Below, one piece after another: positions 1-64,000 of a stretch of DNA of 64,000 nucleotides. Made by a program: the position numbers and the translations under genes. The notes under the pieces are model-generated. The model worked only from the letters and a program-made list of their open reading frames with translations. It did not search any database and was not told where the DNA came from. Numbering within the stretch: the stretch's first letter is position 1; each line of letters starts with the position of its first letter. Origin of the DNA: Dysgonomonas sp. 25 (GTDB lineage: Bacteria; Bacteroidota; Bacteroidia; Bacteroidales; Dysgonomonadaceae); NCBI RefSeq assembly GCF_010501075.1, contig NZ_QVMN01000003.1, positions 138,292-202,291 of the forward strand, given 5' to 3'.

Positions 1-61
1 ATTGGAAACGAATAATAGGATTTTATGTATATATTTGAGAAAATATAAATTGCTATTTCTA

Positions 62-763
62 ATGAAAATAAAGTATTTTTTACTACTTATCTTAATGTTC
101 TTATTTTATTTGAGAGTAAATGCCCAAGACTATAACGAAACAAGTACACATATTTTCTGGCAAGAGGATAAATTGCTAACAGAAAAAGATTTTCAGGGAA
201 ATGGTAGTGCTTATGATAAGAGTAGGCTTTATTGTGATTCTTTGGATATGTGCTGTGTGGCTTTTATTGGAGTTTATGCAGTTCTTGATATACCTAAAAC
301 GGAAAAAGACAGGGGACGGTTGTTGGAGAAAGCTTATTTTGTGCCAATGTTTGAAAAACCAACCTCATATATATTATCCGAAAATGACTCCCTGTATATA
401 AAAAAGCAACAGATTGTTTTTGATATATATGAATTGTCAGCAAGACATGCACGAATGCAACTTGAGGAATATCAGAAAAAGATGGGAAGCCCATACGGGA
501 CAATATCCATTATGTTCAGTACAGTAAGTAATGATACTAAAAAGTATAGAGACAAACTTGTTAAAGAATACACGAATGATGTCTATTTGCAAAAAAAAGA
601 AAATGCCTACTATATATGGCGTTCGTTTATAGATGAAAAACTTGAAGAATTAAAGCAATATGCTACAACAACAGAAGATCGTCTTCGAGCTTGCACCCAA
701 AAGCCAATAGATAAAAAATATATTTCTCCCGATACTATAATTGGTAACTTATCTAACGATTAA
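62..763 (+). CDS. secreted DUF922-like protein with degenerate metal site
   Basis: A 233-residue protein with a clear type I signal peptide ending near VNAQ. I chose the ATG at 62 because it opens this signal peptide; the frame stays open upstream but adds only a basic tail. The segment LLTEKDFQG resembles the LTWxDFxG motif at the start of DUF922 (predicted secreted Zn-protease) proteins. Further on, the stretch IVFDIYELSARHARMQLEE matches the family's HFDIxExxAR helix. The preceding HExxH-type residues are missing: the protein reads KKQQIVF where a typical member reads HEQxHF. The fold is therefore probably kept while metalloprotease activity is probably lost. Family assignment is by motif memory only. 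No partner gene is apparent; the next gene is also unrecognised. Confidence 0.6.
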   Translation: MKIKYFLLLILMFLFYLRVNAQDYNETSTHIFWQEDKLLTEKDFQGNGSAYDKSRLYCDSLDMCCVAFIGVYAVLDIPKTEKDRGRLLEKAYFVPMFEKPTSYILSENDSLYIKKQQIVFDIYELSARHARMQLEEYQKKMGSPYGTISIMFSTVSNDTKKYRDKLVKEYTNDVYLQKKENAYYIWRSFIDEKLEELKQYATTTEDRLRACTQKPIDKKYISPDTIIGNLSND

Positions 764-928
764 AAATTAATTTATTGAACTATCCGACCTCCTGATATAA
801 ACCAAAAAAAGAATCAACTACTTCTTTCTGTATTAAATACTCTATCGAATTATCGAACGGTTTTATTGAGGAATTAGGAGAAAGAATTGTAATTTTTGTA
901 TATATCTAAATTCAAGAATAATTATTAT

Positions 929-1363
929 ATGAAACTGCTGAAGGATTTTCGCCGATTTGGTAGATATATTGAAAGCTCAAGTAAGCAAGAGCATATTGAT
1001 AACTCTTTGCCAATAAAAATTGCAGGATGGTTCTGTGAATTGGAGAATGCTTTCTCATCACTATATTTGAAAGATGATGCTCTACACTTTTCATTCAATG
1101 AAACAAATATTATTATTGATTCAGATGTCACTGTAAAGCTTTCAACACCAACGCTTATAAACTCGACTTCATCTTTGGCATTGTACGAAAAACAATTTAT
1201 GCTTTACGAAAGGGAAAAATTATTGTTATCGTTTAAATATACAATTGATGAATTTTATCAAATTACAATGGAGGAAGAAGAGGATTTCGATTGGGGATTA
1301 TTCGTGTCAAATATTATAAATGTGCCTAAAAGAAAAAAACAAATATTGGAATTTCTAAAATAG
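929..1363 (+). CDS. hypothetical protein, 144 residues
   Basis: Not recognised. The protein is acidic toward the C-terminus (EEEED near residue 117) with a basic last segment, and has no signal peptide or membrane helix, so it is probably cytoplasmic. A TTG at 896 would add 11 residues, but the ATG at 929 is preferred because a promoter-like sequence (ATTG, about 21 bp, TAATTTTTG) lies at 866-900 and would place the transcript start after the TTG. It has low GC and a tryptophan/acidic composition reminiscent of small immunity-type proteins, but nothing in the sequence proves that role. Confidence 0.6.
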   Translation: MKLLKDFRRFGRYIESSSKQEHIDNSLPIKIAGWFCELENAFSSLYLKDDALHFSFNETNIIIDSDVTVKLSTPTLINSTSSLALYEKQFMLYEREKLLLSFKYTIDEFYQITMEEEEDFDWGLFVSNIINVPKRKKQILEFLK

Positions 1364-1397
1364 AACTCATTGACTGATAGTATACCCCCCCAGAAAA

Positions 1398-1424
1398 AAA
1401 GCAACCGGCTATACCGATTGCTTT
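1398..1424 (-). terminator. intrinsic terminator of the DUF6506 gene
   Basis: An inverted repeat (AAAGCAA-C/T-CGG arms with a CTATA loop) is followed on the minus strand by a run of seven T. It lies 25 bp past the stop codon of the DUF6506 gene. Confidence 0.75.
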
Positions 1425-1449
1425 CCTTTATTAGCATGAATGTCGCGTC

Positions 1450-1752
1450 CTAAAATAGTTTGTCTCCGCTTTGATGATTAAAAGCCGGATGAAAGTCGAA
1501 CCGGACTACTCCTACGATTGCTTTGTTGCCAACAGCTTTAGCAATACGTGCAGTGCCCTCGTTGCCGAAACCTGCACATAGTTCTATTGCAGTAACTCCC
1601 TCTGATACCAGTTTGAGGGCTATTTCCTCGGCTTGATTGTAATCTACCACTCCCACTATAGAGAGTTTGATTACCGGGGAATCTATAAATGCGTGATGCT
1701 TTGCGGGATCATTTTCCGGAGCAATGTAGATAAATGCAGCTTTTGTTGCCAT
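1450..1752 (-). CDS. DUF6506 family protein
   Basis: A 100-residue protein matching the small DUF6506 family: an N-terminal AAFIYIAP strand, then a central VGVVDYNQAEEIALKLVSEGV segment split across two elements, an IELCAGFG motif and a final VGVVRFD strand. The ATG at 1752 is chosen because the upstream extension would translate through the tRNA terminator palindrome. It has no signal peptide and is cytoplasmic. Biochemical function is unknown for the family. It is a single gene with its own terminator, downstream of the initiator tRNA on the same strand. Confidence 0.8.
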   Translation of the reverse strand: MATKAAFIYIAPENDPAKHHAFIDSPVIKLSIVGVVDYNQAEEIALKLVSEGVTAIELCAGFGNEGTARIAKAVGNKAIVGVVRFDFHPAFNHQSGDKLF

Positions 1753-1796
1753 AATGATTGATAATTTTAATAATGTTATTAAATCTCTTAAAAACA

Positions 1797-1828
1797 AAAA
1801 AAGCAATTGAATATTCAATTGCTTTTTT
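1797..1828 (-). terminator. palindromic terminator after tRNA-fMet
   Basis: A perfect inverted repeat centred on GCAATTGAATATTCAATTGC, flanked by six A on one side and six T on the other, so it can terminate in both directions. It begins 5 bp beyond the 3' end of the tRNA. Confidence 0.8.
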
Positions 1829-1833
1829 CTGTG

Positions 1834-1905
1834 TTGCGGAGACCGGATTCGAACCGATGACCTCCAGGTTATGAGCCTGGCGAGCTACCACTGCTCCACC
1901 CCGCG
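1834..1905 (-). tRNA. initiator tRNA-Met (CAT)
   Basis: A 72-nt cloverleaf with anticodon CAT in loop CTCATAA, T-loop GGTTCGAATCC and acceptor CGCGGGG/CTCCGCA. Two initiator hallmarks are visible: an unpaired C1-A72 at the end of the acceptor stem and an A11-T24 pair in the D stem. The anticodon stem is CCAGG/CCTGG, so only two of the usual three G-C pairs next to the loop are present; pair 29-41 is A-T. CCA is not encoded. Its promoter and terminator are both visible. Confidence 0.93.
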
Positions 1906-1916
1906 ATATTGTGACA

Positions 1917-1947
1917 CAAAAGTACGATAATTTCGCGTGAAAACAAA
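1917..1947 (-). promoter_or_regulatory. promoter of tRNA-fMet
   Basis: On the minus strand TTTG (1947-1944), a 19-bp spacer and TACTTTTG (1924-1917) match the Bacteroidetes housekeeping promoter TTTG-N19-TAnnTTTG exactly. The box ends 11 bp before the mature tRNA 5' end. Confidence 0.85.
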
Positions 1948-2011
1948 ATAATTTACACTTTTATTTCTAAAGAAAAGTTTGTTGGCTGGTTGATAGGATG
2001 ATAGGAGGGAG

Positions 2012-3568
2012 TTACCAAGTGTAATTAATCCCGAAACGGAAATTTTCGTTGTATTGTAAGTATCCCGCTTTGCCTTTTTTGTTTGCTTCATCGTTGTAGC
2101 GGAGATATACAGATGCTGTAAAGCCCAAATAGCGGTTCAGTTCAAATGTGAACTTGTTTTCATTCTCTATCAATACTTTCTTGTAGCTGGTAAAGAATCT
2201 GAAACGCCCATTATATACCATGTACCTGTTAAACCGCCAATCCATGTTTGCTTTGATATCCGAACCGATATCTAATTTGGCGAGTTTCTTTTTATTCATA
2301 GGTACTTTCACCCCTGGCGCAATTTCTATCTCGATGTTTTCCTCTTTCATACCATAACCGGTAGATCCGTTGATTACGGATACATCGCTTATGTACCTGT
2401 ATTTTAAGGATAAAGGGGATAAATCGATTGATAATTTCCAGTTTTTGTACTTATCCGATTTTGATTGATGTTTGGCTTCGTAGTTCATACCAACACCAAA
2501 AGTAATATCCAAAGGAGCAAGGAAAGACCTCAATTTATCTTTCGAATTTATTTTGAATCCGGATAAGAGAGGAGTTGCAATTTCGAGGTTCGAGGAATAC
2601 GACCATTTCTTATAAGCTTCTAAGCCGAAAACGCTATATGCTTTTATATAATCGTTTGTTATATTGATACTATGTTCCTTGTCTGCTGGGTTTTGTTCCA
2701 GTTCTAATCGCCACTCAAACGAGTTGTTCCACTTGATTTTATTCTTTTTGTAATCCAGTGTTATCTTATGATCGCTTAAGATGCTATATTTGCTATCTCC
2801 ACCCGATTCCCAGTTGCTCGATATTTTGCTCTGAGTGAATTTCAGTTCGTGTCTTCCCGTAAACTTCCAATGCGATTTCTTTATTCTCAGCGGATCCAAC
2901 GCCGGAGCACTGATTCCGATGGGATCTTCCGTCGCTAATAAATCATCGAAAATGCTGGACCTTTTGATGTTTTGCTCTTTCAGTACAGGGTTTTTATCGA
3001 AAACCAAGCCGTTATAATTTATGCTTGTCGGATTACTCACATAGTAGGAACGCCTTAATGCTTTCGCTTGCTTTACTTGTTCTATTTCGGGAGAAAATGT
3101 ACTGTCGGGAGCTATCAACCGGTATGTAGATGAGTAATCCGCCGGGTTCACGTATGATGAATCGGCCGAAAGAAAACTGAGTTTCTCCGGTAACAACCGT
3201 CCGTCGAAAATGACAGGCAGATAGGCCGGATTCAATATAACCGTATCGTTGAAGCTGATATGATCGTCAAAAGGCGTCCACTCATCCCGCGGCACATTTA
3301 GCAATCCTTTTTCGTTCCGGTTTAATTGGTATATCGGTTGGTTAGACAGTTCGTTGAGGTATGTGTCGAGCATTTGCCTGAATGCTCGTCCGCCGATAGT
3401 GTCGATGCGTGTTACTTCCTGAACCTTTTTGTTGATATCGGTAATCTCATTCAGCAGGCTATCTTTTTGTATTGGGGGTGAATCATTTCTTGTATTTTGC
3501 CCCATCAAGGGAAAATACATAAAAAAAAGACCCGATATTAAAAAAATAATACTGTATAATTTCCTCAT
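2012..3568 (-). CDS. DUF3078 outer-membrane beta-barrel protein
   Basis: A 518-residue protein with a signal peptide (ending near PLMGQ), a coiled polar N-terminal part up to about residue 220, then a C-terminal barrel-like region with alternating aromatic and polar strands. The motif SKISSNWESGGDSKYS near residue 250 is typical of DUF3078. The protein ends in an aromatic-rich strand with terminal tryptophan (FGINYTW), as expected for BAM-dependent outer-membrane barrels. Its substrate is unknown. It is a single gene with a -7 box upstream at 3620. Confidence 0.82.
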   Translation of the reverse strand: MRKLYSIIFLISGLFFMYFPLMGQNTRNDSPPIQKDSLLNEITDINKKVQEVTRIDTIGGRAFRQMLDTYLNELSNQPIYQLNRNEKGLLNVPRDEWTPFDDHISFNDTVILNPAYLPVIFDGRLLPEKLSFLSADSSYVNPADYSSTYRLIAPDSTFSPEIEQVKQAKALRRSYYVSNPTSINYNGLVFDKNPVLKEQNIKRSSIFDDLLATEDPIGISAPALDPLRIKKSHWKFTGRHELKFTQSKISSNWESGGDSKYSILSDHKITLDYKKNKIKWNNSFEWRLELEQNPADKEHSINITNDYIKAYSVFGLEAYKKWSYSSNLEIATPLLSGFKINSKDKLRSFLAPLDITFGVGMNYEAKHQSKSDKYKNWKLSIDLSPLSLKYRYISDVSVINGSTGYGMKEENIEIEIAPGVKVPMNKKKLAKLDIGSDIKANMDWRFNRYMVYNGRFRFFTSYKKVLIENENKFTFELNRYLGFTASVYLRYNDEANKKGKAGYLQYNENFRFGINYTW

Positions 3569-3619
3569 TATCTATATTTCGTTTACCGAAAAAGAACAGA
3601 CTACCATAACTCGAGTGTA

Positions 3620-3627
3620 CAAAAGTA
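3620..3627 (-). promoter_or_regulatory. -7 box for the DUF3078 gene
   Basis: TACTTTTG on the minus strand matches TAnnTTTG, 52 bp upstream of the start codon. No good -33 element is present. Confidence 0.5.
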
Positions 3628-3910
3628 ATAATTAATCTCTTTATATCTAAATTTAATAAATCCTTAAATGATAAAATATTATAAATTCTTGCATATATCT
3701 TACTTCCTTGTATATAGATAAACAGGGTGAATCTTACATCTTTCGCAAATTATCTCTTTCTTTATAGCTTTGCAATTTAAGGGTAAGTGAGTAAACGGCA
3801 TTATACACATTAGCTAATTAGCAAATTAATTGAATAACTTTATCTATACAGGGAGAAGTAATACAGTTAACAGCGAGCAGTTAACAGATAACTGTAAGCT
3901 GTTTCCCTAT

Positions 3911-4268
3911 GTTCTTTACTTTGTGCCCTTGGTGGTTTAGTAATAAAAAAATGACAAGACAAAAAACACTGTATCGCGTCAAATCTGTCAAGAGTGTCAA
4001 GTTTTAACTAAAATTCGATTGATAATCAGTGAAATAAGGTTTTTGACATAACTTGACAGCGATATCAGTCTTGTAAAGAAACGTTTTCTGCCCTTGGTGT
4101 GGAATTTTTGAGCCCTTCGTGCTTAAAATAAAAAAATGCATTTCATAGAAAAATGTGTATTGTAAAGTTTTTTGATGTTTAAGTTGCTTATTAACAGGAG
4201 TACATGTGCTTGACAAGAGTGGCAGGTTTAATACAATAAATTGACACGGATGTCCCGTTTTTAGAGAG
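3911..4268 (+). repeat. two tandem copies of a dispersed non-coding repeat
   Basis: The 779-base gap 3569-4347 holds no convincing gene. It contains a unit starting with TTTGTGCCCTTGGTGGTTTA at 3920 and a second starting near 4086 (CCCTTGGTGTGG, then CCCTTCGTGCTTAAAATAA). The second unit (4136-4268) aligns over about 130 bases with 16756-16890: ATTTCAT, GTATTGTAAAGTTTTTT, GGCAGGTTTAATACAATA and a terminal small hairpin. It ends 80 bp before the next start codon. A further copy lies at 34985-35190. The 70-residue minus frame here has no protein character. Confidence 0.55.
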
Positions 4269-4275
4269 CGTTTTG

Positions 4276-4306
4276 CTTGATTGTTCGGGAAATGGTTGTA
4301 ATTTTG
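4276..4306 (+). promoter_or_regulatory. promoter of the nucleotidyltransferase gene
   Basis: CTTG (4276-4279), 19 bp and TAATTTTG (4299-4306) fit the TTTG-N19-TAnnTTTG pattern with one mismatch. The box is 42 bp upstream of the ATG. Confidence 0.6.
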
Positions 4307-4347
4307 TGCATCTTAAATTAATTAAACCTCTTAAAAAAATAAAATAG

Positions 4348-5256
4348 ATGAAACCAACACTCTTTATTCTTGCTGCCGGAATGGGTAGCCGCTATGGATC
4401 ACTCAAACAACTCGACGGCGTAGGCCCGAATGGCGAAACAATTATGGACTATTCCGTTTATGACGCTGTGCGTGCCGGATTCGGAAAACTGGTATTTGTT
4501 ATCCGCCGTACGTTCGAGAACGATTTTCGCGAAAAAATCATCTCCAAGTACGAAAACCATATTCCCGTGGAACTTGTATTTCAGGAATTGAACACACTAC
4601 CCGAAGGTTTTACCCTGAATCCCGAGCGCGAAAAGCCATGGGGAACCAACCATGCCGTGATGATGGGGCATAGTGTTATCAATGAGCCGTTTGCGGTAAT
4701 CAATGCCGACGACTTCTACGGACGCGAGAGCTTTGCGATATTAGCGAAAAAGTTGCAGGAACTCGATGGAAAAACAGGACATTATTGCATGGTAGGATAC
4801 CGTTTGAGCAATACCTTATCAGAAAGCGGCGCAGTAGCCCGCGGAGTTTGCGAGACCGACAGCAACGGTTATCTGACCAGTGTGGTAGAGCGCACGCATA
4901 TCGAGCGTGTAGACGGCGTTATCAAATATAAGGATGCTGAAAATTATTGGTATGATTTAGCGGAAAATACTCCCGTATCGATGAATATGTGGGGATTGAC
5001 ACCTGATTATTTCGAGCATTCGCACAAATATTTCGTGAAGTTCCTTGAAGAAAATATCAATAACAACAAAGCCGAATTCTTTATTCCGCTGATGATAGAA
5101 CACCTTATTTCGACGAAAGAGGCCGACGTAAAAGTCCTCGATACACCATCCAAATGGTTCGGCGTGACTTATGCCGAAGACCGTCCGTCGGTGGTGGATA
5201 AATTGAAGAAATTGGTCGAAACAGGAGAATATCCGTCGCCGCTGTGGAAAAACTGA
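4348..5256 (+). CDS. sugar nucleotidyltransferase family protein
   Basis: A 302-residue cytoplasmic protein of the NTP_transferase type. The N-terminal LAAGMGSRYG loop is the signature that binds the nucleotide triphosphate, followed by a lysine in LKQLDGVG and an INADDFYG segment that would coordinate metal. It probably transfers a nucleotidyl group to a sugar phosphate, but the sugar cannot be read from the sequence. It has its own promoter and lies upstream of, and on the same strand as, aldolase. The aldolase has a separate -7 box. Confidence 0.82.
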   Translation: MKPTLFILAAGMGSRYGSLKQLDGVGPNGETIMDYSVYDAVRAGFGKLVFVIRRTFENDFREKIISKYENHIPVELVFQELNTLPEGFTLNPEREKPWGTNHAVMMGHSVINEPFAVINADDFYGRESFAILAKKLQELDGKTGHYCMVGYRLSNTLSESGAVARGVCETDSNGYLTSVVERTHIERVDGVIKYKDAENYWYDLAENTPVSMNMWGLTPDYFEHSHKYFVKFLEENINNNKAEFFIPLMIEHLISTKEADVKVLDTPSKWFGVTYAEDRPSVVDKLKKLVETGEYPSPLWKN

Positions 5257-5317
5257 TTTTATAGCTAATTTGTATAATATAATGATTTAGCAGACAGCTA
5301 ATCTCAGTTTATTTTTA

Positions 5318-5325
5318 TACTTTTG
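5318..5325 (+). promoter_or_regulatory. -7 box for fructose-bisphosphate aldolase
   Basis: TACTTTTG matches TAnnTTTG exactly, 50 bp upstream of the aldolase ATG. No clear -33 element is visible. Confidence 0.6.
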
Positions 5326-5375
5326 TAGCGAATAAATTTACTAAACCAGTAATAATAATTATAAACTCAAAAACA

Positions 5376-6374
5376 ATGGTAAATTACAAAGATTTGGGCT
5401 TGGTGAACACGCGAGATATGTTTGCTAAAGCTGTCAAAGGCGGATATGCAATTCCTGCGTTCAACTTCAACAACATGGAACAGTTGCAAGCTATTATTCA
5501 GGCTGCATCAGAAACAAAATCACCTGTAATTCTTCAGGTGTCGAAAGGTGCCCGTGAATATGCTAACGCTATCTTGTTGCGTTACATGGCTCAGGGAGCT
5601 GTTGAATATGCAAAAAGCCTCGGATGGGAAAAACCGCAAATCGTTCTTCACTTAGACCACGGTGATTCTTTCGAGACTTGTAAATCATGTATCGATGCAG
5701 GTTTCTCGTCTGTAATGATCGACGGTTCACACCTTCCATACGAAGAAAATATTGCACTTACAAAGAAAGTTGTTGACTACGCTCACCAATTCGATGTAAC
5801 TGTGGAAGGAGAACTTGGCGTATTGGCAGGTGTTGAAGATGACGTTGTTGCCGAACATCACACATATACACAACCGGAAGAAGTAGTAGACTTTGCTACT
5901 CGCACAGGTTGCGACTCATTGGCTATCTCTATCGGTACATCTCACGGAGCTAACAAGTTTACTCCAGCACAATGTACTAAAGATGCAAATGGTATGTTGG
6001 TTCCTCCGCCATTGCGTTTCGATATCCTCGAAGCTATCGAAAAAGAACTTCCAGGATTCCCTATCGTATTGCACGGAGCATCTTCAGTTCCACAGGAAGA
6101 AGTTGCAACAATCAACAAATACGGCGGTGCATTGAAAGATGCAATTGGTATTCCGGAAGATCAATTGCGCAGAGCTGCTAAATCGGCTGTATGCAAAATC
6201 AATATCGACTCAGATAGCCGTTTGGCGATGACAGCTGCTATCCGCGAAGTATTTGCTACTAAACCGGCAGAATTCGACCCACGTAAATACTTGGGCCCTG
6301 CTCGCGAAAATGCGAAAAAGCTATACAAACACAAAATTACAGATGTGTTAGGTAGCGAAGGTCAAGCGAAATAA
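5376..6374 (+). CDS. fba: class II fructose-bisphosphate aldolase
   Basis: A 332-residue zinc-dependent aldolase that splits fructose-1,6-bisphosphate to dihydroxyacetone phosphate and glyceraldehyde-3-phosphate in glycolysis. Visible signatures are PAFNFNNMEQ near the N-terminus, LHLDHGDS near residue 90 (zinc histidine and catalytic Asp), VEGELGVLAGVEDD, and a second zinc site in LHGASSVP near residue 230. Its size and the SDSRLAMTAAIREVF segment fit the long class II form common in Bacteroidetes. The codons are regular and the gene is probably well expressed. It is a single gene with a -7 box before it and an intrinsic terminator after it. Confidence 0.95.
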   Translation: MVNYKDLGLVNTRDMFAKAVKGGYAIPAFNFNNMEQLQAIIQAASETKSPVILQVSKGAREYANAILLRYMAQGAVEYAKSLGWEKPQIVLHLDHGDSFETCKSCIDAGFSSVMIDGSHLPYEENIALTKKVVDYAHQFDVTVEGELGVLAGVEDDVVAEHHTYTQPEEVVDFATRTGCDSLAISIGTSHGANKFTPAQCTKDANGMLVPPPLRFDILEAIEKELPGFPIVLHGASSVPQEEVATINKYGGALKDAIGIPEDQLRRAAKSAVCKINIDSDSRLAMTAAIREVFATKPAEFDPRKYLGPARENAKKLYKHKITDVLGSEGQAK

Positions 6375-6396
6375 TTTCAGCTCGATTATAAAAAGG

Positions 6397-6427
6397 AAAC
6401 CCTCAGTCCGAAAGGATTTGAGGGTTT
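6397..6427 (+). terminator. terminator of fba
   Basis: Arms AAACCCTCA and TGAGGGTTT with a purine-rich top, followed by TTATT, begin 23 bp after the aldolase stop codon. Confidence 0.75.
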
Positions 6428-6450
6428 TATTATGTTGATAAATAAATATG

Positions 6451-6828
6451 CTATGTTAGTTTATCGTATATATAATGGATTTTGTTGCCTTTTTTTGTCG
6501 CAATACCAATTGCTCCCATCCCATAATTGTAACTTAATATATATTCAATACTCTTATGTTGACAAAAAGTATTGAAATTGTCAAATGTATTCTTTAACTG
6601 TACAAAAGTTTTTTCTATATACTCCAGTTCAGATATAATTTGGGGTTTATTTAAATTTTCTAATTCAAGATATTTTGTATATGCTAAAACCACGAGAACA
6701 TCCTTTCCCGTAAAATTGAGAAACTTTTTCTTTTCTAACCTAAAAATGAGATTTTCGATTTGGAATGGATTGCCAGTCTCCAATATAGTAATTGCGTCTT
6801 TGATCCTATTTGGGCTTATGGTATTCAT
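6451..6828 (-). CDS. hypothetical protein, 125 residues
   Basis: Not recognised. It is an alpha-helical-looking cytoplasmic protein, rich in lysine, isoleucine and asparagine, with no signal peptide or membrane helix. Its C-terminus (YGMGAIGIATKKGNKIHYIYDKL) looks like a beta hairpin. It is the last gene on the minus strand after dapA and the small membrane peptide, 43 bp from the latter, so it may be the tail of that transcript. A plus-strand frame overlapping it (6572-6844) shows no protein character. Confidence 0.55.
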   Translation of the reverse strand: MNTISPNRIKDAITILETGNPFQIENLIFRLEKKKFLNFTGKDVLVVLAYTKYLELENLNKPQIISELEYIEKTFVQLKNTFDNFNTFCQHKSIEYILSYNYGMGAIGIATKKGNKIHYIYDKLT

Positions 6829-6871
6829 GAAAGTTCTTGAGTAAGTTCTTTTGCAACACCTTTTTACTGTA

Positions 6872-6988
6872 TTATAGATGATTTGACAAATGAAGCCCTA
6901 AGGCTATGACAAGGAGAACAGCAGAAATACTATTCCGTATAATCTTTCTTTTGCGTTCTTGTTTGATGAAATCTGATTCTTCTTTCAT
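6872..6988 (-). CDS. small single-pass membrane protein, 38 residues
   Basis: A short frame starting MKEESDFIKQERKRK, followed by the hydrophobic helix SISAVLLVIALGLHL and a TAA stop. The charged N-terminal half ending in KRKIIR, followed by one apolar helix, predicts an inner-membrane peptide with the N-terminus inside. The ATG at 6988 is only 11 bp after the dapA stop codon, so it is probably translated from the dapA transcript. Function is unknown. The case rests on position, composition and clean boundaries, not on homology. Confidence 0.55.
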   Translation of the reverse strand: MKEESDFIKQERKRKIIRNSISAVLLVIALGLHLSNHL

Positions 6989-6999
6989 AGCGAAAGGCT

Positions 7000-7893
7000 T
7001 TAACACTTAATATTCAAATCGATAAGTACCTCGCGGATTTTCTCGTAAGTAGTGATGCGGGTAGGCACAAGCGGCAGTCGCAGCTTGTTTTTGATATAGC
7101 CCATCATGCTCAACATACATTTCACGCCGGCCGGATTGCCATCCACAAAAAGCAGATTGAACAATTCGCTGAAACTGTGATGGATTGTCAGTGCACTTTG
7201 GTAATCACCCTCCAGTGCGAGGCGTGTCATACGGCTGAACTCTTTCGGGAAAGCGTTTCCAATCACCGAGATAACTCCGATAGCACCCAACGTAATCAAG
7301 GGGAATGTCACCCCATCGTCTCCGGAAATGACATCGAAATCCTCCGGTTTGCGCTTGATGATTTCGTCCATCTGCGTCATGTTGCCCGAAGCTTCTTTTA
7401 CGGCAATGATGTTTTTGAATTCGTTGGCAAGGCGGATAGTCGTATCGGCCGACATATTCACACCCGTGCGTCCCGGTACATTGTACAGGATGACAGGTAA
7501 TTCCGAAGCCTCGGCTATGGCCTTGTAATGCTGGTAGATACCTTCCTGCGAAGGCTTGTTATAGTAAGGGACGACAGACAATATACCATCTATCCCGTTG
7601 TAATCGTTCTTTTTGAGCTTTTCGACAATCGCCTTTGTATTGTTTCCGCCTTCACCTAAAATAATCGGGATTTGCCCGTTAACTTTGCTTACTACCAAAT
7701 CGATGATTTGATGTTTTTCATCCTCTGTCAGCGTAGGAGTTTCGGCGGTGGTTCCCAGAACGACAAGGTAATCCGTTCCGTTCTGCAATTGATAATCGAC
7801 AAGCGAAGACAAGGCATCGTAATCGACACTTTCGTCTTCCTTAAAAGGAGTTATCAGTGCAACCCCCATTCCCCGGAGATTTATTCTCGGCAT
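7000..7893 (-). CDS. dapA: 4-hydroxy-tetrahydrodipicolinate synthase
   Basis: A 297-residue TIM-barrel enzyme that condenses pyruvate with aspartate semialdehyde in lysine and diaminopimelate synthesis. Diagnostic sites are GTTAETPTL (residues 47-55), catalytic Tyr137 in LYNVPGRTG, Schiff-base Lys166 in AVKEASGNM, and SVVPYYNKPSQEG near 106-118. Its length is normal for the family. It lies 63 bp after the DUF6913 gene in a minus-strand cluster headed by ligA, with a small membrane protein gene 11 bp downstream. Confidence 0.95.
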   Translation of the reverse strand: MPRINLRGMGVALITPFKEDESVDYDALSSLVDYQLQNGTDYLVVLGTTAETPTLTEDEKHQIIDLVVSKVNGQIPIILGEGGNNTKAIVEKLKKNDYNGIDGILSVVPYYNKPSQEGIYQHYKAIAEASELPVILYNVPGRTGVNMSADTTIRLANEFKNIIAVKEASGNMTQMDEIIKRKPEDFDVISGDDGVTFPLITLGAIGVISVIGNAFPKEFSRMTRLALEGDYQSALTIHHSFSELFNLLFVDGNPAGVKCMLSMMGYIKNKLRLPLVPTRITTYEKIREVLIDLNIKC

Positions 7894-7956
7894 AAGTTTT
7901 CGTTAATAATATTTAGGTGCAGATGAATTTCAGTTGTCATCCGAGGAACAAAGTTA

Positions 7957-8484
7957 CTAATTATTTGTTCCCTTCCACATATTGTTCAGGTAAAATTTGA
8001 TCTGCGTAAACGTATCTTTCAGGTTCATTTCGTCATTTTTCAGCAGGACAAAATCATACAGCCTTTCCTCCGATTCCCTGATGCCTACACTAAATACGGC
8101 TTTGTTGTTGGCAAGCAGGTACTGCAACGGGTATTCGTTGTTGAGCGTGAGGTCTATCACCGTGTCGTATTGCTGGTTGCGGAAGACCGACAACAGTTCG
8201 TCGCTGATGCTGCCGAATGCCGATACATCCCTGCCCGTAATCGTCTGCAGCGGGAGCGATTGCCGTTGTGGCGCAACAGCCTTTTTGTCGGGGTTGTGCG
8301 TCCAGAGATATACGCTCTTTCCGGATTTGGAGAGATCCTTTACGATATGTTCAACTTCGTCCAGATTCTTATTTTCGAACAGGATCAGGATATTATTGAT
8401 ACTGTTGAAATCTAAAAAAACATGCTGGCGGTCATTCTTGTGGATTGCCGATTTTAGTTTTTTGTTCTGCAGATACTTAAACAT
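7957..8484 (-). CDS. DUF6913 family protein
   Basis: A 175-residue cytoplasmic protein seen in Bacteroidales beside ligA and dapA (recalled context). It begins with a lysine-rich helix, continues with ILILFENKNLDEVEHIVKDL, which looks like a strand-helix of an alpha/beta fold, and ends with VSVGI-type and NNMWKG segments. No catalytic motif is evident and its function is unknown. It starts 21 bp after the ligA stop codon, so it is co-transcribed with ligA. Confidence 0.7.
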   Translation of the reverse strand: MFKYLQNKKLKSAIHKNDRQHVFLDFNSINNILILFENKNLDEVEHIVKDLSKSGKSVYLWTHNPDKKAVAPQRQSLPLQTITGRDVSAFGSISDELLSVFRNQQYDTVIDLTLNNEYPLQYLLANNKAVFSVGIRESEERLYDFVLLKNDEMNLKDTFTQIKFYLNNMWKGTNN

Positions 8485-8505
8485 GGGCGTAAATTTGTTT
8501 GGTTG

Positions 8506-10527
<2,022 letters not shown>

Positions 10528-10531
10528 TTAT

Positions 10532-10573
10532 AGTTACAAGTTACTTGCCCTTCGGGCAGTCACGAGTTACGAG
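10532..10573. repeat. short hairpin repeat, copy 1
   Basis: AGTTACAAGTTACT, then a TGCCC-TTC-GGGCA hairpin, then GTCACGAGTTACGAG. The same layout recurs at 34872-34914 with different but still complementary hairpin arms. This copy lies in the 5' leader of ligA. Confidence 0.6.
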
Positions 10574-10585
10574 ATTTTGTTAACA

Positions 10586-10593
10586 CAAAGATA
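10586..10593 (-). promoter_or_regulatory. -7 box for the ligA cluster
   Basis: TATCTTTG on the minus strand matches TAnnTTTG, giving a leader of about 70 nt that includes the hairpin repeat. No -33 match is seen. Confidence 0.5.
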
Positions 10594-10614
10594 AAATTTA
10601 TCTCTTACGATACC

Positions 10615-13011
10615 CTACTTTTCATATTTTCGTTTTCGATAAAAATAGGTGCATCCCATTATACCGAGTATTATGGCTATAGGCAGGGCAATATTGAGGG
10701 CTGCATATTGATTGTATGCCTCGTAAACCTGTTTTTTGTTTAAGGTGCGCAACTGCTGCTGTTTGGTGCGTAACCGGGTGATGCCATCGTCGTCGGTTAG
10801 CCAGTTGACCGCATTCACAAAGAAGTCGCGATTTCCTGCAATGCGATCCTCTACCGGATCGTAGCCCATCGGCGAGAAAAGCGGTTGCGGGCTATCGGCG
10901 TCCCGGTGCAGATAGTTGCGGATAATCTCGCTGGACGAAACTACTATCATGCGGGTAGGCTTGCTTTCGTTCAGCCGTTGGCGGGTTATCTCTATTTCTT
11001 CGTCGGTTGGAATCAGGCGGTTGGTGAATGCCGAGTTGAAAACCCCTTCGAGCGAAACGGCAGTCGTAATAAATGCCTGATCGAAATAGGCCGGATTGTT
11101 TTGTATTTCTTCCACATCGAACGTAATCAATTCGGGAACTTTGACAATATGCGAATTATTCGCCGTTGTGAGCAATATTTTCTTTTCTGCTTTTTCTGAC
11201 GATCTCAAAATATCGATCGAACTGCTGAAAGGCGCCCGTATATCCCGCACATATTTGGTGATAGGATTGTCTGTTGATGGCATCAGATAAGGGATGTAGT
11301 AGCAAGGCATCAATGCCGGTGCATTGTTGTTGCCGCCTGTTGCCAAATAGATGGAGGCACATTGTTTATCCTGCACAAAATCAGGATTTACGCGTACGCC
11401 GTAAGAGAATAACAGGTCGTCGAGGTTGGTGTCATTTTTCATACTGGCCGACGTCCCTGTCTGCCTCAGGTCGTTGGACGAATAGTAGGCACCGTCGATA
11501 AGCCACAGGACTTTTCCTCCGTGCATGATGTATTGGTCGATAACATACTTCTCCCTTTCGGAGAATCCGGAGCGGGGGCCTGCTATGATAAGTGCATCGA
11601 AATTCATGATAGACGTGTCGTACCATATTTCGCCCCTGATGACATCGTAATATTTGGCCAGCAAATCCTCCGCGTTATAAAGGTATTCGCGCGGCAATTC
11701 GCCGTGCCCTTCGATAAACGCTACTGTTTTCTGTTTCTGCTGTACGAGCAGGCGGATAGCATCTGTAAACTCGAACTCGAGGCTTTCGATGGCGGCATGG
11801 ATATTCTCGTCGGCAGTATATCCGGGCATATATTTGCCGAGGCTGACAACAAGCGTATCCTCGCCCGAAATGACTTGTGCATACGGATATATCTCTTTCC
11901 GGCTGATTTTTCCTTCGCGGTCGGATTCGTTCAGTGTGATGGCGTCCATGCCTTTTTGCACCATGTAATTGTATAATGATTGGTTGGGTTGGCGTGATAT
12001 ATGGTACGGATTTATCGGTTTTACGGTCAGATTATTTCCTGCATAACGGTTCATATCCGACAGGATGTCGAATGTTTCGTTCCGCAATCGCAGGAAGCCT
12101 GCATTCAAATCGCCTTCGAGGTAGACGTCGATTTGCAGTGGCTTTTCCTTTACCTCCGATAGTAGATTCTTTGTGTAATCGCTTAACGTATAGCGCTTCT
12201 CTTCGGTGAAGTCGAATCGGATATTGGGCGTCAGCAGGATAGTGGCATTAACAGCCACCAGCAATGCGAGAGGCAGCCTTAGCGATTTCTTTTCTTGGCA
12301 GACCAATAATGTCAGGAAAAAAAACAGCAGTATATAATTCACCGCGACCAATATTCCACCTACCGGCATAACGCCTCGCTGCATTACGCTGTAATGGTAA
12401 TTCAGCCCCAGCGAAGATAGTGTCAGCTGCGTTTTTCCTGATAAGAATAAGCCTGAAATAAGTTCGAACCCGAAAAAGGAGAACAGGCAGAGGAATATAC
12501 CTGTCAGCAAGGCAATTATCTGATTCTGGCTGATGGAAGATGTGAACAGTCCGATAGCCACAAATACTGCCGAAATAAGGAGCAGGGATATATACGATGC
12601 CCCGATGCTTGCCAAATCGACGTTCCCGGCGGGATTGGCTAATCGATAGACGGAATAGGCATATATCAAGGTGGTGGCAAGTGTAATGAGAATGAATACG
12701 ATAGTCGCCAACGCTTTGCCGGAATAGATGTTGCCGAAACTTACCGGACGAGCCCGCAAAATATTCAGTGTTTTCAGGCGGCGCTCTTCTGCAAACTGGC
12801 GCATTGTGAGTGCGGGAATCAGTACCGCCAGCAGGATAGGGGAGAGGTGAAAAAACGGTTGGAGCGAAGCATATCCGCTCTCGGGAATATTGAAGCTTCC
12901 CGAAAAAAGCCAAAGCACGCAACCGCTTATCAGTAAATAAGATACAGCGAAAAAAGCTCCTGCGGGAGAACAAAATACCGATTTTAATTCTTTAATAATA
13001 AGAGCTTTCAT
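10615..13011 (-). CDS. GldF-GldG fusion (ABC-2 permease plus Gldg-type domain)
   Basis: A 798-residue membrane protein. Residues 1-235 form an ABC-2 type permease with about six helices resembling GldF, including the RQFAEERRLKTLN loop. After EKKSLRLP a second part begins (TPNIRFDFTEEKRYTLSDYTK) that matches GldG: a large extracytoplasmic ABC_transp_aux domain and a final helix near residue 775. GldF and GldG are separate proteins in gliding Flavobacteria, where with GldA they form an ABC transporter linked to motility. In non-gliding Bacteroidales the transported substrate is unknown. No GldA-like ATPase is adjacent; mscL diverges upstream. The single-reading-frame fusion is directly visible. 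Confidence 0.82.
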   Translation of the reverse strand: MKALIIKELKSVFCSPAGAFFAVSYLLISGCVLWLFSGSFNIPESGYASLQPFFHLSPILLAVLIPALTMRQFAEERRLKTLNILRARPVSFGNIYSGKALATIVFILITLATTLIYAYSVYRLANPAGNVDLASIGASYISLLLISAVFVAIGLFTSSISQNQIIALLTGIFLCLFSFFGFELISGLFLSGKTQLTLSSLGLNYHYSVMQRGVMPVGGILVAVNYILLFFFLTLLVCQEKKSLRLPLALLVAVNATILLTPNIRFDFTEEKRYTLSDYTKNLLSEVKEKPLQIDVYLEGDLNAGFLRLRNETFDILSDMNRYAGNNLTVKPINPYHISRQPNQSLYNYMVQKGMDAITLNESDREGKISRKEIYPYAQVISGEDTLVVSLGKYMPGYTADENIHAAIESLEFEFTDAIRLLVQQKQKTVAFIEGHGELPREYLYNAEDLLAKYYDVIRGEIWYDTSIMNFDALIIAGPRSGFSEREKYVIDQYIMHGGKVLWLIDGAYYSSNDLRQTGTSASMKNDTNLDDLLFSYGVRVNPDFVQDKQCASIYLATGGNNNAPALMPCYYIPYLMPSTDNPITKYVRDIRAPFSSSIDILRSSEKAEKKILLTTANNSHIVKVPELITFDVEEIQNNPAYFDQAFITTAVSLEGVFNSAFTNRLIPTDEEIEITRQRLNESKPTRMIVVSSSEIIRNYLHRDADSPQPLFSPMGYDPVEDRIAGNRDFFVNAVNWLTDDDGITRLRTKQQQLRTLNKKQVYEAYNQYAALNIALPIAIILGIMGCTYFYRKRKYEK

Positions 13012-13191
13012 GTATATTTGCGGAATATTATGCTATCAGTTTTTTCTTTTAACGGAGAATAAAGGTAGTTATTTTTAGCTTTCTAAAGTCACAGAAATAA
13101 ACTTATACGAAGCAATTATCTGTTTTTGTTTGAATATCGTAGTCCTGTTGGGTGTTCGAAATAGTATGAAAAAGAAAAACTTAAATAAATA

Positions 13192-13611
13192 ATGAATATG
13201 GCAAAAACATCAATCCTTACAGAATTAAAGAATTTTATGATGCGAGGCAACGTAGTCGATATGGCTGTCGGTGTCATCGTCGGTGGTGCATTCGGTAAAA
13301 TCGTTTCCTCTTTGGTGAGCGATGTCATCATGCCTCCTATCGGAATATTGATAGGGGGGGTCGATTTCAGCGATTTGAGCATTGTATTGAAAGAGGCTAC
13401 GGCAGATGCTGCTGCGGTAACAATCAACTACGGGACATTCTTGCAGACGGTATTTGATTTTATGATTATCGCTACAGTTATCTTCTTCGCCCTTAAAGGG
13501 ATAAGCAAGCTCCGCACGAAGAAAGAAGAAGAGCCGGCGGCTCCTCCTGCCCCGAGTAAAGAAGAAGTTTTATTAACCGAAATCAGGGATATATTGAAGG
13601 AAAAGAAATAA
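13192..13611 (+). CDS. mscL: large-conductance mechanosensitive channel
   Basis: A 139-residue inner-membrane channel protein that opens under hypo-osmotic tension. It has the conserved N-terminal amphipathic helix ([21 protein letters not shown]), the first helix with glycines, the DVIMPPIG segment, a second helix ([14 protein letters not shown]) and a charged C-terminal bundle ending in [10 protein letters not shown]. Its length is normal. The ATG at 13192 and the Met two codons later are equally possible starts. The M48 protease gene begins about 42 bp after its stop codon on the same strand. Confidence 0.95.
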
Positions 13612-13652
13612 TGCTTATTTTTGTTCCGATTTCAAACTTTTTAACTATGCAT

Positions 13653-14453
13653 ATGAAATACCTATCTTATTTTATTGTCGCTGCAATGCTCCTTTTGGTG
13701 GCAGCGTGTAGCAGTGTTCCCGTGACGGGGCGTAAACAAGTGTTGCTTGTTTCCGACAGCGAGGTTCTTACATTGAGCCTTCAGCAGTATGACGAGTATA
13801 TCAAATCGGCTCCTAAGTCGGCTAATGCCAAAAATACGGCATTGGTAGAAAAAGTAGGGCGCAGGATTGCCAATGCTGTCGAAACTTATATGAACAACAA
13901 CGGTATGGGCGATTTGGTGGCTAACTTCTCATGGGAGTTCAACCTTATCAAAAGTGACGAAGTGAATGCTTTCTGTATGCCGGGCGGAAAAATCGTCGTA
14001 TACGAAGGTATTTTGCCTATCACGCAGGACGAAACAGGTCTGGCTGTCGTTTTGGGACACGAGGTTGCACATGCTGTAGCCAAACACTCGAACGAACGTA
14101 TGAGCCAGCAAATGCTTACCGAATACGGTTCGCAGGCATTGGGTATGGCGTTGGATAAGCAATCGGCTCAGATACAGCAGATTGGTTCTGTTGCTTTCGG
14201 TTTAGGTTCGCAATATGGCGTGACCTTGCCTTTCTCGCGTAAGCAGGAATTGGAAGCCGACGAACTGGGCTTGATATTTATGTCGATGGCGGGATACGAT
14301 CCGCGTCAGGCAGCATCATTCTGGGAACGTATGTCCGCAGCGAGCGGTGGCGGTGTGCCTGAATTTACCAGCACTCACCCGTCGGATGCTACCCGTATCA
14401 AAAAGATAAACGAAAATCTACCGAAAGCTTTGGAATATTATACAGGCAAGTAA
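13653..14453 (+). CDS. M48 family lipoprotein metalloprotease
   Basis: A 266-residue secreted zinc protease. The start at 13653 gives a lipoprotein signal with lipobox LVAAC; an ATG overlapping the mscL stop codon would add a poor N-terminus. The zinc site is His136-Glu137-x-x-His140 in GHEVAHAVAKHSNERMS, with the third ligand Glu201 in QELEADELGL, which is the arrangement of M48 (LoiP/BepA-like) proteases. It probably acts in the periplasm on misfolded outer-membrane proteins. It follows mscL closely and is closed by a terminator, so the pair may be a stress operon. Confidence 0.88.
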   Translation: MKYLSYFIVAAMLLLVAACSSVPVTGRKQVLLVSDSEVLTLSLQQYDEYIKSAPKSANAKNTALVEKVGRRIANAVETYMNNNGMGDLVANFSWEFNLIKSDEVNAFCMPGGKIVVYEGILPITQDETGLAVVLGHEVAHAVAKHSNERMSQQMLTEYGSQALGMALDKQSAQIQQIGSVAFGLGSQYGVTLPFSRKQELEADELGLIFMSMAGYDPRQAASFWERMSAASGGGVPEFTSTHPSDATRIKKINENLPKALEYYTGK

Positions 14454-14475
14454 GCCTGTAGGGTAGAAAAAAATC

Positions 14476-14515
14476 AAAAACAGGGTTGTCTCAATGTAGA
14501 TAATCCTGTTTTTTT
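14476..14515 (+). terminator. terminator of the mscL-M48 unit
   Basis: Arms AAAAACAGGGTT and AATCCTGTTTTT with a 14-base loop, followed by more T, begin 23 bp after the protease stop codon. Confidence 0.75.
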
Positions 14516-14645
14516 ATGAAAATATTTGTCATTCTTCCTCAAAATGACTTCCTTTGTAATTGTTATATAACGAAAATATCGTGCTAATAAACAGAGAATA
14601 TAAGGTTATTTTATTAGTTAATATATTGTATTCTAATATGATATA

Positions 14646-15368
14646 TTGCGGTTTCTACGTACACGCACACATACACACACACGAAAATTTAGTGATTATT
14701 TCTTAGACCTCCAAATTTTCAGGGTAGTTTTTTTAAGGAAAAGTAAACAAGTAGACAAGTATACGAGTATACAAGAATGGTATAAACTTGTTTACTGGTC
14801 AACTCGTCTACTCGTCCACTTAAGATATGCTTGTGTTAATGTCAGGGGTATTTCCGGCTGCGACAGCCGTACCTACCTCCCCCCAGCCCCCTCCACAAGA
14901 GGGGGAGCGAGGGGCTGTCTTTCAGTCAGCAGTTATCAATCAACAGTGAACAACAATACTTTGTCATGCCGAACCTTGTGTGAGGCATCCCGCCCCGTTA
15001 TCGGAAAGAGATCCCTCGTATCCACTCGGGATGACAATAAAACTAACAGCTATCAGTCAACGGATAACAGTCTAATGTTGCCACGCCTTTTAAGGCGTGG
15101 ATATAGTTGCATCTTTCAGGAGATGACTTTAGTCAAAAGATATTTGGCTAAAGCCATTTTTGAACCAACCTTTCGAGACCTCCACTTAAAAGTGAAGACA
15201 ATTAGTAAGAACGCACCGAGATCCCTCACTCCGTTTCGGGATGACAATAAAGCTAATAGCTATCGGCTAATGGCTAAAAGCTATAAATCAACTATTTATT
15301 CACATCATCTTTTTCTGTTACCCCCTCTTGTGGAGGGGGCAGGGGGAGGTGGCTTATTCTTTTATAAC
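14646..15368. repeat. non-coding repeat cluster upstream of the FISUMP gene
   Basis: The 915-base gap 14454-15368 holds no gene. It holds a CA-rich microsatellite (14661-14682), an inverted set of AAGTAGACAAGTATACGAG-like words (14740-14820), two long C/G-rich inverted arms, two segments ending in CGGGATGACAATAA (about 15027-15044 and 15233-15250), several CAGTCAACGGATAACAG-like words and a CCACGCC-TTTTAA-GGCGTGG hairpin near 15080. The frame stays open across it by chance, giving an artificial 241-residue N-terminal extension to the gene at 15369. Confidence 0.65.
14875..15350. repeat. inverted repeat of about 30 bp bounding a 476-bp block
   Basis: The left arm 14875-14905 (ACCTCCCCCC...CCTCCACAAGAGGGGG) is matched in reverse complement by 15321-15350 with one or two changes. 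Each arm also contains its own small CCCCCT/AGGGGG hairpin. The block looks like a MITE-type or nested repeat unit; no transposase is present. Confidence 0.6.
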
Positions 15369-16529
15369 ATGAAAAAAAGAATCTTAACGCAGGCTATCGT
15401 ACTGTTAGCCTTATTCACAACAACAATCAACCTGCAAGCGCAGGTGACTATCGGTAGCGGGCAACAGCCTAATGCCGGCGCTTTGCTCGACCTGAAAAAT
15501 TTAGCTGGAGGCAATGCTGACAAAGGCCTTGCGCTTCCGCGGGTGAAATTGACATCACTGACTATCCCTGCCGGCAAGACGCTGGCACAAACCATCGACG
15601 GCACAGAAGCCAGTGACAGTTGGGACAAAGACGAGCATCTCGGGCTGTTGGTCTACAACATGCAGGAGATGGAACCTACGTGCATAGCGAATGTTTTCTA
15701 TCCGGCAGTTGATCCAGGTGTATTTATCTGGGATGGCGAAAAATGGGAGCCGCTTATACCTCCCTATCAGGGCAGAAGGGATATAACCATGACCGATATC
15801 GACGATAACGTCTACAATGCCAGATGGTTTGGAGTAGACCTGTGCGATGGTGCTTATTGGACGACCAGCAATCTGTACGTTACCCGCGACAAAGACGGGA
15901 ATCCCTTACCTTCCAATAGCGTTAAGTTGAGTATTGCAGGCGGTACAACAGCGGTTATTAGTAGCGTATCAGACCTGACGGGGAACAGTATCCCTGCCAA
16001 TATTTGGGGAATAGGCGATACCTGGGGGGTGCTCCAGAACAACCCTGAAACAAGCTATCTGGATTTTGCTAAAGAATATGGGTTATATTACAACCACAGA
16101 TATGCACCACTACAATTAGAGACTATATGCCCTATGGGCTGGCATGTGCCCGACAATGACGAATGGGATAAGCTGGCTGATGCTTTCGGTGGTGCAGCTG
16201 ATGCCGCCCGGAAAATGCGCAAAGCGGACAAATATGGAAAGTTCTACACCGATGCCAATGGATATGCTAATATTGCGTGGGGCTGTTGCGACGGCGGCAC
16301 CCCGGAGCCATCCGGCTTCGATGCCGTGCCATCCGGTTGGATCGAATATTACAATGGTTCTTGGTTTGGTCTTACCACCGCTTGGTGGTCCTCTACCGTT
16401 GTCGAATCCGGAGGCTCTACTACTTGTCACTACCGCCAATTGGGAGCTAATAACCCTGCGTTAACTGCTCATTCAATAACTTTTTTATCTGCAGCACGAT
16501 GGAAATCGATCCGTTGTGTCCGGGATTGA
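15369..16529 (+). CDS. secreted FISUMP-domain protein
   Basis: A 386-residue protein starting at the ATG at 15369, which opens a clear signal peptide ending near NLQAQ. The next 60 residues (VTIGSGQQPNAGALLDLK) are a motif common at the start of Bacteroidetes surface proteins. The C-terminal two-thirds fit the Fibrobacter succinogenes major paralogous (FISUMP) domain: CPMGWHVPDNDEWDKLADAFGG near residue 254, then AWWSSTVVES and a final RCVRD. FISUMP is related to C-type-lectin-like folds, so surface attachment is plausible but not shown. The gene is flanked on both sides by intergenic repeats and ends without a terminator. Confidence 0.75.
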   Translation: MKKRILTQAIVLLALFTTTINLQAQVTIGSGQQPNAGALLDLKNLAGGNADKGLALPRVKLTSLTIPAGKTLAQTIDGTEASDSWDKDEHLGLLVYNMQEMEPTCIANVFYPAVDPGVFIWDGEKWEPLIPPYQGRRDITMTDIDDNVYNARWFGVDLCDGAYWTTSNLYVTRDKDGNPLPSNSVKLSIAGGTTAVISSVSDLTGNSIPANIWGIGDTWGVLQNNPETSYLDFAKEYGLYYNHRYAPLQLETICPMGWHVPDNDEWDKLADAFGGAADAARKMRKADKYGKFYTDANGYANIAWGCCDGGTPEPSGFDAVPSGWIEYYNGSWFGLTTAWWSSTVVESGGSTTCHYRQLGANNPALTAHSITFLSAARWKSIRCVRD

Positions 16530-16591
16530 GAGAGTACAGCGGGAAAAGGTAGAGATAAACGAACAATAAAAAGAAACTTTATCTATATAAG

Positions 16592-16710
16592 AAAAGTTAA
16601 CAAGTAGACGAGTAAACAAGTTGACATATAGATTGTCATCCCGAGCGGATGCGAGGGGTCTCGTTCCAGTAACGACATGGGATGCTTCGCCAAAGGCTCA
16701 GCATGACAAG
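16592..16710 (+). repeat. repeat words shared with the upstream cluster
   Basis: Between the FISUMP stop codon and 16710 are AAGTTAACAAGTAGACGAG (about 16594) and a TGTCATCCCGAGCGG...CATGACA segment (16634-16708). These echo the AAGTAGACAAG and CGGGATGACA words at 14740-15250, so the same families flank the gene on both sides. Confidence 0.5.
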
Positions 16711-16717
16711 ACGATTC

Positions 16718-16890
16718 TTTTACTTTGTACTCCTCGTGGCTGAAAATGAAGCAAAATACATTTCATGAAAAAATGTATTGTAAAGTTTTTTAGTAGTTAA
16801 ATACTTAATTGTCAGCAGTGAATCTATTTGATGCGGATGACAGATCTAATACAATATCGTGACGTGGTTGTCACTTTTTGCAGAGGGTAG
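16718..16890 (+). repeat. dispersed non-coding repeat, copy 3
   Basis: This starts with TTTACTTTGTACTCCTCGTGG and aligns from 16756 with 4136-4268. The shared blocks are ATTTCATxGAAAAA, GTATTGTAAAGTTTTTT and ACAGATCTAATACAATA, and it ends in the hairpin GTGAC-GTGGTT-GTCAC. It stops 77 bp before the next start codon, as copy 2 stops 80 bp before its gene. Confidence 0.6.
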
Positions 16891-16966
16891 GAATTTTTCA
16901 ACAATAGGTGAGATTTTAAGAATTCTTATATCGACCTTGTAGGATGAATTGCTTTTCTTTGTAGAT

Positions 16967-18238
16967 ATGATAAACGATATGACACTCGAAAAGCTGAAAG
17001 TGCTGGCAGAATCGGCCAAGTACGATGTATCCTGCGCTTCGAGCGGTACGGTTCGCCGCAACAAGGACGGAGGGCTGGGGAATACCGTCGGCGGAATGGG
17101 TATCTGCCACAGCTTTACCGAGGACGGACGGTGCGTATCGTTGCTCAAAATCATGCTGACCAACAATTGTATCTACGATTGTGCCTATTGCATCAATCGC
17201 CGGAGCAATGACCTTCCGCGCGCGACCTTTACCGTCAAGGAGTTGGTGGAGCTGACTATCGAGTTCTATCGCCGCAATTATATCGAAGGGCTGTTCCTTA
17301 GTTCGGGGGTTATCAATAATCCCGACTATACGATGGAGCGGATGGTGCGTGTGGTGAAGGAATTGCGGACGATACACCGCTTCAATGGCTATATTCATAT
17401 GAAAAGCATCCCCGATGCCAGTCAGGAATTAGTGAACGAAGCGGGGTTGTATGCCGACCGTATGAGTGTGAACTTAGAAATCCCAACTCCGCAGAACCTG
17501 AAATTACTGGCGCCGGAGAAAGACCATAAGAGTGTGTACAAGCCGATGCAATACATTCAGCAGGGTATGCTGCAAAGCATCGAAGACAGGCGGAAATTTC
17601 GCAAAGCGCCCCGCTTTGTCCCTGCCGGACAGAGCACGCAAATGATTGTAGGGGCGACGGATGAGAGCGATCAGCAGATACTCACCGTTTCGTCGGCACT
17701 CTATCGCCGTCCGAGCATGAAGCGAGTGTATTATTCGGGCTTTATCCCTGTCAATAGCTACGATAAACGCTTGCCTGCATTGAAGCAGGCTCCTTTGGTT
17801 CGCGAGAACCGTCTCTATCAGGCCGATTGGCTGATGCGTTTCTATGAGTTCCGTGCCGACGAAATTGTCGACGATGCTTATCCGAATCTCGATTTGGAGA
17901 TAGACCCCAAGCTGGCTTGGGCACTACGGCATCCCGAATCGTTCCCCGTGGATATCAACCGTGCGGATTATTCGCTGATATTGCGTGTGCCGGGTATCGG
18001 GGTGAAGTCGGCCAAATTGATTGTGACTTCCCGCCGCTACGGCAAGTTGAACGCCTCGCAGCTCAAGAAGATGGGCATCGTGATGAAGAAAGCACAATAC
18101 TTCATCACTTGCAACGAACTGCCGATGTACACGGTGAATGAGGCTACGCCGGAATACGTGCGCAAGGTGTTGGCCGAGAGCAAGAAACGAAAAGGTGCAG
18201 CAGACCAGAACCAGTTGAGTATCATCTTCCCCGATTGA
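16967..18238 (+). CDS. putative DNA modification/repair radical SAM protein
   Basis: A 423-residue protein of the TIGR03916 type. The [4Fe-4S] cysteines are Cys68, Cys72 and Cys75 in NNCIYDCAYC, the radical SAM CxxxCxxC motif. An earlier CASSG...GGLGNTVGGMGICHSF stretch is typical of this family. A helix-hairpin-helix (VPGIGVKSAKLIV) near residue 340 suggests DNA contact. The start at 16967 is taken because the TTG further upstream lacks support; Met5 is an alternative. The next gene is its usual partner, 5 bp away. The reaction catalysed is not known; a DNA role rests on the HhH and on the partner's links to uracil-DNA glycosylases. Confidence 0.87.
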   Translation: MINDMTLEKLKVLAESAKYDVSCASSGTVRRNKDGGLGNTVGGMGICHSFTEDGRCVSLLKIMLTNNCIYDCAYCINRRSNDLPRATFTVKELVELTIEFYRRNYIEGLFLSSGVINNPDYTMERMVRVVKELRTIHRFNGYIHMKSIPDASQELVNEAGLYADRMSVNLEIPTPQNLKLLAPEKDHKSVYKPMQYIQQGMLQSIEDRRKFRKAPRFVPAGQSTQMIVGATDESDQQILTVSSALYRRPSMKRVYYSGFIPVNSYDKRLPALKQAPLVRENRLYQADWLMRFYEFRADEIVDDAYPNLDLEIDPKLAWALRHPESFPVDINRADYSLILRVPGIGVKSAKLIVTSRRYGKLNASQLKKMGIVMKKAQYFITCNELPMYTVNEATPEYVRKVLAESKKRKGAADQNQLSIIFPD

Positions 18239-18243
18239 GTAAT

Positions 18244-19005
18244 ATGGTAGTCTTCTTCTACGATAAAACATTCGAAGGCTTGCTCACAGCCGTATTCGAT
18301 GCCTACAGCCGCAAAGTCTTCCCTGACAAGTTGCTGGCGGAAGGCGATGTGGCTCCCTTGTTTATGGAAGACAGTTATACTGTCGTTACGCAGGACGATA
18401 AGGTTTCGAGAGTGTGGAAGTCGCTGGAAGATAAGATGAGCAAACTGGCATGTAATATGCTCACACACGTATGGTTGTCCGAACAGGAAGGGAGCGACGA
18501 TCTGCTGTTCCGCTACATACGCAAGACCTTTGATACGAAGACCTCGATAGAGACCAATTTCGGCGATCCCGATGTATTGGAGGTGCATAAGCTGGCACGG
18601 AAGGTGTCGCACGAGAAGCATTATCTGGCACAGTTTATCCGCTTTCAGAAGGCGGCCGATGATATCTTCTTTGCACCCGTTTCGCCTATATTCAATGCCC
18701 TTCCGTTGGTCGTGGAGCATTTCAAAGACCGCTTCTCCGACCAGAAATGGGTGATATACGACACCAAGCGGCATTATGGCTTCTACTACGACTTGAAAGA
18801 GGTGGTGGAAATGACATTGGACGATGATACGCATCTGTTGAGCGGGAAGCTGGATGAAGCATTGATGGCGGAGGACGAAAAACTGTTTCAGGAGTTGTGG
18901 AAAGGCTATTTCAAGGCCATGACGATAAAAGAGCGCATCAACCTGAAACTGCAACGGCAACATATGCCTCGCCGCTTCTGGAAGTACCTGACGGAGAAAC
19001 AATAA
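18244..19005 (+). CDS. probable DNA metabolism protein (DUF4130/TIGR03915)
   Basis: A 253-residue cytoplasmic protein beginning VVFFYDKTFEGLLTAVFDAY, the signature start of the TIGR03915 family, with HYLAQFIRFQKAADDIFFAPVSP in the middle and a basic C-terminus (RQHMPRRFWKYLTE). It follows the radical SAM gene by 5 bp; the TTG overlapping that gene's stop codon is a possible but weaker start. In other bacteria this family is paired with TIGR03916 and sometimes fused to a uracil-DNA glycosylase domain. Here no glycosylase domain is attached. Role inferred as partner in DNA modification or repair. Confidence 0.85.
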   Translation: MVVFFYDKTFEGLLTAVFDAYSRKVFPDKLLAEGDVAPLFMEDSYTVVTQDDKVSRVWKSLEDKMSKLACNMLTHVWLSEQEGSDDLLFRYIRKTFDTKTSIETNFGDPDVLEVHKLARKVSHEKHYLAQFIRFQKAADDIFFAPVSPIFNALPLVVEHFKDRFSDQKWVIYDTKRHYGFYYDLKEVVEMTLDDDTHLLSGKLDEALMAEDEKLFQELWKGYFKAMTIKERINLKLQRQHMPRRFWKYLTEKQ

Positions 19006-19019
19006 ACAACTAATATGCA

Positions 19020-19577
19020 ATGGACAGGATAGATAAGATTTCGGAAGAACGATTATTTCAGAACAATACGAAAGAAGAAATAATGCGTTGGTGCAGTGGA
19101 TTGCACTATTTTCACTATATGCGTGCCCGTGGAGGGCATAATTGCGAAGGAGATTCCTTTGCGGTGTATTTCAATTATGACGGGTTGGATGATTTGACAG
19201 CTAAGCTGGCGGAGATAGGTGTTGCATTGAACAGGGTAGGCGATGGCGATTTTTCGTTCGATCCTTTCAAGTCCTATTCCCTCGACGATTTGGACAATCT
19301 GAAAATAACGATTGCCGAATACCCAGAATGGGAACAGCCCCAGTATGTAGAGCTGTTCGGTAATAAAGTGCATATCTGGGTTTTGAACGACCGCTTCGAG
19401 ATTTCTGTTTCCGGAAGCAAAGACGGGCAGGTCTACAAAGTTTCGGAGGAAGATTTCGCGGTTTGCCGGACGCTCGAAAAGCGTTTCGACGAACTGGGTT
19501 GGCACTCAATCGTAGACGACAATGTCAAAAGCCTGACCCATTGTATCTCGGAAAGAAATTATCCGGAGTTGTTTTAA
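19020..19577 (+). CDS. hypothetical protein, 185 residues
   Basis: Not recognised. It is an acidic cytoplasmic protein without signal peptide or helix. It starts 14 bp after the DUF4130 gene on the same strand, so it is probably co-transcribed with the radical SAM pair. The sequence has a conserved look (KEEIMRWCSGLHYFHYMRARGG near the N-terminus and FEISVSGSKDG near residue 125), with three cysteines and two close histidines. Its stop codon is 10 bp from the convergent LytTR gene. Whether it belongs functionally to the radical SAM pair cannot be decided here. Confidence 0.6.
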   Translation: MDRIDKISEERLFQNNTKEEIMRWCSGLHYFHYMRARGGHNCEGDSFAVYFNYDGLDDLTAKLAEIGVALNRVGDGDFSFDPFKSYSLDDLDNLKITIAEYPEWEQPQYVELFGNKVHIWVLNDRFEISVSGSKDGQVYKVSEEDFAVCRTLEKRFDELGWHSIVDDNVKSLTHCISERNYPELF

Positions 19578-19587
19578 TATTCGCCGG

Positions 19588-20298
19588 TCATATCCTTCTC
19601 GAAGCGAATAGCTGGAAGAAGGCATCGCGGTGTCCGTTTCCGATGGCTATCTCCTGACCGTTGACGACGATGTCGTTATTATCGAACGACTCGATATGTT
19701 GCAGGTTGACGATGTAGGAACGGTTGATGCGGAAAAAGATGTTTTCGGGCAGCAGGTTCTGAATAGTCTTGAGATACATCTTGGTGATAATCTTTTTATT
19801 CTCAGTGTGTATCACAACGTAGTCTTTCAGTCCTTCGATAAAGAGGATGTCTTTGTAGCTGACTTTGAGGTATTTTCTTTCGGATTTCACGAAGAAGAAA
19901 TCTGTGGTGATGTCTTCGATATTTTCTTTCTCCTCTTTCAGCAGCAGGTTGTGGTAGGAAATGGCTTTCTCCACCGCTTTTTTGAAACGGTCAGCTTCGA
20001 TAGGTTTCACCAGATAGTCAATAGCCTCTACCTCGTAGCTGTCTAATGCATATTCCGAGTAGGCGGTAGTGAATATGACCAATGTATTTTTGGAGATAGA
20101 GCGGGCAAATTCAAGGCCGGTCATGCCATGCATCTGTATGTCGAGGAAGATTAGATCTACCGGATGTTCTTCCATAAACAGGGCAGCGGATCGGGCATTA
20201 TTGAATGTTTCCAAGATATTTAGCCGATCATCTTCTTTGGCCAGCAGTTCGACTGCTTCGCGAGCTAATGGTTCGTCGTCAACGATTATGCAATTCAT
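19588..20298 (-). CDS. LytTR-family response regulator
   Basis: A 236-residue DNA-binding response regulator. The receiver domain (1-120) has the acidic pair Asp7-Asp8, phospho-acceptor Asp53 in IFLDIQMHGM, Thr77/78 and Lys98 in YLVKPIEA. A LytTR DNA-binding domain follows from about residue 130 (FVKSERKYLKVSYKDILFIEGLKDYVVIHT and FFRINRSYIVNLQHIESF, split here by a few residues). It overlaps the kinase gene by 4 bp (20295-20298), which implies translational coupling. Its targets are unknown; the dextran locus is divergent from the sensor genes but has its own regulator. Confidence 0.92.
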   Translation of the reverse strand: MNCIIVDDEPLAREAVELLAKEDDRLNILETFNNARSAALFMEEHPVDLIFLDIQMHGMTGLEFARSISKNTLVIFTTAYSEYALDSYEVEAIDYLVKPIEADRFKKAVEKAISYHNLLLKEEKENIEDITTDFFFVKSERKYLKVSYKDILFIEGLKDYVVIHTENKKIITKMYLKTIQNLLPENIFFRINRSYIVNLQHIESFDNNDIVVNGQEIAIGNGHRDAFFQLFASRRI

Positions 20299-21371
20299 AA
20301 TGAGATAGTTAATTTTACGGTGTATTTTAGTTTCTCTTTCTTAATATCCAGTGTATGATTGTTGGGGTAGAGTAGTTCGAGCCTGCGCCTCACATTCTTC
20401 AAGCCTAACCCGCCAGCCTTTTGAGGGGGTGCAGCATATTCGGACTTTGAGTTCTCGCAGATAAATTCGAGCCGGTCTTTTCGTACTTTGAAGGATAGGT
20501 TCACATACGAACGGTTCTCGTTGTCGACGTTGTGTTTTACAGCATTCTCGACAAATACGATAAACAGCAGCGGCGAGATGGTCAATTGGTGACAGCTCTC
20601 GTCAGCCGAGATGGTATAATCTAAATCATCGCGCCTTATCTTTTCCAGATTCAGATAGTCATTCAGGAAGGATATTTCGGAGGCGAGCGAAACTTTATCT
20701 TTATTGATATTATCGTGGATCTGGTAGCGAAGCAGATCTTCCAGTTTGAACAGTACTTCCGAGGCTTGTTTCGGATTCTTTTTCAACAACATATTGGCAT
20801 TGTTGAGCATGTTGAACAAGAAATGCGGGTTGACCTGATTTTGCAGAAGCTTTAGTTCCGATTCCAGCAAAGACGATTCCAGTTCCGATTTTTTCATATC
20901 TGCCGTCATCTTCCGCTTGAGCAGAAAGAGGGTGGTCGTCCCCATAAAGAAGAATGAGAACAGGAAGGAAACGGCAATGGTATTCAATGCTATCCGTCCG
21001 GGCAGAAGAGGTAAACTCCTATCCTGGATAGGCTCCATATCCAACAGCGCATATTGAACGACAAGTATGGATAGCATTGCCATAAGGATGGAAAGAACTA
21101 TAGAAAGAGAATATTGGGGTATCTTGTTCCGCAGCAAAAATCGCGGTACTGAAAAATAGATGTTTGCATATATTGTTGCTGCTAATGTACCAAAATAGAT
21201 GAGCCATCCGTATGCTTTATAGATGGAGGGTACATGCAAATCCTCGATACCCCATACAAAACTCAACGAGATGACACCTATCGTTATGAGTAGGAATAAG
21301 TGGCGGAGGATTCGAAAATCTTTCGATACAAAGAAACGCAGGACTATTTTATCGTTCAGGATTTCTTTCAT
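20295..21371 (-). CDS. LytS-type sensor histidine kinase
   Basis: A 358-residue membrane kinase with about four N-terminal helices and no large sensor domain. The phospho-acceptor is His183 in NQVNPHFLFNMLNN, the ATP-binding N box is FVENAVKHN (Asn276, Asn281) and the G box is GGLGLKNVRRRLELLYP from residue 320. All catalytic parts of the His_kinase family are present. It should phosphorylate the LytTR regulator encoded downstream. It overlaps its neighbours by 4 bp on both sides in a three-gene operon. Confidence 0.92.
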   Translation of the reverse strand: MKEILNDKIVLRFFVSKDFRILRHLFLLITIGVISLSFVWGIEDLHVPSIYKAYGWLIYFGTLAATIYANIYFSVPRFLLRNKIPQYSLSIVLSILMAMLSILVVQYALLDMEPIQDRSLPLLPGRIALNTIAVSFLFSFFFMGTTTLFLLKRKMTADMKKSELESSLLESELKLLQNQVNPHFLFNMLNNANMLLKKNPKQASEVLFKLEDLLRYQIHDNINKDKVSLASEISFLNDYLNLEKIRRDDLDYTISADESCHQLTISPLLFIVFVENAVKHNVDNENRSYVNLSFKVRKDRLEFICENSKSEYAAPPQKAGGLGLKNVRRRLELLYPNNHTLDIKKEKLKYTVKLTISL

Positions 21372-22426
21372 AAGGCATTCAGTTGTAGAACGATCATTTT
21401 GCTATTGATGGTGAGAATATACGAATCCTGATACAAGAATTCCAATCGTTGTTGTATACCGGAAAAATCGGCATTATTGAAACGTTCGTTGTCTTTACTG
21501 TCTGAGTTACAGATAAAACCGATGGTATTGTCGGTGATAATAAACTTTATATACAGGATGGATTCGTGCGAAGTATCAGCCATTACCTGTATCAGTGGAA
21601 TAAAGAGCAACGGGGGGACGAATATTTTTTCCGTATCACCGTCGGTTGTTATATCGTACCTGAACGTTTTGTTATGAAACTGGTACAGGCTGAGGAAGTT
21701 TTCGATAAAGGCGATCTCCGATTTGAGCAATACTTTATCCCGCGAACAGTCATAGAGTTGATATCGCAATATCTTACTGAGCCTGACTAAGGATATGGAC
21801 GAAGCTTCGGGGTCCTCTGTGGCTGTCTTTCCCGCATTGTTTAATATAGCGAATAGGAAATCGGGAGATATGCGATCTTTCAATTGCTCTACTTCAGAGA
21901 GTAGGTAGTCCTTCTTCAATTGCGAGATGTTGGCATTCTCAATTTCGAGTTGGCGCAATACGGAGGTCGATAAAATCCCTGATAAACAGACAAGCGCTAA
22001 AGCGAAAACGAAGACGAAGTCGATAAGTGCAGCAATGTTCAAAAAGTTCAGACTATACACAGATGTTCTCGTAAGGCTTATTTGCCCGTATATAAGATAT
22101 TCGGCTATGCCAAGAGTGAGATACAGAACGATAATGGATGATGTAGTCCAAATTATATATTTCAGGTATTTTTTGGTATACAGGAGTTTCGGCGCTAAAA
22201 TGTACAGGTTGATATAGATTATGGATAGATGAATAATAGCTACGACGATCAAAGACAAAATAGACTGGGTAGATGTCCTGTCCAAGATGTGATAGTTGTT
22301 TGTCTGCTCGGCTGCGATGCATATCATTCCTCCTATCAATAGCAGATGCCTCCATATCCGGTAGCGGTCTCCTATCAGGAAATCGTGGAAAGTAGAGCCC
22401 TCTTTTTGCTTATCAGTCATGTTCAT
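21368..22426 (-). CDS. catalytically degenerate sensor kinase homologue
   Basis: A 352-residue paralogue of the next gene with the same layout: four helices, then a His_kinase-like region. The region aligning with NPHFLFNMLNN reads SPDFLFAILNN, so the phospho-acceptor histidine is Asp189. The N box reads FIPLIQVMADTS instead of VENAVKHN, and the G box is reduced to FSGIQQRLEFLY. It cannot autophosphorylate by the known chemistry but keeps the dimerisation-like helices. It is the first gene of the operon and overlaps the intact kinase by 4 bp, so it is likely a partner subunit or pseudokinase rather than decay; the frame is fully open. Confidence 0.82.
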   Translation of the reverse strand: MNMTDKQKEGSTFHDFLIGDRYRIWRHLLLIGGMICIAAEQTNNYHILDRTSTQSILSLIVVAIIHLSIIYINLYILAPKLLYTKKYLKYIIWTTSSIIVLYLTLGIAEYLIYGQISLTRTSVYSLNFLNIAALIDFVFVFALALVCLSGILSTSVLRQLEIENANISQLKKDYLLSEVEQLKDRISPDFLFAILNNAGKTATEDPEASSISLVRLSKILRYQLYDCSRDKVLLKSEIAFIENFLSLYQFHNKTFRYDITTDGDTEKIFVPPLLFIPLIQVMADTSHESILYIKFIITDNTIGFICNSDSKDNERFNNADFSGIQQRLEFLYQDSYILTINSKMIVLQLNAL

Positions 22427-22446
22427 ATCGTTGTTGTATTCCTATA

Positions 22447-22454
22447 CAAATATA
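22447..22454 (-). promoter_or_regulatory. -7 box of the two-kinase LytTR operon
   Basis: TATATTTG on the minus strand matches TAnnTTTG, 20 bp upstream of the first kinase ATG. Only a weak TTTA is seen at the -33 position. Confidence 0.6.
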
Positions 22455-22611
22455 GTACGAATATCCTTTTTTGCATAAAATAATAGACGAAGGGGCTATA
22501 TTCGTAGATGGAAGATGTAGTTTTATCGAAATTCTTTGCCAAATATAGAGGAATACCTCTTTCGGCATGGAATATAATCGAGGTATTTACGGATAATTGC
22601 ATATTGTTTTA

Positions 22612-22619
22612 TATTTTTG
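22612..22619 (+). promoter_or_regulatory. -7 box of the DUF6377 regulator gene
   Basis: TATTTTTG matches TAnnTTTG, 22 bp upstream of the ATG at 22642. The -33 element is weak. Confidence 0.5.
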
Positions 22620-22641
22620 TAAAAAGCCGGATAGTTAACCG

Positions 22642-24291
22642 ATGAAAAAAATTGCCTTAATCATCTTGTTCTCACTCATAGCCAGCAACTATGCTTATCC
22701 CGAGACAGCGGGAGATACCATCTTTCATACTTTGTACAAGTTGATGAAAGATAAAGACGCTTATATGCTGGCGAAAGAGGATAATATATCGGGCACCAAA
22801 AAGATGCTGAACACTCCGGACATCAGCAAGGAACAGTGCTACGATATCAATCGCCAGCTTTACAACGAATATAAAACCTATATAACCGATTCGGCTATCT
22901 ACTATGCGCGCGAGAATGTCACCATTGCAAAGGATTTGAAGAATCCACTGTGGATTCACGAATCCGAATTAACCTTAGCTTCGCTGTATATTATTGCAGG
23001 CATGTATATCGAATCGATGAATATCCTGCAATCCATCGATAAAAAGCAGCTGCCGGATTGGTTGTTGATTAAATACTATGACTGCTATAAACAGTTTTAT
23101 AATTCCTATTCCTACAATAACCTCTACACAGCCGTATATACCCCGAAGAGCAATCTGTACAGGGATTCGCTGTTGCAGGTGCTCGACAACGAATCGAACC
23201 ATTACAAGATAGTATACGCCGAAAAGCTATACGACGAAAACCGGCTGGAAGAGGCCGAAACCATTCTTTTGACATTGCTCAAAGAGTCGAAGGAGGAGAA
23301 CCACGAACGGGCGGTTCTTGCCTATGCACTTGCCAATGTCTATAACAAAGAAGGCAATACGGAACTGAAAAAACAATACTATGCCATATCTGCCATTTGC
23401 GACATCAAGAATGCGATAAAGGAAAACGCTTCCATGCAGGCGTTAGCCTCCGTCTTTTACGAAACGGGCGACATCGAACGGGCATATTCCTGCATCAAAT
23501 CGTCTATGGAAGATGCCATGTTTTGCAATGCCCGCCTGAGGACTTACGAAGTCTCGCAGATATTTCCGATTATCGACTCTGCCTATCAGGAGAATGTGAA
23601 CCGCCAGAAATCGGAGTTGCAGCTATTCCTTATTCTGGTCAGCATACTATCCATATTCCTCATAATCGCGGTAGTGTACGTTTACAGGCAGATGAAAAGG
23701 GTTGCCCGCATACGAAAGGAACTCTACCGCACGAATGTGAAGCTGAACGAGCTTAATCACGATTTGCAATCTTCCAATAGCCTGCTGAATGATGTGAACA
23801 AGGAACTTTCGGAAGCCAACCAGATAAAAGAAACCTATATCGGCCATTTCCTCGACCTATGTTCGACCTATATCAATAAACTGGAGAAATACCAGAATAC
23901 GCTCAACAAAAAAGCGGTGGAGAAAAAACTGGATGAGCTGTATAAGATGCTCAAATCGAAGGATATGATAGATAACGAGTTGAAGGAATTATACGAGAAC
24001 TTCGACAATATCTTCCTGCATCTCTATCCCAACTTTGTAGACGAATTCAATTCCCTTTTGCTCGAAGAAGAGCGCTTTATCCTCAAGCCGAATGAGTTGC
24101 TGAATGTCGAACTGCGCATCTTTGCCCTTATACGTCTGGGCATAACAGACAGTTCCAAAATTGCAAACTTCCTCCACTATTCGGCCAATACCATATACAG
24201 CTATCGCACAAGAGTCCGTAATAAAGCGGCAGTTCCCCGCGATCAGTTCGAAAACAGGGTGATGAAAATAGGGGTTATAAATCAAAATTAA
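22642..24291 (+). CDS. DUF6377 membrane-spanning regulator, SusR-like
   Basis: A 549-residue protein with a signal peptide, a TPR-like helical periplasmic part (residues 25-320), one transmembrane helix (LFLILVSILSIFLIIAVVYVY, near 327-347), a coiled coil and a cytoplasmic DUF6377 region. Near the C-terminus LGITDSSKIANFLHYSANTIYSYRTRVRNKA has the look of a LuxR-type helix-turn-helix. The architecture is that of SusR-type activators that sense an oligosaccharide in the periplasm and bind DNA from the membrane. It lies immediately upstream of, and in the same direction as, the dextran susC, so it most likely controls that operon, perhaps through the inverted repeat at 24344. Confidence 0.8.
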   Translation: MKKIALIILFSLIASNYAYPETAGDTIFHTLYKLMKDKDAYMLAKEDNISGTKKMLNTPDISKEQCYDINRQLYNEYKTYITDSAIYYARENVTIAKDLKNPLWIHESELTLASLYIIAGMYIESMNILQSIDKKQLPDWLLIKYYDCYKQFYNSYSYNNLYTAVYTPKSNLYRDSLLQVLDNESNHYKIVYAEKLYDENRLEEAETILLTLLKESKEENHERAVLAYALANVYNKEGNTELKKQYYAISAICDIKNAIKENASMQALASVFYETGDIERAYSCIKSSMEDAMFCNARLRTYEVSQIFPIIDSAYQENVNRQKSELQLFLILVSILSIFLIIAVVYVYRQMKRVARIRKELYRTNVKLNELNHDLQSSNSLLNDVNKELSEANQIKETYIGHFLDLCSTYINKLEKYQNTLNKKAVEKKLDELYKMLKSKDMIDNELKELYENFDNIFLHLYPNFVDEFNSLLLEEERFILKPNELLNVELRIFALIRLGITDSSKIANFLHYSANTIYSYRTRVRNKAAVPRDQFENRVMKIGVINQN

Positions 24292-24343
24292 CTCGTACGG
24301 CATCTATATTTTTTTTGTTAAATAAATCCTTATTTTATTGATA

Positions 24344-24369
24344 ATTAGCATTATGATTGTAATGCTAAT
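24344..24369. promoter_or_regulatory. perfect inverted repeat, candidate operator of the dextran locus
   Basis: ATTAGCATTA, a 6-base centre and TAATGCTAAT: ten perfectly paired bases per arm, 45 bp upstream of the susC -7 box. There is no T run, so an operator is more likely than a terminator, though the repeat is also 53 bp after the regulator's stop codon. Confidence 0.55.
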
Positions 24370-24389
24370 CTATATTTTATCCATGTAGG

Positions 24390-24421
24390 TTTTCTTTGAC
24401 CATATCCTTAACATATTTTTG
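24390..24421 (+). promoter_or_regulatory. promoter of the dextran susC operon
   Basis: TTTT (24390-24393), 20 bp and TATTTTTG (24414-24421) fit TTTG-N20-TAnnTTTG with one mismatch. It predicts a leader of about 75 nt before the ATG. Confidence 0.6.
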
Positions 24422-24503
24422 TAATCGAGGGTTTCCCTCTTGTCTTAGTACTACCGGATAACGCATGTTAACCATCTAATTAAAAATAATAATAGAAGAG
24501 GCT

Positions 24504-27500
24504 ATGAAGAAAAATCTAAAACCAAAAAGAGCCTATCTGGGCAGAATATGCTTGTTTATTCTGTCTCTGATCTTTACGATCAACCTCTCGGCTCAAAATC
24601 AGAAAACAATTACCGGGACAGTGTCCGACGAAAATGGCGAAGCCATTATCGGAGCATCTGTGGGGGTGAAAGGGACTACCAATGCCACCATGACGGAGAT
24701 AGACGGCAGTTTCTCGCTGAATGTTCCGGATAATGCCATTGTGACCGTATCCTATATCGGCTTTCTGTCGCAGGATATATCCGTTGCCGGAAAAAGCGAC
24801 TTCCAAATCGTCCTGAAAGAGAATGCTCAGGTATTGGACGAGGTCGTTGTAGTCGGTTACGGAGTGATGCGAAAGAAAGACCTGACGGGTGCTGTTGCCT
24901 CCGTATCGGGCGACATTATGAAAGAAAAACCCGTGGCCAGTGTCGGCGAGGCGCTACAAGGGCGTGCTGCCGGAGTACAGGTTGTATCTTCGGGGAAGCC
25001 GGGCGATAATGTTTCCTTCCGCATACGTGGTATCAGCACCATCAATAATAGCGAACCGCTGTTGGTGATAGACGGTGTCCCTACCGACTTGGGTATCAAT
25101 GCCCTCAATATGGATGACGTAGAAACGGTGGATGTGTTGAAAGATGCTTCGGCAACCGCTATCTACGGATCGCGCGGGGCAAATGGTGTTGTATTAGTGA
25201 CGACCAAAAAAGGAAAATCGGGAAACGGAACAGTCTCGTTCAGCGCTAACTGGGGTATTCAGAGCGCAACCGATATGCCTAAGATGCTGAATGCTTCTCA
25301 ATATGCTTCGTTGCACAACGAAATGATAAGCAATTACAACAATACGATGGGTGGTAGCCTGATGCAACGTCCCGATTTTGCCGATCCTACCTCTTGGGGA
25401 AAAGGAACCGACTGGCTCGATGCCTTGTTCCGTTCCGCATGGATGCAGAACTATTCGGTGTCTTATTCGGGAGGAAGCGACAAAAGCAATTACTATGTTT
25501 CGGGCGGAGTATTCGATCAGGAAGGGATTGTTATCAATACTTCCTATCGCCGCTATACAATCCAGTTCAACGGTGAGTCGAGAGTGCGTCCGTGGCTGAA
25601 ATTCGGAAACAATGTGACCTTGAGTCATGACGTCAAAAAGCAGGGAGGATATGATATCCGCTCTGCAATGGGTGCTTTGCCTACACAACCGATTTATAAT
25701 GATGACGGAACCTATTCAGGACCGGGCGATCCTGCGTATCAGTATGGTGATATAAAAAATCCCGTTGGCGCCGCTAAAATGAGTAGCGATAAGACAAACG
25801 GCTACAATGTTTTGGGGAATATCTATGCGGAGATTAAGCCGATAGATAAAATCACCTTCAAAACATTGGGAGGCGTCGACTTCAAATTCTGGGACAAAAA
25901 CAGCTTCAGCCCGAAATATGACTGGAAGCCTATTCCGCAACCCGAATCATATCTCTATGAAGAATCGAATAAGAGCCTGACCTATCTGTGGGATAACACA
26001 CTCACCTATATGGATACATTCAAAGAAGATCATCATGTGAATGTGATGATTGGCTCCAGTGCTCAGAACAATGTATACAATAGAATGAATGCCAGTGTGC
26101 AGGGCTTCCTGAGCGACAATAACAATCAGCTGAATAACGGTTTGACTGACCCGACGGTGGGCGGAACGAAAAACGACTGGGCTGTGTTGTCATTCATGGC
26201 GCGCGCCAACTATAATTATGCTGATAGGTATATGGTGACGGCAACCGTTCGCCGTGATGGATCATCTCGTTTCTCGAAAGATAATCGCTGGGGAACGTTC
26301 TCTTCTTTCTCGGGAGCATGGCGTCTGTCGGAAGAGGCATTCTATAAGCGCAACAAATGGGTAAATGACATCAAATTAAGAGTGGGCTACGGCGAAACAG
26401 GAAATCAGGATGGTATAGATAATTACGCCTATTTCACCCGACTGAAAACGGGACAATATGTATTCAACGGCATGCCTGTTTCTACGCTCTATCCGCTGGT
26501 GATGTCGAATCCGAATGTGAAATGGGAAACGGTGAAACAATTCAATGCAGGAATCGACCTTACCTTGATCGATCAGCGTATCAACCTGACATTGGATGCC
26601 TATATCAAAAATACAACCGATATGCTTGTGCCGATGTCGGTGCCTATTACAACGGGCTATTCGGATATCTATGTGCCGAGCATCAATGCCGGAAAAGTAC
26701 GGAATAAAGGGGTGGAACTGACAATCTCTTCGCGCAACCTGAAAGGGGAACTGGAATGGAATACCGATCTGAATGTATCATACAACAAGAACGAAGTCGT
26801 AAAGATGAATGACGGCGTTCCGTTGTTTGTAGGAGACGATATCAATATGACTAAAATCCGCATCAGTGCGGAAGGCAAACCGGTCGGCTCGTTCTATGGT
26901 TATGTGACCAATGGAATCTTCCAGACACAGCAGGAAGTCGATAATTATGCGACACAGGTTGCAGGGGGAACAGCTCCGGGCGACATCAAATTCAAGGATT
27001 TGGATAATAACGGGGTGATTAATTCCGACGACCGCACCTATATCGGTAATCCTTCTCCCGAATGGACATTCTCGATGAACAACAGCTTTGCTTATAAGAA
27101 TTTCGATTTGCAGATATTCCTGCAAGGCGTTGCCGGAAACGATATCTACAATGCCAACCGGATATGGCAAGAGAGCATGTCTGTTCCTCAAAATCAGACG
27201 CGGAAGGTATTGGACAGATGGACAGGACCGGGAACAAGCAACAAAGTTCCGCGTGCTGTGTATAGCGACCCTAACCAGAATGCGCGCCATTCGAACCGCT
27301 TCATCGAAGATGGTTCTTACCTCCGTCTGAAAAACCTCACGTTGGGATATACCTTGCCTAAGAATTTATCAGCGAAAGCGCATCTGGGCATGGCACGTGT
27401 ATATCTTTCTTGCCAGAACCTTTACACATTGACCGAGTATTCGGGATTCGATCCGGAAGTCGGTACGAGTGGAGTGGATTTGGGGACATACCCGGTGACA

Positions 27501-27536
27501 CGCACAATAAGCCTTGGCGTAAACGTAAAATTCTAA
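24504..27536 (+). CDS. SusC-like TonB-dependent transporter, dextran locus
   Basis: A 1010-residue outer-membrane transporter. It has a signal peptide (to about SAQ), a CarboxypepD_reg-like domain (TITGTVSDENGEAIIGASV), the SusC-type DEVVVVGYG motif near residue 112, a plug domain (VQVVSSGKPGDNVSFRIRG, split at RIRG; IYGSRGANGVVLVTTKKG) and a long C-terminal barrel ending in GVNVKF. It imports oligosaccharides, here probably isomalto-oligosaccharides from dextran, with the SusD protein encoded next as lid. It heads the operon after an inverted repeat and promoter. Confidence 0.94.
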   Translation: MKKNLKPKRAYLGRICLFILSLIFTINLSAQNQKTITGTVSDENGEAIIGASVGVKGTTNATMTEIDGSFSLNVPDNAIVTVSYIGFLSQDISVAGKSDFQIVLKENAQVLDEVVVVGYGVMRKKDLTGAVASVSGDIMKEKPVASVGEALQGRAAGVQVVSSGKPGDNVSFRIRGISTINNSEPLLVIDGVPTDLGINALNMDDVETVDVLKDASATAIYGSRGANGVVLVTTKKGKSGNGTVSFSANWGIQSATDMPKMLNASQYASLHNEMISNYNNTMGGSLMQRPDFADPTSWGKGTDWLDALFRSAWMQNYSVSYSGGSDKSNYYVSGGVFDQEGIVINTSYRRYTIQFNGESRVRPWLKFGNNVTLSHDVKKQGGYDIRSAMGALPTQPIYNDDGTYSGPGDPAYQYGDIKNPVGAAKMSSDKTNGYNVLGNIYAEIKPIDKITFKTLGGVDFKFWDKNSFSPKYDWKPIPQPESYLYEESNKSLTYLWDNTLTYMDTFKEDHHVNVMIGSSAQNNVYNRMNASVQGFLSDNNNQLNNGLTDPTVGGTKNDWAVLSFMARANYNYADRYMVTATVRRDGSSRFSKDNRWGTFSSFSGAWRLSEEAFYKRNKWVNDIKLRVGYGETGNQDGIDNYAYFTRLKTGQYVFNGMPVSTLYPLVMSNPNVKWETVKQFNAGIDLTLIDQRINLTLDAYIKNTTDMLVPMSVPITTGYSDIYVPSINAGKVRNKGVELTISSRNLKGELEWNTDLNVSYNKNEVVKMNDGVPLFVGDDINMTKIRISAEGKPVGSFYGYVTNGIFQTQQEVDNYATQVAGGTAPGDIKFKDLDNNGVINSDDRTYIGNPSPEWTFSMNNSFAYKNFDLQIFLQGVAGNDIYNANRIWQESMSVPQNQTRKVLDRWTGPGTSNKVPRAVYSDPNQNARHSNRFIEDGSYLRLKNLTLGYTLPKNLSAKAHLGMARVYLSCQNLYTLTEYSGFDPEVGTSGVDLGTYPVTRTISLGVNVKF

Positions 27537-27554
27537 CCCGTGAAAAATAGCATT

Positions 27555-29042
27555 ATGAAAAAGATAATTTATATAGGATTACTATCCGCATTAACGTTAT
27601 TCGGTTCATGTTCCGACTTTCTGGACAAAGAACCATACGAAGATCCCAGTGCCGAAGCACTGAAAGACGAAGCATCGGCTATCGCTCTGGTAAACGGAGC
27701 ATATCAGCCGCTTCAACGTCCGAAGCTGTACAATATGCGTATCTGGACATTGGATATTATTGCCGGTAATAGCGAAGTAGGTGCCGGAGGCGGTACGGAC
27801 GGAATAGAAACCGTTACACTTGCCAATTTTGTGGCTACGGCCGACAATGCTGCTGCATTGGATATCTGGCGTGGACCTAACCCGGGCATTCTGTATTGCA
27901 ATACCGTTTTGGAGAGTGTGCCATCCATGAATATCAGCCAGTCGTTGAAAGACAGATGTATCGGCGAAGCGAAATTTCTGCGTGCGCACTATTATTTCCT
28001 GCTGGTGCAGCTATTCGGCGATGTTCCGATAGCAGTCGAAACGCCTAAGCCGGGCGATAACCTGCATGTTTCCCGCGAGGATAAAATGACTATCTACAAC
28101 GATATAATCATCCCCGACCTGAAAGATGCAATAGACCTGTTGCCGGTGAGAGAGGAATACTCGGGCAACAATATCGGTCGCGCATCGAAAGGTTCGGCTG
28201 CCGGAATGCTGGCTAAGGTTTATCTGACATTGGGCAGGCATCAGGATGCACTGGATATGTGCGAAATGGTTGAGACATTGGGTTATGTTTTGAACCCCGA
28301 TTACAGCGACTGTTTCGGAGGAGAGGACAGAAATAAGAATACAGCAGAATCGCTGTTCGAGATACAATACTATGGCTTGACCAAAGCCGGATTCTGGGAC
28401 GATGAAAATCAGGCTTGCTGGTTGAGTACCTATATGGGGCCTCGCAATACCGGATGGGTAGGGGGCGCTTATGGATGGAATCAACCGACGCAGGAGTTTG
28501 TCGACCAATACGAGCCGGGAGACTTGCGCAAGGACAAGACCGTTCTCTACGAAGGTTGCCCTGCATTCGATGGCAAAACCTACAGATCGACTATGTCTAA
28601 TACGGGCTACAATGTGCGCAAATTCTTGGTGCCGCTGACCGTTTCGCCGGATTACAATACAAACTCGGCGAGCGTGATTGTCCTGCGTTTTGCGGATGTA
28701 TTGCTGATGAAGGCCGAAGCGTTGAACGAACTGGGAAGGACAACCGATGCCGAAGAGCCGCTGTATCAGGTAAGGAAAAGAGCTGGATTGACAGTTCGCG
28801 CCGATGTCGAAGGATTGACCGACGACCAGATGCGCGAAAAAATCAGACAGGAACGCCGCATCGAACTTGCATTCGAAGGGCATCGCTGGTTCGATATGGT
28901 ACGCTGGGATAACGGGCAATATGCGTTAGACTTTTTGCACGGTATCGGGAAAATAAATGCGACGAGAAAACATCTCCTGTTCCCTATCCCACAGAAAGAG
29001 AGAGATGCTAATCCAAACTTATCACAAAACACAGGATATTAA
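27555..29042 (+). CDS. SusD-like surface glycan-binding lipoprotein, dextran locus
   Basis: A 495-residue RagB/SusD protein. The ATG at 27555 gives a lipoprotein signal with Cys19 in LFGSCSDFLD; the acidic residues after the Cys fit the Bacteroidetes surface-export signal. SusD features include AKFLRAHYYFLLVQLFGDVP near residue 140, a helical TPR core and the C-terminal RRIELAFEGHRWFDMVRW motif near residue 450. It sits on the SusC barrel, binds incoming oligosaccharide and closes the transporter. It starts 18 bp after the susC stop codon. Confidence 0.94.
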   Translation: MKKIIYIGLLSALTLFGSCSDFLDKEPYEDPSAEALKDEASAIALVNGAYQPLQRPKLYNMRIWTLDIIAGNSEVGAGGGTDGIETVTLANFVATADNAAALDIWRGPNPGILYCNTVLESVPSMNISQSLKDRCIGEAKFLRAHYYFLLVQLFGDVPIAVETPKPGDNLHVSREDKMTIYNDIIIPDLKDAIDLLPVREEYSGNNIGRASKGSAAGMLAKVYLTLGRHQDALDMCEMVETLGYVLNPDYSDCFGGEDRNKNTAESLFEIQYYGLTKAGFWDDENQACWLSTYMGPRNTGWVGGAYGWNQPTQEFVDQYEPGDLRKDKTVLYEGCPAFDGKTYRSTMSNTGYNVRKFLVPLTVSPDYNTNSASVIVLRFADVLLMKAEALNELGRTTDAEEPLYQVRKRAGLTVRADVEGLTDDQMREKIRQERRIELAFEGHRWFDMVRWDNGQYALDFLHGIGKINATRKHLLFPIPQKERDANPNLSQNTGY

Positions 29043-29061
29043 ATCTAAAAAACAGCACATT

Positions 29062-30507
29062 ATGAAATCATATAAATTATTACCATTCCTGTTGGCTCTT
29101 TGCCTGACATTTTTCACGGGATGCTCGGATGACGATAATATAGAGTATAACAAAGGAAATGCTCCGTTGGAAATAACAGCTTCCGGCGAGCAGATCGAAC
29201 TGGATGACGAAAACCCCGAAGTGGATGCCCTGAAATTTACGTGGACTTCCGGCTCTAACCAAGGGACGGATGCAGCTATCACTTACACTTTCCAGATGGA
29301 CATACAAGGCAATGATTTTGCCGGAGGAATATCCATCGATTTAGGGCGTGAAGTATATGAGAAGATATACAAAAATGAGGAACTGAACGATATCCTCCTC
29401 AACGAATTCGGCATAGCCATCGATACGGACGTTACGTTGGAAAGCCGCATAATAGCGACTGTTGCCGACGACAACGTTGCGCCTGTCATATCTAACATTC
29501 AAACGATAACAGTGAAAACGCACAAGCCGATAACAAAGACTTTGTATCTGATTGGCGATGCTACGCCTAACGGATGGAGCGCCGGCGATGCTACTCCGCT
29601 GAAGGCGATAACCAATGTTGCCAAAGGCTTTTCGTGGACAGGAAACCTTTCGCCGGGTGAATTTAAGTTTATTACTACCTTGGGTGAGTTTACTCCGTCG
29701 TATAACAAGGGTGCAGATGATACAAAACTGTATCTGCGCGAAAGCGGTTCAGATCCGTATGACGATAAGTTCCAGATTACGCAGGGTGGAACTTATACCA
29801 TCAAAGTGAATCTGATAACCATGCTTATTACCATTACAAGAGGCGAAGGCCCTGAATATACCGAATTGTGGCTTGTCGGGAATCCTACGGGATGGTCGTT
29901 TGAGCCGATGACTGTCAATCCGCTCGATCCGTTTGTGTTCCATTACAATGGCGATCTTGCTGCGGGTGGAGAGTTCAAAATCGGTACGGTTGCCGGAGAC
30001 TGGAATGCCGCTTTCTATCGTCCGGAAGTCGATCAGACAGCAGAGGGAATGAATCTGGATGTGGACAAGTGGGCCGGAAATCCTGATAACAAATGGAATA
30101 TCACAGGCGGAGTGTATAAAATCAAGCTCGACACACGCGATATGAAAATTGATATTGCGCCGTTCACGCCTTATGCGATGGTGTATCTTGTCGGTGATGC
30201 CACGCCTAACGGATGGGATATAGATAATGCTACGCCGATGACAGCAACTTCGGATCCGAATAAATTCACTTGGACGGGTAACCTGAGCGCGGGCGAAATG
30301 AAGTTCACCTTAGATAAGCAAAGCGATTGGAACGGAGCATGGTTTATTGCCTCCGAAGCCGATAAAGCCCCTGCCGGAACGGAAGAACAGATGATATTCA
30401 ACTATCCGGGCGCCGGAGTGGATTATAAGTGGAAAATAACAGCTGCCGGAACGTATACCATCGAACTGGATCAATTGAACGAAACGGTGAGTATCGTAAA
30501 ACAATAA
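29062..30507 (+). CDS. SusE/SusF-like surface glycan-binding lipoprotein
   Basis: A 481-residue lipoprotein. The start at 29062 gives the signal with Cys21 in FFTGCSDDD; an in-frame start inside susD is rejected. The N-terminal SusE domain (EITASGEQIELD...ALKFTWT) is followed by three carbohydrate-binding repeats starting TLYLIGDATPNGW, ELWLVGNPTGW and VYLVGDATPNGW near residues 157, 270 and 374, each ending with GGTYTIKV-like strands. The layout matches SusE/SusF, which hold polysaccharide at the surface without catalysis. Ligand inferred to be dextran from the neighbouring GH66. Confidence 0.9.
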   Translation: MKSYKLLPFLLALCLTFFTGCSDDDNIEYNKGNAPLEITASGEQIELDDENPEVDALKFTWTSGSNQGTDAAITYTFQMDIQGNDFAGGISIDLGREVYEKIYKNEELNDILLNEFGIAIDTDVTLESRIIATVADDNVAPVISNIQTITVKTHKPITKTLYLIGDATPNGWSAGDATPLKAITNVAKGFSWTGNLSPGEFKFITTLGEFTPSYNKGADDTKLYLRESGSDPYDDKFQITQGGTYTIKVNLITMLITITRGEGPEYTELWLVGNPTGWSFEPMTVNPLDPFVFHYNGDLAAGGEFKIGTVAGDWNAAFYRPEVDQTAEGMNLDVDKWAGNPDNKWNITGGVYKIKLDTRDMKIDIAPFTPYAMVYLVGDATPNGWDIDNATPMTATSDPNKFTWTGNLSAGEMKFTLDKQSDWNGAWFIASEADKAPAGTEEQMIFNYPGAGVDYKWKITAAGTYTIELDQLNETVSIVKQ

Positions 30508-30520
30508 AACTAAATATATT

Positions 30521-30548
30521 CACTGTGCCGGTTGCGGCCGGTACAGTG
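30521..30548 (+). other. intercistronic hairpin between SusE/F-like and GH66 genes
   Basis: CACTGTGCCGG, a TTGCGG loop and CCGGTACAGTG: eleven pairs including one G-T. There is no T run, so it may adjust mRNA stability or downstream expression rather than end transcription. Confidence 0.6.
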
Positions 30549-30570
30549 GATGCTCTAAAAGAATAACATT

Positions 30571-32328
30571 ATGAAAAAAAGAATAACATATATCGTAGCC
30601 GCCCTTTCGCTGCTTTTGTTTGCTGCGTGCGACGATTTTTACGATACAAAGCATAATCCTGTGACCTATGGCGATAGCTATATGAGTATCAACATAAGTA
30701 CGGATAAGGCAGTTTACAGTCCGGGTGAAACGGTGCAGTTCGCGCTAAAAGAAACACCCAATACGAACCTCACAGTCCGCTATTCTCATCTGGGGCAGGT
30801 GCTGAAAGAGGAATCACTCTCCGGCGACGCTTGGAGCTGGACGGTTCCTGCCGACGATTACAAAGGTTATATGGTCGATGTATATGGAACAGTGGAAGGC
30901 GCCGAAAAGGTATACTACAGCATAGCCGTAGACGTATCTTCCGACTGGAAGAAATTCCCGCGCTATGGCTTCCTCTCCTCTTACGGCAAACTGTCGGAGA
31001 AGCAGATATCGGATAACATAGCTACGCTGAACCGTTACCATATCAACGGGATACAATTCTACGACTGGATGTATGATCATCAACGCCCTTTAGCCGGAAC
31101 GGCAGATAATCCGCTGGCATCGTGGTCTGATCTTATCGGGCGGATGAACTATAAATCGACCGTAGAAGGATATATTGCTGCTGCTCACGGCAGAGGAATG
31201 AAAGCGATGTTTTATAACCTTGCCTTCGGTGCGTTGAAGAATGCCGCCTCCGACGGGGTGAAAGAAGAATGGTACCTCTTTAAAGACACCAATCACGACG
31301 AAAAAGACAATCATCACCTCGATGCACCTTTCCGCAGCAGTATTTACCTGACCAATCCCGCTAATACCGAGTGGCAGGAATACATTGCCGGACGCCACAA
31401 GGATGTGTACGAAGTCTTTGATTTCGATGGCTACCATATCGACCAATTAGGAAACCGCGGAACACTATACGATTACAATGGTACTGTTGTGAATCTGCCT
31501 GCAGCTTATCCGTCTTTTATTGCGGCGATGAAACAGGCAAGCCCCGACAAACGTTTGGTGATGAATGCTGTCAGCCAGTACGGGCAGGCAGGGATAGCCG
31601 CTTCGGATGTCGATTTTCTCTATACCGAAGTCTGGGACGAAAGCAAAACATTCGAGCAATTATCGCAGGTCATTTTGGATAACAATGCATACAGCAGCCG
31701 TACGAAAAATACCGTTCTCGCTGCTTATATGAACTATGGCAGATCAAATTCCGCCGGATATATGAATGCTCCCGGGGTGCTGCTGGCGAATGCTGTTATT
31801 TTCTCTTTCGGAGGGTCGCACCTCGAGTTGGGAGAGCATTATCTGGCGAACGAGTATTTCCCTAATTCGAACCTGCAAATGAAAGGCGGATTGAGAACAG
31901 CGCTTGTGCATTATTATGACTTTCTGGTGGCGTATCAGAATCTGTTGCGCGATGGCGGAGCGTTTGCTAATAATGCAGTGCAATCTGTCGATGGGCAACT
32001 GTCGTTCAGCAACTGGCCTGCTGCACAGGGAGACGTGGCTGTCGTAGGCAAGCAATTCATAGGGAAAGAGCTGATTCATCTGATTAATTTTTCCGATGCT
32101 AACAGTATGGATTGGAGAGACACGAACGGAACACAAAAAGAACCGCTGCTGGTAACGAATGCCGAAATTAAAATCGCAGTGAATGGTACGGCAAACAAAG
32201 TTTGGTTTGCATCGCCTGACGTGAACGGTGGAGTTGCACAGGATGTACAATTCACTCAGTCGGGCAATGAGTTGACGTTCACCCTTCCGTCGCTGAAATA
32301 TTGGGATATGGTAGTAATAGAATATTAA
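30571..32328 (+). CDS. GH66 endo-dextranase lipoprotein
   Basis: A 585-residue surface enzyme with lipoprotein signal (Cys20 in LLFAACDDFYD). After an Ig-like N-terminal domain (about 35-125) the GH66 barrel begins at FPRYGFLSSYGKLSE. The likely nucleophile is Asp291 in FDGYHIDQLG and the acid/base Glu353 in FLYTEVWDE; the pair and its 62-residue spacing agree with characterised GH66 dextranases. It cuts internal alpha-1,6 links of dextran. No CITase-type insert is evident. It is the key gene for naming this locus, in the order known from the Bacteroides thetaiotaomicron dextran locus (regulator, susC, susD, susE-like, GH66, GH31). Confidence 0.9.
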   Translation: MKKRITYIVAALSLLLFAACDDFYDTKHNPVTYGDSYMSINISTDKAVYSPGETVQFALKETPNTNLTVRYSHLGQVLKEESLSGDAWSWTVPADDYKGYMVDVYGTVEGAEKVYYSIAVDVSSDWKKFPRYGFLSSYGKLSEKQISDNIATLNRYHINGIQFYDWMYDHQRPLAGTADNPLASWSDLIGRMNYKSTVEGYIAAAHGRGMKAMFYNLAFGALKNAASDGVKEEWYLFKDTNHDEKDNHHLDAPFRSSIYLTNPANTEWQEYIAGRHKDVYEVFDFDGYHIDQLGNRGTLYDYNGTVVNLPAAYPSFIAAMKQASPDKRLVMNAVSQYGQAGIAASDVDFLYTEVWDESKTFEQLSQVILDNNAYSSRTKNTVLAAYMNYGRSNSAGYMNAPGVLLANAVIFSFGGSHLELGEHYLANEYFPNSNLQMKGGLRTALVHYYDFLVAYQNLLRDGGAFANNAVQSVDGQLSFSNWPAAQGDVAVVGKQFIGKELIHLINFSDANSMDWRDTNGTQKEPLLVTNAEIKIAVNGTANKVWFASPDVNGGVAQDVQFTQSGNELTFTLPSLKYWDMVVIEY

Positions 32329-32339
32329 GGTTAGAGGTT

Positions 32340-34823
32340 ATGATAAAGAAAATCTTATTGGTTATTTCAGGGTTAATACTTTCTTCGGCAATAGCGATTG
32401 CCGGAGAATGTATTTCGTATGAGAAGAAAGGAAATCAGGTGATATTCAACTGTAAAGACGGTTCGCGATTATCACTGACAATCAATAGCAGCTCGGTTGT
32501 TAAAGTATGGTTCGATCAATCAGGGAAGTTCGTCCGCAACAACGAATCGTTCGCGGTCGTGAATGAACAATTGGAAGATGTAGGCGAAATCAATGTGAAC
32601 GAAGAGCCCGCTTGCTACGAGATATTTACGTCGAAACTGCGCATCCGGGTAAACAAAAATCCGATGCAGTTGCAGATATTCGACAAGTGGCAGAAGTTAG
32701 TCTTCAGCGATTTTCAGGAAAAAGGACACGTTTCCGACGCTACTGCGGTAAAGGCTCATAAAGTATTACGCAGCGATGAGCAATTCTTCGGGCTGGGCGA
32801 AAAAACAGGACCATTGAACCGTCGCGGACGTTCGTACAAAATGTGGAACAGCGACCGCCCTTGTTACAGCGTGACCGAAGATCCGCTGGCAAAAAGTATT
32901 CCGTTTTTTATGAGTAGTTATCGCTACGGAATATTTCTGGACAATACGTACAAAACCGAATTCAAATTCGGGACGGAGTCGGATGAATATTATTCGTTCG
33001 AAGCGCCTGACGGGGCGTTTGTTTACTATTTCATTTTCGGAAAAGATTACAAAGAAATACAAGAACAATATATTGCCTTGACAGGGAAACCGATAATGCC
33101 TCCTAAATGGGCATTAGGATTTGCCCAGTGTCGCGGGTTGTATACCAAAGAGATACAAGCATTAGAGATTGCTGCCGAATTCCGTAAGCGGCAGATACCG
33201 TGTGATATTATTTATCAGGACATCGGCTGGACACAGAATTTGCAGGATTTCACCTGGCGAAAGGGAAACTATACGAACCCACAAGGAATGCTGCAAACTT
33301 TGAAGAAGCAAGGTTTTAAAATGATAGTGTCGCAGGATCCGGTTGTTTCGCAACGCGAAAACCCGCAATGGGTGGAAGCGGACAAGCTGGGCTATTTGGT
33401 GAAAGACATCCGCAACGGTAAATCGTACGATATGCCTTGGCCGTGGGGAGGTAACTGTGGCGTGGTAGACTTCACCATCCCCGAAGTGGCTGACTGGTGG
33501 GGCAAGTATCAGCAAAAGCCGATAGACGACGGCATAAGCGGATTCTGGACGGATATGGGCGAACCGGCATGGAGTAACGAAGAGGATGTTGATCGCTTGT
33601 ACATGAAACACCACATCGGTATGCACGACGAGATACACAATGTATATGGATTGACGTGGGATAAGGTTGTGAAAGAGCAGTTCGAAAAACGCAACCCCAA
33701 TCGCCGTATATTCCAGATGACACGCTCGGCTTATGCAGGTCTTCAACGCTATACCTTCGGTTGGACGAACGATAGTGGTAACGGCAACGACGTCCTGGAA
33801 GGATGGGGACAATTAGAAAATCAGGTAGCTGTCGGCATTTCTGCCGGATTGGGTGGAATCCCTTTCTGGACAACCGATATATCGGGCTATTGCGGAGATA
33901 TAACCGACTATCCTGCTATGGCGGAACTATATACCCGTTGGATGCAGTTCGGTATTTTCTGCCCGTTGAGTCGTGCGCATCACGAAGGCGATAATGCGGC
34001 AGAGCCTTGGATGTTCGGCGAAGTAGCCGAGAAGAACAGCAAAGCAGCTATCGAACTGAAATACCAGTTATTTCCTTATCTCTACACCTATTCGCGCAAA
34101 GCACACGATACGGGATTGCCTATTACACGCGGCTTGTTTATGGAATATCCGAACGATGAACAGGCTATCAAAGTGGATAATCAATTTATCTTCGGCGAAG
34201 AGATATTGGTTGCTCCAGTACTGAAAAAAGGAGAACGCGTGAAACGTGTCTATCTGCCTGATGGTGAATGGATAGACTTTAATGATAAGAAAACGGTTTA
34301 TCTGGGCGGCCAGATGGTCGCTTATCGCGCGCCGCTGGGTGTTATCCCGATTTTTGTAAAGAAAGGTTCTATCATCCCGATGATGCCTGTGATGCAGTAT
34401 ATACATGAGAAAAAGGATTATCCGTTGTTCATCCATATTTTCCCGAACTATGAGGACGAAAGTGCAACATTCGAATTGTATGAGGATGAGGGCGAGAATC
34501 TCGATTATCTGAAAGATATTTATTCCAAGACTGACTTCTCGTGTACGACGTTGGCGGAAGGCTACAATACTGTAATTACGCCGAAAGACAAAGGCTTTGT
34601 GCAATCCGAAAAGCGGAATATTGTCCTCAAATATCATCTGGAAGAAAAACCGTCGGGTGTATCGGTAGACGGTAAATCCATCAAACAAGTAGAGGAACGG
34701 GCTATTGCCGATAAACTGGATAATGTATCTTCGGTGGAATGGTCGTGGAATGAGGCTACATTGGAGTGTTGGGTGAAATTCCCGGACAAAAGGAAAGGGG
34801 TAGAAGTCATCGTCAAAAAATAA
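32340..34823 (+). CDS. GH31 alpha-glucosidase
   Basis: An 827-residue secreted enzyme with a type I signal peptide ending near AIAG, so probably periplasmic. The GH31 nucleophile is Asp405 in GFWTDMGEP and the acid/base is Asp478 in FGWTNDSGN; TRSAYAGLQRY and GIPFWTTDISGY flank the site. An N-terminal galactose-mutarotase-like beta domain and C-terminal beta domains complete the family order. It probably releases glucose from isomalto-oligosaccharides that SusC brings in. It begins 11 bp after the GH66 stop codon; the ATG at 32340 is preferred over one inside the GH66 gene. Confidence 0.92.
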   Translation: MIKKILLVISGLILSSAIAIAGECISYEKKGNQVIFNCKDGSRLSLTINSSSVVKVWFDQSGKFVRNNESFAVVNEQLEDVGEINVNEEPACYEIFTSKLRIRVNKNPMQLQIFDKWQKLVFSDFQEKGHVSDATAVKAHKVLRSDEQFFGLGEKTGPLNRRGRSYKMWNSDRPCYSVTEDPLAKSIPFFMSSYRYGIFLDNTYKTEFKFGTESDEYYSFEAPDGAFVYYFIFGKDYKEIQEQYIALTGKPIMPPKWALGFAQCRGLYTKEIQALEIAAEFRKRQIPCDIIYQDIGWTQNLQDFTWRKGNYTNPQGMLQTLKKQGFKMIVSQDPVVSQRENPQWVEADKLGYLVKDIRNGKSYDMPWPWGGNCGVVDFTIPEVADWWGKYQQKPIDDGISGFWTDMGEPAWSNEEDVDRLYMKHHIGMHDEIHNVYGLTWDKVVKEQFEKRNPNRRIFQMTRSAYAGLQRYTFGWTNDSGNGNDVLEGWGQLENQVAVGISAGLGGIPFWTTDISGYCGDITDYPAMAELYTRWMQFGIFCPLSRAHHEGDNAAEPWMFGEVAEKNSKAAIELKYQLFPYLYTYSRKAHDTGLPITRGLFMEYPNDEQAIKVDNQFIFGEEILVAPVLKKGERVKRVYLPDGEWIDFNDKKTVYLGGQMVAYRAPLGVIPIFVKKGSIIPMMPVMQYIHEKKDYPLFIHIFPNYEDESATFELYEDEGENLDYLKDIYSKTDFSCTTLAEGYNTVITPKDKGFVQSEKRNIVLKYHLEEKPSGVSVDGKSIKQVEERAIADKLDNVSSVEWSWNEATLECWVKFPDKRKGVEVIVKK

Positions 34824-34871
34824 TGTGAATCACTGGTACAATTATACTTATAAGTTTATCAATGTTATGAT

Positions 34872-34914
34872 AGTTACGAGTTACTTTGTGCTTCGCACAG
34901 TTACAAGTTACAAG
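34872..34914. repeat. short hairpin repeat, copy 2
   Basis: AGTTACGAGTTACT, hairpin TGTGC-TTC-GCACA, then GTTACAAGTTACAAG. The flanks match the copy at 10532-10573, while the hairpin arms differ but still pair. It is in the 424-base gap between the GH31 and GH97 genes. Confidence 0.6.
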
Positions 34915-34984
34915 AAAAAAAGTAACTCGTCAAAAACATCGAAAATGAGTAGAGGTATGTTACTTTTTCGGAAAAGCGTTCTTT

Positions 34985-35190
34985 AAAGAACTTAGTGAAC
35001 TTGGTGTAGAACCTTCGTGTCCTCTGTGGTTAAATAATAAAAAGTAACCCAACAAAAAATACAGAATTATTTGTACCGGTTTTAAAATATAAGATGTTGG
35101 TAATTAGTTTGTTTTATTTGGATTTGCTCGAAAAAAAGTAACTAAAAGTGGTACAGGAAAGCGACACTTTAGAGGCTTTTTAGGGTAGGA
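34985..35190 (+). repeat. dispersed non-coding repeat, divergent copy 4
   Basis: This starts with AAAGAACTTAGTGAACTTGG and CCTTCGTGTCCTCTGTGGTT, then AATAATAAAAAGTAACCC, the same order of words as at 3911 (CCCTTGGTGGTTTAGTAATAAA), and ends with AAAGTGGTACAGG and a hairpin-like GCGACACTTTAGAGGC. It stops 58 bp before the GH97 start codon. The match is weaker than between copies 2 and 3. Confidence 0.4.
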
Positions 35191-35196
35191 AGCTAA

Positions 35197-37449
<2,253 letters not shown>

Positions 37450-37471
37450 CAGGTATTCACCGAAGAATAAG

Positions 37472-37508
37472 AAAAGAGCTTGTAATTGTGTAGATTATGA
37501 GCTCTTTT
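37472..37508 (+). terminator. terminator after GH97
   Basis: Arms AAAAGAGCT and AGCTCTTTT with a 19-base loop, flanked by T and A runs, so it can work for GH97 and, on the other strand, as back-up for the tracrRNA. Confidence 0.65.
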
Positions 37509-37509
37509 A

Positions 37510-37588
37510 AAAAAGAAGAAGACGGAAATCGCTTTCCGCCGCCTTATTTGTTTTCACAACGGAATAATCCTTATTGTGATTAGCTTTC
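37510..37588 (-). ncRNA. tracrRNA of the type II-C system
   Basis: About 79 nt on the minus strand, divergent from cas9. The anti-repeat (37588-37573, GAAAGCTAATCACAAT) pairs with the first 16 nt of the crRNA repeat (GTTGTAATTAGCTTTC) except for one A-C mismatch and one G-U. It is followed by a small nexus hairpin GGATTATTCC (37570-37561), a GTTGTGAAAAC linker and a terminator hairpin (37540-37521) with arms GGCGGAAA/TTTCCGTC and a GCGA tetraloop, then a T-rich tail. The order anti-repeat, nexus, terminator is that of Bacteroidetes II-C tracrRNAs. A promoter lies at the right distance. Confidence 0.9.
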
Positions 37589-37593
37589 GTTAA

Positions 37594-37625
37594 CAAATAT
37601 AGATCAAATAGCATTAAAATCCAAA
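37594..37625 (-). promoter_or_regulatory. promoter of tracrRNA
   Basis: On the minus strand TTTG (37625-37622), 20 bp and TATATTTG (37601-37594) match the Bacteroidetes consensus exactly, placing the start near 37588, at the first anti-repeat base. Confidence 0.82.
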
Positions 37626-37666
37626 TATTCTTTTTAAATTAGGCAAAATATTTTTAGACCTTAATT

Positions 37667-40600
37667 ATGAAAAAGAACGTATTGGGATTAGACCTGGGAC
37701 CAAACTCTATCGGATGGGCTTTAGTAGAATACATTAAAAATCTTGAAACAGAAGGGTTTTCTCCTTCCGGAATCGTAGGCTTAGGTAGCCGTATAATACC
37801 TATGGACGCTGCAATGTTGAGCGACTTCGACAATGGAAACCTGAAAACGCAAACAGCAGAACGAACAAGATATCGTGGTGTCCGCCGCCTTCACGAACGC
37901 TATTTATTGCGAAGAGAGCGCCTTCATAGGGTATTGAACATCATCGGTTTCTTGCCGGAGCATTATGCTAAGTATATTGATTTCGGGAAAAAGCCCGGGA
38001 AGTTCCTGCTTGATTCGGAGCCTAAAATGGCTTATTCGCTGAATGAAGAAACAGGCAAATATGACTTCTGTTTCAAGGAGTCGTTTGCCGAAATGATACA
38101 GGACTTTCTTGAAAAGCAGCCTGACCTTGTAAAGGACGGAAAGAAAGTGCCTTATGACTGGACTATCTATTATCTACGGAAGAAAGCATTGACGGAGAAA
38201 ATAGCAAAGGAAGAGCTGGCATGGCTGATTCTGCATTTTAATCAAAAGAGAGGCTACTATCAGCAACGAGGCGAAGAGGAAGATATAAACATAAATGAGA
38301 CGAAAGAGTATCAGAAATTGCAGGTTGTGAGTGTCGAGGATTCCGGCGATAGAAAAGGAGATGCTATATGGTATAACGTGCTGCTGGAGAATGGCGATGT
38401 TTATAAACGACAGAGCAAAATTCCGCTCGATTGGGTGGGTAAGACAAAAGAGTTTATCGTCACAACGAAGCTTGATAAAGACAACAACGAGAAGCGCTCG
38501 TACAGTATCCCTACTGCCGACGACTGGACGTTGGTAAAAAAACGTACCGAGAAAGAAATCGACGAATCGCATAAGTCGGTGGGTACTTTTATCTATGATA
38601 GGTTACTGTCTGATCCGAATCAGAAGATAAAAGGAAAACTCATCCAGACGATAGAGCGTAAGTTCTACCGTAAGGAGCTTAACCAGATATTGAAGAAACA
38701 GAGAGAATTTCATCCCGAACTGAATAATCCCGAGCTATACACGCTTTGCATCAAGGATTTGTACCGGAGCAACGAGGCATATCGCAACAGTATTCAGAAC
38801 AAGGATTTTGTATATCTCTTTATCGACGATATTATATTCTATCAACGTCCGTTGAAAAGTAAGAAGTCGCTGATAGAGGATTGCCAGTATGAATACAGAA
38901 CCTATAAACATCCTGCGACAGGGATAGTAGAAAAGGTATATCTGAAATGTATATCCCGGTCGCATCCGCTGTTCGAAGAGTTCAGGTTGTGGCAGTTCCT
39001 GAAGAATGTAAAGATTATTGCGAAGGGTGATACCTCGGATGTGACTGCTCTCTATCTTCCTGACGAAGAGGCCTATGTTGCTTTGTTTGACCGATTGAAA
39101 GAAAAGAAAGAGGTCACACGTAAGTCGTTCCTGTCATCCATCAAAGGTGCCAAGCTCAAAGAGGATGCTTACGAATGGAATTATGGCGACCGTTCGTTGC
39201 CTATGTGCCCAACACATGCCGAGTTTGTCAGCCGCCTGAAACAAGTGGGATTGGATGATAGCTTCCTTACGGCGGAGGTCGAAGAACACTTGTGGCATAT
39301 CCTGTACTCCGTAAGTGACAAGGGCGAATTGGTGCAGGCATTGAAGTCGTTTGCTGTCAGATATGAAATAGCTAACGTAGAAGACTTTGTTGCCGAGTTT
39401 AAGAAGGTTAAACCTTTCGATAAGGCATATGCTTCCTATTCGTCCAAAGCTATGAAGAAGCTCCTCCCGCTGATGCGGATGGGAAAATATTGGGATAAGA
39501 ATGCATTTGACGCAAAGACAAAAGAACGCATCGACAGGCTTATTGATGGCGAAGACTGCGAAGCGATAAGTGAAGGTGTCAGGGAAAAGGTGGCAAAGGA
39601 ATTAGGTCAGGATTTGAATATCTCCCTATTCAGCGGATTGCCGCTTTGGCTGGCCTGCTATGTGGTATATAACCGTCACTCCGAAGCCAGCGAAACTGCC
39701 CGGTGGCAGTCGCCGAAAGATATAGATGATTTCTTGAAAGACTTCAGGCAACATTCGCTTCGCAACCCGGTGGTAGAGCAAATTGTGACCGAAACATTGC
39801 GTGTCGTTCGTGATGTTTGGGAGAAATATGGCGATTTATCGGAAATCCATCTCGAATTAGCTCGGGAAATGAAAAGTCCCGCCAATAAACGGCAGGAGAT
39901 AACCCGCAAGAATCAGGAGAACGAAAATACGAACATGCGTATAAGGGCATTGTTGACAGAGATGAGGAATGAAGGAAAAGATGTCCGTCCCGATTCATTG
40001 TCGCAACAAGAACGGCTCAAAATCTATGAGGAAGGAGTTCTTGGCTCAGCTATCGAAATCCCGGAAGATATTATCAAGATTACGCGCCAGAAACAGCCTA
40101 CACAATCCGAAATCATCCGTTATAAATGCTGGCTGGAACAGGGATATTGTTCGCCTTACACCGGAAAGCCTATTCCGCTGGGACGGCTCTTTACAAGTGA
40201 ATATGATATAGAACATGTCATTCCGCAGGCTCGCTATTACGACGATTCGTTCACTAATAAAATAATTTGCGAAAGTGCTGTCAACCGGGATAAAGGTAAT
40301 CTGCTGGCATGTGAATATATCAGACAAAAAGGCGGTACATGGGTTGACTTGGGTAATGGAGATAAAAGGGAAGTCTTGCGATACGAAGCTTATGAGGACT
40401 TTGTTAAGCGCAATTTCAAGAACTCGCCATTGAAAAAGAAAAAGTTGCTGATGGACGAAATTCCTGATAGTTTCATTGATAGGCAGATGAACGACACCCG
40501 CTATATCAGCCGATATGTGAAAGGCTTATTGTCGAATATTGTAAGGGAAGAGAACGAACAGGAAGCAACATCGAAAAACCTAATTCCCGTTACAGGGGCA

Positions 40601-42103
40601 ATAACAGCCAAACTGAAAGAAGATTGGGGATTGAATGATGTTTGGAATAAAATAATAACCCCTCGTTTCGAGCGGCTTAATGAGCTGACAAAATCAAACA
40701 GTTATGGATATTGGGTAGATAGACAAACATTCAAAATACAGGTGCCGGAAGAAAATCAACGAGGATTCAGTAAGAAACGTATCGACCATCGACATCATGC
40801 GATGGATGCCCTTGTCATAGCTTGCACAACCCGTTCGCATGTCAATTATCTGAATAATCAGTCTGCAAAAGAGGGAGATTCCCAAAAGAGAGAAAGAGAG
40901 AAAAAAGAACTGTTTATTGAGAAAAATAGAGGGAAGAAACTGCTTCGCAAGCCATGGGATACCTTTACGGAGGACACACAGAAAGCTATGGGCGATATCA
41001 TTATCAGTTTCAAACAGAACTTGCGTGTGATTAATAAATCGACCAATAAGTATCAGAAATACGAAGGAGGTACGAAGAAATTGGTTCATCAGGTAGGCGG
41101 TGACAATTGGGCTATTCGCAAGCCTTTGCATAAAGAAACTGTCTATGGCCGGGTAAATCTGCAATTGAAAAGAACAGTAACTCTTTCTGTGGCATTGGAC
41201 AACTGGCAAATGATTGTCGATAGGGAAGTCCGTGATAAGATAAAGCAATTGGTTAGCGAAAAGTTTGATAAAAAGCAAATCTTAGCCTATTTCAAAAAAC
41301 TGGATAATCGTTATGCACGGAAGGATATATCCAAGCTCGAAGTGTATTATTATAGCGACGAGAAAGAACCGTTGGTCGCTACCCGCAAAGCTCTGGACAG
41401 CACCTTTACGCTTAAAAATATAAATTCGGTAACAGATACAGGCATCCGGCAGATATTGCTTCGCCATCTCGAAAAATACGGAGGTGATACCGAAAATGCT
41501 TTCTCTCCCGAAGGGCTTGAGGATATGAATAAACATATCCGGACGCTAAATAATGGGAAGTACCATAAGCCAATTTATAAGGTTCGGGTATCCGAAGCGC
41601 TTGGAAGCAAATTCAATGTCGGCGAACGGGGAAACAAAAAGGCGAAGTATGTCGTTGCAGCCAAAGGTACAAATCTCTTCTTTGCTATTTATCAATCAAA
41701 AGATAGTAGTAAGCGAAGTTTTGAAACGATTCCGTTAGAGATCGTTATAGATAATCTTAAACGAGGAGAGAGCGCTGTTCCTACTACAAATAATGATGGA
41801 GATAAATTGTTATTTACCCTTTCTCCTAATGATTTGGTATATGTGCCAACCGAGGATCAACTGGAGCGGGGAAATATAGATATAAAAGATGTAGCAGGGA
41901 ACAAGAGCAGGATATATAAAGTTGTGAGCTGTACAGGAAATGAAGTACATTTTATTCCTTATTCTATTGCATGGCCTATTATTCAAGTAACAGAGTTAGG
42001 GGCAAATAATAAGGCTCAACGAGCTTGGTCAGGCGAAATGATAAAGGAAACTTGTTTAAAAATAGAAATAGATAGATTAGGAGAAATAAAGCAAATCAAG
42101 TAG
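37667..42103 (+). CDS. cas9: Cas9, type II-C, RNA-guided DNA endonuclease
   Basis: A 1478-residue nuclease. RuvC-I Asp9 lies in VLGLDLGPNSIGWAL; an arginine-rich bridge helix (RTRYRGVRRLHERYLLRRER) follows near residue 66. RuvC-II Glu730 is in EIHLELAREM, HNH His850 in YDIEHVIPQ with Asn873 in NRDKGN, and RuvC-III His1044/Asp1047 in HHAMDA. Both nuclease sites are intact. The size is at the large end for II-C but usual for Bacteroidetes Cas9. The PAM-interacting C-terminus cannot be read for specificity. The operon is cas9-cas1-cas2 without csn2 or cas4, which is type II-C. A 338-bp structured gap separates it from cas1. Confidence 0.97.
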   Translation: MKKNVLGLDLGPNSIGWALVEYIKNLETEGFSPSGIVGLGSRIIPMDAAMLSDFDNGNLKTQTAERTRYRGVRRLHERYLLRRERLHRVLNIIGFLPEHYAKYIDFGKKPGKFLLDSEPKMAYSLNEETGKYDFCFKESFAEMIQDFLEKQPDLVKDGKKVPYDWTIYYLRKKALTEKIAKEELAWLILHFNQKRGYYQQRGEEEDININETKEYQKLQVVSVEDSGDRKGDAIWYNVLLENGDVYKRQSKIPLDWVGKTKEFIVTTKLDKDNNEKRSYSIPTADDWTLVKKRTEKEIDESHKSVGTFIYDRLLSDPNQKIKGKLIQTIERKFYRKELNQILKKQREFHPELNNPELYTLCIKDLYRSNEAYRNSIQNKDFVYLFIDDIIFYQRPLKSKKSLIEDCQYEYRTYKHPATGIVEKVYLKCISRSHPLFEEFRLWQFLKNVKIIAKGDTSDVTALYLPDEEAYVALFDRLKEKKEVTRKSFLSSIKGAKLKEDAYEWNYGDRSLPMCPTHAEFVSRLKQVGLDDSFLTAEVEEHLWHILYSVSDKGELVQALKSFAVRYEIANVEDFVAEFKKVKPFDKAYASYSSKAMKKLLPLMRMGKYWDKNAFDAKTKERIDRLIDGEDCEAISEGVREKVAKELGQDLNISLFSGLPLWLACYVVYNRHSEASETARWQSPKDIDDFLKDFRQHSLRNPVVEQIVTETLRVVRDVWEKYGDLSEIHLELAREMKSPANKRQEITRKNQENENTNMRIRALLTEMRNEGKDVRPDSLSQQERLKIYEEGVLGSAIEIPEDIIKITRQKQPTQSEIIRYKCWLEQGYCSPYTGKPIPLGRLFTSEYDIEHVIPQARYYDDSFTNKIICESAVNRDKGNLLACEYIRQKGGTWVDLGNGDKREVLRYEAYEDFVKRNFKNSPLKKKKLLMDEIPDSFIDRQMNDTRYISRYVKGLLSNIVREENEQEATSKNLIPVTGAITAKLKEDWGLNDVWNKIITPRFERLNELTKSNSYGYWVDRQTFKIQVPEENQRGFSKKRIDHRHHAMDALVIACTTRSHVNYLNNQSAKEGDSQKREREKKELFIEKNRGKKLLRKPWDTFTEDTQKAMGDIIISFKQNLRVINKSTNKYQKYEGGTKKLVHQVGGDNWAIRKPLHKETVYGRVNLQLKRTVTLSVALDNWQMIVDREVRDKIKQLVSEKFDKKQILAYFKKLDNRYARKDISKLEVYYYSDEKEPLVATRKALDSTFTLKNINSVTDTGIRQILLRHLEKYGGDTENAFSPEGLEDMNKHIRTLNNGKYHKPIYKVRVSEALGSKFNVGERGNKKAKYVVAAKGTNLFFAIYQSKDSSKRSFETIPLEIVIDNLKRGESAVPTTNNDGDKLLFTLSPNDLVYVPTEDQLERGNIDIKDVAGNKSRIYKVVSCTGNEVHFIPYSIAWPIIQVTELGANNKAQRAWSGEMIKETCLKIEIDRLGEIKQIK

Positions 42104-42110
42104 AGCACAT

Positions 42111-42124
42111 AAGCTAATCACAAC
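42111..42124 (+). other. second anti-repeat-like sequence
   Basis: AAGCTAATCACAAC, 7 bp after the cas9 stop codon, equals the tracrRNA anti-repeat core (AAGCTAATCACAAT) at 13 of 14 bases and the array repeat end at 13 of 14. Here it reads on the plus strand. No nexus or terminator hairpin follows, so it is not a complete second tracrRNA. Confidence 0.6.
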
Positions 42125-42333
42125 TGACTTCATATTAATATTCTTTATGAAAGTAATACTCAGTTATATTTTGCTCTACTCAATTTGCTAAATCTACTAA
42201 CTCCCCTAATGAGGAGGAGATAGTTCTTACATAGTCTATTAATGAATAGTACAAATGTAATGAATAATGATTACTTATTTGTTTGAGTAATTATTATATT
42301 TACAAATATAAGTTATTATATAATATGAAGTCA
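42125..42333. repeat. 209-bp segment bounded by 13-bp inverted repeats between cas9 and cas1
   Basis: TGACTTCATATTA (42125-42137) and TAATATGAAGTCA (42321-42333) are perfect inverted repeats. Between them lies a hairpin with 12-base arms (42264-42275 and 42286-42297). A third related word, TATATGAAGTTAT, sits at 42431-42443 over the cas1 start. The 338-base gap 42104-42441 has no gene. Confidence 0.6.
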
Positions 42334-42350
42334 TAAAAGATTATTGTTAA

Positions 42351-42381
42351 ATTGTTAAAAAAATAAAAATTATTACATTTT
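42351..42381 (+). promoter_or_regulatory. candidate promoter for cas1-cas2
   Basis: ATTG (42351-42354), 19 bp and TACATTTT (42374-42381) fit TTTG-N19-TAnnTTTG with two mismatches. It would let cas1-cas2 be expressed separately from cas9. Confidence 0.4.
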
Positions 42382-42441
42382 CAAAAAAGCGATCATGTTT
42401 TAAGTGTAAATATTCTGATTATTAAATAATTATATGAAGTT

Positions 42442-43377
42442 ATGATCAAAAAGACCCTATATTTCGGAAACCCGGCCTACCTTAGCATGGCAAATAAGCA
42501 GATGATAGTGAAATTGCCGGAAGTAGAAAATGCAGATGTTCCGGAGTCATTTAAAGAACGCTCTAAAGCGAGTATTCCGATAGAAGATATCGGGGTCGTT
42601 ATTTTGGACAATAAACGGATAACGATTACACACGGACTGATAGAAGAATTATTGGATAATAATGTAGCCCTTGTAACTTGCGATTCCTCGCGAATGCCTG
42701 TCGGGTTAATGCTCCCTCTTTGCGGACATTCAACGCAAACAGAGCATTTTCGTGAGCAAATCGAGGCTACCCAGCCACTCAAGAAGCAGCTTTGGCAACA
42801 AACAGTCAAAGCGAAGATAAAAAATCAGGCAACCCTTCTCGAATCTACGCGAAATGTAGATGCTACGCCGATGTTTAAATGGGTTGATGATGTAAAGAGC
42901 GGAGATCCTGATAATTACGAGGCACAGGCTGCCGCCTATTTCTGGATGAATATCTTTCCTGATATTCCGGACTTCCGTCGTCACAGGGAAGGAGTTCCTC
43001 CCAATAATTTGTTGAATTATGGTTATGCTATTTTGCGTGCAGTTATAGCCCGTGCTATTGTTTCGGCTGGCATGTTGCCGTCTTTGGGTATTTTTCATCG
43101 GAATAAATACAATGCCTATTGTTTGGCCGATGACATTATGGAACCTTATCGTCCGGTGGTAGATAAGGTTGTAATTGATATTGTTGCTTCTGGGGTTGAT
43201 ATCTCCGACTTGGATATTGAACTAAAGCAAACACTTTTATCTATCCCGGGACATGATGTGGTGATGAATGGCAAACGCCGTCCTTTACTGGTCGCAGCCT
43301 CTCAAACAGCAGCAAGTTTATATAAATGTTTTTCGGGGGAAGTTCGGAAGATTGTATATCCTGATATAATTGTCTGA
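42442..43377 (+). CDS. cas1: Cas1 spacer-integration nuclease
   Basis: A 311-residue type II Cas1. The metal-binding residues are Glu160 in NYEAQAAAYFW, His219 in GIFHRNKYNAYCLADD and Glu234 in IMEPYRP. It forms the Cas1-Cas2 integrase that inserts new spacers at the leader end of the array. The N-terminal beta domain starts LYFGNPAYLSMANKQM as usual. It follows the structured gap after cas9 and is 5 bp from cas2. Confidence 0.96.
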   Translation: MIKKTLYFGNPAYLSMANKQMIVKLPEVENADVPESFKERSKASIPIEDIGVVILDNKRITITHGLIEELLDNNVALVTCDSSRMPVGLMLPLCGHSTQTEHFREQIEATQPLKKQLWQQTVKAKIKNQATLLESTRNVDATPMFKWVDDVKSGDPDNYEAQAAAYFWMNIFPDIPDFRRHREGVPPNNLLNYGYAILRAVIARAIVSAGMLPSLGIFHRNKYNAYCLADDIMEPYRPVVDKVVIDIVASGVDISDLDIELKQTLLSIPGHDVVMNGKRRPLLVAASQTAASLYKCFSGEVRKIVYPDIIV

Positions 43378-43382
43378 TCGAA

Positions 43383-43721
43383 ATGGGCTTGTCCAGATTA
43401 AATGAATATAGAATTATGTGGGTAATGGTATTTTTTGATTTGCCGACCGAGACAAAGAAAGAACGAAAAATGTATTCGGACTTTCGGAAGAAGCTTATAC
43501 AAGATGGTTTTACGATGTTTCAGTTTTCGATCTACTTACGTCATTGCGTTAGCCGAGAAAATGCCGCTGTACATATTGCACGGGTTAAAAAGAGTTTACC
43601 TCCTAAAGGTTATATTGGAATTTTATGTGTTACGGATAAACAATTTGAAGCGATGGAACTTTTCTATGAGAAAGAAGAAAAGAATATTTCTACCCCATAC
43701 CAACAGTTAGAGTTATTTTAG
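43383..43721 (+). CDS. cas2: Cas2 spacer-integration subunit
   Basis: A 112-residue ferredoxin-like protein. The conserved Asp19 lies at the end of the first strand in MWVMVFFDLPTETKKERK, and FRKKLIQDGFTMFQFSIYLR is the family helix-strand. It bridges Cas1 dimers. The full N-terminus (MGLSRLNEYRIMW) is kept because other II-C Cas2 proteins start similarly. It is the last gene of the cas set and is closed by an intrinsic terminator. Confidence 0.95.
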   Translation: MGLSRLNEYRIMWVMVFFDLPTETKKERKMYSDFRKKLIQDGFTMFQFSIYLRHCVSRENAAVHIARVKKSLPPKGYIGILCVTDKQFEAMELFYEKEEKNISTPYQQLELF

Positions 43722-43727
43722 AAAGCA

Positions 43728-43753
43728 AAAAATCGGGAGTATTCCCGATTTTT
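43728..43753. terminator. bidirectional terminator between cas2 and the array
   Basis: AAAAATCGGGA, a GTAT loop and TCCCGATTTTT. The A and T flanks make it work in both directions: for cas1-cas2 on the plus strand and for the pre-crRNA coming from the array on the minus strand. Confidence 0.85.
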
Positions 43754-43830
43754 CTGTTTGGATATACACTTTTTTCTGATCCTAAATTTTATTGTAATTG
43801 TTTGATATATAGCCTTAATAATGAGGGTAT
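43754..43830. promoter_or_regulatory. leader-like AT-rich stretch beside the first intact repeat
   Basis: 77 bp of AT-rich unique sequence between the terminator and the first full repeat. The array end beside it is intact, whereas the far end is truncated, so new spacers are probably added here. No promoter match is seen. Confidence 0.45.
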
Positions 43831-44783
43831 GTTGTATATCCTCTGCTAAGTTACAAATTTTGAAAGCTAATTACAACCGCCAAACGTGCTTTCGTTTTCA
43901 AATCATAGTTGTATATCCTCTGCTAAGTTACAAATTTTGAAAGCTAATTACAACAGGATCTTGCGCCGGTATACGTATGTCATAGTTGTATATCCTCTGC
44001 TAAGTTACAAATTTTGAAAGCTAATTACAACAAACGGATAGGTACGCTTAAAGACGGATTTGTTGTATATCCTCTGCTAAGTTACAAATTTTGAAAGCTA
44101 ATTACAACTTACAGAACGAAATAAACCCATTTTATTAGTTGTATATCCTCTGCTAAGTTACAAATTTTGAAAGCTAATTACAACAACACAATTTAATTAT
44201 GGCAGAAGAAACGAGTTGTATATCCTCTGCTAAGTTACAAATTTTGAAAGCTAATTACAACGGCTGTCAATAAATCACGAACTTTCTTTTTGTTGTATAT
44301 CCTCTGCTAAGTTACAAATTTTGAAAGCTAATTACAACATATGGAAATAAATGGAAATAATCTTGCTTGTTGTATATCCTCTGCTAAGTTACAAATTTTG
44401 AAAGCTAATTACAACAGAAAATCATTAGATTTTTTTCAAGTTCTTGTTGTATATCCTCTGCTAAGTTACAAATTTTGAAAGCTAATTACAACATAGTCCC
44501 GAGTTTTCAGAAGCATGGATATGTTGTATATCCTCTGCTAAGTTACAAATTTTGAAAGCTAATTACAACCGAAAAAAACAGAATCTCATAAGCCTCTATG
44601 TTGTATATCCTCTGCTAAGTTACAAATTTTGAAAGCTAATTACAACTTGATGGAGCGAAATATATCGGAGTTGCAAGTTGTATATCCTCTGCTAAGTTAC
44701 AAATTTTGAAAGCTAATTACAACTTTAACTCTTCACTGTTCATTCGTTCTAATGTTGTATATCCTCTGCTAAGTTACAAATTT
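43831..44783 (-). CRISPR. type II-C CRISPR array, 13 repeats and 12 spacers
   Basis: Twelve identical 47-nt repeats (plus strand begins GTTGTATATCC and ends GCTAATTACAAC) start at 43831, 43908, 43985, 44062, 44138, 44215, 44292, 44369, 44446, 44523, 44600 and 44677. A thirteenth at 44754 stops after 30 nt. Spacers are 30 nt except one of 29 nt (44109-44137). Read on the minus strand, the repeat begins GTTGTAATTAGCTTTC and pairs with the tracrRNA, so crRNAs are made on the minus strand. The truncated repeat is then at the 5' end, as described for II-C arrays. Repeat identity across all full copies points to an active or recent array. Confidence 0.97.
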
Positions 44784-44808
44784 AGTAAACAAAATATTCT
44801 GCTCCAAT
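44777..44808 (-). promoter_or_regulatory. candidate array promoter built on the truncated repeat
   Basis: On the minus strand ATTG (44808-44805), 20 bp and TAAATTTG (44784-44777). The TTTG comes from the truncated repeat and the TA from the flank; intact repeats have AAAATTTG at this place and lack the box. Transcription would start near 44770 and cover all twelve spacers. Confidence 0.62.
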
Positions 44809-44810
44809 GA

Positions 44811-47800
44811 TTATTCCTTTCTATTTATCTCACTTGGGGCTGTACCAAAATGTTTCGTGAAACAACGGGTAAAGTACTTCGGGTCGTTAAATCCTACCTC
44901 ATACGCTATTTCAGATATGCTCATATTACCCTTGCTGTTTTGCAATAATTCATATGCAACAGATAATCGATAATTACGAATAAAGTTGCCTGGAGACTGC
45001 CCTGCCAAGGTATGCATTTTTCGATTCGTAACACTCTTACTCATGCCTATTGCGTCTATGAAATCACTAACTTCATATTCTGGATTCCTATAATTCTCTT
45101 TTACAATTTCTATAGCTTTCCGTAAAAATCTATCATCAATGGATTCTTCTGCAATATTCAGTTCGTTAACGTCCATTTTTAAACTGAATCTGCGCTGATA
45201 TGCCCGCCTGCTCTCTAATATATTATTAATCCGCGTCAATAGCAATTCCTCATCAAAAGGTTTGGAGATAAATTCATCTACTCCTGTTTTAAAGCTACAG
45301 ATGCGCGTTTCAACATTTGTTTTTGCCGTAAGCATCAAAAACGGTATGTGTGATATCGTATAATCCGATTTCACCTTTTTCGATAATTCGAGTCCGTCCA
45401 TTACAGGCATCATCAGATCGCTTATAATAAAATCGATATTTTTGGACTTGATAATATCCAACGCTTCCTCTCCATTACTGGCTTCTAATACTTTATAATA
45501 ATCGGATAAGATGGATCGGATATATTTTCGCATATCGTGATTATCCTCGACGACAAGAATATGTAGTTTTTGCTCACCTAATATATTTTTCAGAGGATCA
45601 TTTTCCATGTCAATCGCTTTATCATCCATCGTTGCATCTATTTCTGTTGATGTGACAGATTTTTCTCTGAAAAGAGGTAGTAAAACCCTGATCGAAGCTC
45701 CCTTTACATGATTGTTTTTTGCTTCAATACTACCACCCTGAATAGTTATAATTTTCTTAGACAAGTATAAGCCTATACCTGTTCCACTTTGTCCCGATAT
45801 AGGATATTGCTCATTATCTTTTGATTGATAAAAGCGGTTGAATATTCTGCTTCTGTCCTCTTCGCGTATACCTATGCCTGTGTCTTGTATGCAGAGATAT
45901 AATGTCTCTGTATTGTTATTTTTATCCGCTAATGACGTCAGATATATTGAGACGACACCATTGTCAGGTGTGAATTTTATCGCATTCGACATCAGATTTG
46001 TTACAACCTTTCGGATAGCTTCTTCGTCGTACAATACATAAGGATGTATGAGCCTGTAGAACTTCCTGATAACTATATTGCGTTCGTTAGCATAAGATTC
46101 GAAAGGATATAAGATTTCGTTCAGAAAATTAATCAAGTTTCCTGTAACAGGATTAAAAGGCATATTACCCGATTCCACCTTTCGGAAGTCCATCAACTGA
46201 TTCACCAAAGATAAAAGATGCTTTGAATTACGGGCTACATATTGAAGTTGCTCAATAACCTTTTGATTTGTACTCAATTTCAAGGCTCTCTCGATTGGCC
46301 CGATGATCAAGGTGATAGGCGTTCGGAATTCGTGAGTTATATTGGTGAAAAATGATATTTTGTCTGATGTTGCTTCTTGTACCTTTTTAGACATGTCAAT
46401 CAGCTGCTTCTGCTGCGAAAGAATCTTCTCATTCTGAGAGACTAACATTTCGTTCTGAAACTTCAATTCCATCGCCTGATCCTCTAATAATGCTTTTTGC
46501 TCTTTCAGCACCTGAGTCCGTTCTTCTACTTTTTTGTGTAAAATCTCTCTTTGCTTTTTGAAACTTTGTACTCGCCAGCGATAAAATGATACAATCCCAA
46601 TAAAGATAAATAACACGCAAAGTGCTATAAACCAGCCTGTCTTATAGAAAAATGGATGGACGGTAATATCGATTTCGCTTATATTATCTGTCCAATCATG
46701 ATTCCCCGACATACTTCTCACCTGCAAGGTATAAGCTCCCGGTTTCAGATTGGTATAGCTGACGAAACGACGGTCTGCCTGCACGTCAACCCAATCATCT
46801 TCGAATCCGAGCAACCGGTACGAATAGACCACTGTCGATGGATTATCATAATCCATTGCCGAAAATTCAATTGAAAAGGACTTATCTCTTTCGTGCAAAT
46901 CAATATGGTCTGCATATACAATATCCGTTTCAAGGTATTTTTCGTTGCTCCACACCGTTTTGTTCAATACTTGCAACTTAGTGAATGTCACTTTCTCCCT
47001 TTTGGGGAAAAGGTATTGATTGTTACCTTTCAACTCGCTAAGTCCCCCCATATTACCTAAGTAAAGATTCTTATTGGTGGGCGATTTATATCCCGCATTC
47101 CAGTAAAACTGCTCATTGACCAACCCGTCATATTTCGTATAGTTTACAAAATGAGACGTCTCGGGGTCGAAACAAGACAATCCATAACCTGTGCCTATCC
47201 ACAACAATCCTTGCTCGTCTTCCAAAATCCCAAATGCAGCATTGTTTACCAATCCCTGATTTTGGGTATATGCCTTAAAAATATACTCTCCGTTTTCTTT
47301 TGTCAGCCTGCATATACCATATCCATTGCTCCCCAGCCAAATATCCTTTTTGGAAGTTTGATATATGGATGTGATGGTTTTGAAGAACAATTCACTGATT
47401 TTGTCTTCTATGGTGAGATAGCGGGCTGGACATGTAAATGTATCACGATCGAATTGGTGCAGGTCGATCTGGAGCAAACCTTTAGATGTACCCAGCCACA
47501 TACAATCGTCTTCATCTATCAGGCAGCCCAATACCCCCATAATGTTTTTAGTAATGGATTCGGGTAAAGGTTGTCTCATTGTATGGGTTTCATCATCAAA
47601 GAAGAATATATTTCTGTTCGTACCTACCCACATACCTCTATTTATAGAATCGTACTTGAGCACAGCTATATAATCCAGTCCCACATCATTATGTATTTCA
47701 AATGCTTTTTGTTGGATTTTATTCAGAGGCAGTATATTAATGCCTTTACCCCATGTCCCTATCCAAAGATTTCCCGAAGCGTCCTCCTCCAGGGTACTTA

Positions 47801-49049
47801 CCGAATTGTGGCTAATGCTGCTCGTTGCTGTCGTGAAATGTAAAAATCCATCTTTACCTTTCAGTTTTAAGTTTAAACCTCCTTCTACAGTCCCTACCCA
47901 TAAATTACCTTTGCTATCTTCCAGAATAGCATTTACTGGATTGGGAGAAATACTCTTAGGATTGTTCTTATCATGAATATAGTTACGAATAGCCAATCTC
48001 CGGAGAGACATTTTATTCACACCACCGGCTTCGGTACCTATCCACAGGGTATTATCATCGGCCAATAAGCAATTGACAAAGTCACTGTTGAGTGATGACT
48101 CATCTTTTCCGTGACAGACATGCTCAAATGTATTTGAAGCGGGATCATAAAAGTTCAACCCTCTGAGAGTACCCACAACCAATGTCCCATCTCCGGTGAG
48201 AGCAAGATCTGTTATCATATTCTGCGACAAGGATGCCGGATCGTTCGCATCATGGAGAAATACCTGGAAGCTTTTATCTGTCAGATTATATCTGTACAAA
48301 GCTCCTTCGGTACCTATCCAGATATGGTTCTCTTTTTTTAGTATACTCGAAATAAAAACACTTGGGTTTCTTAATGGTATATCATTAACCAAGACGGGGA
48401 CTAAGATACCCGATTTGCCGGGCAGAATGTGATAGATGGCACCTGCGCTCCCAACCCACATTTCACCATCTATCTCACTGATTGTAGTGAACGAAAAAGA
48501 AGATTTCGAATCTGCTTCATTCGTCGAAGAAATATTCTCTATCGAGCCTTTTTCGTCAAAATCAATTTTGAGTAGTTCCGTCGTTGACAAAATCCAGATA
48601 CTACCTTTTGTATCTTTCAGTATAAAAGAGGCTGAAACATCCGCTATGCGGGCAAGGAACTCTTTCCCGCTTGCAATATCGGACTGAGTCATCATTTTCA
48701 GGTCTATAACATCGATGCCCGAAGTCGAAGCCACCCACAATCGGTTGTAATCGTCCTCACAAGTCTTTTTTATGAAATTACTCTTGAGAGCTATGGGGCT
48801 ACTATTGACATCGAACTGGAGGCACTCGTAACCATCGAAACGGCACAATCCTCCACCTTGAGTAGATATCCAGATAAAGCCATGTGTATCCTTGAATATA
48901 TCATCTATGAAATTGCCGGAAAGGCCATTTTCGACTGTTATCGAACTGAAGATACATTCAGACGAAACTGAATTCTGGCTACTGGCTGAATGAGTAGACA
49001 GAATATGTATGAGCATGATTATCAATAGCCAATTATATGTGTTTCTCAT
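44811..49049 (-). CDS. hybrid two-component system regulator of the arabinan locus
   Basis: A 1412-residue inner-membrane HTCS. Order: signal peptide; two beta-propellers of Reg_prop repeats (WISTQGGGLCRFDG, WIGTEAGGVNKM, WVGTVEGGLN, WIGTGYGLSCF); Y_Y_Y domain (near 740-800); one helix (WFIALCVLFIFIGIVSFY); kinase with His906 in NITHEFRTPITL; ATPase region with GTGIGLYLSKKI; receiver with Asp1211 in IISDLMMPVMDG; C-terminal AraC-type HTH (ISEIAYEVGFNDPKYFTRCF). All phospho-relay residues are intact. It should sense arabino-oligosaccharide in the periplasm and activate the divergent operon. The ATG at 49049 is chosen because the upstream extension would cover the operator. Its stop codon is 27 bp from the CRISPR array. 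Confidence 0.95.
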   Translation of the reverse strand: MRNTYNWLLIIMLIHILSTHSASSQNSVSSECIFSSITVENGLSGNFIDDIFKDTHGFIWISTQGGGLCRFDGYECLQFDVNSSPIALKSNFIKKTCEDDYNRLWVASTSGIDVIDLKMMTQSDIASGKEFLARIADVSASFILKDTKGSIWILSTTELLKIDFDEKGSIENISSTNEADSKSSFSFTTISEIDGEMWVGSAGAIYHILPGKSGILVPVLVNDIPLRNPSVFISSILKKENHIWIGTEGALYRYNLTDKSFQVFLHDANDPASLSQNMITDLALTGDGTLVVGTLRGLNFYDPASNTFEHVCHGKDESSLNSDFVNCLLADDNTLWIGTEAGGVNKMSLRRLAIRNYIHDKNNPKSISPNPVNAILEDSKGNLWVGTVEGGLNLKLKGKDGFLHFTTATSSISHNSVSTLEEDASGNLWIGTWGKGINILPLNKIQQKAFEIHNDVGLDYIAVLKYDSINRGMWVGTNRNIFFFDDETHTMRQPLPESITKNIMGVLGCLIDEDDCMWLGTSKGLLQIDLHQFDRDTFTCPARYLTIEDKISELFFKTITSIYQTSKKDIWLGSNGYGICRLTKENGEYIFKAYTQNQGLVNNAAFGILEDEQGLLWIGTGYGLSCFDPETSHFVNYTKYDGLVNEQFYWNAGYKSPTNKNLYLGNMGGLSELKGNNQYLFPKREKVTFTKLQVLNKTVWSNEKYLETDIVYADHIDLHERDKSFSIEFSAMDYDNPSTVVYSYRLLGFEDDWVDVQADRRFVSYTNLKPGAYTLQVRSMSGNHDWTDNISEIDITVHPFFYKTGWFIALCVLFIFIGIVSFYRWRVQSFKKQREILHKKVEERTQVLKEQKALLEDQAMELKFQNEMLVSQNEKILSQQKQLIDMSKKVQEATSDKISFFTNITHEFRTPITLIIGPIERALKLSTNQKVIEQLQYVARNSKHLLSLVNQLMDFRKVESGNMPFNPVTGNLINFLNEILYPFESYANERNIVIRKFYRLIHPYVLYDEEAIRKVVTNLMSNAIKFTPDNGVVSIYLTSLADKNNNTETLYLCIQDTGIGIREEDRSRIFNRFYQSKDNEQYPISGQSGTGIGLYLSKKIITIQGGSIEAKNNHVKGASIRVLLPLFREKSVTSTEIDATMDDKAIDMENDPLKNILGEQKLHILVVEDNHDMRKYIRSILSDYYKVLEASNGEEALDIIKSKNIDFIISDLMMPVMDGLELSKKVKSDYTISHIPFLMLTAKTNVETRICSFKTGVDEFISKPFDEELLLTRINNILESRRAYQRRFSLKMDVNELNIAEESIDDRFLRKAIEIVKENYRNPEYEVSDFIDAIGMSKSVTNRKMHTLAGQSPGNFIRNYRLSVAYELLQNSKGNMSISEIAYEVGFNDPKYFTRCFTKHFGTAPSEINRKE

Positions 49050-49121
49050 AGTACAGGTCGTTTGTTTTTTTAAAATTAATGATAATATTTTGAAAAAGCA
49101 CCCGGTTAAGTGTAAAAAATA

Positions 49122-49155
49122 CAATTGTCCACCTGAAAGGGCCAATTGTCCACCT
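49122..49155. promoter_or_regulatory. tandem direct repeat, candidate HTCS operator
   Basis: CAATTGTCCACCT occurs at 49122-49134 and again, identical, at 49143-49155, a 21-bp period (two helix turns). The second copy ends 19 bp before the -7 box TATATTTG, where the missing -33 element would lie. This is the expected position for an AraC-type activator dimer. Confidence 0.72.
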
Positions 49156-49174
49156 CTAAAATAAACAAGTAATT

Positions 49175-49182
49175 TATATTTG
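49175..49182 (+). promoter_or_regulatory. -7 box of the arabinan operon
   Basis: TATATTTG matches TAnnTTTG exactly, 73 bp upstream of the first GH43 ATG. No TTTG is found 19-21 bp upstream, so the promoter probably needs an activator. Confidence 0.65.
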
Positions 49183-49255
49183 CGTACAGAGATTGGAGGG
49201 AATTATAGAAAAAGGTTAACCGAAACTATTTCAATTTTAGAAAAATTTGAATACC

Positions 49256-50236
49256 ATGAAAAGAATAAAACTTCTGCTATTATTATCATTCGTTATATTT
49301 CAGATAAAAGGAGCAGTTCAGGACAGCATATTCAGGGCTGACGGCAATCCTGTCATTCGCCACAAATATACAGCAGATCCGGCTGCATTAGTCCATAATA
49401 ATAAAGTATATTTATATGCGGGACACGACGAATGTCCTCCTCCGCACAATCATTACCTGTTGAACGAATGGCTGGTATTCTCTTCCGACAACCTTGTGGA
49501 ATGGACAGAGCACCCGGTTCCTTTAAAAGCTTCCGACTTTAAGTGGGCAAAAGGTGAAGCATGGGCATCGCAAGTTATAGAGCGGAACGGTAAATTCTAT
49601 TGGTATGTTACTGTCGAACACAATGCCATTCAAGGCAAATCAATTGGAGTTGCCGTTGCCGACAATCCATTAGGTCCCTATAAGGATGCCCGGGGATCTG
49701 CTCTGATAACAAATGATATGACTACCGGATACACATCGATAAGCTGGGACGATATAGACCCTACCGTATGGATAGATGATGACGGGCAAGCTTATCTCTT
49801 TTGGGGAAATACGCAATGTTACTATGCCAGATTGAAAGACAATATGATAGAGTTAGACAGTCCTATCATGACGATAGATCTGCCAAACTTTACTGAAGCT
49901 CCGTGGATACATAAGCACGGTGAATGGTATTACCTGTCGTATGCTCAATACTTTCCCGAGAAAATCGGATATTCGATGAGTAAAAGCATAAACGGGCCTT
50001 GGGAATACAAAGGTATTCTGAATGAAATAGCAGGTAATTCCAATACAAATCATCAGGCTATCATCCAATTCAAAGGACAATGGTATTTCATATACCACAA
50101 TGGAGCGATTCCTACTCAAGGAGGGAGCTTCCGGCGATCAGTCTGTATCGACCGGCTCTATTATAATGAGGACGGAACAATGCAGCGTCTACAAATGACT
50201 TCGGAAGGCATTGCCTCTAACGAAGCCAATGAATGA
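49256..50236 (+). CDS. GH43 family glycosidase, periplasmic
   Basis: A 326-residue five-bladed propeller enzyme with type I signal peptide (to about QIKGA). The three GH43 acids are Asp41 (YTADPAAL), Asp168 (DDIDPTVWID) and Glu213 (NFTEAPWIHKHGEWYYLSYA). It lacks extra domains. Substrate is inferred as arabino-oligosaccharide from the context; a xylosidase role cannot be excluded, since both activities occur in GH43. The ATG at 49256 is preferred over the in-frame TTG at 49247. It is the first gene of the arabinan operon. Confidence 0.9.
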   Translation: MKRIKLLLLLSFVIFQIKGAVQDSIFRADGNPVIRHKYTADPAALVHNNKVYLYAGHDECPPPHNHYLLNEWLVFSSDNLVEWTEHPVPLKASDFKWAKGEAWASQVIERNGKFYWYVTVEHNAIQGKSIGVAVADNPLGPYKDARGSALITNDMTTGYTSISWDDIDPTVWIDDDGQAYLFWGNTQCYYARLKDNMIELDSPIMTIDLPNFTEAPWIHKHGEWYYLSYAQYFPEKIGYSMSKSINGPWEYKGILNEIAGNSNTNHQAIIQFKGQWYFIYHNGAIPTQGGSFRRSVCIDRLYYNEDGTMQRLQMTSEGIASNEANE

Positions 50237-50277
50237 ATATAATTTTAACTATATCATAACTGATAATTTAGATCACC

Positions 50278-51825
50278 ATGAAAAGAATTTTATTAGCTTA
50301 TTTATCTCTACTTGTCTGTATAACGGCCTTTTCTCAACAAAAGGCTGAGATAACAGTCAATACCAATGAAGGAAAATATCAAATCAACAAACACATTTAC
50401 GGCCACTTCTCCGAACACCTCGGGCGTTGTATCTACGACGGGTTATGGGTCGGAGAAAACTCGGCCATACCCAATGTCAACGGTGTGCGGAAAGACATCA
50501 TCGACGCACTGAAGCACATAAAAATACCGAACCTGCGCTGGCCGGGCGGATGTTTTGCTGACGAATATCATTGGATGGACGGCATAGGCCCACGCAGTGA
50601 ACGCCCACGCATGATCAATACACATTGGGGAGGTGTAGTAGAAGACAATAGCTTCGGAACGCACGAATTCCTGAACTTGTGCGAAGCTCTCGAAACTGAG
50701 CCTTACATATGCGGTAACATGGGTAGCGGAACAGTAGAAGAAATGTCTAAGTGGGTAGAATACATCACTTTTGACGGAGAAAGCCCGATGTCGAACCTTC
50801 GCAAGAAAAACGGTCGCGAAAAGCCATGGAAAGTTTCGCTATGGGGTGTAGGAAACGAAAACTGGGGATGTGGAGGAAACATGACTCCAGAAGGTTATGC
50901 CGAAAATTATCGCCGCTATGCTACTTATTGCCGAAACTACGGAGAAAACAGATTGTACAAAGTAGCGGGTGGCCCGAACGTAGACGATTACCGCTGGATG
51001 GAGGTGATGATGAAAAATATACCTCATCACATGATGTCAGGCGTATCGGTGCATAATTATTCTTTCACATACAGTTGGGAGAATAAAGGAGACGCCTTAG
51101 GTTTCAACGAAGACGAGTATTTCTCACTGTTAGAGCATGGTATGAGAATGGACGAAATCGTGACCAAGCATAGTGAGATAATGGATAAATACGATCCTGA
51201 AAAGAGAATATCCATGATTGTCGACGAATGGGGCGCATGGTACAATGTGGAACCGGGAACAAATCCGGGCTTCCTGTTCCAACAGAATACTTTACGGGAT
51301 GCGTTGCTGGCAGGTAGCATTCTGAATATTTTTCATAAGCATTGCGACCGCGTGAGAATAGCGAATATCGCCCAACTGGTGAATGTATTGCAGGCACTCT
51401 TCCTGACAGAAGGAGACAAAATGCTATTGACTCCTACCTATCATGTATTCGATATGTACAAAGTACATCAAGAAGCGACTATGTTGCCTCTGGATATTAC
51501 GTCTCCTACATACAGCCGTTTAGGCAAAGAGATCCAGTCTGTATCAGCTTCCGCATCTATCAACAGTGAGGGAAAAGTCCATATCTCATTTGTTAATATC
51601 GACCCTAAACAATCTGTCGATATCACTTGCAATGTAAAAGATATGAAAAAAGCGCGGTTGATTTCAGGCAACATTATTACGGCTCCGAAAGTTGATTCTC
51701 ACAATACATTTGACAATCCGGGCAATGTAACGTTGAAGGAGTTCAAGGGGGCAACTATTAAGAACGGAATCTTAACGGTTAAAATTCCGGCAAAATCATT
51801 GGTAACTATAGCGCTGAATCAGTAA
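50278..51825 (+). CDS. GH51 alpha-L-arabinofuranosidase
   Basis: A 515-residue enzyme with type I signal peptide (to about TAFSQQ), probably periplasmic. Acid/base Glu194 lies in [11 protein letters not shown] and nucleophile Glu317 in [10 protein letters not shown], both on the clan A barrel; a C-terminal beta domain follows from about residue 400. It removes arabinose side chains or terminal residues from arabino-oligosaccharides. The compact form without an N-terminal carbohydrate-binding module differs from the second GH51 at 61543. It begins 41 bp after the first GH43. Confidence 0.95.
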
Positions 51826-51844
51826 ATATATAGAATAGACCACT

Positions 51845-53335
51845 ATGAAATACCATACATTTTATGCCCTTATTATAGGGTGTACGGCCATATTCATGTC
51901 TTGTTCACAAAAGCCTTTCGAACCCGTTGCGAACAAAAATCCATGGGTAGACGACTATTCAGAGCAATCTGGCATGAGAGATTACCAACAATGGGGTACA
52001 TATAACGTACACGATCCGTCGTGCCTGCTCATTGGCGACACATACTATATGTATTCTACCGATGCTATTTACAAAGAAGATAGTACAGTAATCAAAAGTG
52101 AAAATCTTCCTTTCGGATACATTCAGGTTCGTAAATCGAAAGACCTTGTCAACTGGGAATTTGCCGGATGGGCATTCAACGAGATCCCTCGGGAAGCTAA
52201 AGAGTGGGTATGGGAACAAAGCGGAGGAAAAGGCGCCACAAACATATGGGCACCTTACATTCTCGAGCATAACGGAAAATATCGCCTCTACTATAGTGTT
52301 TCGGCTTTTGCCTTGCAAACTTCTTATATTGGCTTAGCCGAATCGGACTCGCCCGAAGGGCCTTGGGAATTGAAAGGTTGTGTTGTAAAAACCAAGAAGG
52401 GGGATGTAATGAATGCTATCGATCCCAGCATCGTTACGAATCCTGAAAACGGTGAGCAGTGGATGCACTACGGATCATACTTTGGAGGGCTTCATTGTGT
52501 GCAGCTCAACCCGGAAACAGGATTGACACTCAAAAAAGACGATCAAGGACACCTTACTGCCCGACGTTTCAACGGGAAGAAGAATAATATCGAAGCTCCC
52601 GAAATTATTTACAATCCAGAGTTAAAGCAATATTTCCTCTTCGTCTCCTACGATCCGTTAATGACGACTTACAATGTCCGTGTCGGGCGTTCGGATAAAC
52701 CGGAAGGTCCATTCTTCGATTTCTTCGGAAAAGATATGCGGGAAGAAACAGACAACTATCCTATCCTTACCTATCCTTATCAATTCAAGAATCATGCAGG
52801 ATGGTCGGGGACGGCACATTGTTGCGCATTCCATGACAGCAAAGGTGATTTCTACATGGCTCATCAGGCACGTCTTGCACCGCACAATCACATGATGGAT
52901 CTGCATGTGAGGAAGATGTTCTGGACAAAAGACGGATGGCCGGTAGTCTCTCCCGAGCGATATGCCGGTATTCAGCAGAGAAGTATCAAGGAAGAAGAAC
53001 TTGTCGGCGAATGGGAAATTATAATCATCCACGGAGATGCTCCTGACAGAGAACTCGAAGCAGGACAAATACTGTGGGGTGAGAATCTCTTAAAAGAAAA
53101 TGAAAAGAATGAATCTCTTATCCTATCCTTCACAAAGGAACAAAGCATAGAAGGGGCAATCTCCGGAAAATGGCAATTGGATACGAATAATAATATACTG
53201 ACTTTGGAGACATCCGAAGCGGTAAAAGAATTAGTCGTGTTTTTTGGACAGGACTGGGAGAACGAGAAGCAAACTATTCTTTTCACAGGCTTAGATAATA
53301 ACGCATACTCTGTATGGGGCAAAAAGATAAAATAA
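51845..53335 (+). CDS. GH43 endo-arabinanase-type lipoprotein
   Basis: A 496-residue lipoprotein (Cys20 in AIFMSCSQKP), so outer-membrane anchored and probably surface exposed. Catalytic acids: Asp57 (YNVHDPSCLL), Asp193 (NAIDPSIVTN) and Glu250 (NNIEAPEIIYN). A C-terminal lipocalin-like domain from about residue 380 (EELVGEWEIIII...AYSVWGKKIK) matches the GH43_C domain of endo-alpha-1,5-arabinanases, which supports endo-cleavage of arabinan. A related enzyme with the same C-terminal domain is encoded at 59174. It is separated from the GH51 gene by 19 bp. Confidence 0.9.
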   Translation: MKYHTFYALIIGCTAIFMSCSQKPFEPVANKNPWVDDYSEQSGMRDYQQWGTYNVHDPSCLLIGDTYYMYSTDAIYKEDSTVIKSENLPFGYIQVRKSKDLVNWEFAGWAFNEIPREAKEWVWEQSGGKGATNIWAPYILEHNGKYRLYYSVSAFALQTSYIGLAESDSPEGPWELKGCVVKTKKGDVMNAIDPSIVTNPENGEQWMHYGSYFGGLHCVQLNPETGLTLKKDDQGHLTARRFNGKKNNIEAPEIIYNPELKQYFLFVSYDPLMTTYNVRVGRSDKPEGPFFDFFGKDMREETDNYPILTYPYQFKNHAGWSGTAHCCAFHDSKGDFYMAHQARLAPHNHMMDLHVRKMFWTKDGWPVVSPERYAGIQQRSIKEEELVGEWEIIIIHGDAPDRELEAGQILWGENLLKENEKNESLILSFTKEQSIEGAISGKWQLDTNNNILTLETSEAVKELVVFFGQDWENEKQTILFTGLDNNAYSVWGKKIK

Positions 53336-53399
53336 GCCTGGTTCTTATTGTTAACTAACATTCAATCAAAAAATTATTGTTTACTAAATTGGAACAGCA

Positions 53400-56300
53400 A
53401 TGAAAAACATTTTCAAATTATTTATGGTATTGACGAGCATGCTGCTCTTCAGTATACCACTATCAGCCCAAACCAATACGGTGAAGGGAACAGTTTCCGA
53501 TATCAATGGTGAACCGTTGATCGGTGTAACGATTACAGTGAAAGAAAGCAAAAACGTGGGGACAACAGACCTTGAAGGACAATATTCCATCGTGGCAGGT
53601 ACAAATCAAACATTAGTATTTAGCTATGTCGGTTTCGCATTACAAGAAGTGCCTGTCAACGGGCAATCGGTAATAGACATAACCATGAAAGAGAATGTAG
53701 AAATATTGGACGAAGTGGTCGTTGTAGGATACGGAACACAGAAGAAGAGCTCGTTGACCGGTGCTATCAGCAACATTCGCTCCGAAGAGCTGACACGTAC
53801 TGCTGCTGTTACTACATCGGGTACCCTCGTAGGGAAAGTTGCAGGGATCTCCGCCCGCCAAAGCGACGGACGTCCGGGGGCATCCACAACTATCCAGATT
53901 CGTAACATGGGTACACCCCTCTACATCATTGACGGTATGCCGGCAGATGAAGGGCAATTCAATAACCTGAGTACTACCGATATCGAGAATGTATCCGTTT
54001 TGAAAGATGCTTCGGCTGCAATATATGGAGTTAGAGCCGCTAATGGGGTTATCTTGGTCACAACCAAAAGTGGTCGCAGAAACGAGAAAAATACAATCAC
54101 AGCATCGGGATATGCAGGATTCCAGAACATGTCGCGCTATCCGAAACCAGCTAATGCATACAACTATGTGAAAGGTTTAATGGAAAGCGGACTGAACCTT
54201 CAAGGTAGCACGAACTACACAGCACAGGACCTCGAAAACTGGCGCAACGGAACATATCGTTCCGAAAACTATTATGACAAAATAGTCAGAAATAATGCGC
54301 CTATTTATTACGGAAACATAAATGCAACCGGTGGTTCGGAGAAGAGTAGCTATTATCTCTCTATGTCTCACATCAATCAAGCGGCCGTTTTCGAAGGGTA
54401 CAACTTCAAACGTACCAATGTACAGGCTAACTTCGATATCGATATCACCAAAAACTTCAAAGTAGGTACCAAAATCAACGGACGTATCGAAGAACGTCAC
54501 AATGTAAGTGTACCGGGCATGAATCAGGATAACTATTGGGGGCCATACTATGCCATGTTCCTGAACAAGCCTACCGAATCGATGTACGCTAATAACAATC
54601 CTGATTATATCGCTCAAACCAGTGCAGGCTCATGGAACCCGGCTTCATTTGACAGGGGGATTTCCGGATACACAGACGATATATGGAAAGTAGGACAGGT
54701 AACCCTTTTCGCAGAATATAAAACTCCGGTAAAAGGGCTTACTGCTAAAGGAAGCATGTCTTACTGGTATGCTCACCGCAACGAAGACCGCCACGAGTAT
54801 AGCTGGGATGCGTATACATACGATGCTATAACAGACTCTTACATATCGAATAATGCTTCGGCAAATTCGGGGTGGAAACGCAGGATATCCAATGATCTCG
54901 AAGACATAACATATCAGCTTCAGATCAACTATCAGAATAAATTCGGCCTTCATAATGTAGGAGGAGTTTTTGCAGCAGAAGCCTATAAAAACAAGAATAA
55001 ATATTATTCGATACAAGGAAATCCGTCTAACAACTCGCTCTATCCGCTCGATTTGGACGAGATGAATGGTATGAGTGATACATATAATGAATTTACCCGT
55101 GCAGGCTTCGTTTTCAAAGCGAATTATGACTATGCAGACAGGTATTATTTGGAACTGAGTGGACGTTACGACGGATCGTCGCTTTTCCGTGATGGCGATC
55201 GTTGGGGATTATTCCCGGCAATATCAGCAGGTTGGAGACTTTCGGAAGAGGCTTTTATGGCTTCGTTGAAAGAAGCTTGGCTAACCAATCTTAAATTCAG
55301 AATATCTTACGGCCAAACGGGAGACGACAAAAATTCCGATGGATCATATATCGTTGCTCCATATGCCTACATGGAAGGTTATAACTGGAATCAGGGAGCA
55401 TCTGTATTGAACGGGCAAACCCTTGCAGGGATACAGTCCCGCGGACTTCCTACAACTACCGTATCGTGGATGAAGTCAAAGATGTTCAACGTCGGTATGG
55501 ACTTCGACTTATTCAATGCCCGCCTGAGTGGTACGCTGGAATACTTCAACCGCAAACGTACAGGAATACCTGCTATCAGCCAATCTATCATCATTCCGTC
55601 AGAGATGGGATTCACATTGCCATCTGAAAACCTGAATTCCGATACCCATATGGGTGTTGAGGCATCTCTCATCTGGCGCGACAAGATAGGCAAGGTGAAC
55701 TATCAGATAGGGACGAATGTTACACTTGCCCGTCAGAAAAACAATTATGTAGAAGGCGCTAACCATCGTGGTGGTAGCTGGGACAATTACAGAAATAATA
55801 CAAGTAACCGTTGGGCAAATATTTTCTGGGGCTATCAGGTTGTCGGACAATTTCAATCACAGGAAGATATCCAGAACTGCCTGGTCGATATGGATGGTCA
55901 AGGGAACTCTACATTGCTTCCGGGCGACTTGATTTACAAGGACGTGAATGGTGACGGAATTATCAATGAACTCGACGAACGTCCGATAGGGTATGCTACA
56001 GGCACTTTGCCATACCTCAACTATGCATTCAACTTACAAGCCGAATGGAATAATTTTGACATCAAAATGGACTTTACCGGCGCTTCTATGCAATCGTATA
56101 TAAGACAATGGGAATTGCGTGTTCCATTATTGGGCGGAGCGAATAACTCACCTTCATATTTACTTACAAATTCGTGGAGACATACTGATCCTACCGATGC
56201 CAATAGTCCTTGGATTGCCGGTAAATACCCTGCTATCCGTGCAAATATAGGCGCTCATTCTAACTATAGCCGTGCAAGTTCGTTCTGGATGACAAATATC

Positions 56301-56522
56301 AATTATCTAAAACTCAGAACTCTGGAATTGGGTTACAACTTCCCTAAGAAGTTTTTGGCTACTTATGGAGTTCAGAACCTGAGATTATATGTCAACTGCT
56401 ACAACCTGTTCTCATTAGATAACACACACGACTTTGGTGTAGATCCTGAATTATCAATGGATACAGGTTTGGCCAGCCCAACTGTCAGAACATTCAATTT
56501 TGGATTTAATTTAACCTTTTAA
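53400..56522 (+). CDS. SusC-like TonB-dependent transporter, arabinan locus
   Basis: A 1040-residue outer-membrane transporter: signal peptide (to about LSAQ), CarboxypepD_reg domain (VKGTVSDINGEPLIGVTITV), DEVVVVGYGTQKKSSLTGA near residue 103, plug (IQIRNMGTPLYIIDG, IYGVRAANGVILVTTKSG) and barrel ending in FNFGFNLTF. Imports arabino-oligosaccharides with the SusD encoded next. It starts 64 bp after the GH43 lipoprotein gene, without a visible promoter, and is probably read from 49182 onward. Confidence 0.94.
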   Translation: MKNIFKLFMVLTSMLLFSIPLSAQTNTVKGTVSDINGEPLIGVTITVKESKNVGTTDLEGQYSIVAGTNQTLVFSYVGFALQEVPVNGQSVIDITMKENVEILDEVVVVGYGTQKKSSLTGAISNIRSEELTRTAAVTTSGTLVGKVAGISARQSDGRPGASTTIQIRNMGTPLYIIDGMPADEGQFNNLSTTDIENVSVLKDASAAIYGVRAANGVILVTTKSGRRNEKNTITASGYAGFQNMSRYPKPANAYNYVKGLMESGLNLQGSTNYTAQDLENWRNGTYRSENYYDKIVRNNAPIYYGNINATGGSEKSSYYLSMSHINQAAVFEGYNFKRTNVQANFDIDITKNFKVGTKINGRIEERHNVSVPGMNQDNYWGPYYAMFLNKPTESMYANNNPDYIAQTSAGSWNPASFDRGISGYTDDIWKVGQVTLFAEYKTPVKGLTAKGSMSYWYAHRNEDRHEYSWDAYTYDAITDSYISNNASANSGWKRRISNDLEDITYQLQINYQNKFGLHNVGGVFAAEAYKNKNKYYSIQGNPSNNSLYPLDLDEMNGMSDTYNEFTRAGFVFKANYDYADRYYLELSGRYDGSSLFRDGDRWGLFPAISAGWRLSEEAFMASLKEAWLTNLKFRISYGQTGDDKNSDGSYIVAPYAYMEGYNWNQGASVLNGQTLAGIQSRGLPTTTVSWMKSKMFNVGMDFDLFNARLSGTLEYFNRKRTGIPAISQSIIIPSEMGFTLPSENLNSDTHMGVEASLIWRDKIGKVNYQIGTNVTLARQKNNYVEGANHRGGSWDNYRNNTSNRWANIFWGYQVVGQFQSQEDIQNCLVDMDGQGNSTLLPGDLIYKDVNGDGIINELDERPIGYATGTLPYLNYAFNLQAEWNNFDIKMDFTGASMQSYIRQWELRVPLLGGANNSPSYLLTNSWRHTDPTDANSPWIAGKYPAIRANIGAHSNYSRASSFWMTNINYLKLRTLELGYNFPKKFLATYGVQNLRLYVNCYNLFSLDNTHDFGVDPELSMDTGLASPTVRTFNFGFNLTF

Positions 56523-56535
56523 TTAATAAATAGAT

Positions 56536-58383
56536 ATGAAAAAGACAATATTATATACGCTTTTAGCCATTCTTTGCATCTATTCTTCATCGTGTAGTGA
56601 TTGGCTCGACACAAAACCGAACGAAATCTTAACAGAGCCTGACGTTTGGAGTAGTGAGAATCTGATTCTCCGAAATCTGAGTAATATATACTCCCGCCTC
56701 CCGGAAGAAGCAACACTTAGCGAAACTAAACTTGCCGGACATGTTATTCTGGACGATGCTATGTGGTCGGGACTAAGTACAGGAAACGAGAATAACAATA
56801 TTTTCGGGACTTATCCCTACAATTGGTTCTATTGCTGGGACTATACTTTAATGCGCGAAATCAATCTGGCAATCAAAAACAGCGAAACTTCCACCTTGAC
56901 AGATCAGACAAAACTGGCTACGTTCAAGGCAGAGTTCCGATATATACGTGCTTTGCTATACTTCGAGATGGCGAAAAGAATGGGTGGAGTTCCACTTATT
57001 AAAGAAGTATATACTTATGAGAGCTCTACTGATGTAGGAGATCTTCAATTCCCAAGACAAACAGAACAAGGCATATATGATTTCATCGCCGGAGAAATAG
57101 ATGCTATCCATGATGATTTAGCTCCGAACAACGGTTCACGTACAAGAGCCAATCAATATGCTGCTCTTGCCCTGAAATCGAGAGCAATGCTATATGCTGC
57201 ATCTATCGCTAAATACAGCCAAATCAATACGCCCGAAATCGCTAATGCTCTTTCTACTGGCGAAGTTGCTATGGTAGGCGCAGATCCTGATGTGTATTAC
57301 AGAGCAAGTCTGGAAGCATCTGAAAAGATAATTACAGACAGGGTTTTCAAGCTGATGGATACTAAACAAGATGCTGCTAATTTCTACGATGCCGTATGTG
57401 TCGAAGACAACAACACCGAGGTTATCTTTGCCCGCAAGCACTCATCGACTTATGCTACAACATTCACCTATTTGAATATTGCACGCTCACAACGCGAAAC
57501 ACCAAACTCCGGTTCGAGCATAACTCCTTCGTTGAATTTGGTCGACAGTTACGATTTTCTGGATGGAACATCCGGTAGGATAGAAACGACAGACTCGGGT
57601 GGGAATTATATCTTCTATAACTCTATCGACGAACCATTCCAGAACAGAGATGCCAGATTAGACGGAACTATCCTGCGTCCGGGCAGTACATTCAACAGCG
57701 CATTGGAAATACAAGCCGGAGTTTATGCTTGGAATGGCAGCAGCTATGCTATTGTTAGCAGCGACACTTTGGGTTCGGTCTATTCCGACGGAAAATTGCT
57801 GGTAGGTGCAGACGGGCCTCATCAGAGACTGAACGATGTTTCGAATACCGGTTTTTATCTACGGAAGTATATTGATAAAACTCCCGGTTCATCTATCAAT
57901 ACTACAGGTAGTACTATGTGGTGGGTATACAACCGTATGGGCGAAATCTATCTGAATGCAGCTGAAGCAGCCTTCGAATTAGGACAGACAGCCAAAGCCC
58001 TCCAATACATAAATGACATTCGCTACAGAGCCGGATTTGGCGCTAACAGTCTTACCCTCTCTCAGCTAACACTGGAGAAAATACAAAATGAGCGCCGCTG
58101 CGAATTGGCGTTCGAGGATCACCGCTTCTGGGATTTGAAACGATGGAGAATTGCCCACCGCTTATGGACAGGATCTGTATCGGACGAAACAGCAAATGTC
58201 AATGCTCTGTATCCATACCGTGTAGTAGGCGGACCTCAGGATGGCAAATTCATATTTGTGCGTCAAAGAGCACCTCGTGTAACTCAACCCCGATATTTCA
58301 GGTTAGGAAGCTATTACACAGCCTTGGATGCTACTGTATTGAACAATAATCCTAAATTAGTCAGAAACCCACTTCAAAACTAA
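56536..58383 (+). CDS. SusD-like surface glycan-binding lipoprotein, arabinan locus
   Basis: A 615-residue RagB/SusD lipoprotein (Cys20 in IYSSSCSDWLDTKP) 13 bp after susC. It has the N-terminal EFRYIRALLYFEMAKRMGGVP helix pair near residue 132, the TPR core and the C-terminal NERRCELAFEDHRFWDLKRWR motif near residue 515. The protein is about 100 residues longer than the dextran SusD, mainly in the loop-rich middle, which probably reflects a different glycan site. It binds arabinan at the surface and closes the transporter. Confidence 0.94.
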   Translation: MKKTILYTLLAILCIYSSSCSDWLDTKPNEILTEPDVWSSENLILRNLSNIYSRLPEEATLSETKLAGHVILDDAMWSGLSTGNENNNIFGTYPYNWFYCWDYTLMREINLAIKNSETSTLTDQTKLATFKAEFRYIRALLYFEMAKRMGGVPLIKEVYTYESSTDVGDLQFPRQTEQGIYDFIAGEIDAIHDDLAPNNGSRTRANQYAALALKSRAMLYAASIAKYSQINTPEIANALSTGEVAMVGADPDVYYRASLEASEKIITDRVFKLMDTKQDAANFYDAVCVEDNNTEVIFARKHSSTYATTFTYLNIARSQRETPNSGSSITPSLNLVDSYDFLDGTSGRIETTDSGGNYIFYNSIDEPFQNRDARLDGTILRPGSTFNSALEIQAGVYAWNGSSYAIVSSDTLGSVYSDGKLLVGADGPHQRLNDVSNTGFYLRKYIDKTPGSSINTTGSTMWWVYNRMGEIYLNAAEAAFELGQTAKALQYINDIRYRAGFGANSLTLSQLTLEKIQNERRCELAFEDHRFWDLKRWRIAHRLWTGSVSDETANVNALYPYRVVGGPQDGKFIFVRQRAPRVTQPRYFRLGSYYTALDATVLNNNPKLVRNPLQN

Positions 58384-58395
58384 AAATAAACAGAC

Positions 58396-59106
58396 ATGAA
58401 AAAATTTATATATATATCACTCATCGCAGTTGCTGCAATCTTGTTCCCTTCGTGCGAAAAAGATAATTATGATGCACCAAATGCCACACTTACAGGCGCT
58501 ATCATGTATCAAGGCGATACATTGTATCTGAAGAACGGAGAAATATCTTTGCAACTATTCGAACCGGGATGGGCTACATCCTCATCTACTTATGTCACTG
58601 TATACGTCGATCAGTTCGGAAAGTTTAGTTCGAGCGTTTTCGGAGGAAAAACCTATAAACTAATACGTTCCTCGATAGGAGCATGGGAGTTGCCTACTTC
58701 ATCCGATACGATTACATTCACAGCAAAAGGCAATACTACTCAAAACATTGAAGTGAGGCCTTATTACTTGATAAAAAACACCAATATTCAGGTGTTGAAT
58801 AATATAGTTACTGCAAACTTCGATGTAGAAGAAGTTCAACTTGGTTCGAGAGTCGAATATGCCCAACTATGTTTATTCCCGAATGCTATAACTGACATTT
58901 CGAACAACAGTGTAAATACTACGAATGCGGATAACAGTATCAACGGAAGGTTGGCAAGTGTCAGTAACGGAAGTAATACTATCACCAAAACAATCGTAGA
59001 GAGTAACCTCTTGAAATACAATTTTATTTATGCCCGCGTAGGGATAAAGATCCAAGGGGCATCTGCACTCCTTTATTCTCCTCCTTTTAAACTATATCTT
59101 AACTGA
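58396..59106 (+). CDS. DUF3823 surface lipoprotein
   Basis: A 236-residue lipoprotein (Cys20 in ILFPSCEKDNYD) starting 12 bp after susD. The ATLTGAIMYQGDTLYLKNGEISLQLFE start is the carboxypeptidase-regulatory-like fold of DUF3823, followed by a second beta domain (about 130-236). The family occurs after susD genes and is thought to assist surface glycan binding, in the place SusE/F-like proteins take in other loci. No catalytic residues are seen. A hairpin lies downstream at 59123. Confidence 0.85.
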   Translation: MKKFIYISLIAVAAILFPSCEKDNYDAPNATLTGAIMYQGDTLYLKNGEISLQLFEPGWATSSSTYVTVYVDQFGKFSSSVFGGKTYKLIRSSIGAWELPTSSDTITFTAKGNTTQNIEVRPYYLIKNTNIQVLNNIVTANFDVEEVQLGSRVEYAQLCLFPNAITDISNNSVNTTNADNSINGRLASVSNGSNTITKTIVESNLLKYNFIYARVGIKIQGASALLYSPPFKLYLN

Positions 59107-59122
59107 TAATCATATCAACTGG

Positions 59123-59149
59123 TCATGCTTCCACTTTCTGGGAGCATGA
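59123..59149 (+). other. intercistronic hairpin after the DUF3823 gene
   Basis: TCATGCTTCC, loop and GGGAGCATGA: ten pairs with one G-T wobble, followed by TTAGTTATTAAT. It may partly terminate or stabilise the transcript between the susCD part and the downstream GH43. Confidence 0.55.
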
Positions 59150-59173
59150 TTAGTTATTAATACAATACAACCT

Positions 59174-60775
59174 ATGTCTAAAATCAAGAATATATTCATA
59201 ACTGCCACAATTCTGCTTGTATCGCTCTCCTGTTCCGACAGTGATCCTCTCGATAATCCTGACGGGGGAGATACGGATATCGAAGACCAATATGAAGCAC
59301 CATCCTACTCCGACGATTATTCTACTATTGCTGATTGGAGCCTCCGGACAAAATGGAACCTGGCAAACGTACACGATCCGAGTGTAGAAAAATGTGGAGA
59401 TTACTACTATATGTATTCTACCGATGCTTCGTACGGAGACGCTCATGCAGGAAATGGCCATTTTATGGTTCGTCGCTCAAAGGATCTTGTCGATTGGGAA
59501 TTCCGGGGAACGGCTATGCCGGAAACTCCGGTTTGGGTAAGAGATACGCTCAATAGCATAAGAGGAAAGAACGGCCTGCCTCCTGTCAGCAATCCTGTAT
59601 ACGGACATTGGGCACCGGTAGTGCGCAAGGTCGGAGATAAGTACCGTCTGTATTACAGCATTATAGTAGATAACTATATACAAAGTGGGAAGCAGAATAC
59701 AGTAAGTAATTTCGATGGTTCATGGACCGAACATGCTTTCATCGGTATGATGGAAACAGACGATTTGTCCGGCAATTCATGGAGCGACAAAGGAATGGTT
59801 ATTCACTCATCCACTGATAGGGGAACTGATTGGTCTCGTAGCAATCTGGATGACTGGAATGCCTATTTCAAATGGAATGCGATTGATCCATCTTTGATCG
59901 TAACTCCTGATAACAAACAATGGCTCATCTATGGTTCGTGGCACTCGGGTATTGCTGCAGTAGAACTGAATCCCGAAACAGGTAAGCCGTACAATCTGGA
60001 TAATCTTGCCGATTTCGGTGTTTGCATAGCCCGCCGGGAAAATAACGACAACAACCGCTGGCAGGCGCAAGAAGCTCCCGAAATAGTTTATAATCCCGAA
60101 ACAGGCTACTATTACCTTTTTCTTGCTTACGACGAACTGTCCGTTGCCTATAATACACGGGTATGCCGTTCGCGGAATATAACCGGGCCTTATACAGGAT
60201 ACGACGGAAAGGATATCACTCAGGGAGGTGAATGCTGGCCGGTGATTACGCATCCCTATAAATTCAGTAATCATTCGGGATGGGTTGGTTTATCGCACTG
60301 CTGTGTTTTTCGGGATACCGAGACAAACGAATGGTATTATGCTTCGCAAGGACGCTTACCTGCCAATATGAGTAATAATCCATACAGCAATGCTATTATG
60401 ATGGGGCATGTCAGAGTGATAAAATGGACTGAAGACGGATGGCCTGTCGTATTGCCCGAACGCTTCGCAAATGTTCCTCAGGATGAGATTATGGAAGATG
60501 ACCTCATCGGGACTTGGGAAAATATTTATCTCAATTATCAATATCAGACACAACAAACTTCTGCACGTCTCACCCTGTCAGCAGATAAAAAAGCTTCGGG
60601 GGCTATAGCCGGTACATGGAGCTATGATGCCGATAAAAAGGTATTGACCATAGGTTCTTACAAAGTCATTGTGCAACGTGAACTGGACTGGGAAGTAAAT
60701 CCGAGAGTACCAACTATTGTATATAGCGGACTGACCGACAGGGGTATTTCTTTGTGGGGTAAAAAGGTTAACTAA
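59174..60775 (+). CDS. GH43 endo-arabinanase-type lipoprotein, second copy
   Basis: A 533-residue lipoprotein (Cys20 in LVSLSCSDSDP). Catalytic acids: Asp68 (ANVHDPSVEK), Asp238 (NAIDPSLIV) and Glu300 (QAQEAPEIVYN). The C-terminal lipocalin-like GH43_C domain (DLIGTWENIYLNYQYQ...ISLWGKKVN) is present. It resembles the 51845 gene in order and motifs but has insertions near residues 120-140 and 160-230, so the two enzymes probably prefer different chain lengths or branching. Surface location is inferred from the acidic residues after the Cys. Confidence 0.9.
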   Translation: MSKIKNIFITATILLVSLSCSDSDPLDNPDGGDTDIEDQYEAPSYSDDYSTIADWSLRTKWNLANVHDPSVEKCGDYYYMYSTDASYGDAHAGNGHFMVRRSKDLVDWEFRGTAMPETPVWVRDTLNSIRGKNGLPPVSNPVYGHWAPVVRKVGDKYRLYYSIIVDNYIQSGKQNTVSNFDGSWTEHAFIGMMETDDLSGNSWSDKGMVIHSSTDRGTDWSRSNLDDWNAYFKWNAIDPSLIVTPDNKQWLIYGSWHSGIAAVELNPETGKPYNLDNLADFGVCIARRENNDNNRWQAQEAPEIVYNPETGYYYLFLAYDELSVAYNTRVCRSRNITGPYTGYDGKDITQGGECWPVITHPYKFSNHSGWVGLSHCCVFRDTETNEWYYASQGRLPANMSNNPYSNAIMMGHVRVIKWTEDGWPVVLPERFANVPQDEIMEDDLIGTWENIYLNYQYQTQQTSARLTLSADKKASGAIAGTWSYDADKKVLTIGSYKVIVQRELDWEVNPRVPTIVYSGLTDRGISLWGKKVN

Positions 60776-60808
60776 AAAGATTCCTATTTTTTCATGCTTT
60801 AAAACATA

Positions 60809-60842
60809 AATAAATAAGTGTACAATTGTACACTTATTTATT
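60809..60842. promoter_or_regulatory. 34-bp perfect palindrome
   Basis: An uninterrupted palindrome whose core is AAGTGTACAATTGTACACTT. It lies 33 bp after the GH43 stop codon and 103 bp before the acetyltransferase. It could be a terminator (A/T flanks) or a dimer binding site; its lack of a loop favours the latter slightly. Confidence 0.6.
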
Positions 60843-60945
60843 ATCTTGCAGGCTCAAATCTGAGAAATATGATAATCGAACGTGACCAATAGAATCGTTT
60901 ATTATACCAATCCTGCGTTGAACCATATAAAAACCTACCGTCATA

Positions 60946-61500
60946 ATGAAAAGTGAAAAAGAAAAAATGTTAGCCGGAGAACCATACAAGGCGCATACCG
61001 AAGAAATGATAGCCATACGCACTAAAGTCAAAAGAATTCTCCACAAATTGAATGTGACAGAATATTATACTGAAAATTTTCAGCATGTTATAAATGAACT
61101 GTGCCCCAATTCGGCCGAAAACATACATCTCGAACCTCCTTTTTATTGCGATTACGGCGAAAATATTTATGCCGGAGATAAGGTCTTTATCAACTTCGGC
61201 GCCGTTATCCTTGACGGAGCAAAAGTCACTATCGGGAGTAAAACACTCATTGCGCCCGGAGTACATATATACACCGCACAACATCCGGTCGAGGTAGCCG
61301 AGCGCAGGCTTTGGGAAAATTGCCTGCCTGTCACCATCGGCGAGGAATGCTGGATAGGAGGGCATGCAACTATATGTCCGGGCGTGACTATCGGCGACAG
61401 GGTTGTGATAGGTGCAGGTTCTGTCGTAACCAAGGATATTCCTTCCGATTCATTGGCTGTGGGGAATCCTGCCAGAGTGGTCAAAAAATTAAATCAATAA
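60946..61500 (+). CDS. sugar O-acetyltransferase (maltose acetyltransferase type)
   Basis: A 184-residue left-handed beta-helix enzyme. The N-terminal EKEKMLAGEPYKAHTEEM segment is the Mac domain of maltose/galactoside acetyltransferases. Hexapeptide repeats run from residue 75, with the catalytic His in YTAQHPV near 115 and the GHATICPGVTIGDRVVIGAGSVV coil near the C-terminus. It transfers acetyl from acetyl-CoA to a sugar hydroxyl in the cytoplasm. It lies within the arabinan operon between a GH43 and a GH51; its sugar is unknown. Confidence 0.9.
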   Translation: MKSEKEKMLAGEPYKAHTEEMIAIRTKVKRILHKLNVTEYYTENFQHVINELCPNSAENIHLEPPFYCDYGENIYAGDKVFINFGAVILDGAKVTIGSKTLIAPGVHIYTAQHPVEVAERRLWENCLPVTIGEECWIGGHATICPGVTIGDRVVIGAGSVVTKDIPSDSLAVGNPARVVKKLNQ

Positions 61501-61542
61501 ATAACGATTATTATATAACGGAATAATATCTAAATCATAATC

Positions 61543-63516
61543 ATGAAAAAGAATTTCTGCAAAATTTTAGCTTTATCTGCATTGCTCACATGCTGCACAT
61601 CAGCAGTTGCGCAGCAATCTTACGAATTTTCGTTGGATACAAAAAAGATCGGAGCTCCGGTTCAGTCCACGATGTACGGTCTTTTCTTCGAAGACATAAA
61701 CTTTGCCGCCGATGGGGGACTTTATGCGGAATTGGTAAAAAACCGTTCGTTCGATTTTCCCCAGAATCTGATGGGATGGTATACCTTCGGGAACGTTGAT
61801 GTCAGAAAAGACAATTCCCCATTTGAACGCAATCCTGCATATGTAGTTCTTTCCGATCCGGGGCACGAACATAAACGTACAGGAATCGAAAATGAAGGTT
61901 TCAGGGGAATGGGCTTTGTAAAGGATGCGACATACCGTTTTTCCGTTTGGGCAAAGAATATGAATACAAACGAAGCTCAAAAAATACGTGTAGAGCTTAT
62001 AAATTCTAAAAATGATATTATAGCAAATCAGGAAGTTACAATTACTTCAAACGATTGGAGAAAATATGATGTAACGCTGACTTCGCAGGAGACAGAGGAA
62101 AAAGGCCGTTTGAGAATATTCCTCGCATCAAAAGGTTCGGTTGCTCTCGAACATGTATCTCTTTTCCCAAGCGATACTTATAAAGGACGAGAAAACGGAT
62201 TGAGAAAGGATCTTGCTCAGGCTTTGACCGATATTCATCCGGGTGTATTCCGCTTTCCCGGAGGATGTATAGTGGAAGGAACAGATCTGGACTCTCGCTA
62301 CGACTGGAAGAAAAGTGTTGGCCCTGTAGAAAACAGGCCTGTGAACGAAAACCGATGGCGCTACACATTCCCTCACCGTTTCTATCCTGACTATTATCAA
62401 AGTTACGGATTAGGATTTTATGAATATTTCCTCCTGTCCGAAGACATGGGAGCCGAACCTCTACCCGTACTAAGCTGCGGACTTGCCTGCCAGTTTCAGA
62501 ACGGAGAAGAGCATTGCCATGTCCCTGTCGGAGAACTGGATTCTTATATTCAGGATGCATTAGACCTTATCGAATTTGCTAACGGTCCTGTAACTTCTAC
62601 CTGGGGTAAGGTGCGCGCAGAAATGGGACATCCGGCACCCTTTAATCTGAAATATATCGGAATCGGAAACGAGCAATGGGGCAAAGAATACCCTGAACGC
62701 CTCGAACCGTTCATTAAAGCTATCCGTGCAAAATATCCGGCAATAAAAATCATTGGTAGCTCGGGACCTTCGGCTGATGGCAAAGAGTTCGATTATCTGT
62801 GGCCTGAAATGAAACGACTGGAGGCTGATTTGGTTGACGAGCATTACTACAAAGAACCAGAGTGGTTCTTGAACAGTGCCAACCGCTATGATAATTACGA
62901 TCGCAAAGGGCCTGCTGTTTTTGCGGGAGAATATGCATGCCACGATTATTCAAGAGGAAAAGATAATAATTTCAAATCGGCGCTATATGAGGCAGCCTTT
63001 ATGACCGGGCTGGAAAGAAATGCCGATATCGTTCATATGTGTACGTATGCTCCGCTGTTTGCTCATGTAGAGGCATGGCAATGGAATCCTGATATGATCT
63101 GGTTTGACAATCTCCATTCGATGAAGACGCCTAATTATTACGTACAACAGCTATATGCCCGTAACAAAGGCACAAACGTAATGAAGTTGACGATGAACGG
63201 GAAACCGCTTACAGGGCAAAACAGTTTATATGCGTCGGCGGTATTCGACAAAGAACTGAACGGTTATATCATCAAAGTTGTCAATACGAGCAACGAAGCA
63301 AAAGATATACAAATTGAACTGAAAGGCGCAAAAAAGAATCAGACATTTACTTTAGGAGATTGTGTATCGATGCAGGATAACAACCTGAATACAATAAATA
63401 CATTAGACAATCCTCAGAATATTGTGCCGGAGAAAACAACGGCAATCCTCAATGGCAATACGCTGAATATAAAAGCAGAAGGACAATCGTTCAATGTGTA
63501 TAAAATAAGGTTTTAA
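61543..63516 (+). CDS. GH51 alpha-L-arabinofuranosidase with N-terminal binding domain
   Basis: A 657-residue enzyme with type I signal peptide (to about SAVAQQ). An N-terminal CBM4/9-like beta domain (about 60-215, GMGFVKDATYRFSVWAKN) is inserted after the first barrel strand, then the clan A barrel with acid/base Glu377 in IGIGNEQWGKEYP and nucleophile Glu463 in FAGEYACHD, and a C-terminal beta domain. It differs from the shorter GH51 at 50278, so the operon carries two arabinofuranosidases of different subtypes. It is followed by transketolase. Confidence 0.94.
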   Translation: MKKNFCKILALSALLTCCTSAVAQQSYEFSLDTKKIGAPVQSTMYGLFFEDINFAADGGLYAELVKNRSFDFPQNLMGWYTFGNVDVRKDNSPFERNPAYVVLSDPGHEHKRTGIENEGFRGMGFVKDATYRFSVWAKNMNTNEAQKIRVELINSKNDIIANQEVTITSNDWRKYDVTLTSQETEEKGRLRIFLASKGSVALEHVSLFPSDTYKGRENGLRKDLAQALTDIHPGVFRFPGGCIVEGTDLDSRYDWKKSVGPVENRPVNENRWRYTFPHRFYPDYYQSYGLGFYEYFLLSEDMGAEPLPVLSCGLACQFQNGEEHCHVPVGELDSYIQDALDLIEFANGPVTSTWGKVRAEMGHPAPFNLKYIGIGNEQWGKEYPERLEPFIKAIRAKYPAIKIIGSSGPSADGKEFDYLWPEMKRLEADLVDEHYYKEPEWFLNSANRYDNYDRKGPAVFAGEYACHDYSRGKDNNFKSALYEAAFMTGLERNADIVHMCTYAPLFAHVEAWQWNPDMIWFDNLHSMKTPNYYVQQLYARNKGTNVMKLTMNGKPLTGQNSLYASAVFDKELNGYIIKVVNTSNEAKDIQIELKGAKKNQTFTLGDCVSMQDNNLNTINTLDNPQNIVPEKTTAILNGNTLNIKAEGQSFNVYKIRF

Positions 63517-63608
63517 TTGATTATCAAAGGACATCCGGAATGTTATCCTGTAATCCAAGGAGACTTCCGGAGTTCTTTATTCTAACGAAGCAAAAATTAT
63601 AAAACAAT

Positions 63609-64000
63609 ATGAATACTATTTCTTTACTAAATAAAGCGGCAGACAATATCCGCATATTATCTGCATCGATGGTCGAAAAGGCTAAATCCGGGCATCCGGG
63701 CGGAGCTATGGGCGGAGCAGATTTCATCAATGTCTTATATAGTGAATTTCTTGTATATGATCCGCAAAATCCGGAATGGGAAGGCCGTGACCGTTTCTTC
63801 CTCGATCCCGGGCATATGTCTTCGATGTTATATGCGACACTGGCACTCACCGGCAAATTTTCGATGGATGATCTGATGCAATTCCGTCAATGGGGTAGTG
63901 TAACACCCGGGCATCCTGAAAGAGATCTCGAAAGAGGGATTGAAAATACATCAGGGCCGTTGGGACAAGGACATACATTTGCTGTAGGTGCCGCCATAGC
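63609..64000 (+). CDS. tkt: transketolase, N-terminal part (cut by the window end)
   Basis: The first 130 residues of a transketolase: LSASMVEKAKSGHPGGAMGGADF (thiamine-diphosphate binding His in SGHPGG), RDRFFLDPGHMSSMLYATL and GPLGQGHTFAVG. The frame is open to the end of the window. It interconverts pentose and triose/hexose phosphates and would carry xylulose-5-phosphate derived from arabinose into glycolysis. Its position behind GH51 matches the arabinan locus of B. thetaiotaomicron, so arabinose isomerase and ribulokinase genes may follow outside the window. No promoter is visible; a 92-bp gap precedes it. Confidence 0.93.
   Translation, partial: MNTISLLNKAADNIRILSASMVEKAKSGHPGGAMGGADFINVLYSEFLVYDPQNPEWEGRDRFFLDPGHMSSMLYATLALTGKFSMDDLMQFRQWGSVTPGHPERDLERGIENTSGPLGQGHTFAVGAAI

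Follow-up and report, generated by a model that had tools for sequence, protein, structure and literature searches.

The CRISPR array of Dysgonomonas sp. 25, on the minus strand of the window (the whole 64-kb stretch of DNA analysed here), probably begins with an ordinary extra repeat of the Bacteroidota type II-C kind, which would have lost its tracr-pairing part, kept its promoter part and acquired a second box by accident. More useful than the box created at the break is the one that lies inside related repeats, in what is called here the family register. A perfect TAnnTTTG is located 18 to 22 nt behind the 5' GTTG in 96 of 125 distinct related repeats (44 to 49 nt), and in 79 of these 96 it reads TATCTTTG.

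Layout of the CRISPR-Cas9 locus

The genes for Cas9 (type II; 37667-42103; TIGR01865, 433 bits), Cas1 (NMENI family; 42442-43377; TIGR03639, 303 bits) and Cas2 (43383-43721; TIGR01573, 68.7 bits) are consecutive on the plus strand and followed by the array, which is the gene content of a type II-C locus. No fourth cas gene was found: cas1, cas2 and overlapping frames account for every ORF of 90 aa or more that lies between cas9 and the array. The array has 12 identical 47-nt repeats and 11 spacers (43831-44723, minus strand). Each repeat is laid out as GTTG-N20-TAACTTAG and on the minus strand reads AAAATTTG directly followed by TAACTTAG. The first-transcribed and oldest spacer (44724-44753) is flanked by the first full repeat and by a thirteenth, truncated copy (44754-44783), of which the last 30 of 47 nt are present and the 16 nt of the 5' tracr-pairing part are gone. 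In keeping with the II-C orientation, this 5'-most, extra repeat is the copy farthest from cas2, at the leader-distal end.

A predicted tracrRNA (37521-37588, minus strand) comprises an anti-repeat (37588-37573) and a terminator-like hairpin (37540-37521), and the sequence ahead of it matches a promoter (TTTG-N20-TATATTTG, 37625-37594). Because the beginning of the minus-strand repeat pairs with the anti-repeat, the crRNAs are assigned to the minus strand and, judged by this pairing, the array is read from the truncated end towards cas2. The preliminary description had the truncation remove a part of no use at a transcript start, and the portion lost is indeed the tracr-pairing one. The predicted duplex with the anti-repeat has an energy of -17.4 kcal/mol for a full repeat and -3.8 kcal/mol for the truncated repeat, a weakening of the kind expected of an extra repeat disarmed against ecrRNAs.

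Upstream of the array is a co-directional gene (44811-49145, minus strand), which we take from the appearance of its sequence to encode a hybrid two-component system protein. As its stop codon is only 27 nt ahead of the retained repeat and no terminator-like site was found between gene and array in 44600-45000, the array may plausibly be reached by read-through, and an empty guide could then come from a full first repeat. No array-free empty site was recognised when the relatives of this gene in the genus were compared; 11 of 25 genomes matched, its own included, and the sequence behind the estimated gene end looked unrelated by eye in the seven relatives inspected.

At the other end, an Rfam search gave just a sub-threshold STnc50 match (43685-43761). 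Inside this region, between cas2 and the array, is an inverted repeat (AAAAAATCGGGA/TCCCGATTTTT, 43727-43754) that might end both convergent transcripts; a simple scan called no array terminator at the cas2 end, this inverted repeat included. A second anti-repeat-like stretch, AAGCTAATCACAAC (42108-42124, plus strand), lies directly behind cas9 and is flanked by inverted GTAGAGCA/TGCTCTAC arms.

A box inside related repeats

Related loci were collected by Cas1 searches in genomes. The best 80 of 580 were used from the first search; further searches gave 27, 144 and 89 genomes above the cut-off (partly overlapping), from which 120 regions were taken by E-value order and contig room. In all, 162 arrays were oriented, and three repeat clusters for which orientation was impossible were dropped. 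The count of 125 repeats excludes 15 arrays with 36-nt repeats and one with a repeat of 51 nt. The counts cover Bacteroidota loci, and the repeats are related by descent and so do not represent independent events. Two loci from records titled Hungatella and Eubacteriales (L031 and L033) have Bacteroidetes-type II-C repeats, reflecting either mis-binned contigs or transfer.

When the repeats were shuffled behind position 16, a mean of 0.43 and a maximum of two in 300 trials had the box, compared with the 96 observed. In 118 repeats aligned on the box (at least five of six fixed bases), the six fixed columns hold 1.88, 2.00, 1.93, 2.00, 1.48 and 1.62 bits, the seven columns after the box 0.03 to 0.43 and the adjacent column before it 0.97, with up to 1.38 three bases ahead. 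Among the 36-nt repeats, 12 of 14 score two or three of the six box bases. TAnnTTTG was also present near an anti-repeat candidate, ending at most 25 nt before it or overlapping it by at most 4 nt, in 102 of 130 loci, a figure biased upward since it takes the best of up to four candidates per locus. L009, the nearest relative by Cas1 among the best 80 of 580 (90% identity), carries TATATTTG in the family register and TTG 19 nt ahead of it, and lacks a box in the register of the window's junction. The window array itself has TAACTTAG in this register, with five of the six fixed bases and hence not a perfect box.

Promoters for sigma-ABfr of Bacteroides have a -7 element TAnnTTTG and a -33 element TTTG at variable spacing (PMC7366714); their starts were mapped, whereas the sites described here are sequence matches alone. 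Repeat-internal promoters were shown in Campylobacter jejuni by mapping of transcription start sites (PMC3656092). As in the II-C systems of C. jejuni and Neisseria meningitidis, where a promoter lies in the 3' part of the repeat and a separate start is possible for each spacer (PMC3656092), the Bacteroidota repeats, as far as their sequence goes, may each carry one. In C. jejuni an extended -10 box is at the repeat end and the start is within the spacer (PMC3656092); in contrast, the TAnnTTTG-like box is in the middle of repeats of 46 to 48 nt and would start transcription about 11 nt ahead of the spacer.

Published statements on transcription of Bacteroidota Cas9 arrays disagree. No promoter was found in the repeats of Riemerella (PMC5006608), and for the II-C repeats of Flavobacterium columnare and F. 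psychrophilum TTG alone is named, TAnnTTTG being named for cas9 only (PMC8092290, PMC10309648, in their accessible parts). No description of TAnnTTTG in Bacteroidota II-C repeats was found among the literature matches listed, which mostly leave subscription papers uncovered. The presence of TAnnTTTG in most sampled repeats would be a simple, testable answer, an aid to orienting arrays from sequence and a means of predicting start sites within a few bases.

First repeats of related arrays

Of 138 distinct arrays with repeats of 44 to 49 nt, 99 have at least 100 nt past the first repeat and 93 of those a box score of 5 or 6. The first repeat deviates from the consensus in 56 of the 93 and is truncated in 41, of which 39 are shortened from the 5' side alone (L121 and L184, which are not plain 5' truncations, are excluded from the 39). 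The place of the family box is retained in 29 of these 41 truncated repeats, window included (28 of the 40 others); among the 29, 27 have its fixed bases either intact or improved, the exceptions being L138 and L169. However, breakpoints are spread about evenly, 29 of 41 falling before the box compared with an expected share of approximately 0.72 for detectable uniform breaks (a rough hand estimate), so box retention is by itself no proof of selection. Mismatches counted by column, in a search for selection on the truncated repeat, number 3/486 in fixed box columns, 3/162 in unspecified box columns, 6/569 in the linker, 19/940 in the 5' part and 33/1251 in the 3' part, the last figure being inflated by shifted rows from L068 and L085. 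TTG upstream of the box was not above chance in first repeats that had lost their 5' part (4 of 29, 2.68 expected, P = 0.27). At L028, which has only 87 nt upstream and is excluded from the 93, the junction restores TA ahead of TTTG in the family register.

The extra repeat of II-C arrays has been reported to carry mutations in its first 15 nt, its promoter part perhaps being kept for the first spacer (PMC12080349). Such mutations are one of three ways around ecrRNAs in II-C, although selection was not shown there (PMC12080349). The window array resembles this suppression of ecrRNAs in that its oldest, first-transcribed repeat is changed in the tracr-pairing 5' part and predicted pairing is weakened, while the promoter part is thought necessary (PMC12080349). 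It differs in that unique DNA has taken the place of its 5' part and a second box arises at the junction. The accessible parts of PMC12080349 make no mention of junction-made promoters, and the term 'Bacteroid' was not found in its text so far as accessible.

The box at the junction

As the preliminary description stated, the 12 full repeats have AAAATTTG where the thirteenth reads TAAATTTG (44784-44777), its T being unique DNA and its AAATTTG repeat, and ATTG is found 20 nt upstream (44808-44805), right behind the stop codon of the upstream gene. That account was correct on TAAATTTG but missed the adjacent TAACTTAG (44776-44769), which occupies the box place of related repeats. The truncated copy therefore reads TAAATTTG-TAACTTAG, with T as the base at the break, and the TAACTTAG place, 8 nt downstream of the junction register, is kept in all 13 copies. 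The layout said to be shared with the tracrRNA promoter is present there in full, but at the junction the upstream element is ATTG and not TTTG.

The junction box fits the sigma-ABfr -7 consensus; its candidate -33 element matches three of four bases at a gap of 20 nt, and TTG is at chance level in the other first repeats with a lost 5' part. TTG-N18-22-TAnnTTTG occurs nine times in the window (five plus, four minus strand) and between 37 and 46 kb at two sites only, the junction and the tracrRNA promoter. A scan of the whole window bore out that the junction is the array's only full-consensus promoter match. Shuffling of the flanks of the window array produces a junction box with a probability of 0.289, and a box with TTG with a probability of 0.022. 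Among the 39 truncated first repeats, a box across the junction in the new register is found in one, the window (0.93 expected from shuffled flanks), and the same one alone has TTG at 18 to 22 nt (0.06 expected, P = 0.062). By these shuffles the junction box alone is explained by chance, and the box with TTG only narrowly so.

The preliminary interpretation is supported in part, but its proposal that truncation is what makes the promoter is not supported. In relatives a consensus box is inside the repeat and in another register (96 of the 125), most of the other truncated first repeats retain that place, and none of the 38 others examined has a junction-made box in the new register. Related arrays whose degenerate repeat lacks the box had been named beforehand as evidence against the proposal, and the related degenerate repeats are indeed without it in this register. 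As a recurrent device, a junction-made promoter had no second instance among the 39. The junction box is real, matches a promoter better than any other site of the array and may be in use; most simply, it would be a by-product of local origin rather than a conserved device.

The TTAG variant

In the own genome, TAnnTTTG was found 79 times before genes compared with 22.6 in dinucleotide shuffles, a 3.5-fold enrichment (163 upstream regions from 461.7 kb, with genes crudely predicted as ORFs that start with ATG and span 90 aa or more), and TTG-N18-22-TAnnTTTG 14 times compared with 2.1. On the opposite strand of these regions TAnnTTTG was likewise common (53). Neither TAnnTTAG (14, 17.3 in shuffles) nor AAnnTTTG (20, 31.5 in shuffles) was enriched in them. 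It is because TAnnTTTG is enriched before genes and TAnnTTAG is not that the junction site is taken as the array's only full-consensus promoter; for the same reason the internal boxes of the window may be weak, which leaves room for a single promoter.

TAnnTTAG, with T7 changed to A and the G retained, is the commonest single departure from the box (11 of 125 distinct repeats: L027, L035, L062, L085, L091, L104, L105, L106, L199, L207 and the window). The change apparently arose in several lineages, and it may be a tuning of internal promoters. Of 14 TTAG loci, window included, 10 had TAnnTTTG ahead of an anti-repeat candidate (best of up to six candidates, hence biased upward), which suggests that the sigma factor is unchanged in these loci. 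L085 has TTAG ahead of its anti-repeat candidate as well, so the variant may be functional there.

For eleven TTAG arrays 100 nt or more of sequence is available past the first repeat, and in two of them, the window and L085, the first repeat has a perfect box; the other nine, which range from 5 to 111 repeats in size, lack one both there and in the preceding 60 nt. At the 5' end of the L085 array the full repeats have TAATTTAG and the first repeat TACTTTTG, with a second TACTTTTG 32 nt upstream. This looks like a short tandem duplication yielding two consensus boxes.

Origin and role of the truncated repeat

According to the reading that we prefer, most related repeats would open with a 5' tracr-pairing block starting with GTTG and have, 18 to 22 nt on, the -7 box TAnnTTTG of the primary Bacteroidetes sigma factor, making each repeat a possible transcription start for the spacer that follows. 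In the window array the internal box would have drifted to TAACTTAG. Its extra repeat, lacking the tracr-pairing block, should give no empty guide RNA upon read-through from the upstream gene, and would retain the -7 box and all sequence behind it. The break would by chance have placed a T before AAATTTG, thereby adding a further box, 8 nt upstream, that matches the consensus in full. We infer both transcription from any of the boxes and selection against empty guides. The junction site may well be the array's strongest start, and with sub-consensus internal boxes and one consensus end site the array offers a natural comparison between many promoters and a single one.

It is possible but unlikely that TAAATTTG and ATTG are the promoter of the entire array, giving one transcript from approximately 44772 with all 12 spacers while the internal boxes are too weak. 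This would fit the uniqueness of the junction site in the array (one of nine in 64 kb), the low probability of box plus TTG in shuffled flanks, the absence of enrichment of both TAnnTTAG and AAnnTTTG in the own genome, the consensus box at the anti-repeat candidates of most TTAG loci, window included, and the perfect TACTTTTG in the first repeat of L085. Against it, the junction box is absent from all 38 other truncated first repeats, 9 of 11 TTAG arrays have no perfect box at or ahead of the first repeat, L009 (nearest among the best 80 of 580) has TATATTTG in the family register and not that of the junction, and TTAG may function at L085, where it also precedes the anti-repeat candidate. A broader form seems improbable: Bacteroidota II-C repeats would be complete sigma-ABfr promoters, GTTG serving both as tracr-pairing start and as -33 element, T-to-A at the seventh base of the box would lower internal promoters in several lineages, and the truncation in the window would have made one consensus promoter for the whole array. 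If true, the window array would represent a switch from many promoters to one.

Transcription mainly from the upstream gene, with the boxes of the truncated repeat irrelevant, is in our judgement quite improbable. The close stop codon, the lack of a terminator-like site in 44600-45000 and the poor tracrRNA pairing of the truncated repeat would agree with it; however, regulatory genes of the hybrid two-component kind are usually weakly transcribed, and most related repeats have a promoter-like box. Just as doubtful is conservation of TAnnTTTG in II-C repeats for recognition by Cas1-Cas2 or Cas9. The box is within the integration substrate too, and TTG upstream of it is at chance level in truncated first repeats, but conservation is strongest at the six positions that the published sigma-ABfr -7 consensus specifies (PMC7366714). 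Furthermore, the two unspecified positions are more variable, the gap to GTTG ranges from 18 to 22 nt, and most anti-repeat candidates are preceded by this box too.

Other crRNA-like units

A solo crRNA-like unit is present on the minus strand of the own genome, approximately 11 kb past the window end (L216:10895-10970; G000 contig 32, near 213.2 kb). It consists of a 23-nt half repeat beginning exactly at TAACTTAG, a 29-nt spacer and a tracr-pairing half repeat, whose predicted duplex with the anti-repeat has an energy of -19.7 kcal/mol. Immediately upstream, on the same strand, is a terminator-like hairpin, and a downstream hairpin was called as a terminator on the opposite strand. With up to three mismatches allowed, the spacer matched nowhere else in the genome. 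In addition, a degenerate repeat (L226:13746-13802, minus strand; G000 contig 21, near 193.75 kb) is followed about 5 nt away by a second half repeat and then by an inverted repeat, and the pair could be an orphan relic or a small RNA. Elsewhere, three crRNA-like units at 126-nt spacing, separated by a different linker, are next to a normal array (L198:7981-8260), and single or split crRNA units with an altered 5' repeat half are found upstream of the main array at L015 (near 4857) and L156 (near 5953).
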